DNA of 44,417 nt from Gammaproteobacteria bacterium 42_54_T18. Lineage in GTDB: Bacteria > Pseudomonadota > Gammaproteobacteria > Pseudomonadales > Ketobacteraceae. Positions 1-44,417 of this stretch are shown one piece after another; within the stretch, counting starts at the first letter, position 1, and the number at the start of each line of letters is the position of its first letter. The notes below the pieces were generated by a model, which was given only the letters and a program-made list of their open reading frames with translations, searched no databases and was not told the DNA's origin. Location of the stretch: positions 1-44,417 of the forward strand of contig MAAL01000076.1 in the NCBI GenBank assembly GCA_002163245.1, written 5' to 3'. Both the position numbers and the translations under genes were made by a program.

Positions 1-160
1 GTAACTGATTCGCGTGCAGACAGCAACGAAACGAATACGTTCCAATTTTGTGGGCGCGATTCTATCAATAAATGGGTGGGGATTACCAATACAAACGTAT
101 GACACTGGCGCCCAGTTACAAATTTGATACACTCCTCAATCCAGAGCATACAAAACAAAC
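1..160. other. Window edge downstream of xerD, no gene assigned
   Basis: No convincing gene can be assigned here. On the plus strand one frame is open from base 1 to a TGA at 100-102 and could be the tail of a gene beginning outside the window, but the roughly 33 residues match nothing I recognise. On the minus strand a TTG at 68-66 opens a frame that runs off the edge without a clear ribosome site. In Pseudomonas the gene after xerD on the same strand is dsbC; neither frame resembles it. Confidence 0.3.
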
Positions 161-1078
161 TCACCCTCTCGGGTGATGCATCGCATGAATTTCTTTTAAT
201 CGATGCTGTGCCACATAGGTATAAATTTGCGTTGTCGACAAATCACTGTGCCCTAACAACAATTGCACTACCCGCAAATCAGCACCATGGTTTAACAGGT
301 GCGTTGCAAACGCATGACGTAGTGTATGAGGGGATACGGAAACCTGAATACCGGCTTCCACTACATAACGCTTAATACGATACCAGAAGGTTTGCCGCGC
401 CATCACATTACCCCGAGTACTTGGAAACAATATTTGTGAACTCGGGTTGGGCAGCAATTCAGACCTTGCCTCCTTGCTATATCGCTCTATCCAATTTAGC
501 GCCTCCTCACCCATTGGCACCAGACGTTCTTTGTTACCTTTACCGATAAGACGCACCACACCTTGGCGCATATTCACTTGATGCGTTTCCAGGGTCACCA
601 GCTCCGTCACACGAAGACCGCAGGCATACAACAATTCAAGCATCGCGCGATCACGCATTCCTATTGGCAAACCGATATCAGGCGCCTCAAGCAGGGCTTC
701 AACATCTTGTTCAGTAAGAACTTTGGGTAAGGTTCTGCCTAGCTTAGGGAGCTCGACATTAGACATTGGATCATCTGTTAACAGCTCAAGTCTAACTTGA
801 TACTGATAAAAACCTCGTAATGCAGAAATTGCACGAGCGGTAGAACGTCGGTCAAATTTATCACCTCGAGCATCGAGATAAGCTAACACCGTATCTTCAT
901 CCACATCCATCAAACCCGCCACAGCAGACTTGGAAAAAAGCCAACGAGCAAAAAACAACAAATCCCGCCGGTATGCCGCTAAAGAATTTTGACTTAACCC
1001 CTTCTCCATCCAACAGGCATCAAGGTACTGATCTATAAGCGTGAAGTCTTGCCCTGTAACATCACTTTTATCTGCCAT
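161..1078 (-). CDS. xerD: Tyrosine recombinase XerD
   Basis: Site-specific tyrosine recombinase that with XerC resolves chromosome dimers at dif under FtsK control. The 305-residue product has the usual XerD length: an N-terminal SAM-like core-binding domain (about 12-100) and a C-terminal catalytic domain. The full catalytic set is visible: Arg156 in ACGLRVTEL, Lys180 in GKGNKERLVPM, His251 and Arg254 in HTLRHAFATH, His277 in LLGHSDLS and the nucleophile Tyr286 in TTQIYTYV. The C-terminus (HAMHHPRG) is typical of XerD rather than XerC. I start at the ATG at 1078; a TTG directly before it would add one residue, and a GAGGG lies just upstream. It sits downstream of the rplS operon, separated by a strong terminator, so it probably has its own promoter. 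Confidence 0.96.
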   Translation of the reverse strand: MADKSDVTGQDFTLIDQYLDACWMEKGLSQNSLAAYRRDLLFFARWLFSKSAVAGLMDVDEDTVLAYLDARGDKFDRRSTARAISALRGFYQYQVRLELLTDDPMSNVELPKLGRTLPKVLTEQDVEALLEAPDIGLPIGMRDRAMLELLYACGLRVTELVTLETHQVNMRQGVVRLIGKGNKERLVPMGEEALNWIERYSKEARSELLPNPSSQILFPSTRGNVMARQTFWYRIKRYVVEAGIQVSVSPHTLRHAFATHLLNHGADLRVVQLLLGHSDLSTTQIYTYVAQHRLKEIHAMHHPRG

Positions 1079-1115
1079 CAATATCCCTCAATCAATACTA
1101 ACCGCCAAAAACAAA

Positions 1116-1146
1116 AAAAGCGGCCGTGCTATGCAGGGCCGCTTTT
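1116..1146 (-). terminator. Rho-independent terminator of the rpsP-rplS operon
   Basis: A perfect 10-bp stem (arms 1116-1125 and 1137-1146, core GCGGCC/GGCCGC) with an 11-base loop. On the minus strand the stem runs into seven T, one G and five T, so it ends transcription coming from rplS. On the plus strand only four T follow. Confidence 0.9.
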
Positions 1147-1190
1147 CTTAGATTATCGTTTTGATCTCAATTATGACATCAAAAATAACC

Positions 1191-1556
1191 TTATGACTTT
1201 CTTACCAACTTCTCTTTAATACGAGCAGCCTTACCAGTACGGCCACGCAAGTAGTAAAGCTTGGCACGACGAACAGCACCTTTACGCTTCACTTCAATAG
1301 AGTCAATTGACTTACTGTGAACTTGGAAAACACGCTCAACACCAACACCGTTAGAGATCTTACGTACAGTTACAGCAGAGTTCACGCCACGGTTACGCTT
1401 AGCAATAACAACACCTTCATATGCTTGAAGACGTGTACGCGTACCTTCTTGTACTTTAACTTGAACAATGATTGTGTCGCCTGGAGCAAATGCCGGAATA
1501 TCTGATCTTAGTTGTTCCGCTTCAATTGCTTGAATAATACTATTTTTACCGCTCAT
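1191..1556 (-). CDS. rplS: 50S ribosomal protein L19
   Basis: Large-subunit ribosomal protein L19, which sits at the 30S-50S interface. The 121-residue product shows the L19 signatures: the N-terminal helix ending in [18 protein letters not shown], the [18 protein letters not shown] core, and [20 protein letters not shown] near the C-terminus. The ATG at 1556 has AGGAG eight bases upstream. It is the last gene of the rpsP-rimM-trmD-rplS operon, 82 bp after trmD, and is followed by a strong terminator. Confidence 0.98.
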
Positions 1557-1638
1557 GGTTAGCTCCTAGACTTACCTGATTGTATTCAATATCTCTTGCC
1601 AGAGTTGCGCTTTGCTGTTGCCAGACAATATGAGCAAG

Positions 1639-2385
1639 TTAACAAGGTCTCTTTTCCGTTTTGTAGGCATCTAATAATGCCTGCTGCTGCTTGTCCAATG
1701 TTTTGGACTCCAGCAAATCTGGACGTCGTTCCCAGGTTCGACCCAGTGATTGTTTAAGCCGCCACTCTTTAATGGCCTTATGATTACCGCTTAACAACAC
1801 ACGTGGTACCTCACTACCCGAGAAGTTTTCTGGTCTCGTATAATGAGGGCAATCTAATAACCCATCAGTGAAAGAATCTTCTTCCGCTGAATCCCGATGT
1901 CCTAGAACACCGGGCAATAATCGTGTAATAGCATCAATCATGATCATGGCAGGTAACTCACCACCACTGAGAACATAATCCCCAACCGACCATTCTTCAT
2001 CTACCACTGCATCAATGATACGTTCATCAATGCCTTCATATCGTCCTGCTATCAGGACAACAGCCTCTTCATTCGAAAAACGCTGAGCAGCCTCTTGATT
2101 AAAGGGCTTACCCTGAGGTGATAAATACACCACTTTTACATCGTTTTTGTCTAGCTGTGCTTTTGCATGCTCGACAGCCTCTATCAGGGGGCCGGGTATC
2201 ATCAACATACCAGGGCCACCACCATAAGGCCGATCATCTACGGTTCGATGATTGTCATGAGTAAAGTCTCTAGGGTTTGTGCAGTTTAATTGCATCAACC
2301 CGGACTTTACAGCTCTACTGGTAACACCACTTTCAGTGATAGCAGCGAACATTTCTGGAAATAACGTGACAACTCCAAACTTCAT
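1639..2385 (-). CDS. trmD: tRNA (guanine-37-N1)-methyltransferase TrmD
   Basis: Methylates N1 of G37 next to the anticodon using S-adenosylmethionine, which prevents +1 frameshifting. The 248-residue product carries the SPOUT trefoil-knot motifs: FPEMF near the N-terminus, [11 protein letters not shown], the SAM-site segment [15 protein letters not shown] and [15 protein letters not shown], followed by the C-terminal [11 protein letters not shown] region. Length is normal for the family. The ATG at 2385 has only a weak GGGGCTC ribosome site and lies 24 bp after rimM, in line with expression from the operon. Confidence 0.97.
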
Positions 2386-2409
2386 AATAGAGCCCCAAAT
2401 ATAATTTGG

Positions 2410-2937
2410 TTAAAAGTCCGCATCCCAGTCAACGATGATTTCTCCTGCCTGTAGGTCAACGTTTTTTACAACATCACCAAGAAGGTAAGGAATCAATCGC
2501 TCTTGATCGTCGATGCTGTGCTCAGTTGCCTTAACAACCAACACATCATTGGATCCAGTCTCTAAAAGATGATCAACAACGCCAAATATTTGGCCTTGAT
2601 CACTTTTGACCGCCAAGCCCATTAGATCAGACCAATAAAAGTCATCTCCCTTAAGCTCAGGTAGCTGTGACTTTAATATCCCGAGTTCACATCCGCTATA
2701 AAACGGTGTTTGATCACGATTGTCACAACCTTTTACTTTGGCAATTAAGCTTTTGGCATGACGCTGGATTTTTTCGATCTCCAACGTTTGCCACTTCCCT
2801 TGCTTCTTAAAAAGCAGGGGCTGGTAGCCTATAATGTTATCAATCGGGTCAGTATAGGAATGAAGTTTTACCCAACCTTTAATACCGTAAGCCGAAGTAA
2901 ACTTTCCAACCACTAACCAATCAGACACATCAACCAC
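2410..2937 (-). CDS. rimM: Ribosome maturation factor RimM
   Basis: Factor for maturation of the 30S head that binds S19. The 175-residue product has the N-terminal RimM domain (VVGKFTSAYGIKGWVKLHSYTD) and a C-terminal PRC-barrel domain (FYWSDLMGLAVKSDQGQIFG ... RLIPYLLGDVVKNVDLQAGEIIVDWDADF). No ATG fits the N-terminus. The GTG at 2937 gives MVDVSDWLVVGK; a second GTG three codons later is equally possible, and neither has a strong ribosome site, so the exact start is uncertain. It lies between rpsP (29 bp gap) and trmD (24 bp gap). Confidence 0.95.
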   Translation of the reverse strand: MVDVSDWLVVGKFTSAYGIKGWVKLHSYTDPIDNIIGYQPLLFKKQGKWQTLEIEKIQRHAKSLIAKVKGCDNRDQTPFYSGCELGILKSQLPELKGDDFYWSDLMGLAVKSDQGQIFGVVDHLLETGSNDVLVVKATEHSIDDQERLIPYLLGDVVKNVDLQAGEIIVDWDADF

Positions 2938-2966
2938 CTAACAGACACTTTCGCGCCCTAACTTAA

Positions 2967-3218
2967 TTAAGCAGCAGCTTTTGCAGCTTGCTTCAGCAAA
3001 CTTTTAACACGGTCGCTAGGCTGTGCGCCTTTGCTAATCCAGTGCTGAATGCGTTCTTGCTCAAGCTTTAATGCATCTTCAGTACCACGAGCAACAGGGT
3101 TGAAGTAACCCAAACGCTCGATATAACGGCCGTCACGTGCACAACGAGAGTCTGCAACAACAACATGGTAGAAAGGGCGCTTCTTAGAGCCACCACGTGC
3201 AAGGCGAATTGTTACCAT
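2967..3218 (-). CDS. rpsP: 30S ribosomal protein S16
   Basis: Small-subunit protein S16, needed for 30S assembly. The 83-residue product begins [20 protein letters not shown] and contains [13 protein letters not shown], the S16 signature, with [16 protein letters not shown] near the end. ATG at 3218 with AAAGG about ten bases upstream. First gene of the rpsP-rimM-trmD-rplS operon; its leader is the 265-bp gap to ffh, which contains a 12-bp inverted repeat. Confidence 0.98.
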
Positions 3219-3310
3219 ATCAAAATAACCTTTTAACTATTAATAAGTTAAACAACAAGTATACGCTTGATGCTTTAGTGCAGCATTTGCCACCCAAAGC
3301 ATTAAGCGCA

Positions 3311-3361
3311 AAGCAGGCCAACAAAAACCACCGTACTATGGCGACTTTGGTTGGCCTGCTT
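3311..3361. repeat. 12-bp inverted repeat in the ffh-rpsP gap
   Basis: Arms AAGCAGGCCAAC (3311-3322) and its exact complement (3350-3361) enclose 27 bases, with three more possible pairs inside. Neither strand has a U-tract after it. It lies about 90 bp upstream of rpsP and 120 bp after ffh on the minus strand, so it may be an ffh transcript end or part of the rpsP leader. Short open frames on both strands across this gap match nothing I know and I do not call them genes. Confidence 0.6.
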
Positions 3362-3483
3362 CTAGAATTTCTTTCTCGTATCATGAACTCATTGAATGAG
3401 ACCATCCGAGAAGGCGCTGAATTGTACGAGAAAACCGTCGCTAATTAAAGTCTTTTGCCAATTTATTTACTGTAGCAGAAGAA

Positions 3484-4878
3484 TTACATCTTAAAGGGAG
3501 GCATTCCACCACCACCACCCGGCATACCACCCCCCCCCATCATCCCCTGCATACCTCGCATCATGCCTTTCATGCCACCTTTTTTAGTGAGCTTTTTCAT
3601 CATTTTCTGCATTTGCTTATGCTGCTTCAACAGGCGATTTACATCTTGTATCTTTGTGCCTGAACCTGTGGCAATACGCTTTTTACGCGACCCGTTAATC
3701 ACATCAGGAAACGCTCGCTCCTTCGGTGTCATAGATTGAATAATCGCCTCCATTTGCTTAAGCGCACCATCGTTAACCTGACTTTGAGCCGCTTCAACCA
3801 TTCCCCCCATTCCAGGCAACTTATCTAACAAACCCGACATCCCACCCATATTCTGCATTTGGTGGAACTGATCAAGAAGGTCATTTAGATCAAAACCTTT
3901 ACCACGGGACAGTTTTTTCGCCAGCTTGTCGGCTTTTTTCTTATCTAACTTACGCTCAGCCTCCTCGACCAAGGTAAGTACATCACCCATACCCAGGATT
4001 CGAGACGCTATACGGTCAGGGTGAAATGGCTCTAACGCATCTGTTTTCTCACCAACACCAATAAATTTAATCGGCTTGCCGGTAATACTTCGTACCGATA
4101 GCGCTGCACCACCTCGAGCATCACCATCCGCTTTAGTCAGAACAACACCCGTTAACGGCAATGCCTCATTAAAAGCCTTCGCGGTATTAGCCGCATCCTG
4201 CCCTGTCATTGCGTCAACAACAAACAACGTTTCCACCGGGTTAATAGCCGAGTGTACGCGCTGAATCTCTGCCATCATCTCATCATCAATCGCTAATCGA
4301 CCGGCAGTATCGATGATAACAACATCTTTAAACTGCTTTTTCGCTTCTTCGACTGCTGCTTTTGCGATATCAACAGGGTCCTGGTCAGTTGAGCTAGGAA
4401 AGAAACTCGCTCCCACCTCCTTAGCCAAGGTCTCCAACTGTTTGATCGCCGCTGGACGGTAGACGTCGGCACTGGTTACTAAGACCGACTTCTTTTGACG
4501 CTCAGACAACCACTTAGAAAGTTTTGCGACGGTGGTGGTTTTACCCGCCCCTTGCAGGCCTGCCATCAATATAACCGCAGGAGGCTGTGCCGCCAGGTTC
4601 AGCTCGTCATTGGCGTCCCCCATAATATGGATAAGTTCATCATTAACCACTTTGACGAATGCTTGGCCCGGGTCCAGGCTTTTCATTACGTCTTGGCCTA
4701 ACGCCTTTTCCTTTATTTGAGAAACAAAGTCTTTAACAACAGGAAGAGCAACGTCTGCCTCAAGTAACGCCATACGAACTTCACGTAGCGTATCTTTAAT
4801 ATTCTCTTCAGTAAGACGCCCTTTACCGCTGATATTTCGCAACGAATCCGATAGGCGTTCCGTTAAATTCTCAAACAT
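3484..4878 (-). CDS. ffh: Signal recognition particle protein Ffh
   Basis: GTPase of the signal recognition particle; binds 4.5S RNA and signal peptides of membrane proteins and docks with FtsY. The 464-residue product has the N domain (1-90), the G domain with GLQGAGKTTTVAKL (G1, about 105-118), DTAGRL (G3) and TKADGDARGG (G4), and a methionine-rich M domain from about 300 with NMGGMSGLLDKLPGMGG and the RNA-binding GSGTKIQDVNRLLKQ. The C-terminus is a Gly/Met tail of repeated GGM units, common in proteobacteria. ATG at 4878 with a weak ribosome site. It is divergent from ypjD, as in Pseudomonas. Confidence 0.98.
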   Translation of the reverse strand: MFENLTERLSDSLRNISGKGRLTEENIKDTLREVRMALLEADVALPVVKDFVSQIKEKALGQDVMKSLDPGQAFVKVVNDELIHIMGDANDELNLAAQPPAVILMAGLQGAGKTTTVAKLSKWLSERQKKSVLVTSADVYRPAAIKQLETLAKEVGASFFPSSTDQDPVDIAKAAVEEAKKQFKDVVIIDTAGRLAIDDEMMAEIQRVHSAINPVETLFVVDAMTGQDAANTAKAFNEALPLTGVVLTKADGDARGGAALSVRSITGKPIKFIGVGEKTDALEPFHPDRIASRILGMGDVLTLVEEAERKLDKKKADKLAKKLSRGKGFDLNDLLDQFHQMQNMGGMSGLLDKLPGMGGMVEAAQSQVNDGALKQMEAIIQSMTPKERAFPDVINGSRKKRIATGSGTKIQDVNRLLKQHKQMQKMMKKLTKKGGMKGMMRGMQGMMGGGGMPGGGGGMPPFKM

Positions 4879-5099
4879 AGGTTTTATCCAATTTCCGCGA
4901 GTTTGCGTATTGCATAACGTCGCATAACAATGATTAAGTTAACAATGACCAGGCTCAGTCGATGGCCAAGTATAACCACAACCGATATGCTATTCCATGT
5001 TCAAATTTTACCTGTCGTGTGAGACACTTAGAAAAACCTAATAAAACTCACTTTTTGTCAGTGATTATAGCCCTGCGCTACTAGCGACCTGAGTATTTA

Positions 5100-5909
5100 A
5101 TGACCTTAGCAACAATAATCATCACCAGTACCGGTGCCCTCGCTGCCATTTGTTACTTTATTGCCACCTACCTACTGGTTACAGGCATCAAAAGTGGTCA
5201 ACTCAACCGAACTGCAACAAGAATTGCAGGTTTTGCCGGCGTATTCCTACACGGAATCAATGTTTATTTAACACTTTTTACCGAAAATGGACTGCAGTTT
5301 GGGATCGTAACAGCCACATCACTGGTTGCTTGGACCATTATTGCAATCGGTACCAGCAATGCATTATGGCGTGACGTAGAACCATTACTTGCTCCTGCTT
5401 ACCCACTGGCGGCAGTCTTTGTAATCACCAGCCTTTTATTTACCGACCAAACAGAACCGCTATCACATTTAAGCAATGGCATGGTAACCCACATACTGGT
5501 ATCAATTATTGCCTACAGCATTATCGCTTTAGCGTTATGCCAGGCTATATTTATCTGGATCCAAAACTATCAGCTAAAACACCGGCACATTCACGACATC
5601 TTACACTTACTCCCCCCCTTACAAACCATGGAGAGTTCGCTTTTTGATCTTATTTCAACAGGCTTAGCTCTACTCTCTGCTGCAATCATTACTGGCTTAA
5701 TATACGTAGACGATATTTTTGCTCAGCATTTAGCCCACAAAACGCTCTTTACCCTCGCCTCCTGGTGCGTTTTTGCTTTGCTTCTTACTGGGAAATATTT
5801 ATGGGGATGGCGAGGAATGTTTGCTGTAAAATGGACATTAACTGGATTTTCTCTACTTCTTCTTGGATTCTTTGGGAGCAAGGTTGTTATAGAGCTATTA
5901 ATAGCGTAA
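5100..5909 (+). CDS. ypjD: Inner-membrane protein YpjD (CcsA/CcmF-like cytochrome c assembly family)
   Basis: Polytopic inner-membrane protein of 269 residues with about eight hydrophobic segments, of the family related to the haem-handling proteins CcsA/ResC/CcmC. The C-terminal half carries the family pattern (HILVSIIAYSIIALALCQA, LPPLQTMESSLFDLISTGL, HKTLFTLASWCVFALLL, GWRGMFAVKWTLTGF), including the conserved His and Trp positions. YpjD itself has no settled function; a role in cytochrome c maturation is inferred from the family only. ATG at 5100. The position, divergent from ffh and followed by a CorB-like gene, is the gammaproteobacterial arrangement and strengthens the call. Confidence 0.85.
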   Translation: MTLATIIITSTGALAAICYFIATYLLVTGIKSGQLNRTATRIAGFAGVFLHGINVYLTLFTENGLQFGIVTATSLVAWTIIAIGTSNALWRDVEPLLAPAYPLAAVFVITSLLFTDQTEPLSHLSNGMVTHILVSIIAYSIIALALCQAIFIWIQNYQLKHRHIHDILHLLPPLQTMESSLFDLISTGLALLSAAIITGLIYVDDIFAQHLAHKTLFTLASWCVFALLLTGKYLWGWRGMFAVKWTLTGFSLLLLGFFGSKVVIELLIA

Positions 5910-6070
5910 ACAAGTCCCAACTATAATCTACATGCAGTACCCGGCCCCAAACAACAATAGCTGTAACATTTATAAGCTAAACTGTCGTTTAAGGCATTGC
6001 TACTTTTTGAAGCTTGTTTTTTTAAACAGCTTTCTTATAAAATCACAGTCAACTTTACAGGTTAGTTTTT

Positions 6071-7324
6071 TTGGACGACATCCCCATTTCAGTCTTGAGC
6101 GGAATATTATTTTTCCTGATAATCTGCTCAGCATTCTTCTCAAGCTCAGAAACGAGCATGATGTCACTCAATCGATATCGCTTACGGCACCAAGCCAAAG
6201 CCAATGACAAAAATGCTTTAAGGGTACAAAGGTTATTGGAGAAACCCGACAAACTTATTGGCGTCATATTAATTGGTAATAACTTTGTTAATATTCTCGC
6301 CTCATCTATTGCCACAGTCATTGCCATTCGCTTATGGGGAGACAGCGGCATTGCCCTTGCCACCGGGTTACTAACACTTGTTATTTTAGTCTTCGCAGAG
6401 GTAACACCTAAAACCTTAGCGGCCCTAAAGCCAGAACGCATTGCATTCCCTGCATCCCACCTTCTCAAACCACTATTGATACTGATATACCCTGCCGTAT
6501 GGTTAGTTAATATTATAAGTAACGGGCTATTAAGGGTTATTGGCGTAAGTACAAACGACGTTAGCCCAGACCACTTAAGTCGAGAAGAACTAAGGTCTGT
6601 AGTAAATGAAGCAGGAGCACTAATACCAGGGCGTCACAAAGGTATGCTCATCGGTATTTTAGATCTCGAAGAAGTTACTGTAGATGACATTATGATTCCC
6701 AAACACGAGGTAATTGGCATTGACCTCGACGATGATATAAATGACATTATAAAACTACTCTGCACGTCACAACATACTCGCCTGCCCGTTTTTAAAACTG
6801 ACCTTAATAACCCTGTCGGCATATTACATCTACGAAAAGTGTCGCGACTGTTACTTGAAGCAGAGCTCAACAAAGCCGCCATTATGCAGCAGGCAGTTGA
6901 GCCTTATTTTATCCCAGAAGGCACCCCTCTTCACACTCAACTTGTTAACTTTCAAAATGCCAAGCGCCGCCTTGGTTTTGTTGTAGACGAATATGGAGAC
7001 GTTCAAGGAATCGCCACTATCGAAGATATTTTGGAAGAGATAGTAGGTGAATTCACAACGGACATGTCCGCGACCAACAAAGACATCCTATTACAAGAGG
7101 ACGGATCCTATTTCGTCGATGGCGCTGCAACCATTAGAGAAATTAACAAAGCGCTAAATTGGCAATTACCTATCAATGGTCCAAAAACCTTAAGTGGCGT
7201 AATAACAGAACATCTAGAATCAATACCAGAAACCAATGTCTGTATTAAAATTGGTAACTATCGCATAGAAACAAAAAAAATCACCGATAACGTCATAAAA
7301 ACAGCGCGTATAAGCCCTAAATAA
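6071..7324 (+). CDS. corB: CorB-like HlyC/CorC family protein (DUF21, CBS pair, transporter-associated domain)
   Basis: Membrane protein of the CorB/CNNM magnesium-efflux family, 417 residues. Residues 1-190 form a DUF21 (CNNM) transmembrane domain beginning with FFSSSETSMMSLNRYRLRHQA, the typical small-residue helix plus SETSMMSLNRYRL. A CBS pair follows (about 205-325: VDDIMIPKHEVIGIDLDDD and RRLGFVVDEYGDVQGIATIEDILEEIVGEF), then a CorC_HlyC domain (about 340-415). The start is TTG at 6071; it aligns exactly with the N-terminus of E. coli YfjD, and no better ATG exists upstream in frame. It probably shares a transcript with ypjD, 161 bp upstream. Transport of Mg2+ or Co2+ is inferred from the family. 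Confidence 0.88.
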   Translation: MDDIPISVLSGILFFLIICSAFFSSSETSMMSLNRYRLRHQAKANDKNALRVQRLLEKPDKLIGVILIGNNFVNILASSIATVIAIRLWGDSGIALATGLLTLVILVFAEVTPKTLAALKPERIAFPASHLLKPLLILIYPAVWLVNIISNGLLRVIGVSTNDVSPDHLSREELRSVVNEAGALIPGRHKGMLIGILDLEEVTVDDIMIPKHEVIGIDLDDDINDIIKLLCTSQHTRLPVFKTDLNNPVGILHLRKVSRLLLEAELNKAAIMQQAVEPYFIPEGTPLHTQLVNFQNAKRRLGFVVDEYGDVQGIATIEDILEEIVGEFTTDMSATNKDILLQEDGSYFVDGAATIREINKALNWQLPINGPKTLSGVITEHLESIPETNVCIKIGNYRIETKKITDNVIKTARISPK

Positions 7325-7333
7325 GTTAATCAA

Positions 7334-7357
7334 ATAGACTGCCTGTAGGCAGCCTAT
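7334..7357. terminator. Small hairpin between convergent corB and FHA genes
   Basis: CTGCC/GGCAG (7339-7343, 7348-7352) with a four-base loop, extended by ATAG/CTAT (7334-7337, 7354-7357) after one mismatch. It lies in the 49-bp gap between two convergent genes, where a bidirectional terminator is expected, but no T-run follows on either strand. Confidence 0.4.
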
Positions 7358-7373
7358 AACACATCAAACAACC

Positions 7374-8228
7374 TTAACTCCCAGCAACCACTAAATAACC
7401 AACCACAGCCACTATGGCCACCACAATAACACCTGTCGCAATCATCCCACCTTTGCCACTATTAGACCCGGCTGATGCAGCCGAAACGTTATCCTCTGCC
7501 TGCTGAGCTGGGGCAGGTGCCACTGGCTGAATTTTAGGTGGTGGCGCCTTAGGCATCGGAGCAACAGCTCTAAACATGGTCGCTTCTTCTTCATCGTCCA
7601 TAAAATTAGTTGCAGCCGCCACAGGCCCAGCAACTAGAAACACCTCTTTATCAAAACTAATCTTATCGCCAGGTTTGAGCTGATGCTCGTTCACTTTCTT
7701 ACCATTCACACAGGTTCCATTAGAGGAGCCCAAGTCCACGATGCGTAAACCTCCCCCTTTCAGGGACAACTCTGCATGGCGGCGAGACATATACTCACCT
7801 TCAATAATAATGTCACAATTGGAGGATCGACCAAACGTCATTGAGCCATGGATCATAATAGTTCGCCCCTGCATATCACCACCGATTGCAGTGAGCGACC
7901 AATCAGATTTTGCTTTGGCAGCCCCCTGCGTGGCTGGCCGAGTTTTTGGGTCGCTTATTTCAAGCTCAACACGACCAATACTAATAATATCGCCAGAACG
8001 AAGCTGAAAGTTATCGACTACTTTTTGCCCTTCAACGAAGGTGCCTTTGAAACTTCCCAAATCCTTAAGATAAAGCTGACCATCAACAAGTCGAACTTCT
8101 GCGTGTGCTTCCTCAACAGAATCATCGTCTATGACTAAGTGATTTCTTGTACCTGAACCAATGGTAAACACCGACTCAACCAACCAAACCCCTGGCTGTC
8201 TACGGTCTTTAAATTCCAGCTTGAGCAT
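7374..8228 (-). CDS. Double FHA-domain protein with C-terminal membrane anchor
   Basis: Phosphothreonine-binding adaptor of 284 residues. FHA1 (about 8-85) reads FTIGSGTRNHLVIDDDSVEEAHAEV with DLGSFKGTFVEG; FHA2 (about 105-190) is more canonical, with TFGRSSNCDIIIEGEYMSRR followed by HAELSLKGGG and DLGSSNGTCVNGKKV. In FHA1 the usual phosphate-contacting Ser after the variable loop is replaced by Glu (VEEAH), so FHA1 may not bind phosphopeptide in the standard way. A Pro/Ala-rich linker leads to a single C-terminal transmembrane helix (GMIATGVIVVAIVAVVGYLV), suggesting a tail anchor with the FHA domains in the cytoplasm. I prefer ATG at 8228, with GGAAACGG upstream; a GTG at 8240 would add four residues. 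No kinase, phosphatase or type VI secretion gene is adjacent, so the partner is unknown. Confidence 0.85.
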   Translation of the reverse strand: MLKLEFKDRRQPGVWLVESVFTIGSGTRNHLVIDDDSVEEAHAEVRLVDGQLYLKDLGSFKGTFVEGQKVVDNFQLRSGDIISIGRVELEISDPKTRPATQGAAKAKSDWSLTAIGGDMQGRTIMIHGSMTFGRSSNCDIIIEGEYMSRRHAELSLKGGGLRIVDLGSSNGTCVNGKKVNEHQLKPGDKISFDKEVFLVAGPVAAATNFMDDEEEATMFRAVAPMPKAPPPKIQPVAPAPAQQAEDNVSAASAGSNSGKGGMIATGVIVVAIVAVVGYLVVAGS

Positions 8229-8397
8229 ATCCGTTTCCACTCATCGATATTATTACTGTGTCAATTTACTACTGCCCACAATGACAGCCCCCCGAATTAT
8301 CTCATTATTATAGATAACATTTTTAGAATCTACCCTGAAGACAGTCGGATAAGGTTAAATATTCACACCCGACTGCCAAGAAACACTCAAAAAGGCA

Positions 8398-9798
8398 TCA
8401 CTCTGCCTCAGACGGCACCACTTCGGACAATACGTCCACAATATTTTTAACAAAAGCATTGATATCAACCGTATCTCTATCATGAGAAAAGCCCACTCTC
8501 ACAACAACAACATCCAACGACGGAATAATGATCACATAACGCTCCAATGCTCCCACAAATGCAATTGTATCTTCAGGCAAGTCTTCAAAAAACCACCGCC
8601 CCGTATTCAACCATAGGAATGCACCGTAAGATCCATTGGTCTCAGCAGGCGTTAGACTGTAATCCATCCATTCCTCAGACAACACCTGGTCATCACCCCA
8701 ACGTCCCCGGTTACTATACAACCAACCAAGTCTCGCCCAATCCCGCACCGACAACATTAATGATTCCGGTGCCAACATATACCCATCCCCGGAGTGCTCA
8801 ATCAATACACTAGTCACATCTATTTTGTGGAACAGATCATTTCTAATCGTTCGATAGCTGCTTGCTATACCTCCCATCAGATCTTGCAATTTACGAGCAG
8901 CCAATAAATTATCACCACTAGAATAGTTATATAGCTCGCCAGGAGTCGCTACCAGTGATTTCTCAGACATAAATTCAAAAGGTTGCTGCTTGCCATAAAG
9001 TAACAAGCCCTGATCATTGTCATTGCCTATTGCACGCTCGGTATATTTCAACCCACTCGACATATGAGCAAGGTGTCGAAATGTTATCGAGGTTTTATCA
9101 GAACCTTGCCATTCATCAAATGCCAGCGGCGCATCAAGATCAAGCTCTCCCTTGTCATACAAAACACCCCCTAGCGCATTAACTAGACTCTTTGACATAG
9201 AAAAACCTTTTACAGCCGCACTGGACGTTAACCCCCCAGCATACCGCTCAACGATAAGCTTACCGCCTTTAACGATCGCCACTCCCGTTGTATGCTTCAC
9301 TTTGCCATCAGGGTTAACAAATTCTTGATCAAGCAATGCTGTCAACTCGATTAACGTAGCCTCACTCACAGAAGAGGCATCAACACCAGCCCCGCCATAA
9401 GGCCACGGTTTATTTAGCAATACCTTGCCCATCAACGGAAAGTCTACTTGGTTACGCAGCTCTTCTACAGTTTCACCCCGCTGATTAACACAACCCAGCC
9501 CCTCTCTATAAACTGACAACGCCTGATGACGCTGCTTAAACAATTTATCCGAAACGGTAACCTGCTTCCCTTGCTTATCAATATTGATGTTCCAAATAAA
9601 TTTTAACTGGGGAACAATAGAGGTGACATAATCATTCACCAAAAGGTCTTCGTCATACCCTGATACAAATAGCCCACTGCAAATATTTTTTGCAATATAA
9701 CGAGCTCCCACGGGAATATCGTCAATATATTCACACCCTGTTAACGCCCCCAGTAAAGCTACCACCAATAAACTTCGTATTATTTTTGTTTTCATCAT
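8398..9798 (-). CDS. Lipoprotein serine hydrolase, beta-lactamase (S12/class C-like) family
   Basis: Predicted envelope lipoprotein of 466 residues with a serine beta-lactamase-like fold. The signal peptide ends in the lipobox LTGC about 22 residues in. The active-site Ser-x-x-Lys is SMSK in VKGFSMSKSLVNAL (about residue 200), followed by a Tyr-x-Asn motif in GELYNYSSGDN and the typical ITFRHLAHMSSGL segment. The C-terminal half (ESLMLSVRDWARLGWLYSNRG, GSYGAFLWLNTG) matches the 6-aminohexanoate-dimer hydrolase/esterase branch rather than true antibiotic beta-lactamases. The substrate cannot be read from sequence; an ester or amide is likely. Two adjacent ATGs (9798, 9795) follow AGGTGG; I take the first. 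It is divergent from the TonB-dependent receptor. Confidence 0.85.
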   Translation of the reverse strand: MMKTKIIRSLLVVALLGALTGCEYIDDIPVGARYIAKNICSGLFVSGYDEDLLVNDYVTSIVPQLKFIWNINIDKQGKQVTVSDKLFKQRHQALSVYREGLGCVNQRGETVEELRNQVDFPLMGKVLLNKPWPYGGAGVDASSVSEATLIELTALLDQEFVNPDGKVKHTTGVAIVKGGKLIVERYAGGLTSSAAVKGFSMSKSLVNALGGVLYDKGELDLDAPLAFDEWQGSDKTSITFRHLAHMSSGLKYTERAIGNDNDQGLLLYGKQQPFEFMSEKSLVATPGELYNYSSGDNLLAARKLQDLMGGIASSYRTIRNDLFHKIDVTSVLIEHSGDGYMLAPESLMLSVRDWARLGWLYSNRGRWGDDQVLSEEWMDYSLTPAETNGSYGAFLWLNTGRWFFEDLPEDTIAFVGALERYVIIIPSLDVVVVRVGFSHDRDTVDINAFVKNIVDVLSEVVPSEAE

Positions 9799-10030
9799 GC
9801 CCACCTAGAGACCCACGCCTCATGCCCATATCTATGTAATTAACAAACAGCCTATGGGAAAACCGGCAAGAGAAATATCTACCAAATAGGGGATAGTCAT
9901 TCTCACGAAGGCACCTACCCTCCTATCTTTAGGCGTGGAGAGACTGGTCTGAACCTACTACACTTACTTGGAAAGTTAATATTTGCATTCGATAGATATA
10001 TGCTTAAAGCGCATAAAGGAGCTATTTTTC

Positions 10031-12205
10031 ATGCAAGATATTAAAACCCCAAAAACCAATCGCTTTCAAATTAGTATATTAGCAGGAGCCTTGGCTGCTA
10101 TATTTCTCAATTCAGCTTCTTTGGCGGAATCTCTATCTGCTGACCACAAAGAAACTTCTGAAAAGAGTGTAGATGCCCTTCTCAGTCTGAGTTTCGAAGA
10201 TTTAATAAAAATTGAGGTGGTTTCAATAGGTTTTTTTGCCATGGAAAGAAAAAGGTCGCCGGGGAATTCCTATGTATTAAGTCTTGATCAAATCGAAAAC
10301 TCTCCCGCTCGCTCATTATCAGATTTGATTGATATGAATGTCGTTGGCATGGATGTCGGCGAGCATCGTTTTAACTCAACCCTGATCGGCTCTCGCGGGG
10401 TTACTGTAGATAATAATGCCAAAACATTGGTGATGATGGATTTGTGGCAATTAAATCAAAGGCAGCACATGGGTTATATGCTGCCAGCGAAAAATCCTTT
10501 GATGGGTGATATCCAAAGTATAGAAGTCATTATGGGTCCAGGCGCTATCGTGCATGGCAGTGGTGCTATGAACGGTTTTATCAATATGATTTCAAAAACA
10601 GGCTCATCCCATGAGGGCACAGAGGTAAATTTTGAATATGGCGACATAGAGCAATACGCTAGTGCTGAAGTCAGTTATGGAAAAAAATGGTCTGAACAAA
10701 AAGATTTCTATATTTATGTCGGGGTTCAAAATACTCAAGGTTTCACGCCGGATAACCAATATAACCAAACTGCTTATCCTGGTTATGAATATAATGATTT
10801 ACAAACCAAAAAAACCTACGATAAAAACTACAAAATATCAAGCAACTTCAAAAACCATAGTTTTAGCTTAAAAGCCTTGCATGTCATGTTCAATGAAGAG
10901 ACATCGCATTGGATTTATGCAGACAGTAGCTGGCCTATTTCACCAAGAAAATTCGCATTTTTTGGCATTAGCCCTAAATATATTCAAGAAATAGATGAAC
11001 ATAATTCCATAGAATATATTGGCGCCATTGAATATAGTGATTTTGGTGGGCGTAATCGTAAAGATCCTGAAAACCCTTTCCCCTTTGGCACTAAAGAAAA
11101 TCATTTTGAGGGCAAAGTTATTTTTAAAAATAAATATGAAACGAGTAAGCTGGCCATTGGTGTGTTATGGGGGAAACGTAAATTTGAAAATGGAAAAACA
11201 TATTTTATAGACAACCCTACATTACCATTTCCAAATGATGATGGGGTGACTGGCTCGTGGGAAGAAGGCGCGTTATTTTTGGAAGACACACTGACTATAG
11301 GAGAAAAAACTACGTTATCCTTGGGCTTAAGATATGACTATGTAAGCTATGGTACCGCGACTACCAGTGATAACCTAGCAAGCGATTTGGACAGTGAGTC
11401 CCATACTACACCTAGAGCAGCCGTGGCATATGATATAACCAATGATTCAACGATTAAGTTTTCTTATCAAGAGGGCTTCCGTTACCCTGATATGGCTTAT
11501 TACAGTTGGTGGATTTTTCATAACGAAACTCTGAAATCGGGAGGGCATGAATTGCCTACATTAACACCAGAAACAATGAAAAGTTACGAGCTAGGGTACT
11601 TTAGCAAAATAAATAACAACCTTACACTTACGGCAAACGCTTACCATAGCGTTTACAAGAATCAGTTGGGATGGGTTAACTTTGACAGGGAAAACCCTTA
11701 CATTTCACCGGCGGCTTATGATTATGCAACATCGGTCAATGGTTGGCTTGGTTCGTTTATGAACCAAGAAAATGAAATCAGTACTATTGGTGGTGAACTG
11801 ATTGTCAATTGGTCTTTTGAAGATGATCACGATCTAAATATGGGCGTAAGTAAAGTTAAAATGAAAGACTTCCAAGAAAAACGCTATCCACCTTTACAAG
11901 TTAAAGCGACTCTTACTTCGAAATATTTAGACAATCGATTGTCGATTGTATTTAATCATCACTACAATTTTGGCCTATCAAAAGGTGATCATTCGAACAT
12001 GCACTCTGATTACAAAGAGGCTCGCTCTGTATTCAATGCATCAGCAAAATATTCATTTTCAGATTCGTTTAATGCCAAGTTATCAATAATTAATATTTTT
12101 GAAAATGACACACCTAAATATACATTTGACTTGTCTAGCCCGTGGTTAACTGCGTCAGGTAATAATCATCGATATATCTATCTTAACGCAAATTACAAAA
12201 TATAA
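10031..12205 (+). CDS. TonB-dependent outer-membrane receptor
   Basis: Outer-membrane gated channel energised by TonB, 724 residues. A signal peptide (FQISILAGALAAIFLNSASLA, about 12-32) is followed by the short SLSFEDLIKIEVVSIG segment common ahead of the plug in many receptors. The plug (about 75-190) has NSPARSLSDLIDM, the IGSRGV motif, and SIEVIMGPGAIVHGSGAMNG with INMISKTG; a 22-strand-type barrel follows, ending in RYIYLNANYKI. The start is ATG 10031 with AAGGAG ten bases upstream; an earlier TTG in frame at 9983 has no ribosome site. The ligand cannot be inferred. No TonB/ExbBD, siderophore or glycan genes lie nearby. The gene looks more AT-rich than the flanking housekeeping genes, which would fit horizontal acquisition. 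Confidence 0.93.
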   Translation: MQDIKTPKTNRFQISILAGALAAIFLNSASLAESLSADHKETSEKSVDALLSLSFEDLIKIEVVSIGFFAMERKRSPGNSYVLSLDQIENSPARSLSDLIDMNVVGMDVGEHRFNSTLIGSRGVTVDNNAKTLVMMDLWQLNQRQHMGYMLPAKNPLMGDIQSIEVIMGPGAIVHGSGAMNGFINMISKTGSSHEGTEVNFEYGDIEQYASAEVSYGKKWSEQKDFYIYVGVQNTQGFTPDNQYNQTAYPGYEYNDLQTKKTYDKNYKISSNFKNHSFSLKALHVMFNEETSHWIYADSSWPISPRKFAFFGISPKYIQEIDEHNSIEYIGAIEYSDFGGRNRKDPENPFPFGTKENHFEGKVIFKNKYETSKLAIGVLWGKRKFENGKTYFIDNPTLPFPNDDGVTGSWEEGALFLEDTLTIGEKTTLSLGLRYDYVSYGTATTSDNLASDLDSESHTTPRAAVAYDITNDSTIKFSYQEGFRYPDMAYYSWWIFHNETLKSGGHELPTLTPETMKSYELGYFSKINNNLTLTANAYHSVYKNQLGWVNFDRENPYISPAAYDYATSVNGWLGSFMNQENEISTIGGELIVNWSFEDDHDLNMGVSKVKMKDFQEKRYPPLQVKATLTSKYLDNRLSIVFNHHYNFGLSKGDHSNMHSDYKEARSVFNASAKYSFSDSFNAKLSIINIFENDTPKYTFDLSSPWLTASGNNHRYIYLNANYKI

Positions 12206-12477
12206 TTTTCTTGATCGAACTACTTTTTATGGTAAAACCAAAGCGAGTAATGTCTACCCGATAAGAAACCTTCACTAGGTTCGCTAAATCACCATCAAGA
12301 TGCAAGTCTAACCACCCCTGATTTAACACATCCCTCAAGTAAATCTAATACTCAACTTTATTCCTAATTCGAATAAAGCCTGCATAACACCAATATGCGC
12401 CCAACCTATTGCAGAACAGCTACCGAATACAACACCAACCTTTGACAATACTAATTCAATGCGATCACGCTAATATG

Positions 12478-13596
12478 CTATTTCTTTAATGTGATAGCAC
12501 CACCACGTTGAGGCAAATAGAGAGATGTACTTTCTGGAACGGAAAGTTTTACTTGTGCAATAAATTTAGCAATATCCAAACCTGGCAAAGCCGTGGCGTT
12601 ATTAGGGATATACGGTTCCCAAAATGATTCCCAATGAGTCAATAATATATTTTTTGGCTTCAACTGATTTAATATACCGCCGGGATAATTATCAACACTA
12701 TCAAAATTCGCCATGCACAATATAGCGAGATCAATCGGAACACCGTCATCACTTAACCATTTTGGCGGGGCGCCAATAGGATAACCGCTAGAAGATGATT
12801 GAAAAAACACTCGGTATTTAACGCTTACATTTTCAACCTCGTTTTTTTCAACACTGCCATCTTTAGCATCACCGCTGGCTAAAAAATCAATCACATAAGA
12901 CAACGTTGTACCGCTCTGCCAATCCAAGGCATCTCCGAGCAGCGAAGAACTATCTTCTGCCAACACTGCATTAGCAACCACAATCCCTGCAAAGTGGGGA
13001 GAGTGCTCCGACTCAATAGGCAAAATCCGCAGACTTGAATTTACCTGCACCCACTCTCCTCGCTGTGTTGCTGAAGCCATCGAGCTATTTAGGTCAACTC
13101 TCCGTGCTTCCGGAATGGAAGCGGCAAGCATATGATTAGAGGTTTTACTGGCAAACACTTTTGCCGCCGCGGGTAGACGGGGCAAGATAACAGGCACATC
13201 CATCAAATGATCGTAATGGCCATGACCCACAATAACCCCCGCCACATTTTCTGTTGGAGGCAGCCACTGTTCGATAACTGCCTCATCAGGCTGCAGATCA
13301 TTAAGTAATATCAAGTCACCAAGCCTAGGATTGGAGAAAAAAGGATCTGCCATTAACGCAACATGCTGAGTCGCCAGGTAAACACCCCCAGCGCCAGTAA
13401 ACTGTACATATAGCTGATTGTGGTTTACAAGCTTTGGTAGCGTTGTAGCACCAATGCTATTTCGATTCTTAATTGCACCAATGTCTGCCTCAACAAATGC
13501 CTGCGCACTGGCATTTACGGTATATAAAAATGTACCGGCAACCAAAACAGCAGTCACTACTGACCCAATTTTACTTAACACTCCATTCATTAGCAT
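12478..13596 (-). CDS. Exported metallo-beta-lactamase-fold hydrolase (UlaG/NAPE-PLD-like)
   Basis: MBL-fold enzyme of 372 residues with an N-terminal signal peptide (VVTAVLVAGTFLYTVNASAQA), so probably periplasmic. The metal motif HGHYDHLMDVP (His-x-His-x-Asp-His, about residue 125) follows GVIVGH, and a second metal-ligand candidate is in ESEHSPHFAG. VQFTGAGGVYL ... ALMADPFFSNPR at the start of the domain matches the UlaG/NAPE-PLD-like branch, which acts on phosphodiesters and lactones; the substrate here is unknown. A late conserved-looking His is in ILLTHWESFW. ATG at 13596 or 13590; the second is better spaced from GGATGGA. It lies 73 bp after purT on the same strand, so read-through is possible. 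Confidence 0.85.
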   Translation of the reverse strand: MLMNGVLSKIGSVVTAVLVAGTFLYTVNASAQAFVEADIGAIKNRNSIGATTLPKLVNHNQLYVQFTGAGGVYLATQHVALMADPFFSNPRLGDLILLNDLQPDEAVIEQWLPPTENVAGVIVGHGHYDHLMDVPVILPRLPAAAKVFASKTSNHMLAASIPEARRVDLNSSMASATQRGEWVQVNSSLRILPIESEHSPHFAGIVVANAVLAEDSSSLLGDALDWQSGTTLSYVIDFLASGDAKDGSVEKNEVENVSVKYRVFFQSSSSGYPIGAPPKWLSDDGVPIDLAILCMANFDSVDNYPGGILNQLKPKNILLTHWESFWEPYIPNNATALPGLDIAKFIAQVKLSVPESTSLYLPQRGGAITLKK

Positions 13597-13669
13597 TCCA
13601 TCCGGTCGATTAATTTCATTCTTAACCTATATTACTTAGCGACTTTTATGACGACACATATAACAGCGT

Positions 13670-14875
13670 TCATAACAACTCCGGCTTTATCGCTCCCGCA
13701 GAAGTTTTTGCTTTTTCAACAGCATGATGAATATCATCACCCAGCGCCAATGCCACTCCCATACGTCGTGCACCATCAACCTCAGGCTTACCAAATAATC
13801 GCAACTGAGTATCTGGAACCATTAATGCATTTTGTAATTCTGGGTAACGTATATTCTGTGATGCCCCCTCCACTAGAATGACCGCGGATGCCGCGGGTCC
13901 ATATTGGCGAATAGCTGGTACGGGCAATCCCAATATTGCGCGCGCATGCAGCGCAAACTCAGACAAGTCCTGTGAAATTAACGTAACCAATCCAGTATCG
14001 TGCGGCCGAGGTGAGACCTCACTAAATATAACTTCATCCCCTTTCACAAAAAGCTCAACGCCAAAAATGCCACGCCCACCCAGGGCAGCCGTTACCGTTT
14101 TAGCCATCTCTTGTGCTGCATACTTTGCCTTTTCTGTCATCGCTTGCGGCTGCCATGACTCCCTGTAATCACCTGCTTCTTGTCGGTGCCCAATCGGCTC
14201 ACAAAAGGTTGTCGATACATCCCCTGTCGAGGCATACGAACAGTGGCGTACTGTTAACAGCGTAATTTCGTAATCAAAATCAACAAAACCTTCCACAATA
14301 ACGCGCCCAGCTCCAGCCCTCCCACCTTCTTGTGCATATACCCAAGCCGACTCCACATCACATTGTGTTTTCAGCGTACTTTGCCCTTTACCCGACGAGC
14401 TCATAATTGGCTTTACGACACATGGAAAACCAATCGTTTCAACGGCCTGTAAAAACTGCTCTTTGGTATCGGCAAACTGAAAAGGGGACGTTTGCAAACC
14501 CAAGTCTTCTGCCGCTAGCCGTCGAATACCTTCTCGGTTCATCGTTAACTTTGCAGCCTTGGCTGAGGGAATCACGGTAAAGCCTTCAGCTTCAAGCTCA
14601 AGTAACGTGTCGGTGGCGATAGCTTCAATTTCAGGAACAATATAGTGAGGCTGTTCTTTTTCAATAACGTGACGTAACGCATTCCCATCTAACATTGAGA
14701 TAACATAAGATCGGTGGGCGACTTGCATAGCGGGAGCATTCTCATACCGATCCACGGCAATAACTTCCACCCCCAGACGTTGCAACTCAATAGCAACTTC
14801 TTTACCCAACTCTCCAGCTCCGCACAACAATACCCGCGTAGCACCATCACTCAGTGGTGTTCCTATTGTAACCAT
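13670..14875 (-). CDS. purT: Formate-dependent phosphoribosylglycinamide formyltransferase PurT
   Basis: ATP-grasp enzyme that makes formyl-GAR from GAR, formate and ATP, the folate-independent alternative to PurN in purine synthesis. The 401-residue product begins [19 protein letters not shown] and has [99 protein letters not shown] and [12 protein letters not shown], all close to E. coli PurT. The frame is open for 52 more codons upstream, but homology and the GGGGGG ribosome site support the ATG at 14875. It is 16 bp downstream of the DUF1289 gene, the last of a conserved cluster. Confidence 0.97.
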
Positions 14876-14891
14876 TACTTGCCCCCCAGCA

Positions 14892-15101
14892 TTAAGAATA
14901 TTGTTTTCTATAACGTTCTTCCACATTCCGCAGTATTGCTCGTTTGCCCTCCGCGTCTTCTCTACCCCATTGAGTAATTTCCACACCAGAGCGCAAACAA
15001 CCGATACAAATATCGTCATCGTCCAATGCACAAACCCCGCAGCAAGGTGAGATAACGATCTCTTCTTTAGCTACTATTTTATTTACTGCTTTATCTTCCA
15101 C
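14892..15101 (-). CDS. DUF1289 small four-cysteine protein
   Basis: Small DUF1289-family protein of 69 residues with the family motif: [20 protein letters not shown] followed by SGVEITQW. The spaced cysteines suggest a metal site (zinc or iron-sulfur), although the function is not established. The start is a GTG at 15101 with AAAGAG about ten bases upstream. It sits 30 bp after the gamma carbonic anhydrase gene and 16 bp before purT, an arrangement also found in Pseudomonas, so the genes are probably co-transcribed. Confidence 0.85.
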
Positions 15102-15131
15102 TACGATATAACTCTTTAAATTAATTCTAAA

Positions 15132-15674
15132 TTAGTCTTTATTATCAAAACGCTCATCAACTTCAAGGTCTCGATGATAACGTTTTGCATTTTCCACATA
15201 ATGCAACGCACTCATTTTAATAACCTGTGCGTGTCCATCAGTAATCTGTTTAACCACTTTTCCTGGAGATCCCATTACCAAAGAATTATCCGGTATAACC
15301 TTCCCTTCTGGTATCAATGAATTTGCGCCGATAATGCAGTTTTTCCCAATAACGGCTCGATTTAACACCACAGCATTGATACCAATTAACGAATTATCTC
15401 CAATCGTACATCCGTGTAACATGACCTTATGGCCTACCGTTACATGCTCACCAATTGCCATTGGAATACCCGCATCCGTGTGCAACACCGAACCGTCCTG
15501 AATGTTAGTACCCTCTCCGATAGTGATAGGGTCGTTATCACCTCGGATAACCACGTTAAACCATACACTGGTATCGTTTTCTAATGTAACAGACCCAATC
15601 ACCGTGGCATTATCTGCGATAAAGTGATTGTCACCTTTGAGCTCTACTTGCTTATCCCCAAGTCGGTAAATCAT
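15132..15674 (-). CDS. Gamma-class carbonic anhydrase family protein (YrdA/PaaY-like)
   Basis: Left-handed beta-helix protein of 180 residues with hexapeptide repeats from about 10 to 155 (for example [51 protein letters not shown]). The three zinc-binding histidines of the gamma carbonic anhydrase family are in place: VLHTD, VGHKV and MLHGC. Trimeric; family members range from carbonic anhydrases to thioesterase-like proteins, so the activity is not certain. ATG at 15674 with AGGAG nine bases upstream. Co-oriented with Nudix upstream and DUF1289 downstream. Confidence 0.92.
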
Positions 15675-15744
15675 TCTGCACTCCTACTTATTTTGATATG
15701 GTTTAATTTATATTAACTATTGATACATTATTAACGTGTACACT

Positions 15745-16353
15745 TTAACTTTTTTTTACTTGGCTTCGAGCCATCGATAAATCCAATCCCAAGTCGAACA
15801 CCCGATTTAAAAAGTCGCCGATAAAGAATGCCGTTAACCCCCAAATCACATAACCTTCGTAGCGATAACAAGGTACGATATAGTCAACACCGCGAAAGCT
15901 TACTTCGTAATCACTGGATGGTTCGCTATCAAGAAAATACTGCAACGGTACATGAAAAATACTATCCAGCTCATCTTCATTTGCTTGTAGCACTACATCA
16001 TGCGGTATTACACCAATAAAAGGCGTAACCTGAAGTCCAAATTTTGATGTTGCAGAAGGTAGTACACCAACAATATCAACGACATCAATCGGCAACCCTA
16101 TCTCTTCATAGCTTTCCCGCAACGCCGTTACAATTAAGTCGTCATCGGTTGGCTCAACCTTTCCGCCAGGAAAAGCAACTTCACCGGCATGGCTGTTCAT
16201 ATGAGACGCCCTGCGTGTTAACACCATCGAAGGCGAAAGATCGCAATCGGTAATTGCAATCAATACCGCCGCCTCATTCTCACTATCGGCAATATTTGCA
16301 TTGATAGGAGTATCAGCAGTCGCCACTAATTGACTTCGTATTTTCTTGATCAA
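15745..16353 (-). CDS. CoA pyrophosphatase-type Nudix hydrolase (NudL-like)
   Basis: Nudix enzyme of 202 residues expected to cut CoA and its derivatives into 3',5'-ADP and acyl-phosphopantetheine. The CoA signature precedes the Nudix box: LTRRASHMNSHAGEVAFPGG (about 45-64), then GGKVEPTDDDLIVTALRESY and EEIGL, which fits the Nudix consensus. The start is unusual: a TTG at 16353, with AAGGA about nine bases upstream; the nearby ATG is in another frame and stops after three codons. It opens the Nudix-carbonic anhydrase-DUF1289-purT cluster and is preceded by a 512-bp gap. Confidence 0.9.
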   Translation of the reverse strand: MIKKIRSQLVATADTPINANIADSENEAAVLIAITDCDLSPSMVLTRRASHMNSHAGEVAFPGGKVEPTDDDLIVTALRESYEEIGLPIDVVDIVGVLPSATSKFGLQVTPFIGVIPHDVVLQANEDELDSIFHVPLQYFLDSEPSSDYEVSFRGVDYIVPCYRYEGYVIWGLTAFFIGDFLNRVFDLGLDLSMARSQVKKS

Positions 16354-16865
16354 ACAGTCATTCCTTGCATTACATCACAATGGAGAGCCCTAATTTTACC
16401 CCTAAGCGACCTTTGTTCGCGAATTTACTTCCTTTAGTATTGGAATAGTCATAACTCATTGTTTTATGGAAGATTAAAAACGCCCCTAACATCGATAAAC
16501 GCTGATTGCAGGGTATTTTTTGCTCCATATAAAAAAAGGATATATCTACTTACAAAACAACACGAAACTCCTTATTTAATTCGGTACCAACCCTAAGTTG
16601 CTGTTTTACAAGCCTAGTCCAAGAAGTTATAACGGCATCGCCATTAATAACAAGATATAGCTCATGTTTCCACCAAAAGGTCAAGATTACCAAACAACTG
16701 GAAACGCGATAGTATAGATTCTGTAATATGCAAATATTTTTAGCTATTTACTACTAACTATTTCATTTAACTATTCGCCGCCACCAAGCGCTGTCTCTGC
16801 CTTGGTCATTTGCAGCAGATGTTTGGCCCAATTAACTTTTGGCCCAATAACAGTAGGATACAGAG
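16354..16865. other. 512-bp gene-free gap between divergent genes
   Basis: AT-rich stretch between the divergent Nudix (minus) and DUF3135 (plus) genes, presumably holding both promoters, but I cannot fix a good -35/-10 pair. The only clear structure is a pair of TTTGGCCCAAT direct repeats at its right end and a short ACCAAG/CTTGGT inverted repeat at 16783-16806. No RNA gene or coding frame of note is seen. Confidence 0.5.
16822..16848. repeat. Direct repeat TTTGGCCCAAT x2 before the DUF3135 gene
   Basis: TTTGGCCCAAT at 16822-16832 and again at 16838-16848, 16 bp apart start to start, with similar following bases (TAAC and AAC). It ends 17 bp before the ATG of the DUF3135 gene, so it could be an operator or lie in the untranslated leader. 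Confidence 0.6.
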
Positions 16866-17213
16866 ATGATAAACTTACTTGATTTTGAAGAACTACTACG
16901 ACTGGCTCAAAGTGATCCTGACAAATTGGAACAGCTACGCATCCAGTGGTGCGAACAAATAATACACGAAGCCCCTAGCGAATACCGCAGAAAGCTACGT
17001 GGATTACAGTTCCGCATCGACATGGAACGACGCAAAGCCAAAAACCCTATGGCCGCATGCATTTCCTTGTCTGGCATGATGCACGACTCATTTGATCGTT
17101 TGCGCTACGCCCTAAACGATGCGACAGACAGCACCGGCACTAACTCGTTGCTTAATGACGAAATGCAAAATACTCAAGAGCTCGCAACAGTTCTACCCTT
17201 TCGTCGCGCCTAA
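16866..17213 (+). CDS. DUF3135 family protein
   Basis: Small soluble protein of 115 residues matching the DUF3135 pattern I recall from gammaproteobacteria: FEELLRLAQSDPDKLEQLR, then RRKLRGLQFRIDMERRKAKN followed by PMAACISLSGMM. It is mostly helical and rich in Arg. No signal peptide or membrane segment is seen and no function is established for the family. The ATG at 16866 has AGGA ten bases upstream. It stands alone, followed by a hairpin. Confidence 0.75.
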   Translation: MINLLDFEELLRLAQSDPDKLEQLRIQWCEQIIHEAPSEYRRKLRGLQFRIDMERRKAKNPMAACISLSGMMHDSFDRLRYALNDATDSTGTNSLLNDEMQNTQELATVLPFRRA

Positions 17214-17236
17214 ACAGCACACTCCCCTCTTACATC

Positions 17237-17279
17237 AAGTGAATAGTAGTAGGTAACTTAACCTTTCCACTATTCACTT
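17237..17279. terminator. Nested hairpin after the DUF3135 gene
   Basis: Perfect 11-bp arms AAGTGAATAGT (17237-17247) and ACTATTCACTT (17269-17279), with AGGT/ACCT (17251-17254, 17261-17264) forming an inner stem around six bases. It sits 24 bp after the stop codon, where a terminator is expected, but no T-run follows. Confidence 0.55.
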
Positions 17280-17449
17280 AGACCAGTGAACGACACCCGC
17301 CCCGTTACCCACCACACTCAAATCACCATTTCTCAGCCCCGAATACAACACAACAATTTCGTGATTCTAAGTAGAGATTAAGGTTATACTTCCTCACTAA
17401 TATTCTTAGCGTATTCCTGACATCCAAATCTAGAAACATACTGGTAACC

Positions 17450-18019
17450 ATGCACATACCCATAAAATTTTGTAGTAGCTGTGGCGGCAACATTACCCTA
17501 CTAACTCCAGAAGGAGACAATAGGGATCGCCATGTGTGTGATGATTGCGGCACCATCCATTATCAAAACCCTCGCATAATCGCAGGGACCCTACCTATTC
17601 ATGAAGATAAGGTATTACTTTGTCGACGAGCAATCGAACCTCGCCTGGGTTTCTGGACACTACCTGCAGGTTTTATGGAAAACGGTGAAACCACGCAAGA
17701 AGCCGCAGAGCGGGAGACATGGGAAGAGGCAGAAGCCAACATAGATATCGCAGGGCTTTATACTCTGTACGACCTCCCCCATATCAGCCAAGTGTATATG
17801 TTTTATAGAGGAACCGTCGTTGACGGAAAGTACGGGGCAGGTCAAGAAAGCCTTGAGTCACAGCTTTTTACTGAAGACGAGATCCCTTGGGCTGAGCTTG
17901 CCTTCCCCACCATTGGATTAACGCTAAAGCGGTATTTCAACGACAGAAAAACCGGGATATTCAAAACTCACATTGAGACTATTCAGGGCTTTCAGCGCAA
18001 AGCCAAACCACAACAGTAA
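17450..18019 (+). CDS. Zinc-ribbon Nudix hydrolase
   Basis: Nudix hydrolase of 189 residues with an N-terminal zinc ribbon: CSSCGG (about 8-13) and CDDCG (about 30-34) form a four-cysteine metal site. The Nudix box is GFMENGETTQEAAERETWEE (about 75-94), matching the consensus with the catalytic REx2EE. Family members cleave nucleoside diphosphates such as ADP-ribose, NADH or FAD; the zinc ribbon recalls NudC, but the protein is shorter and lacks the NudC C-terminal SQPWPFPxS motif, so the substrate is open. ATG at 17450 with no strong ribosome site. It stands alone between hairpins and a histidine kinase gene. Confidence 0.88.
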   Translation: MHIPIKFCSSCGGNITLLTPEGDNRDRHVCDDCGTIHYQNPRIIAGTLPIHEDKVLLCRRAIEPRLGFWTLPAGFMENGETTQEAAERETWEEAEANIDIAGLYTLYDLPHISQVYMFYRGTVVDGKYGAGQESLESQLFTEDEIPWAELAFPTIGLTLKRYFNDRKTGIFKTHIETIQGFQRKAKPQQ

Positions 18020-18051
18020 TCCCTCCTCCCAACAGCCTGCATTCTTACTAT

Positions 18052-18064
18052 TGCACAATGTGCA
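18052..18064. repeat. 13-bp perfect palindrome TGCACA-A-TGTGCA
   Basis: TGCACA (18052-18057), one central A, TGTGCA (18059-18064). It lies 33 bp after the zinc-ribbon Nudix gene in the 270-bp gap before the hybrid kinase. It could be a small operator, but short palindromes also occur by chance. Nothing else stands out in this gap. Confidence 0.35.
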
Positions 18065-18289
18065 CCAGGTCACACTGTTACATAATCACCACATAAGATA
18101 CCCAATAGTATTTGTCGATCATTTTTCTTTTTCCTGCCAACAACTTACACACCATTAGGCCACCAACACAACAAAGCAGACAAACATTTAATCACACCCG
18201 AATTACATATCATCACCAAGAGCCACTACCAGCACTTTATGCGACTGCTACACTTTCAAGCAGATTCAGCAATCAACTAAGGTGGCTAA

Positions 18290-20773
18290 TTGACTCGCAA
18301 CCCTTCGACTTCGACACTTTTTATTGCCATTATCATTGGCGTTTTTTTCAATTTCCCCGTTTTTGCCGCTAATCAACCCAGCCTGCCCACAACGTCCATC
18401 AGTGCATCTGCTATCGATGGCGTACTTAACTTGGATGGAAAAATACAATACCTTGAAGATGCCGACGCTCTATATAATGTTGACGACATTCTTGCAGGTC
18501 ACTATTACGGAAATTACAAAACAACCCAAGGAACATTTAACAAAGGCATGACCACTTCGGCCTTTTGGTTTGTACAGCCTCTCCACAACCCGTCGACCTC
18601 ACAAGATATTCACCGACTACTCGAAATCTCCTACCCTCCGCTGGACAATGTTGACGTTTATGTCATTTCTTCTAATGGCACCCGTGAAACAATGCAGGCT
18701 GGGGACAGCAAACCTTTTGAAGTTCGACCTAAACAAGATAGTAGCTATCTATTCCCCATCCACTTCGCAGCCAACGAAAAAAAACTGGTACTTATTCGTG
18801 TGCAATCGGAGGGTAGCGTCCGCGTTCCAATAAAATTATGGAACCCCATTCAATACGAAGAAAGCAATCGAAAGTACCTACTGATCATGGGTATCTATTT
18901 TGGCATTATGCTGCTGATGATTATCTATAACTTCTGCATTTATATTTCCATTAAAGATGTCAGCTATTTATTTTATGTCTGCTACATTGCAGCACATACT
19001 ATATTGCAATCAACACTAACAGGGTTTGGGGCAGAGTTTATATGGCCGTCATTGCCCTGGTTTAACAACCAATTCCTTATTGTTTCTATTCTTCTCACCG
19101 AAGTCTTTGCTCTTGTTTTTACAGCCAATGTTCTTAACACGAAAACAACAACACCTTATGGTCACAAGTTAATTCAAGCATTTATAGTGCTAGCGACACT
19201 CAGTCTTTTTGCCTCGATAGCCCTTCCCTACGCAACCAGCCTTAAAGTTGTACTTGTGCTTGGTATGTCAATGTCAATGTTCGGGATATTCATCGGCACA
19301 AAACTAGCGCTGCAAGGCTATCAAACGGCAAGATTCTTTATTTTGGCATGGTTTTCATTCTTATTGGGTGCATTAATTTACGGTGCGACAACAGCGGGAC
19401 TGCTCCCAGCAACCACATTCACAACCAACGCATTGATCCTTGGATCAACACTGGAAGTCGCTATTTTATCTTGGACGTTAGCCGATCGCTTAAGCCGTAT
19501 GCAGCGCGACAAAACTAAAATGGAGAAAACCGCAAAAATTGCATTACAACAGGTCAATGACGCCTTAATTGAAAGTCATCAAATTAAAGATGAGTTTCTT
19601 GCAACGATTAGCCATGAACTTCGCACGCCAATGAACGGCATTATTAGCTCAATAAGCCACTTACAAAATGAAAAAGACATTACCGCACAAGCACCGTTTA
19701 TCCACAGCGCAGATCGCTCGGCAAGTCATATGATGCTGCTTATCGACAGCGTTCTAAGTTATACCGAATTGTTATCAAACGAATCTGTCGTTGAACGACA
19801 CCCTTTCCAACTGAGAAAAGTCACTCATTTCTTAGATGAATACTTCACACCCCAATGCCAAGATAAACATCTAACATTTATGGTTGATATAAATGAAGAC
19901 GTCCCCTCACTGGTATTAGGAGATCAACGCAAGCTAACACAAGTGCTTGTCAGTTTAATCGACAACGCCATTAAATTTACAGAGTGTGGCTATATTCGCC
20001 TTGCAATCGACCTCGACTCACTGGACAAAACGAATAAAAAAATAAAACTCACTTTTAAAATCGAAGATACCGGCATTGGCATACCTAAAGCGTTAGGCAA
20101 CGAAATTTTTGAACGTTTTTCCCAAGCAGACAGCTCTTTCCATCGCGGGCATGGCGGCCTGGGAATAGGCCTTGCTATTGCAAAACAAACAGCCAACTTG
20201 CTGGACGCAGAATTAACCTATGAATCAATCCCCTCACATGGATCAATCTTTACCTTTACTGCTCAATTTGAATACACCAGAGCATTAGCGTCCACTACAT
20301 CAAAAGAAGCCTATAAAATAGAAGACCTGGCCAAAGGGAAGACAGCCCTTGTTGTCGAAGACAACAAAGTTAATCAACTCGTGCTTCAAACAACACTCAA
20401 AAAGCTTGGGTTTTCTGTTGTATGTGCAATTAATGGAGAGGACAGCCTCAACAAACTCAATGAAAACGATATTGATATTGTCTTAATGGACTGCCAAATG
20501 CCAATAATGGATGGCTTTGAAGCCACCCGAAACATTCGCCAATTAGCCAACGTAAAAAGCCTTGTACCTATCATTGCCGTTACCGCCAATGCTATGTCGA
20601 AGGATAGAAACCGCTGCTTGGAATCCGGCATGAATGATTATATGAGCAAACCCGTCTCATTGGATGAACTCAAAGACAAATTACTCAAGTGGCTGCCACT
20701 AGGGAAACCTGAGACAACCAACACTTACATCAACGAAAAAAACAATATTATAAAATTTGGGAATACCCAATAA
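18290..20773 (+). CDS. 7TMR-DISM hybrid sensor histidine kinase
   Basis: Membrane hybrid kinase of 827 residues. Order: signal peptide (1-27), periplasmic 7TMR-DISM extracellular domain (about 45-175, a jelly-roll-like fold often linked to carbohydrate sensing), seven transmembrane helices (about 197-400), a short coiled coil, HisKA with His442 in [12 protein letters not shown], HATPase with [15 protein letters not shown] and [12 protein letters not shown], and a C-terminal receiver with [10 protein letters not shown] and phospho-acceptor Asp734 in [17 protein letters not shown], plus the conserved Lys in YMSKPVS. There is no Hpt or DNA-binding output domain. The start is TTG at 18290, six bases after AAGGTGG. 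No partner regulator lies nearby; it resembles the kinase at 38231. Confidence 0.93.
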
Positions 20774-20800
20774 GTCCATCTCATCAATACCGGGTTACAT

Positions 20801-20860
20801 ATCAAGAAGCGCAGCTATATATCAAGAGGCGCAGCTATATATCAAAAAGCGCAACAACAT
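20801..20860. repeat. Three 20-bp tandem repeats spanning the stop of the NIF3-like gene
   Basis: Units at 20801-20820, 20821-20840 and 20841-20860. The first two differ at one base; the third differs from the first at four. The third unit and part of the second are the 3' end of the minus-strand NIF3-like gene including its TAG, so the outer copies look like tandem duplications of that gene end. Confidence 0.85.
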
Positions 20861-21146
20861 CATAAGCAGGCTCTTCATAGGGGTGAGCTTGCTTTAATGC
20901 TTGCACGACTGATTTCACGACGGCATCAGCACAAACCATTTCTACTTTAAACTCTTTGACACGCTCAATTTCACCCACAGCACCTAAAAATGGATCCGCG
21001 CCATCAAGTGCTCTAAATTGCCCCACACCCTCGATCTCCCAGCAGCATTGGTCGTAATTACCAATGCCACCAGCTCCCGCCATAAACATTGCAGCCTTCA
21101 CCACTTCCTTGTGATCTTCAGGTACAAAAAAAGCAATTTTAACCAT
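20835..21146 (-). CDS. NIF3-like (YqfO-type, COG3323) small protein
   Basis: Small single-domain protein of 103 residues like the insert domain of NIF3/YqfO proteins. Matches to the Pseudomonas homologues I recall: MVKIAFFVPEDH, AAMFMAGAGGIGNYDQCCWE, GQFRALDGADPFLGAVGE and the closing QALKQAHPYEEPAYDVVALF. The GxGxIGNYxxC and HPYEEPAYD motifs are the family hallmark. Function is not established. I start at the ATG at 21146; a GTG five codons earlier is possible. It lies 45 bp after purL on the same strand, so it is likely co-transcribed. Its last codons fall in a 20-bp tandem repeat. Confidence 0.88.
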   Translation of the reverse strand: MVKIAFFVPEDHKEVVKAAMFMAGAGGIGNYDQCCWEIEGVGQFRALDGADPFLGAVGEIERVKEFKVEMVCADAVVKSVVQALKQAHPYEEPAYDVVALFDI

Positions 21147-21191
21147 GCCCTTAACCCCCACTTCCAGCCCTAAGCTGACCCACGTCGAATA

Positions 21192-24100
21192 TTAGCCAAC
21201 CCATACACGGGCATTTCTAAACATTCTCAACCACGGGGCATCTTCACCCCAGCAATCTGGAGCCCAAGAATTCTGAACCGTTCGATACACTCGCTCTGGA
21301 TGTGGCATCATAATAGTCACTCGCCCATCAGCAGAACATAAACCACCGATACCGCCTGGTGATCCATTCGGGTTTAACGGATATGTTTCCGTTGCCTGGC
21401 CATTATTATCAACATAACGGATTGCAATTTGCTGAGCAGTTTCTACCGCTGCCAATGCAGCATCAGATGAAAACTCTGCTCGACCTTCACCATGGGCAAT
21501 CGCAATGGGTAAGCGAGAACCTTCCATTCCCTTCAAAAACACAGAATTACTAGACTGAATTTCAACCGTGGCAACACGCGCTTCAAATTGCTCTGACATA
21601 TTACGTACAAAATGCGGCCAGTGCTCTGTTCCAGGAATCAACTCATGCAAATTGGATAACATTTGGCAACCATTACAGATACCTAACGTAAAGGTATCCG
21701 TGCGAGTAAAGAACTGCTCAAACTGTTCTCTTGCCACAGCATTAAACAAAATAGATTTTGCCCAACCTTCTCCGGCACCAAGAACATCCCCGTAAGAAAA
21801 TCCACCACAGGCAACCAGACCAGAAAATTGCTGCAAAGTGACGCGACCCGACAAAATATCACTCATATGCACATCAACACTGGCGAACCCTGCTTTATCA
21901 AAAGCTCCGGCCATTTCAATCTGACCGTTGACACCTTGCTCTCGCAAAATCGCAACTTTTGGTCGTGCAGCTTCCGCTAATGAGGCTGTAATATCATCTT
22001 GCGCATCAAAGGTAACAACGGGAGAAATACCAGGCTCGTTCTTCGCTATGCTGTCAAACTCTTGCGCCGCACACTCACTATTATCTCGTAAGTTTTGAAT
22101 CTGATAACTTGTTTCCGTCCAGGCTTGCTGTAGAGCGATACGAGATTCATTAATAACCTCATTTCCATCAATTGACACGACAACACTATCAGCTGATGTA
22201 AGCGAACCAATCACACTCACAGCCAACCCATCAGCACCCATACTTGCAACGATACTATCTGCATCAGAGGCGAGAACTTGAAGTACTGCCCCCAACTCCT
22301 CGTTAAACAATACTGACAATATATTCGAGTCACCTGTTAACGTCGTTAAATCTAACGCTACACCTGCATGCCCTGCAAAGGCCATTTCACATACAGTTGT
22401 CCACAAACCACCATCAGAGCGATCATGATAAGCCAACAGTTTATTGTCATTTTGCAATGACTGTATCGCATCAAAAAAGGTTTTTAGTTGTGCAGGCTGT
22501 TCAACATCAGCACACTCATTACCAAGCTGATTAAATACCTGAGCTAATGCCGTAGCACCTAATCGGTTTTTACCGTTACCTAAGTCAACCAACAATAACT
22601 GTGTATCACCTTTGTCGGTTTTCAATTGTGGTGTAACGGTTTTACGTACATCTTGAACAGGGGCAAAAGCGGTAATAATAAGTGATAACGGTGATGTAAC
22701 CGCTTTTTTCTCATCACCCTCATCCCATACGGTGCGCATCGACATAGAGTCTTTACCCACAGGTATAGTAATACCCAATTCAGGACACATCTCCATACCA
22801 ACCGCTTTTACAGTGTCATATAACGCTTCATCTTCTGTATTGTATCCCGCCGCTGCCATCCAGTTGGCAGATAAGCATAAATCAGATAACGCTGCGATAT
22901 TTGCGCTAGCAATATTAGTAATTGATTCACCAATAGCCATACGCCCTGATGCAGGTGCATTGATCAATGCCGCAGGAGTTCTTTCACCCATAGACATGGC
23001 TTCACCCGCAAAGGTATCCAAAGTGGACGTGGTTACCGCAGCATTGGCAACTGGCACCTGCCATGGCCCAACCATTTGATCCTGCGTCACCAAACCGGTA
23101 ATAGACCGATCTCCAATGGTTATCAAAAAACTTTTACTGGCAACTGCAGGCAAACGTAATACTCGATAAATAGCATCTGTCAGCTCAATGCCGGCATCAT
23201 CAAATGCTATTAAATTTACTTTTGCACGAGTAACTTCTCTGTGCATTTTAGGCGCTTTACCAAATAACACAGACATCGGCAAATCAACAGCGTTGTTACC
23301 AAAATGCTCATCAGCTAAACCTAAATGTAACTCCTCTATCGCATCACCTATAACCGCAAAAGGACAACGCTCTCGCTGACAAATAGATTCAAATTTAGCG
23401 AGATTCTCTGGAGCAACCGCCATGACATAACGCTCTTGGGATTCATTACACCAAATTTCTACCGGAGACATACCTGGCTCATCGTTTGGAATCGCTCGTA
23501 AATTAAACGCGCCACCACGACCGCCATCACCCACCAGTTCAGGCATCGCATTACTTAACCCACCGGCTCCAACATCGTGAATAAAGGCAATAGGGTTTGC
23601 TTCACCAAGCTGCCAACAAGCATCGATAACCTCCTGACAACGACGCTCCATCTCTGGGTTCTCTCGCTGCACGGATGCAAAATCCAAATCTTCATGACTA
23701 GAACCCGTTGCCATTGATGACGCAGCACCACCACCAAGACCAATCAACATGGCAGGCCCACCCAACACAATCAGCTTCGCCCCTACGGGGATATCACCTT
23801 TTTGCACATGCTCATCTCGAATATTGCCATAACCACCCGCAAGCATAATCGGCTTGTGATAACCTCGCACTTCGTCACCATTCAGACCCGGCGTAAGTTG
23901 CTCATACGTTCGAAAATAGCCATTGATATTAGGACGACCAAATTCGTTATTAAATGCAGCGCCGCCTAGCGGGCCCTCGATCATAATATCTAATGCGGAA
24001 ACAATACGCCCAGGCTTACCGTAAGCGACTTCCCACGGCTGGTTATAACCAGGAATATTTAAGTTAGAAACCGTAAACCCGGTTAATCCGACCTTAGGCT

Positions 24101-25079
24101 TTGAACCTCGCCCCGTAGCACCCTCGTCGCGAATTTCACCACCCGAGCCTGTTGCAGCACCAGGGTATGGCGCAATGGCCGTCGGATGGTTGTGAGTTTC
24201 AACCTTCATCAAAATATGCACGGGCTCTTGGTTGTACTCGTATTCTTTCGATTCTGCATTCGGGAAAAAGCGCCCTGCGGTAGCCCCCGCCATCACTGCA
24301 GCATTATCGCTATATGCAGACAACACCCCATCAGGGTGACACTCGTAGGTGTTTTTGATCATCTTAAACAGCGACTTATCTTGCACTTCGCCGTCGATAG
24401 TCCAGTCAGCGTTAAAAATCTTATGACGACAATGTTCCGAGTTTGCTTGGGCAAACATCATTAATTCAACATCGGAAGGGTTGCGCTTTAAGCCAACAAA
24501 GCTCTCAACCAAATAATCGATTTCATCATCAGCTAAGGCCAAGCCAAGCTCCGAATTAGCTTTTACTAACGCATCTCGCCCGCCACCTAAAATATCCACT
24601 GTCGAAAGTGGTTTAGGCTCATGCTGAACAAACAATGCATCTGCACCGGATAACGAACTAAAAACCACTTCAACCATTCGATCATGTAACAACGAAGCCA
24701 ATTGAGCACCTTCGCCCCCTGATAGCTCACCGCTGATTTCAACGTAGTAAGCAATACCCCGTTCCAGCCGTTTAATCGCCGTCAGTCCACAATTATGTGC
24801 AATATCAGTGGCTTTGCTTGACCAAGGGGAAATGGTTCCTGGTCTAGGTGTGACCAATACTAGAGTCCCTTTTGGCTCACTCACATCAACACTAGGGCCG
24901 TATTTCAACAACCGACTAAGCACAGCTCTATCGGCATCGGACAGGTCACCTTGCACATCTGCAAAGTGCATAAATTCACTGTACAGCCCTGTGATTTGAG
25001 GTAATGCCCGTTGAAGATTGGCAAGTAGTTTATTACAACGAAATGAGGATAAAGCGGGTGCGCCACGCAGTTCTAGCAT
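21192..25079 (-). CDS. purL: Phosphoribosylformylglycinamidine synthase PurL
   Basis: Large single-chain FGAM synthase (1295 residues, like E. coli PurL): converts FGAR, glutamine and ATP to FGAM in purine synthesis. N-terminal PurS-like and linker domains, then the ATPase core with [40 protein letters not shown] and [20 protein letters not shown], and a C-terminal class I glutamine amidotransferase domain with the nucleophile Cys in [18 protein letters not shown], and the catalytic His-x-Glu in [12 protein letters not shown] at 25079. It is followed by the NIF3-like gene and preceded by a perfect 17-bp hairpin that ends the chemoreceptor gene. Confidence 0.98.
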
Positions 25080-25158
25080 GTTGATCTCGGATTGGCTGTC
25101 TATGAAATTCGGAAGGGTATAAATGAGGGCGTATTATAAGGGAATGCAACGAGTCTAG

Positions 25159-25196
25159 GAAGTAGAAAGGGCGCCAACAGGCGCCCTTTCTACTTC
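25159..25196 (-). terminator. Perfect 17-bp hairpin after the chemoreceptor gene
   Basis: Arms 25159-25175 and 25180-25196 are exactly complementary (outer GAAGTAGAAAG, inner GGCGCC) with a four-base AACA loop. It lies between the chemoreceptor stop (25242) and the purL start (25079), both on the minus strand. No U-tract follows, so it is a strong but non-canonical terminator or RNA-stabilising end. Confidence 0.75.
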
Positions 25197-25241
25197 TGAT
25201 AATCTTAACCCGTCATAACATCAACAATCTTGTCATCAACG

Positions 25242-26393
25242 TTAACCTACATGACGTTGAATACCTACATCCAGTTCTGAAATAGCGCTTTCCATTTCTT
25301 GATTTAAGCGCTGTAGTTCCTCATTGTGCCGAGTTGAATCGATTGTTGATTCACTCATTCGATTCAAACTAGCACTGATATTGTCCGCCGCCGTTGTTTG
25401 CTGCTCTACTGCTGACGCTATCTGCTCATTCATATCACTAATAGAGCTAATCGCACTGGTAATTGCAGACAATGACTCCCCCGCCTTCGAAGCTTGCTCC
25501 ACACTCAATTCAGCCTGTTTACGGCCTTCCGCCATAACCTTCACAGCATTACTAGAACCCTCTTGCAGGCGAGCAATCATGTCATTAATTTCTTCTGTTG
25601 CTTCCTGAGTTCGCTGAGCCAATGTTCTTACCTCATCAGCAACCACCGCAAAACCACGCCCCTGCTCTCCAGCACGAGCCGCCTCAATCGCCGCGTTAAG
25701 TGCCAATAAGTTGGTTTGATCCGCGATACCACGAATAACCTCCAATATTGCACCAATTGACTCACTATCTTCTTCCAGCTTCTGTATTGCCGAAGCCGCC
25801 CTTTCCACTTCATCGGCTAACGAATGAATAGAGGAAGTCACACTATTTACTACTTGCTGACCGCTATCGGCCTCATTATTAGCATCCCTTGCAGCTTGAG
25901 CCGCTGTCGCCGCATTTTGAGAAGCCTCATGTACCGCCGACGTCATATGTGAGATAGCATCAACAACATCCCTGGAATCTCGCTCTAGATCAGCACCGCC
26001 GCTATTACTTCGAACAATATTGCCAACCTCTTTTGCCATTACCTTAACCCGGTCCAAGTCACCGGAGGTTTTGCCCATATTATCTTGCAATGCCGTCATC
26101 GCAGTGTTGATGACCTGCTCCAACGAGTCCGCTTTTGCACCAGGAATTCGGTCATTTAATGAACCCCCTGAAGCTAATTTCTCGAAAAATGTTTTGATAG
26201 CGGTACTTGCGCTGCCTTGTTTACTAAGCAGTGCTGTCGCCAAACCAACACCCGCCGCAGCCGCAATAACACCAACCCCAACCAAATTACCAAAGCTTTC
26301 TGCACCTGAAACCGCATAAGCGAGGTACGCAAGCTGAATTGCTGCGCCAGCAGATACAATTCCAATCGTTTTTCCAATTGCAGGGTTACTCAT
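25242..26393 (-). CDS. Methyl-accepting chemotaxis protein without a periplasmic sensor domain
   Basis: Chemoreceptor of 383 residues. Two hydrophobic segments near the N-terminus (about 8-32 and 38-60: [20 protein letters not shown] and [20 protein letters not shown]) are separated by only a few residues, so no external ligand domain is present. A helical stretch (about 70-150) leads to the signalling domain with the hairpin tip [20 protein letters not shown] and [14 protein letters not shown], which binds CheA/CheW. ATG at 26393 with GGAGA eight bases upstream; a TTG at 26417 would add eight residues. A GTACAA/TTGTAC palindrome lies just upstream of this site. No che genes are near, so it feeds a remote array; it may sense membrane or energy state. 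Confidence 0.92.
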
Positions 26394-26411
26394 TTTACCA
26401 TTCTCCGATCT

Positions 26412-26427
26412 GTACAATCATTTGTAC
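26412..26427. promoter_or_regulatory. GTACAA-TCAT-TTGTAC palindrome before the chemoreceptor start
   Basis: Perfect six-base arms (26412-26417, 26422-26427) around TCAT. On the minus strand it ends seven bases before the GGAGA ribosome site of the chemoreceptor gene, so it may be an operator or an RNA hairpin near the ribosome site. Confidence 0.4.
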
Positions 26428-26629
26428 GAAAATTATTCAACATTTTCTCTTTTCATTATTAGTACCCCTACAAGGGGCAAATACCGTTCTTCATTTGAGC
26501 TTAGGCAACACTCGGAATATGCGCCAATTGAGGACTACTTTTTTTACGTTTGTTTTGCAGCATCACACAATTGTTACGTTTGTTAACCAAAAGACCGTAA
26601 AGCTGATGTACTGAGGTATAGGTCTTCTA

Positions 26630-26658
26630 TCGACAAATTTCAAAAAAATGGTTATAAT
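26630..26658 (+). promoter_or_regulatory. Sigma-70-type promoter of mltF
   Basis: TCGACA (26630-26635; five of six to TTGACA), a 17-bp spacer, and a perfect TATAAT (26653-26658). It points toward mltF and would give a leader of about 150 bases. Confidence 0.75.
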
Positions 26659-26698
26659 GCGATCACTTTTTAATCACCTTTCCATATGAGCACGTGTA

Positions 26699-26743
26699 AA
26701 CGGTAATTTTTTACAGCATTTAGTTCTGTATACAGGTACCGTT
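26699..26743 (+). ncRNA. Structured mltF leader, possible attenuator
   Basis: Outer stem AACGGTA/TACCGTT (26699-26705, 26737-26743), a symmetric six-by-six internal loop, and inner stem TACAG/CTGTA (26712-26716, 26726-26730) with a nine-base loop. A T-rich run (26748-26760) follows. It lies within the predicted mltF transcript. The structure is seen; a regulatory role is inferred and no known riboswitch class is recognised. Confidence 0.45.
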
Positions 26744-26779
26744 ATATTGTTTTTATCTTTCAAAAAAACATAAGGAGAA

Positions 26780-26824
26780 TTGAGCCGTCGGATACCTTGG
26801 CTCTATAAACGTAACTATGCGTAG
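26780..26824 (+). other. Possible 14-codon leader frame overlapping mltF
   Basis: A TTG at 26780, two bases after AAGGAG, opens 14 codons (MSRRIPWLYKRNYA) ending in a TAG at 26822-26824 that overlaps the mltF start in another frame. The mltF ATG itself has no ribosome site, so coupling is possible. The short spacing and the rare start codon make this uncertain. Confidence 0.3.
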
Positions 26825-28247
26825 TAACATCACCTACAACTCAACATTTCAGGCGCTTACCGTATTAGCATTAATGCTAGTATTATCGGCATGCCAGCCT
26901 CAAAAAAGCCTGCTGGAGTCCATTCAGCGTCAAGGCGAGCTGGTGGTTGCAACCCGCGTAGGCCCAACAACCTATTATCAAGAGCTAGATCAATATACTG
27001 GGTTTGAATACGAGCTTTCTAAACAGTTTGCTGACTACCTGGGTGTTCGACTAAAGGTTGTCACTTACAAAGACCTTGGTGAACTACTCAATGCTTTAAA
27101 AAATGGAGATGTTCATTTTGCTGCGGCGGGCCTCACTATAACGAAAGAACGAGCCCAAGAGTTTCGATTCACATCACCTTACCAGCAAGTCTCTCAAAAA
27201 GTCATTTATCAGAAAGGGACATCTAAGCCTAACAATGTTCAAGGCCTCAACCAGGGTTCTTTAGTTGTTATTGCTAACAGCAGCCACTCCGAACATCTAC
27301 AGCGTCTTCATGACAATCATAACAAAATCACTTGGACAGAAAAATCTAACAGCACCATGCTGAGCATGTTAAATCTTGTTAACGACGGGCAAGCTACATA
27401 TACCATTGTAGATTCCAATGTATTTGATCTACATCGAGACATATTCCCAGAACTAAAATCCGCATTTAACATCAAGGATTGGGAGCCTCTTGCGTGGGCT
27501 TTCCCCCCAACCTCTGACACTACACTTTATGTCGCTGCAGAAAATTTCTTTAATAAAATCAATGAAGACGGGTCTTTAGAAGAGCAAAAGGAACGTTTTT
27601 ACGGCCATCGTGACTTTAACTATGTTGGCGCTAGAACCTTTATTGCACATATTGATAGCCGTCTATCGCGCTACGAAGAAGACTTCAAAAACGTTGCTAG
27701 TGAGCTAAATATTGACTGGCGGCTATTAGCTGCTGTGGGATATCAAGAGTCCCTCTGGAACCCAAATGCCATCTCACCGACAGGTGTACGAGGCTTAATG
27801 ATGCTTACCCAACGAACCGCAAAAGAGATGGGTGTGCGCAATAGGCGGGACCCCAAACAATCCATTGATGGTGGTGCCAATTATTTTAAAAAGCTTTATA
27901 ACCGCTTACCAAAAGGTATCAGCGAACCTCATAGAACTTGGTTTGCTTTAGCAGCTTACAATACGGGATATGGCCATGTACAAGATGCCCGGATTCTCAC
28001 GGAGCAACAAGGCAAAAACCCAAACAACTGGTTTGACGTCAAATCACATTTACTCCTACTTAAGAAACGTAAATATTATCAGCATGCCAGGCATGGCTAC
28101 GCCCGCGGTGCAGGTCAATCCATATTGTATGTTAAAAATATTCGTCGCTATTATGACTCTCTCGTATGGGCTACAGAAAAGTCCGCAGCGCATTATGTTC
28201 CTGTACCACAAACGTCCCTGGCAATGCTAACGCCAATCGCACAATAA
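26817..28247 (+). CDS. mltF: Membrane-bound lytic murein transglycosylase F
   Basis: Outer-membrane lipoprotein of 476 residues that cleaves peptidoglycan to give 1,6-anhydromuramoyl products. A signal peptide ends in LSAC (Cys26). Next is an extracellular solute-binding-like regulatory domain (about 40-270: LVVATRVGPTTYY, GFEYELSKQFADYLGVRLKV, DVHFAAAGLTITKERA) and then the lysozyme-like domain (about 290-430) with catalytic Glu311 in AAVGYQESLWNPNAISPTGV and RGLMMLTQRTAKEMG, ALAAYNTGYGHVQDAR and YARGAGQSILYVKNIRRYYD. The domain order equals E. coli MltF. The only in-frame ATG is 26817; an in-frame stop lies at 26781. Expression is likely from the TATAAT promoter at 26653. In Pseudomonas mltF is also beside purL. 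Confidence 0.96.
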   Translation: MRSNITYNSTFQALTVLALMLVLSACQPQKSLLESIQRQGELVVATRVGPTTYYQELDQYTGFEYELSKQFADYLGVRLKVVTYKDLGELLNALKNGDVHFAAAGLTITKERAQEFRFTSPYQQVSQKVIYQKGTSKPNNVQGLNQGSLVVIANSSHSEHLQRLHDNHNKITWTEKSNSTMLSMLNLVNDGQATYTIVDSNVFDLHRDIFPELKSAFNIKDWEPLAWAFPPTSDTTLYVAAENFFNKINEDGSLEEQKERFYGHRDFNYVGARTFIAHIDSRLSRYEEDFKNVASELNIDWRLLAAVGYQESLWNPNAISPTGVRGLMMLTQRTAKEMGVRNRRDPKQSIDGGANYFKKLYNRLPKGISEPHRTWFALAAYNTGYGHVQDARILTEQQGKNPNNWFDVKSHLLLLKKRKYYQHARHGYARGAGQSILYVKNIRRYYDSLVWATEKSAAHYVPVPQTSLAMLTPIAQ

Positions 28248-28521
28248 GCTCTACCCCCACCCCTGCTCCGCTAGATTTAAAAGCTAATTAGCTTTTCCTC
28301 TTAAAAACAAACTGTGACCCAACCCGCAAGTCCCAGCCATAAGCCCTTATTGACCCCTCGTTTTTACGACTTATAACTTGCTCAACCTTTGGTCATAACA
28401 GTACCATCGTCTCGATTTTCGATTGTGAGCATTTACGCAAAACATAAAACCATAATATGCGTACCACAACCTAAATCATTTTCGATATTTTTCTTTTATT
28501 TTACCTTTTTGGGGTCACACA

Positions 28522-30134
28522 ATGAAAACAACTCGCACGCTAGGAGCACTTTATTGCCTGGATACGATTTTATCTCCGATAGCTGGGCAGCCAACGATGG
28601 CTCTGGCAGAGATAGTGACGCTAGTGACGCTGGCGATGCATTAAGCGCAGGACAGTGCGGTAACGGCTACCCTCAACAAGATCAAGGTAGTAGCTGGCAC
28701 GGTACTCATGTCGCGGGAACCATTGCCGCATCAAGTAACAATGGCTTTGGCGTCGCCGGCGTCGCATGGAACAGTAAAATTCTTCCTGTTCGCGTATTAG
28801 GCCGATGCGGCGGCTATACCTCAGATATTTCCGATGGTATGCGCTGGGCAGCGGGCTTGTCTGTTTCAGGCATTCCAAATAACCCCAATCCAGCTAAAGT
28901 ACTAAACCTTAGCCTCGGTGGGACAGCCTCTTGTACACGAACATATCAAGATACCATCAATGCGGTACGAGCAACTGGGGCATCCATCATTGTTGCCGCG
29001 GGTAACGAAAGTCAAAATGCGTCACTCTCAACTCCAGCAAATTGTGAAGGTGTTGTTGTCGTTGGCGCTACCGACAGAAATGGGGGCCAAGCTTATTATT
29101 CCAATTTTGGTACAACGGTAGACATCTCTGCTCCCGGTGGAGAAATGTTTAGCAACTCCTCACTCAATGCCGTTTTATCAACCCATAATACCGGCAGCAC
29201 TTCACCACAAAGTGATAATTATGCTTATCTACAAGGTACTAGTATGGCAACACCACATGTCGCTGGTGCCGCATCATTGCTTTATGCCATTAATGCCGAG
29301 CTAACACCTGATGACGTACTTAACGCATTAACATCAACCGCACGCTCATTCCCTGCAACTAACTCCAATGATCAATGCAACACCTCAAAGTGTGGTGCTG
29401 GTATTGTTGATGTAAAAGCAGCGCTTATCGCTGTTGGCGGCTCAACAGAACCTCCAGTTACCGCGATAAGTACATTAGAAAATGGCGTTATCGTAAATGA
29501 TATCTCTGGTGGCACGGCGCAAGAACTTCATTACACCATTAACGTACCAGAAGGTGCGACCAACTTAGCATTTACACTTGCAGGCGGCTCTGGAGATGCT
29601 GACCTTTACGTACGTTTTGCTAGCAAAGCCTCCGAGAACGAGTGGGACCAGCGCCCCTACAAAAACGGGAATAGCGAGATCGTCTCTATTGCAGAACCGA
29701 AGGTAGGTACCTACTACCTAATGCTTCGGGGTTACCAGGTGTTTGCTGGCACATCAATTGTTGCTACGTTTGACGAACCTGTTGAACTCAACTTTTTTGA
29801 AAATGTCAGACAGTTTGCAATCCCCGACAACTCCCCTGCTGGTGCAACAAGCCCTATTAATGTTACTCGGTCTGGCGACTCTGGAAAAATAACTGTTTCA
29901 GTTGATATTCGTCACAGCTATATCGGAGACCTGAAAGTAAAACTGTATACACCAAGCGGGGCATCTGCAACACTCTCTGCAAACACAGGAGGTAGCGCAG
30001 ACAACCTCATCAAGACCTACAGCTTTAATGCAGGAACGTTGAATTCGTTAGGCGAATGGCGCCTAGAAGCGACTGACAATGCAAGAAGAGACACCGGTTA
30101 TATTAACAATTGGAATATAACTTTCGAGAACTAA
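28522..30134 (+). pseudogene. Subtilisin-like S8 serine protease lacking its N-terminus and catalytic Asp
   Basis: Most of a secreted S8 protease is intact in one frame: GYDFISDSWAANDGSGRDSD, catalytic His in SSWHGTHVAGTIAA, VLNLSLGG, IIVAAGNE, catalytic Ser in QGTSMATPHVAGAASLL, then a PPC domain (SGDADLYVRFAS, GTYYLMLRGY) and a C-terminal P domain (NVRQFAIPDNSPAG ... GEWRLEATDNA). In relatives this begins right after VxVIDTGxxxHxDLxxN; that segment with the catalytic Asp, the pro-region and the signal peptide are missing. An ATG at 28522 after GGGG reads MKTTRTLGAL, a plausible signal-peptide start, but it is out of frame with LLPGYDF and stops at 28644. I infer a non-multiple-of-three deletion at about 28545-28556. 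The protease frame is open upstream to 28389, but only from a TTG without a ribosome site. An assembly error remains possible. Confidence 0.8.
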
Positions 30135-30142
30135 ACGCAAAT

Positions 30143-30175
30143 GTTGGCGGAGTAGAAACACCCTACTCCGCCAGC
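30143..30175 (+). terminator. Hairpin between the protease remnant and the I9-like gene
   Basis: Perfect 11-bp arms TGGCGGAGTAG (30145-30155) and CTACTCCGCCA (30163-30173), extended by a G-T and a G-C pair to 30143/30175, with a seven-base loop. It begins eight bases after the protease stop codon. No T-run follows. Confidence 0.65.
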
Positions 30176-30204
30176 TCACAGACATTCATTACTAAGGTTA
30201 TTCG

Positions 30205-30606
30205 ATGCTAATCTCATTAAGACACATAGTGCTTATCATAAGTTTTACTTTCTCAGTGCAAGCCTGTGCAGCAGAAAAGCAAATTCACCACGACACTCAA
30301 TTTATTGTACAACTTACCGATACCACCATTCAGAAACTCCAGAGCGGCGCACAAAAAGTAGAGGTTCACCGAAATAAAAAACTACAACAGTGGGGTCAGC
30401 AAACAGGGCTTGCATTAAAAGCCGTCCCTCCGACAAACCAACAGCGCTGGATTATTAAAGCCAACACCCAAGATGCCACTCATATAATAAACCTGATCAA
30501 TACAGTAAGTGATGATATTGACGTAAAATACATTGAAAGGGATAGCATCATGACGATTCAGCCCATACAACGACCAATCCCCATGCTACCTCCAATGACC
30601 CCCTAA
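30205..30606 (+). CDS. Exported stand-alone I9 propeptide-like protein (putative protease inhibitor/chaperone)
   Basis: Exported protein of 133 residues: signal peptide (LRHIVLIISFTFSVQACAA, about 5-23) followed by one domain that reads like a subtilase pro-region. The predicted order beta-alpha-beta-beta-alpha-beta fits Inhibitor I9: DTQFIVQLTD, a helix through KVEVHRNKKLQQWGQQ, ALKAVPP, RWIIKAN, helix ATHIINLINTVSDD, and DVKYIERDSIMTIQ, which recalls the propeptide ending VAYVEEDHxA of subtilisins. The tail is proline-rich. I9 domains fold and inhibit their protease. Here it is a separate gene 70 bp after a protease remnant that lacks its own pro-region. ATG at 30205 with AAGG eight bases upstream. 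The match rests on fold pattern and motif, not a database search. Confidence 0.6.
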   Translation: MLISLRHIVLIISFTFSVQACAAEKQIHHDTQFIVQLTDTTIQKLQSGAQKVEVHRNKKLQQWGQQTGLALKAVPPTNQQRWIIKANTQDATHIINLINTVSDDIDVKYIERDSIMTIQPIQRPIPMLPPMTP

Positions 30607-30749
30607 ACCGTCCTGGCACCTAGTCCGCCCAAACATCCCCTCCCAAGCCGAGCAAGATAGCCCGGCGCTACATTTAGGTAGCCTTTCTTCACTGATTCAA
30701 GCGCAACAACGCCAATGAACCGTCTATACTAAAACAATCGCGCTGCCTA

Positions 30750-33032
30750 ATGCGCATAACCAAGTACTCAAAGCTAAATACATTTAACCAAACAACAAAA
30801 CCACAGACATCACCTAAACGTAAATCTATGAAGTTATTGGAACGCACAAAGCGGTTATTGAAATTCAAAGATGACCGAGAATTCTTGGCAGACTCATTTA
30901 TTGATGAACTCCATTTCCAGTCCCGCCGCGTAGTATTCCTTGTATACGTTGCCTCCTTCTGTTGGATCCCTTACATTTCTGTCGATAAAGAGCTACACCC
31001 AGACCAACCCTTGATTGTCATATTACGATGGCTGCTAGTTGCCGTGGGGGCATTAACCTTCGGACTTAGCCACCATCCGTATTTTGCTCACCGTCAACAA
31101 TATCTGATTACCATATTAGGCGGCTATATCATTATTGCAGCTGGATTGGTGACTGGTCTGAGTGGTTGTGACCCAACCTACGTATCTGGTTATGTTTTAC
31201 TTCTTTGCTTACTCTGCATGCCTCCAATTGAAAAAAGGATCACGTTATCTGTCCTTGTTGCCAGTCTGTTGTTTTTTTGTGTTAGCGCTCTTTATGTCGG
31301 TATTGACGTTACATCATTACGAGTGCGATACAGCCTGAACGATCTTATGGCTACCGTCCTTATTGCCACAACCTTTATTTTTATTCTTGATCGTAATCGA
31401 CACCAAAGCTGGAAAAACGCAAAAATTATCGAAAAAGAATCTCAACGAAAAGTTAGTGAAGCAGAGGCAGAAAACAAAGCGAAAAGTCAATTCCTTGCCA
31501 CCATGAGCCATGAAATCCGCACCCCAATGAACGGGGTAATCGGCATGACCGAACTTTTACAAACCACAGGACTGGAACAACAACAGCGGCAATACTTAGA
31601 TGTCATCTCCAACTCAGGAAAAGCATTGCTTAATATCATCAATGACATTCTGGATTATTCAAAAATAGAAGCGGGAAAGCTTGAGCTAGAATCCGTTGAC
31701 TTAGACCTTGATAAACTTTGCCTTGATGTCACTTCCGTATTTGGTCTTACCGCAGAGAAAAAGAAACTCGAGTTATTAGTAGCCATAAAACCTGGCACAC
31801 CAATCTTAATTAAAAGCGACCCCACCCGCTTAAGACAAATCTTATTAAACTTACTCGGCAACGCCTTTAAATTCACCAACAACGGGGGGGTCACCCTACA
31901 CGTCAAACCTATCCCGCAACATACCAACAGTTCAACAACCTTACTTAAATTCGAAATAAAAGACACCGGCATTGGTATGAATGACGAGCAAGTTGCGCGT
32001 TTATTTAGCGCCTTCAGCCAAGCCGACAGTTCAACTACCCGTGAGTTTGGTGGGACGGGTTTAGGGTTAAGCATATCAAAGTCCCTTGCAGAACTAATGG
32101 GCGGTGAAATTGGCGTAACCAGTGTATCCGGTGAAGGTTCTACATTCTGGTTTTCCATATGTTGTGAGATTGCTGATGTGCAATTTATCAAACAACACCA
32201 ACTTCCCGCATCACTACTCAAAGGAAAAAAAGTATTATTTGTCGATGACTCCACTGAGTTTACGCACGTTGTACAAGAGCAAGCTATTTCCTGGGGAATG
32301 AAAGCCAATGTTGCATATTATGGCGATAAAGCGCTCGAAATCATGCGCACCGCGGCAGCTAACAACGCCCCGTTTGATATTGTCTCCCTCGATATGAACA
32401 TGCCAGGGTTAAGTGGCATGGATATCGCTGAAATAATGCAAAGGGATACTGAACTACGTGATATAAAACGCGTATTACTTACCGCAATGCGTACTACACC
32501 ACCAAAGGAAAAATTACATCAAGCAAACATTGAAGTGGCCATGCAAAAACCCGCATCAGCTCGAGTTATAAAAGAATGCTTTCTATCCATACTCGACGAT
32601 CAAAAAACAAGCGAAGTCGAAAAGGCAAAAAACCAATATTCCAACATTATCAGCGGGAAGAATATTTTGGTTGCTGAAGACAACACCGTCAATCAAATGG
32701 TCATAACAAACATGCTTAAGAAGTTAGGCGCTAAATGTGTCGTTGCTAACGATGGCGCATTAGCCGTCGAACGATTTAAAGACACATCTCGGCGTTTCGA
32801 CATAGTATTAATGGATGTTGAAATGCCAAATATGGATGGCTGTGATGCCACAATAGCTATTCGTGAAGTAGAAAAAAATGAATCTCGTGCCCCAACCCCA
32901 ATCCTAGCCCTAACAGCACATGCGATGCGAGAGCACCAAGAGCTATGTGAAAAAGCAGGTATGAATGGACTCCTAAGTAAACCACTAGAATTAGATGTAC
33001 TAAGAAGCAAGCTCTGTGAATACTTAGCCTAA
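30750..33032 (+). CDS. Hybrid sensor histidine kinase with two receiver domains
   Basis: Membrane hybrid kinase of 760 residues. The N-terminal part has five or six transmembrane helices (about 60-213) with short loops and no recognised sensor domain. Then HisKA with His254 in ATMSHEIRTPMNG, HATPase with NAFKFTNNG, KDTGIGM and GGTGLGLSISKSL, a first receiver (about 494-610, Asp548 in SLDMNMPGLSG) and a second receiver (about 636-758, Asp689 in VLMDVEMPNMDG). The first lacks the usual DD pair layout of the second but keeps FVDDS. Neither ATG candidate (30750, or 30828 giving MKLLERTK) has a ribosome site, so the start is uncertain by 26 residues. No output regulator is adjacent. Confidence 0.92.
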   Translation: MRITKYSKLNTFNQTTKPQTSPKRKSMKLLERTKRLLKFKDDREFLADSFIDELHFQSRRVVFLVYVASFCWIPYISVDKELHPDQPLIVILRWLLVAVGALTFGLSHHPYFAHRQQYLITILGGYIIIAAGLVTGLSGCDPTYVSGYVLLLCLLCMPPIEKRITLSVLVASLLFFCVSALYVGIDVTSLRVRYSLNDLMATVLIATTFIFILDRNRHQSWKNAKIIEKESQRKVSEAEAENKAKSQFLATMSHEIRTPMNGVIGMTELLQTTGLEQQQRQYLDVISNSGKALLNIINDILDYSKIEAGKLELESVDLDLDKLCLDVTSVFGLTAEKKKLELLVAIKPGTPILIKSDPTRLRQILLNLLGNAFKFTNNGGVTLHVKPIPQHTNSSTTLLKFEIKDTGIGMNDEQVARLFSAFSQADSSTTREFGGTGLGLSISKSLAELMGGEIGVTSVSGEGSTFWFSICCEIADVQFIKQHQLPASLLKGKKVLFVDDSTEFTHVVQEQAISWGMKANVAYYGDKALEIMRTAAANNAPFDIVSLDMNMPGLSGMDIAEIMQRDTELRDIKRVLLTAMRTTPPKEKLHQANIEVAMQKPASARVIKECFLSILDDQKTSEVEKAKNQYSNIISGKNILVAEDNTVNQMVITNMLKKLGAKCVVANDGALAVERFKDTSRRFDIVLMDVEMPNMDGCDATIAIREVEKNESRAPTPILALTAHAMREHQELCEKAGMNGLLSKPLELDVLRSKLCEYLA

Positions 33033-33064
33033 CCCTCACCTACATTTAAACTGTAATGTTTACG

Positions 33065-33580
33065 CTAGTGTTTTTGATGTTGTTTTTGATGTTGTTTCTG
33101 CCGTTTTTTTTCATCCCTTCTACGTTTAAAAAATTGAGACAACATATCTCCAGCAGTATCGGCTTCCAACCCATGACGACATAATACACGGTGATTTAGC
33201 TGCGGCGACAAGAAAAATTCCTGCGTACTAACTAGCGCTCCTGATTTCGGTTCTTTGGCTGCAAAAACTACGTCCTGTATTCTCGCATGCACTAGTGCTC
33301 CTGCGCACATAGAACATGGCTCTAACGTAACATAAAGCGTAGCACCAGGTAAGCGATAATTTTTTTCCTGCTTACATGCATGTCGCAAGGCAACAAGCTC
33401 AGCATGTGATGTCGGGTCACAGGTTGTAATTGGTTGGTTAAACCCCTCTCCAATTAACTTCCCATCACGCACAATAACAGCCCCTACAGGGACTTCTCCA
33501 GCAACCTCGGCTTGCTCAGCCAAAACTAGCGCTTTCTGCATCCAAGCACGGTCATCTTCGGTAAATACAGGTTCTTTCAT
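33065..33580 (-). CDS. tadA: tRNA-specific adenosine deaminase TadA
   Basis: Deaminates A34 to inosine in tRNA-Arg(ACG). The 171-residue product has the zinc motifs HAE (in DPTSHAELVALRHA, about 58) and PCSMC (in TLEPCSMCAGALVHAR, about 88), and GEVPVGAVIV and GEGFNQPI near the N-terminus. The C-terminal tail is very basic and repetitive (KRQKQHQKQHQKH), encoded by a 12-bp DNA repeat. ATG at 33580 has no ribosome site; its first bases overlap the stop of a tiny upstream frame. It lies upstream of, and opposite to, the preceding kinase. Confidence 0.95.
   Translation of the reverse strand: MKEPVFTEDDRAWMQKALVLAEQAEVAGEVPVGAVIVRDGKLIGEGFNQPITTCDPTSHAELVALRHACKQEKNYRLPGATLYVTLEPCSMCAGALVHARIQDVVFAAKEPKSGALVSTQEFFLSPQLNHRVLCRHGLEADTAGDMLSQFFKRRRDEKKRQKQHQKQHQKH
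33070..33105. repeat. 12-bp tandem repeat encoding the QHQK tail of TadA
   Basis: GTTTTTGATGTT at 33070-33081 and again exactly at 33082-33093, with a third copy at 33094-33105 carrying three changes. On the minus strand the units read QHQK, QHQK and KRQK. The length is a multiple of three, so copy-number change would keep the frame. Confidence 0.85.
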
Positions 33581-33611
33581 ATCGTTTGGTTCATGTCATT
33601 TGGTTCATCAT
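33577..33611 (-). other. Two tiny frames chained to tadA by ATGA overlaps
   Basis: On the minus strand, MMNQMT (33611-33591) ends in a TGA inside ATGA, which starts MNQTI (33594-33577), whose TGA again sits inside the ATGA that starts tadA. The two are products of a 14-bp duplication (TTTGGTTCAT at 33585-33594 and 33599-33608). Neither has a good ribosome site. Confidence 0.35.
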
Positions 33612-33652
33612 GTTATCTTCATAACATCAATCACTACATTGTTAACACGCAT

Positions 33653-33682
33653 AAAAAAGGGTGCATCAATGCACCCTTTTTT
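33653..33682 (-). terminator. Rho-independent terminator of guaA
   Basis: AAAAAAGGGTGCAT (33653-33666) pairs with ATGCACCCTTTTTT (33669-33682). It starts 16 bp after the guaA stop codon and is T-rich on both strands, so it may also end tadA-side transcription from the opposite direction. Confidence 0.92.
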
Positions 33683-33697
33683 ACAATCAGCTAATGC

Positions 33698-35266
33698 TTA
33701 TTCCCACTCAATGGTGGCCGGTGGCTTTGATGAAATATCATAAGCCACACGAGAAATACCGGATATTTCGTTAATGATACGGCCAGAGACTTTTTCCAAT
33801 AACTCATAAGGCAGGTGAGCCCAACGAGCCGTCATAAAATCAATGGTCTCTACTGCTCGTAATGACACAACATACTCATAACGACGCCCATCACCCACAA
33901 CACCGACTGACTTCACAGGCAGAAATACTACAAACGCCTGGCTGGTTTTATGGTAATAGCCGGACTTATGTAATTCCTCAATAAAAATATGATCAGCTTC
34001 ACGCAAAATATCCGCGTATTGCTTTTTAACTTCGCCTAAAATTCTCACGCCTAAGCCTGGGCCTGGAAACGGATGACGATAAACCATGTCATAAGGCAGA
34101 CCGAGTTCAAGACCGATTTTACGCACTTCATCTTTAAACAATTCTCGTAACGGTTCAACCAACTCCATCTTCATGTCGTCAGGCAAACCACCAACATTGT
34201 GATGCGACTTAATCACGTGAGCTTTACCAGACTTTGCGCCAGCAGACTCAATAACATCAGGATAAATGGTGCCTTGAGCAAGCCATTTAATACCGTTAAG
34301 TTTTGTACTTTCTTCATCAAACACTTCAATAAAAGCATTGCCGATAATTTTACGTTTTTTCTCAGGGTCAGACACTCCCGCCAAACGAGACAAAAACATC
34401 TCCTCTGCATCCACACGAATCACTCGGATCCCCATGTGTTTGGCAAACATTTCCATAACCTGATCACCTTCGTTCAAACGAAGTAAACCATTGTCCACAA
34501 ACACACAGGTTAACTTATCGCCAATGGCTTTGTGCAACATTGCTGCAACAACTGACGAATCAACACCACCTGACAACCCTAATAAAACGTCATCATCGCC
34601 AACTTTTTCTTTGATAGCTTTAATTGCATCTTCAACAATATTTCCTGGTGTCCATAACCCATCACAACCCGCCACATCACGAACAAAGCGCTTTAATAGC
34701 TCTCCGCCTTGTTTGGTATGGGTCACTTCTGGGTGAAACTGAACACCATAGAATTGACGCTGCTCATCGGCCATCGCTGCCATAGGAGCGCTATCCGTTC
34801 CCGCAATTACTTTAAAACCTTCAGGCATAGCGGTGACTTTATCACCGTGGCTCATCCACACATCAAGAATATGTTCGCCATCACGATCATCCAAACCCTC
34901 AAGAAGCTTGGACGTCTCCTTCAAGCTCACTTCCGCATAACCGAACTCACGCTTGTCGGAAGTTTCAACTTTACCACCCAACTGAGCAGCCATGGTTTGC
35001 ATGCCGTAACAAATACCCAAAACTGGCACACCCAAATCAAACACCACCTGACTTGCCCGCGGCGTTTCATCATCGGTAACTGTTTCAGGCCCACCGGACA
35101 AAATAATCGCATTTGCACCAAATGCACGAATATCGTCTTCCGCCATATCGTATGGGTACAGCTCACAGTAAACACCAATTTCACGCACTCTACGTGCAAT
35201 TAACTGAGTGTATTGAGAACCAAAATCAAGAATAAGTATTTTTTGAGCATGAATATCAGCGGTCAT
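33698..35266 (-). CDS. guaA: GMP synthase (glutamine-hydrolysing)
   Basis: Converts XMP, glutamine and ATP to GMP. The 522-residue product has an N-terminal glutamine amidotransferase domain ([20 protein letters not shown], Cys in [12 protein letters not shown], His-x-Glu in FHPEVTH), the ATP pyrophosphatase P-loop [13 protein letters not shown] (about 230), and the dimerisation domain with [17 protein letters not shown] and the C-terminal PPATIEWE. The frame is open 22 codons further up, but homology and gene length support the ATG at 35266 ([16 protein letters not shown]). It is 95 bp downstream of guaB, with a hairpin in between, and is followed by a strong terminator, so guaBA is an operon. 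Confidence 0.98.
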
Positions 35267-35303
35267 AATGGTGTCTTTCGTAGGTAAACTGGGATATTTA
35301 AGT

Positions 35304-35342
35304 AATAAAGGGATTGCAGCTCGAACTTGCAACCCCTTTATT
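35304..35342 (-). terminator. Hairpin between guaB and guaA
   Basis: AATAAAGGG (35304-35312) pairs with CCCTTTATT (35334-35342); after one mismatch TTGCA pairs with TGCAA inside. It lies 19 bp after guaB and 37 bp before guaA. No U-tract follows on the minus strand, so it may reduce, process or stabilise the guaBA message rather than end it. Confidence 0.5.
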
Positions 35343-35361
35343 CTCGAGCCATTAGCTAATA

Positions 35362-36894
<1,533 letters not shown>

Positions 36895-36999
36895 TCATTG
36901 CATCCTGCGATTCAACACATCAATTTACACATCAGCAAGCCCCACAAGTGTATACATTTGCCCCCTTTCTCCACAATGAACAAAAATTCTTTGCTAATA

Positions 37000-37027
37000 T
37001 TAATCAAAACAGTTTTTTACCTATAAT
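37000..37027 (+). promoter_or_regulatory. Candidate promoter of the solute-binding-like gene
   Basis: Perfect TATAAT (37022-37027) with a weak TTAATC (37000-37005) 16 bp upstream. It points to the gene at 37090, giving a leader of about 55 bases. Confidence 0.5.
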
Positions 37028-37089
37028 TAACGCTATCAAATCACCAACACCTCATTAAACCTATGGTTATGATGACAAAAAGGTTGTAA

Positions 37090-38043
37090 ATGAATGCTTT
37101 TATTACCAAAAAACAAGCAGTAAGGTGGCGCCCAATACGCTACTCTGTCGTATTTAAAGCAGCGTTTACAGCGCTGTTTATTGCCACCGTTGCTATGTTG
37201 TCACCATCAAATGCCGTCGCAAAACCGGAAATTCGCTGGCTAACTTGGGATTTCGAGCCAGACTTTGTGCAAAGTGGTGAATACCAAGGTAAAGGTTACG
37301 GTGACAAGCTTCTCTCTAAATTACAGGCATTACTTCCAGAATATACGCACACCCAACGTATCGTAAACAGCAAGCGCTGGGCTGTAGAAGCACAACAACC
37401 CAATACTTGCTCTTCTTTGCTGTGGCTAGGGTTTCTTCCGGGGAAAATCGTATATTCCAAACCCTACGGTATGACGCCACCTTATGTTGTTGTCGTACAT
37501 GAAAAAAAAGCGCACCTGATTGGCAAACCTGAAGACAAGATATCCTTGGTTGAGCTACTAAAGCGCCCTAACCTGACGCTTGGAGTGCTGCCGGTTTATA
37601 TGGATAAAGACCAGAAAAACACGCGTTATCCCATTCTCCACTCTTATCTTAAACCGTATTTAAATACCAGTAAGATGAAAGAATTTGGGGGTGGAGCAAA
37701 TCAATTAAACTTAAGCCTATTGGACGCAAACCGAGTAGACTATTTGATTGAAAACCCCTTAACAGCGCCAACCTCAGCTAAACTAAATTCCGAAAAAAAC
37801 CATTTTATTAACTATCCATTAAAGGAGCACGGTATTTATAAAGAAATCGCTGTTGCCTGCACCAACGACGCTTTTGGCCGCAAAGTTATTTCAAAATTAG
37901 ATCCTTATATAACACTAGAATTCATTAAGGAGTTTCTAGCTTATATGGAAGAGTGGAATGAAAAAAACGCAGCGTTTCGTAACGCCGTATTACAACACTT
38001 CCAAGCTAAATCAATAGTCGATAATACGACAAACAAACAATAA
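37090..38043 (+). CDS. Periplasmic solute-binding-like protein (TIGR02285-like)
   Basis: Exported protein of 317 residues, type II periplasmic-binding fold related to bacterial SBP family 3. A signal peptide (FKAAFTALFIATVAMLSPSN followed by AVA) ends near residue 44. The start of the mature part, IRWLTWDFEPDFVQSGEYQG followed by KGYGDKLLSKLQALLPEY, together with IVNSKRWAVEAQQPNTCSSL and IVYSKPYGMTPPYVVVVHE, matches the TIGR02285-type family, which is widespread in gammaproteobacteria and unassigned. No ABC permease is nearby, so it is unlikely to serve transport alone. ATG at 37090 with AGG seven bases upstream. The 7TMR-DISM kinase starting 187 bp downstream on the same strand could be a signalling partner. 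Confidence 0.75.
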   Translation: MNAFITKKQAVRWRPIRYSVVFKAAFTALFIATVAMLSPSNAVAKPEIRWLTWDFEPDFVQSGEYQGKGYGDKLLSKLQALLPEYTHTQRIVNSKRWAVEAQQPNTCSSLLWLGFLPGKIVYSKPYGMTPPYVVVVHEKKAHLIGKPEDKISLVELLKRPNLTLGVLPVYMDKDQKNTRYPILHSYLKPYLNTSKMKEFGGGANQLNLSLLDANRVDYLIENPLTAPTSAKLNSEKNHFINYPLKEHGIYKEIAVACTNDAFGRKVISKLDPYITLEFIKEFLAYMEEWNEKNAAFRNAVLQHFQAKSIVDNTTNKQ

Positions 38044-38230
38044 CGACAGATACCAAACTACCTACACGCTATACGCCACTGACCAGAGAGACACTTATGC
38101 AATTCTTTCCCCGCACTTACGTAGCACTGCATAAACTTTTGACATAAGATAGCCTGCAACAACAACAAGAACGGGCCACTCCTTGCGGACATATTCAAGT
38201 TTCTTTTCTATTTGCCGTATTTTTATCCTA

Positions 38231-40651
38231 ATGGCGACACAATCAAGACAAGCACTCGCAGCGGCCGTCGCATTCTGCGGCACCTTATCGATGGTAATAA
38301 TCTCAATAACCATAATAACGATAGCTCCAGCTTACGCTTCACCTTATTCCATAACACCTATTGAACTATCAACTATAGAACTGCCAATCAGTGGAAACCT
38401 TATTGAAAAAGGAAGGCTTTATTACAACCCCTCCAACCAACCACCCAATTGGGATGCTCCAGCAGCATTCCTAGAGCAACTAAAACCCGTCAATGATATC
38501 AATATAAAAGGTGGGGATTTTTGGTTAAACCTCTCTGTCAAAAACGCCACTGAGGTTGAGCGTTGGTCGATTAAAGTCGACGGCTCATTCATCGAACACA
38601 TCCAAGCCTTTATATTCACGCACAGCGCAATACAAGGTATGGATCACAACCAACCTCGCCTGGTTGAATTCCCAAAAGGAGGACAGTTTGATGGCGGTGA
38701 CTATCTACATCATTATGGAATGGACATATCCTTAACACCGAATGCTAATTATGACATATGGGTCAATTTACAAAGCAGTTATTTTACCGCATCACCGCAC
38801 GTTCAAATATTTACTACCAAAGACTTCGCCAATGACGTCAATAAAAACAACTTTCTTATTGTCGGTTGCCTGGGATCAATCCTAATATTGGCGCTGTACA
38901 ACTTTCTTATCTACCTCTGGACTCAAGCCAAAGAATATCTATTCTATTCTGCCTATTTAATTTCAACACTTGCCGGGTGGGCGGCTGTATTCGGCATATT
39001 TTCACATTTTTTCAACAGCAATAGCATCGCACTAATTATGCTGCCTTTTTATACCAACATTATTTTTAATGTATATTTCTATCAGCACTTCCTAGATTTA
39101 CCCGAAAAACACCCCCTGATGTCCAAGCTCAGCTACGGTATTGTTGGCATATGCCTAGTGCTAATGGCAACCTACCGCTTTACGCCAGAATGGATTAGCT
39201 ATGTTTTTATTAATGTCGTTAATTCTATCTGGCTAGTAACCGGTCTCTTTTGTGGCATTCGCCGACTACAAGACGGTTATAAGCCCGCAAGGTTTTTTGT
39301 ACTTGGGTTTTCTACCGTGTTTATTGGTGGCTCTTTTATCATCTTGCCATACTTTGGGTTTCCTCGGTTTGTTAAAGAAGCATATTTAGTCGCCCTTATT
39401 GGACAAACGTTAGACGTATTGTTTCTTGCGCTCGCATTAGCTGACCGAATCAACAATTTACGAAAAGAGAAAGAAATAGCACTTAAACTTGCACACAGCA
39501 TTGAAAAAACAGCCAACCAAACGCTTACCGCTGCCAACAACAAGCTACTCGACGCTCTTCATATTGCCGCTCAAAATCAACGTCAAAAGGATGAGTTTTT
39601 AATTGCCGTTAGCCATGAATTGCGAACCCCTCTTAATGCAATTACCGCATCACTATCACAGCTTAGACACAGCAATGAGCCGTCAGAACAACAAAACTTA
39701 CAAAATTACATTCAATTCGGCACCGAACGATTAGCCGCTCAAGTTGAAAATATTGTGATATTAGCGGAGCTGGACGAGGAAAACATTACCCCTCAAGAGG
39801 AAACATTTAGCGCTCGCGAATTACTCGAAGAACTCGAAGAAATGGCGCAAGGCTACCTTATAGAAAAAGACATTGTATTCAAAACGGTTAAGTCATCATC
39901 CGTTTCAGATTATTACACCGGCGACAGACACCTACTGGTACGAATGCTTGCTCCCATCATCGACAATGCCTGCAAATACACAACATCGGGCAATATCAAC
40001 CTGCAGCTTGCCGACAAGTGGGGCAACCTTATTTTTGAGGTTATTGATTCTGGGCCAGGTATTCCTGCTGATCGACAAGAAGGTATTTTTGATAGTTTTA
40101 TGCAGGTAAGTTCTGGCTATCAAAGGGACCATGAAGGCCTAGGGTTAGGCTTAGCCATCAGCAAACGTATTGCTGAGCTGTTAGATGCAAGCATCGAATT
40201 CGACGTGGTTATCCCTCATGGCTGCCACTGCATCATTACCTTACCCATTAGAAAACAAGAGAACGCACCTCAACACAGCACTCACAACATTCAAACTGCA
40301 CACGCGCTAATTGTCGAAGATAACAAAGTAAATGCAAAAGTCTTACAAACCCTTTTGGCCAAACTGGGTGTGAGTGCCGACGTTGCAGAAAATGGCCTAA
40401 TTGCCCTCAATGTGACAGATCATAATCACTATGACCTTATTTTTATGGACCTACAAATGCCCAAAATGGATGGTTTTGCAGCAACAGAATCCATGCGATC
40501 CAAAGGCATAACAACACCCGTGATAGCCGTTACTGCCAATTCTGATTACAAGTCACGTAAACGTTGCGCCGAAGTTGGAATGAATGACTTCCTGGCAAAA
40601 CCCATAAAGAAATCCACTCTACTACAATCAATCAAACGCTGGGTCGGCTAA
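38231..40651 (+). CDS. 7TMR-DISM hybrid sensor histidine kinase (second copy of this type)
   Basis: Membrane hybrid kinase of 806 residues. Signal peptide to about residue 35 (MVIISITIITIAPAYA), DISM extracellular domain (about 50-195), seven transmembrane helices (about 205-400), short coiled coil, HisKA with His462 in AVSHELRTPLNA, HATPase with DNACKYT, DSGPGIP and GLGLGLAISKR, and a receiver with LIVEDNKVNAKVLQ and Asp740 in IFMDLQMPKMDGFAATE and the Lys in FLAKPIKK. No Hpt or DNA-binding domain. I use ATG 38231; a TTG at 38183 would add 16 residues; neither has a good ribosome site. Same architecture as the kinase at 18290 but clearly diverged. It follows the binding-protein gene at 37090. 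Confidence 0.92.
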   Translation: MATQSRQALAAAVAFCGTLSMVIISITIITIAPAYASPYSITPIELSTIELPISGNLIEKGRLYYNPSNQPPNWDAPAAFLEQLKPVNDINIKGGDFWLNLSVKNATEVERWSIKVDGSFIEHIQAFIFTHSAIQGMDHNQPRLVEFPKGGQFDGGDYLHHYGMDISLTPNANYDIWVNLQSSYFTASPHVQIFTTKDFANDVNKNNFLIVGCLGSILILALYNFLIYLWTQAKEYLFYSAYLISTLAGWAAVFGIFSHFFNSNSIALIMLPFYTNIIFNVYFYQHFLDLPEKHPLMSKLSYGIVGICLVLMATYRFTPEWISYVFINVVNSIWLVTGLFCGIRRLQDGYKPARFFVLGFSTVFIGGSFIILPYFGFPRFVKEAYLVALIGQTLDVLFLALALADRINNLRKEKEIALKLAHSIEKTANQTLTAANNKLLDALHIAAQNQRQKDEFLIAVSHELRTPLNAITASLSQLRHSNEPSEQQNLQNYIQFGTERLAAQVENIVILAELDEENITPQEETFSARELLEELEEMAQGYLIEKDIVFKTVKSSSVSDYYTGDRHLLVRMLAPIIDNACKYTTSGNINLQLADKWGNLIFEVIDSGPGIPADRQEGIFDSFMQVSSGYQRDHEGLGLGLAISKRIAELLDASIEFDVVIPHGCHCIITLPIRKQENAPQHSTHNIQTAHALIVEDNKVNAKVLQTLLAKLGVSADVAENGLIALNVTDHNHYDLIFMDLQMPKMDGFAATESMRSKGITTPVIAVTANSDYKSRKRCAEVGMNDFLAKPIKKSTLLQSIKRWVG

Positions 40652-40672
40652 CATACCAAAGTAATATACCGC

Positions 40673-41326
40673 CTAATCAACCGCTGAACCATTCCACGGT
40701 AATACATCAAAATCAGTCACAACCGCAACCACATCCCCTTCTTTGTCTATACCAAAGTACGTTGCGTAATAGCCATTACCATAACCCGACATAAAACTAA
40801 TGATGTTGCCGTGCTCTAACTCCATGTTTGCCCACGTCCATGTAGATTCAAAGTTTTCGTCCATTTCCTCCATCAGTTCTTCAAAAAAATCACTACCTTC
40901 ACTGATTTCACTTTTTAATGCGTCCGAAGACATTTTATCCATAAAACAAGCGGTACCAGCATCAGTCGTAAATCCGTAGATCTCGTCTTCCTCCAATGCA
41001 TCTGGTTCTTGACCTGGTAACAGTGCCATCTCCCAATGCGCAACAGGGTTTTGTGCAAAATCGATACGTGCTAACGCAACACGCTCATCATCATCAATCT
41101 TTGCAATAGCCAATCGCACAGCAAATGTGCCCACAGGAACAGGCTGAACAAAAGGGGCATCACCCACCAAAATAAACGGATCTGCACCAATAAGCTGCCC
41201 GGTTTTTAAAATAATATCCCCAGCACTTTGGACTCGCATACTAAAACGGCCTTCTTCTTGTTCTATTACACAACCAGGCTCAAAAGCACTGTCATAATAT
41301 GGAATGGTAAAAACTGAATTGCTCAT
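40673..41326 (-). CDS. DUF4241 family protein
   Basis: Acidic cytoplasmic-looking protein of 217 residues matching DUF4241: VPVGTFAVRLAIAKID, ERVALARIDFAQNPVAHWEM, GFTTDAGTACFMDK and the closing ANMELEHGNIISFMSGYGNG followed by YYATYFGIDKEGDVVAVVTD. No signal peptide or membrane segment. The family has no firm function. ATG at 41326 with GAG six bases upstream. It is convergent with the kinase at 38231 (stop codons 21 bp apart) and precedes no co-directional partner of known role. Confidence 0.8.
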   Translation of the reverse strand: MSNSVFTIPYYDSAFEPGCVIEQEEGRFSMRVQSAGDIILKTGQLIGADPFILVGDAPFVQPVPVGTFAVRLAIAKIDDDERVALARIDFAQNPVAHWEMALLPGQEPDALEEDEIYGFTTDAGTACFMDKMSSDALKSEISEGSDFFEELMEEMDENFESTWTWANMELEHGNIISFMSGYGNGYYATYFGIDKEGDVVAVVTDFDVLPWNGSAVD

Positions 41327-41398
41327 AACTCTTATCTCATCACACGCTTATTGGTACGGCTTACTTATGGAACGTTATTGTTACTAGAAAATCTATCG

Positions 41399-41746
41399 TT
41401 AAATACCCAAATCTGTTTTGCACTGTTTAAAGGTACCTTTAACCAATGTAATCTCATTTTTTAACATTCCAGATAAACGCTCTTCTTTGGAGGCATTTGC
41501 CAACCTCCCAGCGGCATCAAGGAACGCTTGCTGAGAGCTCTTTTTGATGGCTGCATCAACATGACATTCACACAGTTCAACGGCTTTGTCTCGCTCGATA
41601 CCCTGCCCTACGCCTCGGTAAATACACCCTTGAAGATAAGAATCAATTGATGCCTCACCCATTTGCTGTTGCAGCATCGCACAAGAACACAACGCAAGCA
41701 CAATTGCTACAATAGATGAGACTTTGATTAAAACACTCGCTTTCAT
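41399..41746 (-). CDS. Small hypothetical lipoprotein
   Basis: Predicted lipoprotein of 115 residues: signal peptide with lipobox LCSC (VSSIVAIVLALCSC), then a helical, charged domain with three further cysteines in GCIYRGVGQG and ELCECHVDAAI plus one near the end (FKQCKTD). Even cysteine number suggests disulfides in the periplasm. I do not recognise the family. ATG at 41746; an upstream GTG at 41761 is less likely. Same strand as its two neighbours, 51 bp from the next gene. Confidence 0.65.
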   Translation of the reverse strand: MKASVLIKVSSIVAIVLALCSCAMLQQQMGEASIDSYLQGCIYRGVGQGIERDKAVELCECHVDAAIKKSSQQAFLDAAGRLANASKEERLSGMLKNEITLVKGTFKQCKTDLGI

Positions 41747-41797
41747 ACAATGACTAACCACAATAATGATCCTTAATGTTATTTCGCTTTACAACGT

Positions 41798-42223
41798 TCA
41801 CGGTGGCTCTGGTAGTGGTTCAGGTTCTAGCTCTTTTAAATATCCAGTCTCCTCAATCGGCTTCCACATCAAACTGCTTACCAACCAAGAATCACCATTT
41901 AGCATATCAAGGCGATAAAGGTTCCACCCGCCACTAGAATCCGCCGTTGCGATCACTTGATACAAACTATTCCGTACACGCCGACCATCCTCTTTAATCA
42001 ATCGCCACTGATTTTTCTTTAAATAACTGGTTACACCCGTACGTCGATTAAATCGGATTAGCTGATCTGCATCATTCGCTTTACGGACCGTAATCAGCTG
42101 AAAAACCGGATCTATATCCAAAAAATTGCTCCGATTAGGTTTTGCTAACCCTTTTGCGAACACTTCCGTAGAAAGTACACCGACAATGGCTAAACAAACT
42201 AACCCTATACTCACTTTTTTCAT
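41798..42223 (-). CDS. Small exported protein of unknown function
   Basis: Exported protein of 141 residues: signal peptide (VSIGLVCLAIVGVLSTEVFA, 4-23), then a beta-rich, basic domain (FQLITVRKANDADQLIRFNR, RRVRNSLYQVIATADSS, WNLYRLDMLNGDSWLVSS) and a Pro/Glu tail (ELEPEPLPEPP). The repeated short beta segments with turns suggest a small beta-barrel or blade-like fold, which is inference only. I do not recognise the family. ATG at 42223 with AGGGG eight bases upstream. It precedes the small lipoprotein gene on the same strand. Confidence 0.7.
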   Translation of the reverse strand: MKKVSIGLVCLAIVGVLSTEVFAKGLAKPNRSNFLDIDPVFQLITVRKANDADQLIRFNRRTGVTSYLKKNQWRLIKEDGRRVRNSLYQVIATADSSGGWNLYRLDMLNGDSWLVSSLMWKPIEETGYLKELEPEPLPEPP

Positions 42224-42437
42224 AACACGACCCCTAGACTATGTCCCACGCTGCATTTAAGAAGAAACATCTGCCTATTTTAGACTGACTAAGCACCACA
42301 GCCAAGGGACTATTCACCCTCACTGGCTCACCCTCGTCGACAAAGCACCTAAAAACATCGAAAAATTGACGTTATCTTAAATTTACAGGATGATCTGTGC
42401 ACACTACTTTCATGACATTTCACACGGAGGCGCTCCA

Positions 42438-43307
42438 TTGAGCTACAAAATCCATCACCTAAATTGCGCTACGCTATGCCCTCAAGGGTCAAAAATCATC
42501 ACGGGCAAGGGAACGCTTTTTGAAAATGCTCTGCTCTCTTGCCATTGTTTGCTAATTGAATCCAACGACGGGCTTATCCTTGTTGATACCGGTTTTGGCA
42601 TTCAAGATATGCATAGCATAGAACGTATGGGGGTAGGTGCAGCTCGGGCGCTAAACCCAAAGCAACTACCGGAAGAGACCGCTGTTCGACAGTTAGAGTC
42701 CAGGGGTTTTAAGCGAGAAGATGTACGGCATATCGTCTTAACTCACCTTGATGTAGACCATGCAGGTGGAATCGCCGATTTCCCCAATGCACAAATTCAT
42801 TTACTCGAAGCAGAACACTCTGCTGCAACAAAACCACAATCGCTACAAGAAAAATTTCGGTATCAACGGGCCATGTGGTCACACAACCCTCTTTGGCAGC
42901 TACATAAACCCGAAGGCGAAACTTGGTTTGGTTTTGACAGTGTTCGAATGTTAGAGAATAGCCTGCATGATATTTTACTCATCCCATTGCTTGGCCATAG
43001 CCGAGGGCATTGCGGCGTTGCGGTTGCAAGCGAGGAAGGCTGGTTATTGCATTGTGGCGATGCCTATTTTCACAAAGGTGAAATGAACCTTTCGAAACCC
43101 AAAGGCACATTAGGTACATCACTTATTCAAGCTATGGATGACACCAACCGCAAACAACGTATATCAAACCAACGTCGGCTTCGCGAACTAAAACGTAGCC
43201 AAGGTAATTCAAACGCTGGCATTACCTTATTTTGCTCTCATGATCATGATGAGTTTGATGAATGTGTATCCTGCAAACCCAGACATTTGATCACTCGTAC
43301 ACAATAA
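42438..43307 (+). CDS. Metallo-beta-lactamase-fold hydrolase (lactonase-like)
   Basis: Cytoplasmic MBL-fold enzyme of 289 residues. Metal motif in VLTHLDVDHAGGIADFP (His-x-Asp-x-Asp-His, about residue 105), with a second His in LLGHSRGHCGV, LHCGDAYFH and FCSHDHDEF further on, the layout of the AHL-lactonase/glyoxalase II superfamily. LLIESNDGLILVDTGFG precedes it. The substrate is not known. The start is TTG at 42438, seven bases after a perfect GGAGG; an ATG at 42390 in the same frame has no ribosome site. Convergent with the LysR gene. Confidence 0.88.
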   Translation: MSYKIHHLNCATLCPQGSKIITGKGTLFENALLSCHCLLIESNDGLILVDTGFGIQDMHSIERMGVGAARALNPKQLPEETAVRQLESRGFKREDVRHIVLTHLDVDHAGGIADFPNAQIHLLEAEHSAATKPQSLQEKFRYQRAMWSHNPLWQLHKPEGETWFGFDSVRMLENSLHDILLIPLLGHSRGHCGVAVASEEGWLLHCGDAYFHKGEMNLSKPKGTLGTSLIQAMDDTNRKQRISNQRRLRELKRSQGNSNAGITLFCSHDHDEFDECVSCKPRHLITRTQ

Positions 43308-43319
43308 AATGGATGCTTA

Positions 43320-44237
43320 CTACTCTATACCGGTTTCAGTTAACGCCATTTGCAAAAACAACTCACGCAACCATATATTTGCCGGATCATTTGTCACGGT
43401 TTTGTGCCAATACATATGAACTTCTAATGAGGGTAAATCCACCGGCAAAGGTAACACCACTGTATCCCCTAATAACTGTTGGTAACGAGCATAACCCTCC
43501 GGCACCGTCAGTACCATATCGGTTTCTCTAATCACCTGCCAGCCAACAAAATAGTGCTGGCAGCGTAACCCTATTTTACGTTGAACTCCACGGCGACTCA
43601 GCTCAAAATCCTCTACCGCGACACCACTACGACGAGAGGAGACCACGATATGCGAGTGGGATAAGTATTTCTCTAAGGTAAATTCGCCTCGGGTTAACGG
43701 ATGATCCTTCCTCACAACAACCGCAAACTTGTCGGACATCAATACCTCATGCTCGATAGCCCCCTTTATTGGCAACAACACATCAAACGCAATATCCACA
43801 TTCCCGGTCGCCAATTCACTTTCCATATTTTGTCGATCAATACGAATACTGGACAATGACACATTGGGAGCTTGCGCCTGCAAGCAGGTCATCACCCTTG
43901 GCAAAAAAACAGACTCCACCACATCACGCATCCCCAAAACTACATGTTTGGTAGTTTCAGCAGGATTAAAATGCGTAGGGTTAATAAGGGTCTTCTGCAA
44001 CTGTGCTAAAGCAAGCTGAACGGGTTCTGCCATTGCTTTAGCCACCGGTGTTGGCACCATTTTTCGGCCTGCCCGTACAAACAATTCATCCTCATAAGCG
44101 TCTCGCAGCCTACCGAGAGCATGACTTACCGCCGGCTGAGTAAGGTTTAAGCGCTCGGCTGCTTTAGTAATGCTACTTTCCGTATAAATTGTTTCGAATA
44201 CCATATAAAGGTTCAGGTCGACCCTAGATAAATGCAT
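43320..44237 (-). CDS. LysR-type transcriptional regulator
   Basis: LysR-family regulator of 305 residues: N-terminal winged helix-turn-helix (DLNLYMVFETIYTESSITKA followed by AERLNLTQPAVSHALGRLRD, about 7-46) and a C-terminal effector-binding domain (about 90-300: VVLGMRDVVESVFLPRVM, DIAFDVLLP, DKFAVVVRKDHPL). It is divergent from an acyl-CoA dehydrogenase gene whose first codons lie at the window edge, the usual LysR-target arrangement, so it likely controls that gene. The effector is unknown. ATG at 44237 with a weak ribosome site. The C-terminus meets the MBL hydrolase gene 12 bp away in convergent layout. Confidence 0.93.
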   Translation of the reverse strand: MHLSRVDLNLYMVFETIYTESSITKAAERLNLTQPAVSHALGRLRDAYEDELFVRAGRKMVPTPVAKAMAEPVQLALAQLQKTLINPTHFNPAETTKHVVLGMRDVVESVFLPRVMTCLQAQAPNVSLSSIRIDRQNMESELATGNVDIAFDVLLPIKGAIEHEVLMSDKFAVVVRKDHPLTRGEFTLEKYLSHSHIVVSSRRSGVAVEDFELSRRGVQRKIGLRCQHYFVGWQVIRETDMVLTVPEGYARYQQLLGDTVVLPLPVDLPSLEVHMYWHKTVTNDPANIWLRELFLQMALTETGIE

Positions 44238-44357
44238 TAGATTAATAGTTCCCTATACATATTATTCATTTGTTTCATTGTAGCGATCACCCTAAGATGA
44301 TTCCACCATTGACAAAAAGCCCACTATTTCCAACACGTTAAAAAGGCACACATTGAC

Positions 44358-44417
44358 ATGAACTTCTCACATTCCAGTAAAACTCTAGAGTTAATGTCCC
44401 GCGTCCAGAAATTTATG
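44358..44417 (+). CDS. Acyl-CoA dehydrogenase, N-terminal fragment
   Basis: Twenty codons to the window edge, reading MNFSHSSKTLELMSRVQKFM. This is the N-terminal pattern I know from acyl-CoA dehydrogenases of the type beginning MDFxxSxKxxELxxRLxxFM. ATG at 44358 with AAGG about ten bases upstream. Divergent from the LysR gene; the intervening 120 bp should hold both promoters. Confidence 0.6.
   Translation, partial: MNFSHSSKTLELMSRVQKFM

Follow-up and report, generated by a model that had tools for sequence, protein, structure and literature searches.

The closest described cases to the locus analysed here are SUB1-ProM of Plasmodium falciparum (PMC6993865) and ORF2 of Aeromonas sobria (PMC5638518). 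SUB1-ProM inhibits SUB1 and, like the family presented below, is a stand-alone S8 propeptide-like protein found beside subtilase genes with their own propeptides, showing little sequence similarity despite a common fold (PMC6993865). It differs from this family in being eukaryotic, with an inhibition that has been demonstrated, whereas ours is bacterial and predicted to inhibit; moreover, our family persists beside dead proteases, and the cited part of the SUB1-ProM description reports no orphan retention (PMC6993865). The same source lists the stand-alone inhibitors of MEROPS family I9, namely Pleurotus POIA1, yeast protease B inhibitor and Arabidopsis SPI-1, which are small unattached propeptide mimics inhibiting subtilases, as proposed here, but are eukaryotic (PMC6993865). 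The small protein of the window falls below the Pfam I9 cut-off. In Aeromonas sobria, ORF2 serves as both chaperone and inhibitor of the serine protease ASP, its C-terminus binding the active site, and operons homologous to ASP-ORF2 are described in Vibrio, Shewanella, Chromobacterium and Pseudoalteromonas (PMC5638518). Like the small gene of the window, ORF2 adjoins a secreted S8 protease gene in gammaproteobacteria (PMC5638518).

The window, that is the whole stretch of 44,417 nucleotides analysed here, belongs to genome G000 and encodes an S8 protease ORF at positions 28389-30134 of the forward strand (TTG start, 581 aa). A Pfam Peptidase_S8 match (E 2.2e-51) with His and Ser motifs covers 28662..29402 (+), followed by a PPC domain at 29529..29732 (+) and a P domain (P_proprotein) at 29886..30125 (+), both above their cut-offs; these parts are thus as intact as the preliminary description had reported. 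Of the 288 positions of the Peptidase_S8 profile only 41-288 are matched, which leaves the protein without the Asp end. Homology to solved S8 enzymes likewise starts only at LLPGYD (query residues 51-52 in the best PDB rows). The best PDB matches to the catalytic domain are 5yl7 from Pseudoalteromonas arctica (E 3.8e-98) and AprV2, AprB2 and BprV from Dichelobacter; these enzymes possess the N-terminal third, with the catalytic Asp, that is missing from the copy in the window. Translation of the three forward frames of 28248-28700 revealed no D-T-G segment, in agreement with the earlier statement that no VIDTG segment lies upstream. The remnant proper, 28551..30134 (+), is open to its stop and retains the His/Ser fold with neither catalytic Asp nor in-frame signal peptide or propeptide. 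The open frame runs 57 residues ahead of GYDFISD, and not 20-odd as first noted; these residues derive from the former leader and upstream DNA and have no protease homology. The ATG at 28522, previously described as an out-of-frame signal-like start, indeed opens a 40-aa ORF with a signal-like leader (28522..28644, +), and start-codon alignment with genomes G001 and G003, together with frame translation, identifies it as the former start of the protease.

Comparison with G001, an uncultured gammaproteobacterial MAG of the same genus, located the lesion. In its 17.6-kb contig CAJXXT010000115.1 (L033), window position 28550 corresponds to L033:2262 and the blastn alignment resumes with 28550 at L033:2782, so that 520 bases of G001 are absent at the junction 28550..28551 (+), whose edges have one base in common. 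Both flanks are collinear with G001, at 86% and 83% identity. Of the four breaks in the alignment between the window and L033, only that at 28550/28551 removes internal sequence from a gene present in both; the rest are intergenic or touch only the ends of listed ORFs. The missing span starts at precursor residue 11 and ends shortly after the Asp segment. Since 520 leaves a remainder of 1 on division by three, the original start at 28522 is now out of frame. In the orthologues of G001 and G003, both of the same genus, the frame is unbroken and encodes a signal-like start, propeptide, VIDTG, HGTHVAG and GTSMATPH. Over the remnant, the G003 and G021 proteins are 76% and 57% identical to it, and both are uninterrupted with D, H and S motifs. 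A search of the G000 genome for the missing 160-aa stretch found no close copy, returning two S8 paralogues (35% and 38%) and one insignificant row with stops (E 0.1). Gain of a protease rather than loss in G000 was ruled out by the intact gene at the same site in G001 and G003. Comparison with the intact S8 relatives G001, G003 and G021 at this locus therefore supports the earlier proposal as the best reading of the sequence: an internal deletion, not a multiple of three, would have inactivated a secreted S8 protease. With signal, propeptide and Asp segment removed and the frame shifted, no exported or active enzyme is predicted, and the claimed loss of signal peptide, pro-region and catalytic Asp holds. 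The formation of a secreted-protease pseudogene is in itself ordinary.

To date the loss, changes in the remnant were polarised with G003 as outgroup. The G000 branch carries 17 nonsynonymous and 78 synonymous changes against 16 and 59 on the G001 branch (Fisher p 0.70), with 12 and 6 polarised amino-acid changes, respectively. Under a simple two-rate model, the fraction of the G000 branch that evolved neutrally is estimated at 0 and is at most 3.7% (95%) or 6% (99%), figures that are approximate because synonymous sites are partly saturated (dS 0.84 for G000-G001). The remnant thus displays no excess of amino-acid changes and a neutral share of at most 4-6% of the branch, as expected from the "recent" loss first suggested; the deletion is either very recent or else an assembly error. 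We consider such an error, in assembly or binning, with the living strain keeping an intact protease, improbable. The assembly is a draft of 199 contigs with a contamination value of 3.93, and the zero relaxation detected would fit it, but the flanks are collinear with G001 across the junction, the edges have no common repeat longer than one base, the missing stretch is found nowhere else in the G000 assembly, and related genomes show other protease losses. Continued use of the truncated frame, for example as a catalytically dead S8-PPC-P protein, is very unlikely: its 581 aa are open and non-ATG starts are possible, but signal peptide, propeptide and Asp are lacking in frame and the sole leader lies in another frame, while recency accounts for the low N:S ratio. 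A freshly inactivated protease thus remains the preferred reading.

A small gene starts 70 bases past the S8 stop, at 30205..30606 (+), and encodes a 133-aa stand-alone propeptide-like protein whose N-terminus resembles a signal peptide and whose tail is rich in proline; we propose this protein as an S8 inhibitor. Orthologues of the window protein are 76% identical in G001, 63% in G002 and 48% in G003. The left border of the pair is a gene with SBP_bac_3 and SLT transglycosylase domains (26817..28247, +). In G002, the small gene follows the SLT gene after 60 bases and the protease is absent, no S8 remnant being found at this site. G004, another genome of the genus, has different genes after SLT and lacks both members of the pair there, so that the site they occupy is vacant in some relatives. 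A single loss common to G000 and G002 is unlikely, given that the G000 remnant has been neutral for at most 4-6% of the branch since G001; the gene trees conflict on which genomes are sisters, PurL grouping G000 with G001 (100), SLT grouping G000 with G002 (82) and the gene at 33065-33580 grouping G001 with G002 (93). A promoter and terminator scan gave signals no better than shuffles. On the other side of the small gene, the window encodes a hybrid histidine kinase (30750-33032), whose G002 copy (L041 2663-4462) has 599 aa against 760 and misses an internal stretch (about 32227-32633 of the window), and G003 has no such kinase between the small gene and the next conserved gene.

To determine whether the small protein is a propeptide relative, an alignment of 11 members was compared with an alignment of six own propeptides of S8 proteases. 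hhalign gave a probability of 95.2 (E 2.8e-8, 93 columns), against only 21-23% with earlier, smaller alignments. In a PDB profile search with the small-protein alignment, the top three of the eight rows with E<=10 were subtilisin prosegments (E 0.014-0.042), and S8 propeptides or proenzymes made up five of the eight; none of the PDB matches reached E 0.001. An HMM of the small proteins was run on 1181 ORFs from 53 S8 loci and matched 48 of them at E<=1: 39 long ORFs, every one with an S8 His or Ser motif, and nine small ones. Its matches include the N-termini of S8 proteins. Four of the latter are members of the profile (G021, G760, G761 and G764) and five are new candidates (G767, G770, a second one in G760, G005 and G051), with E values of 0.0009-0.008 for G770, G005 and G051.

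Family assignments by Pfam were below threshold. The I9 profile matches the window protein with E 0.13 and 13.4 bits against a cut-off of 21.2, at residues 33-61, away from the YIE-D segment; it matches two of eight family members, all below cut-off, and unrelated families score equally well or better. The own propeptides of intact proteases likewise remain below the Pfam cut-off, and the small protein of G565 matches the Fervidolysin prodomain with E 0.00068 and 20.4 bits against a cut-off of 21. Relatedness thus appears as profile similarity to S8 propeptides, with no match to a prodomain family above cut-off. An AlphaFold2 model has the order beta-alpha-alpha-beta-beta-alpha-beta, with pLDDT > 90 over most of the core and a floppy proline-rich tail. 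Foldseek found no match to this model at E<=0.001; the best-ranked hits are generic ferredoxin-like folds, with the PCSK9 prodomain at rank 30, then 27. In the proteinase K proenzyme row, the YIE-D segment and following residues align with the end of the propeptide, and the small proteins may carry a proline there that would make them resistant to cleavage. Their genes form a fast-evolving family of stand-alone propeptide-like genes.

Pairing with proteases was assessed on 13 small genes obtained from context-blind genome searches. Eleven adjoin an S8 gene (G001, G003, G021, G760, G761, G764 and G565), an S8 remnant (G000 and G772) or S8 relics (G172 and G193). The two unpaired ones are those of G002, where sister genomes have a protease at that site, and of G213, where no significant S8 relic was detected (12 of 300 shuffles reach the score). 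The searches yielded G000, G001, G002 and G003 (4 of 57 genomes); G021, G172, G193 and G213 (6 of 390 genomes in one search and 4 of 10 in another); and G760, G761, G764 and G772 (8 of 37 genomes). A class-wide profile search yielded 5 of 369 genomes: besides the own genome these were G565 and three whose rows do not represent small genes, the four weak rows beyond the own genome having E values from 3.8e-4 to 8.7e-3. The rows of G572 and G733 coincide wholly or partly with the N-terminal region of an S8 gene and were rejected as stand-alone small genes, and that of G477 is an unrelated DUF4426 protein. A match in G764:C44 (E 0.006) has no S8 gene nearby and was taken as chance.

The position relative to the protease is downstream for the small genes of G001, G003 and G760 and upstream for those of G021, G761, G764 and G565. 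Among P-domain orthologues, five of six have an adjoining small gene (G001, G003, G021, G760 and G770, the weak G770 candidate included), and no small gene was found in the flanks of the sixth, in G768. With a small gene at 9 of the 53 scanned S8 loci, most S8 genes of the order are without one. Further stand-alone propeptide-like candidates were observed directly before S8 genes in L108 (G760:C14) and L077 (G565:C8), G565 belonging to another family of the class.

Taken from sequence, fold order and context, the small protein is most likely a stand-alone S8 propeptide-like inhibitor. We regard it as fairly probable that the small gene encodes such an inhibitor and is sometimes kept after its partner protease, here freshly dead, has died. 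The locus would then be a two-gene unit, made up of a newly inactivated gene for a secreted S8 protease (signal, propeptide, catalytic domain, PPC and P domains) and a second gene that still lives. The small protein, whose predicted fold order and sequence profile resemble those of an S8 propeptide but to which no protease is attached, would probably be exported, bind the S8 active site as a propeptide does and inhibit the enzyme, which could protect the envelope or time protease activity. Its retention after the death of the neighbouring protease would presumably reflect action on further S8 enzymes, whether encoded by paralogous genes of the cell itself or produced by cells nearby.

ASP of Aeromonas sobria is reportedly propeptide-deficient. 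The partner proteases of the window family, unlike ASP, carry their own propeptide, as seen in the intact partners G001, G003, G021, G761 and G764 and others scanned, and an external chaperone is therefore not obviously needed. This argues against the small protein being an external folding chaperone of the neighbouring protease in the manner of ORF2, lingering after protease loss, an explanation that we hold to be rather unlikely even if the small gene adjoins the protease here too. Constraint on the small gene in G172 and G193, where the neighbour is a relic, also speaks against it. No Aeromonas chain occurs among the PDB rows (E<=10) obtained with the small-protein alignment. Chaperone and inhibitor roles are not exclusive of each other.

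The proposed role as an inhibitor that can outlast its partner was examined further in genus g12. In G021 the order is small gene, protease and a selenophosphate-synthase-like gene (named by eye). The outer genes are shared by G172 and G193, and between them the P-domain end persists as degraded DNA, with protein-level scores of 52 and 42, respectively, each reached by 0 of 300 shuffles, and blastn E values of 2e-8 and 1.1e-5. Compared with G021, about 113-115 bases are absent from both relics at the same place; from this common deletion, the protease had probably died before the two lineages separated. Between the small genes of G172 and G193, dN/dS is 0.39 and dS 0.45, with a nonsynonymous rate below the synonymous one (one-sided p 0.00046), as under purifying constraint. 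The three orphan small genes of g12 have dN/dS values of 0.22-0.39, against 0.10-0.25 for two neighbouring control genes. Each of these orphan genomes also encodes an S8 paralogue in a frame of 465-473 aa, which may be the target of the orphan small gene.

Two other genomes gave a different picture. The protease of G772 has kept its propeptide and P domain but lost its catalytic part (residues 135-547 of 694 unmatched), and an internal stop interrupts the small gene. Private codon changes in the small gene of G002, whose site is without a protease, number 23 nonsynonymous to 10 synonymous, against 7 to 19 in G001 (p 0.0016), and dN/dS for the G000-G002 pair is 0.41; in this lineage the gene may be decaying or may be adapting to a different target. 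Selection to keep an orphan "shield" is thus suggested by G172 and G193 and in part contradicted by G772 and G002.

Orphan immunity genes are retained in interbacterial toxin systems. By analogy, the small gene might be an immunity-type inhibitor acting against S8 proteases of its own cell and of kin or competitors, kept as an orphan after the costly protease was lost, a possibility that we put forward tentatively. If true, the locus would make it possible to ask directly whether bacteria with and without such enzymes differ chiefly in the weapon while having the shield in common. If the family is indeed one of bacterial unattached propeptide-like proteins that are paired with propeptide-bearing S8 proteases and can be retained by selection once the protease has disappeared, it would add a layer of protection or regulation for secreted proteases, of which we found no description in the open-access literature.

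Additional features were recorded near these loci. L090 (G772:C2) is a second, different broken pair of protease and small gene. In L076 (G572:C238), an S8 gene at 98-1887 is split over two overlapping frames, one with the propeptide part and the other with the catalytic part from profile position 43, and is possibly another broken S8 gene or a sequencing error. L007 (G055) was rejected as another broken protease, its frame being intact with SVIDTG and the counted stops lying beyond the frame. In the window, about 1.2 kb at 36919-38095 is absent from G001, where 27 bases separate the flanks, and no Pfam family matches the 317-aa ORF within it (37090-38043) at E 0.001. At 18290-20773 and 38183-40651 the window encodes two hybrid histidine kinases whose sensor regions are of the 7TMR-DISM type. 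Finally, where synteny between G002 and the window ends, L041 5455-11604 encodes a 2049-aa ORF with a P-loop-like motif (by eye), which looks like a large NTPase and is possibly a defence gene.
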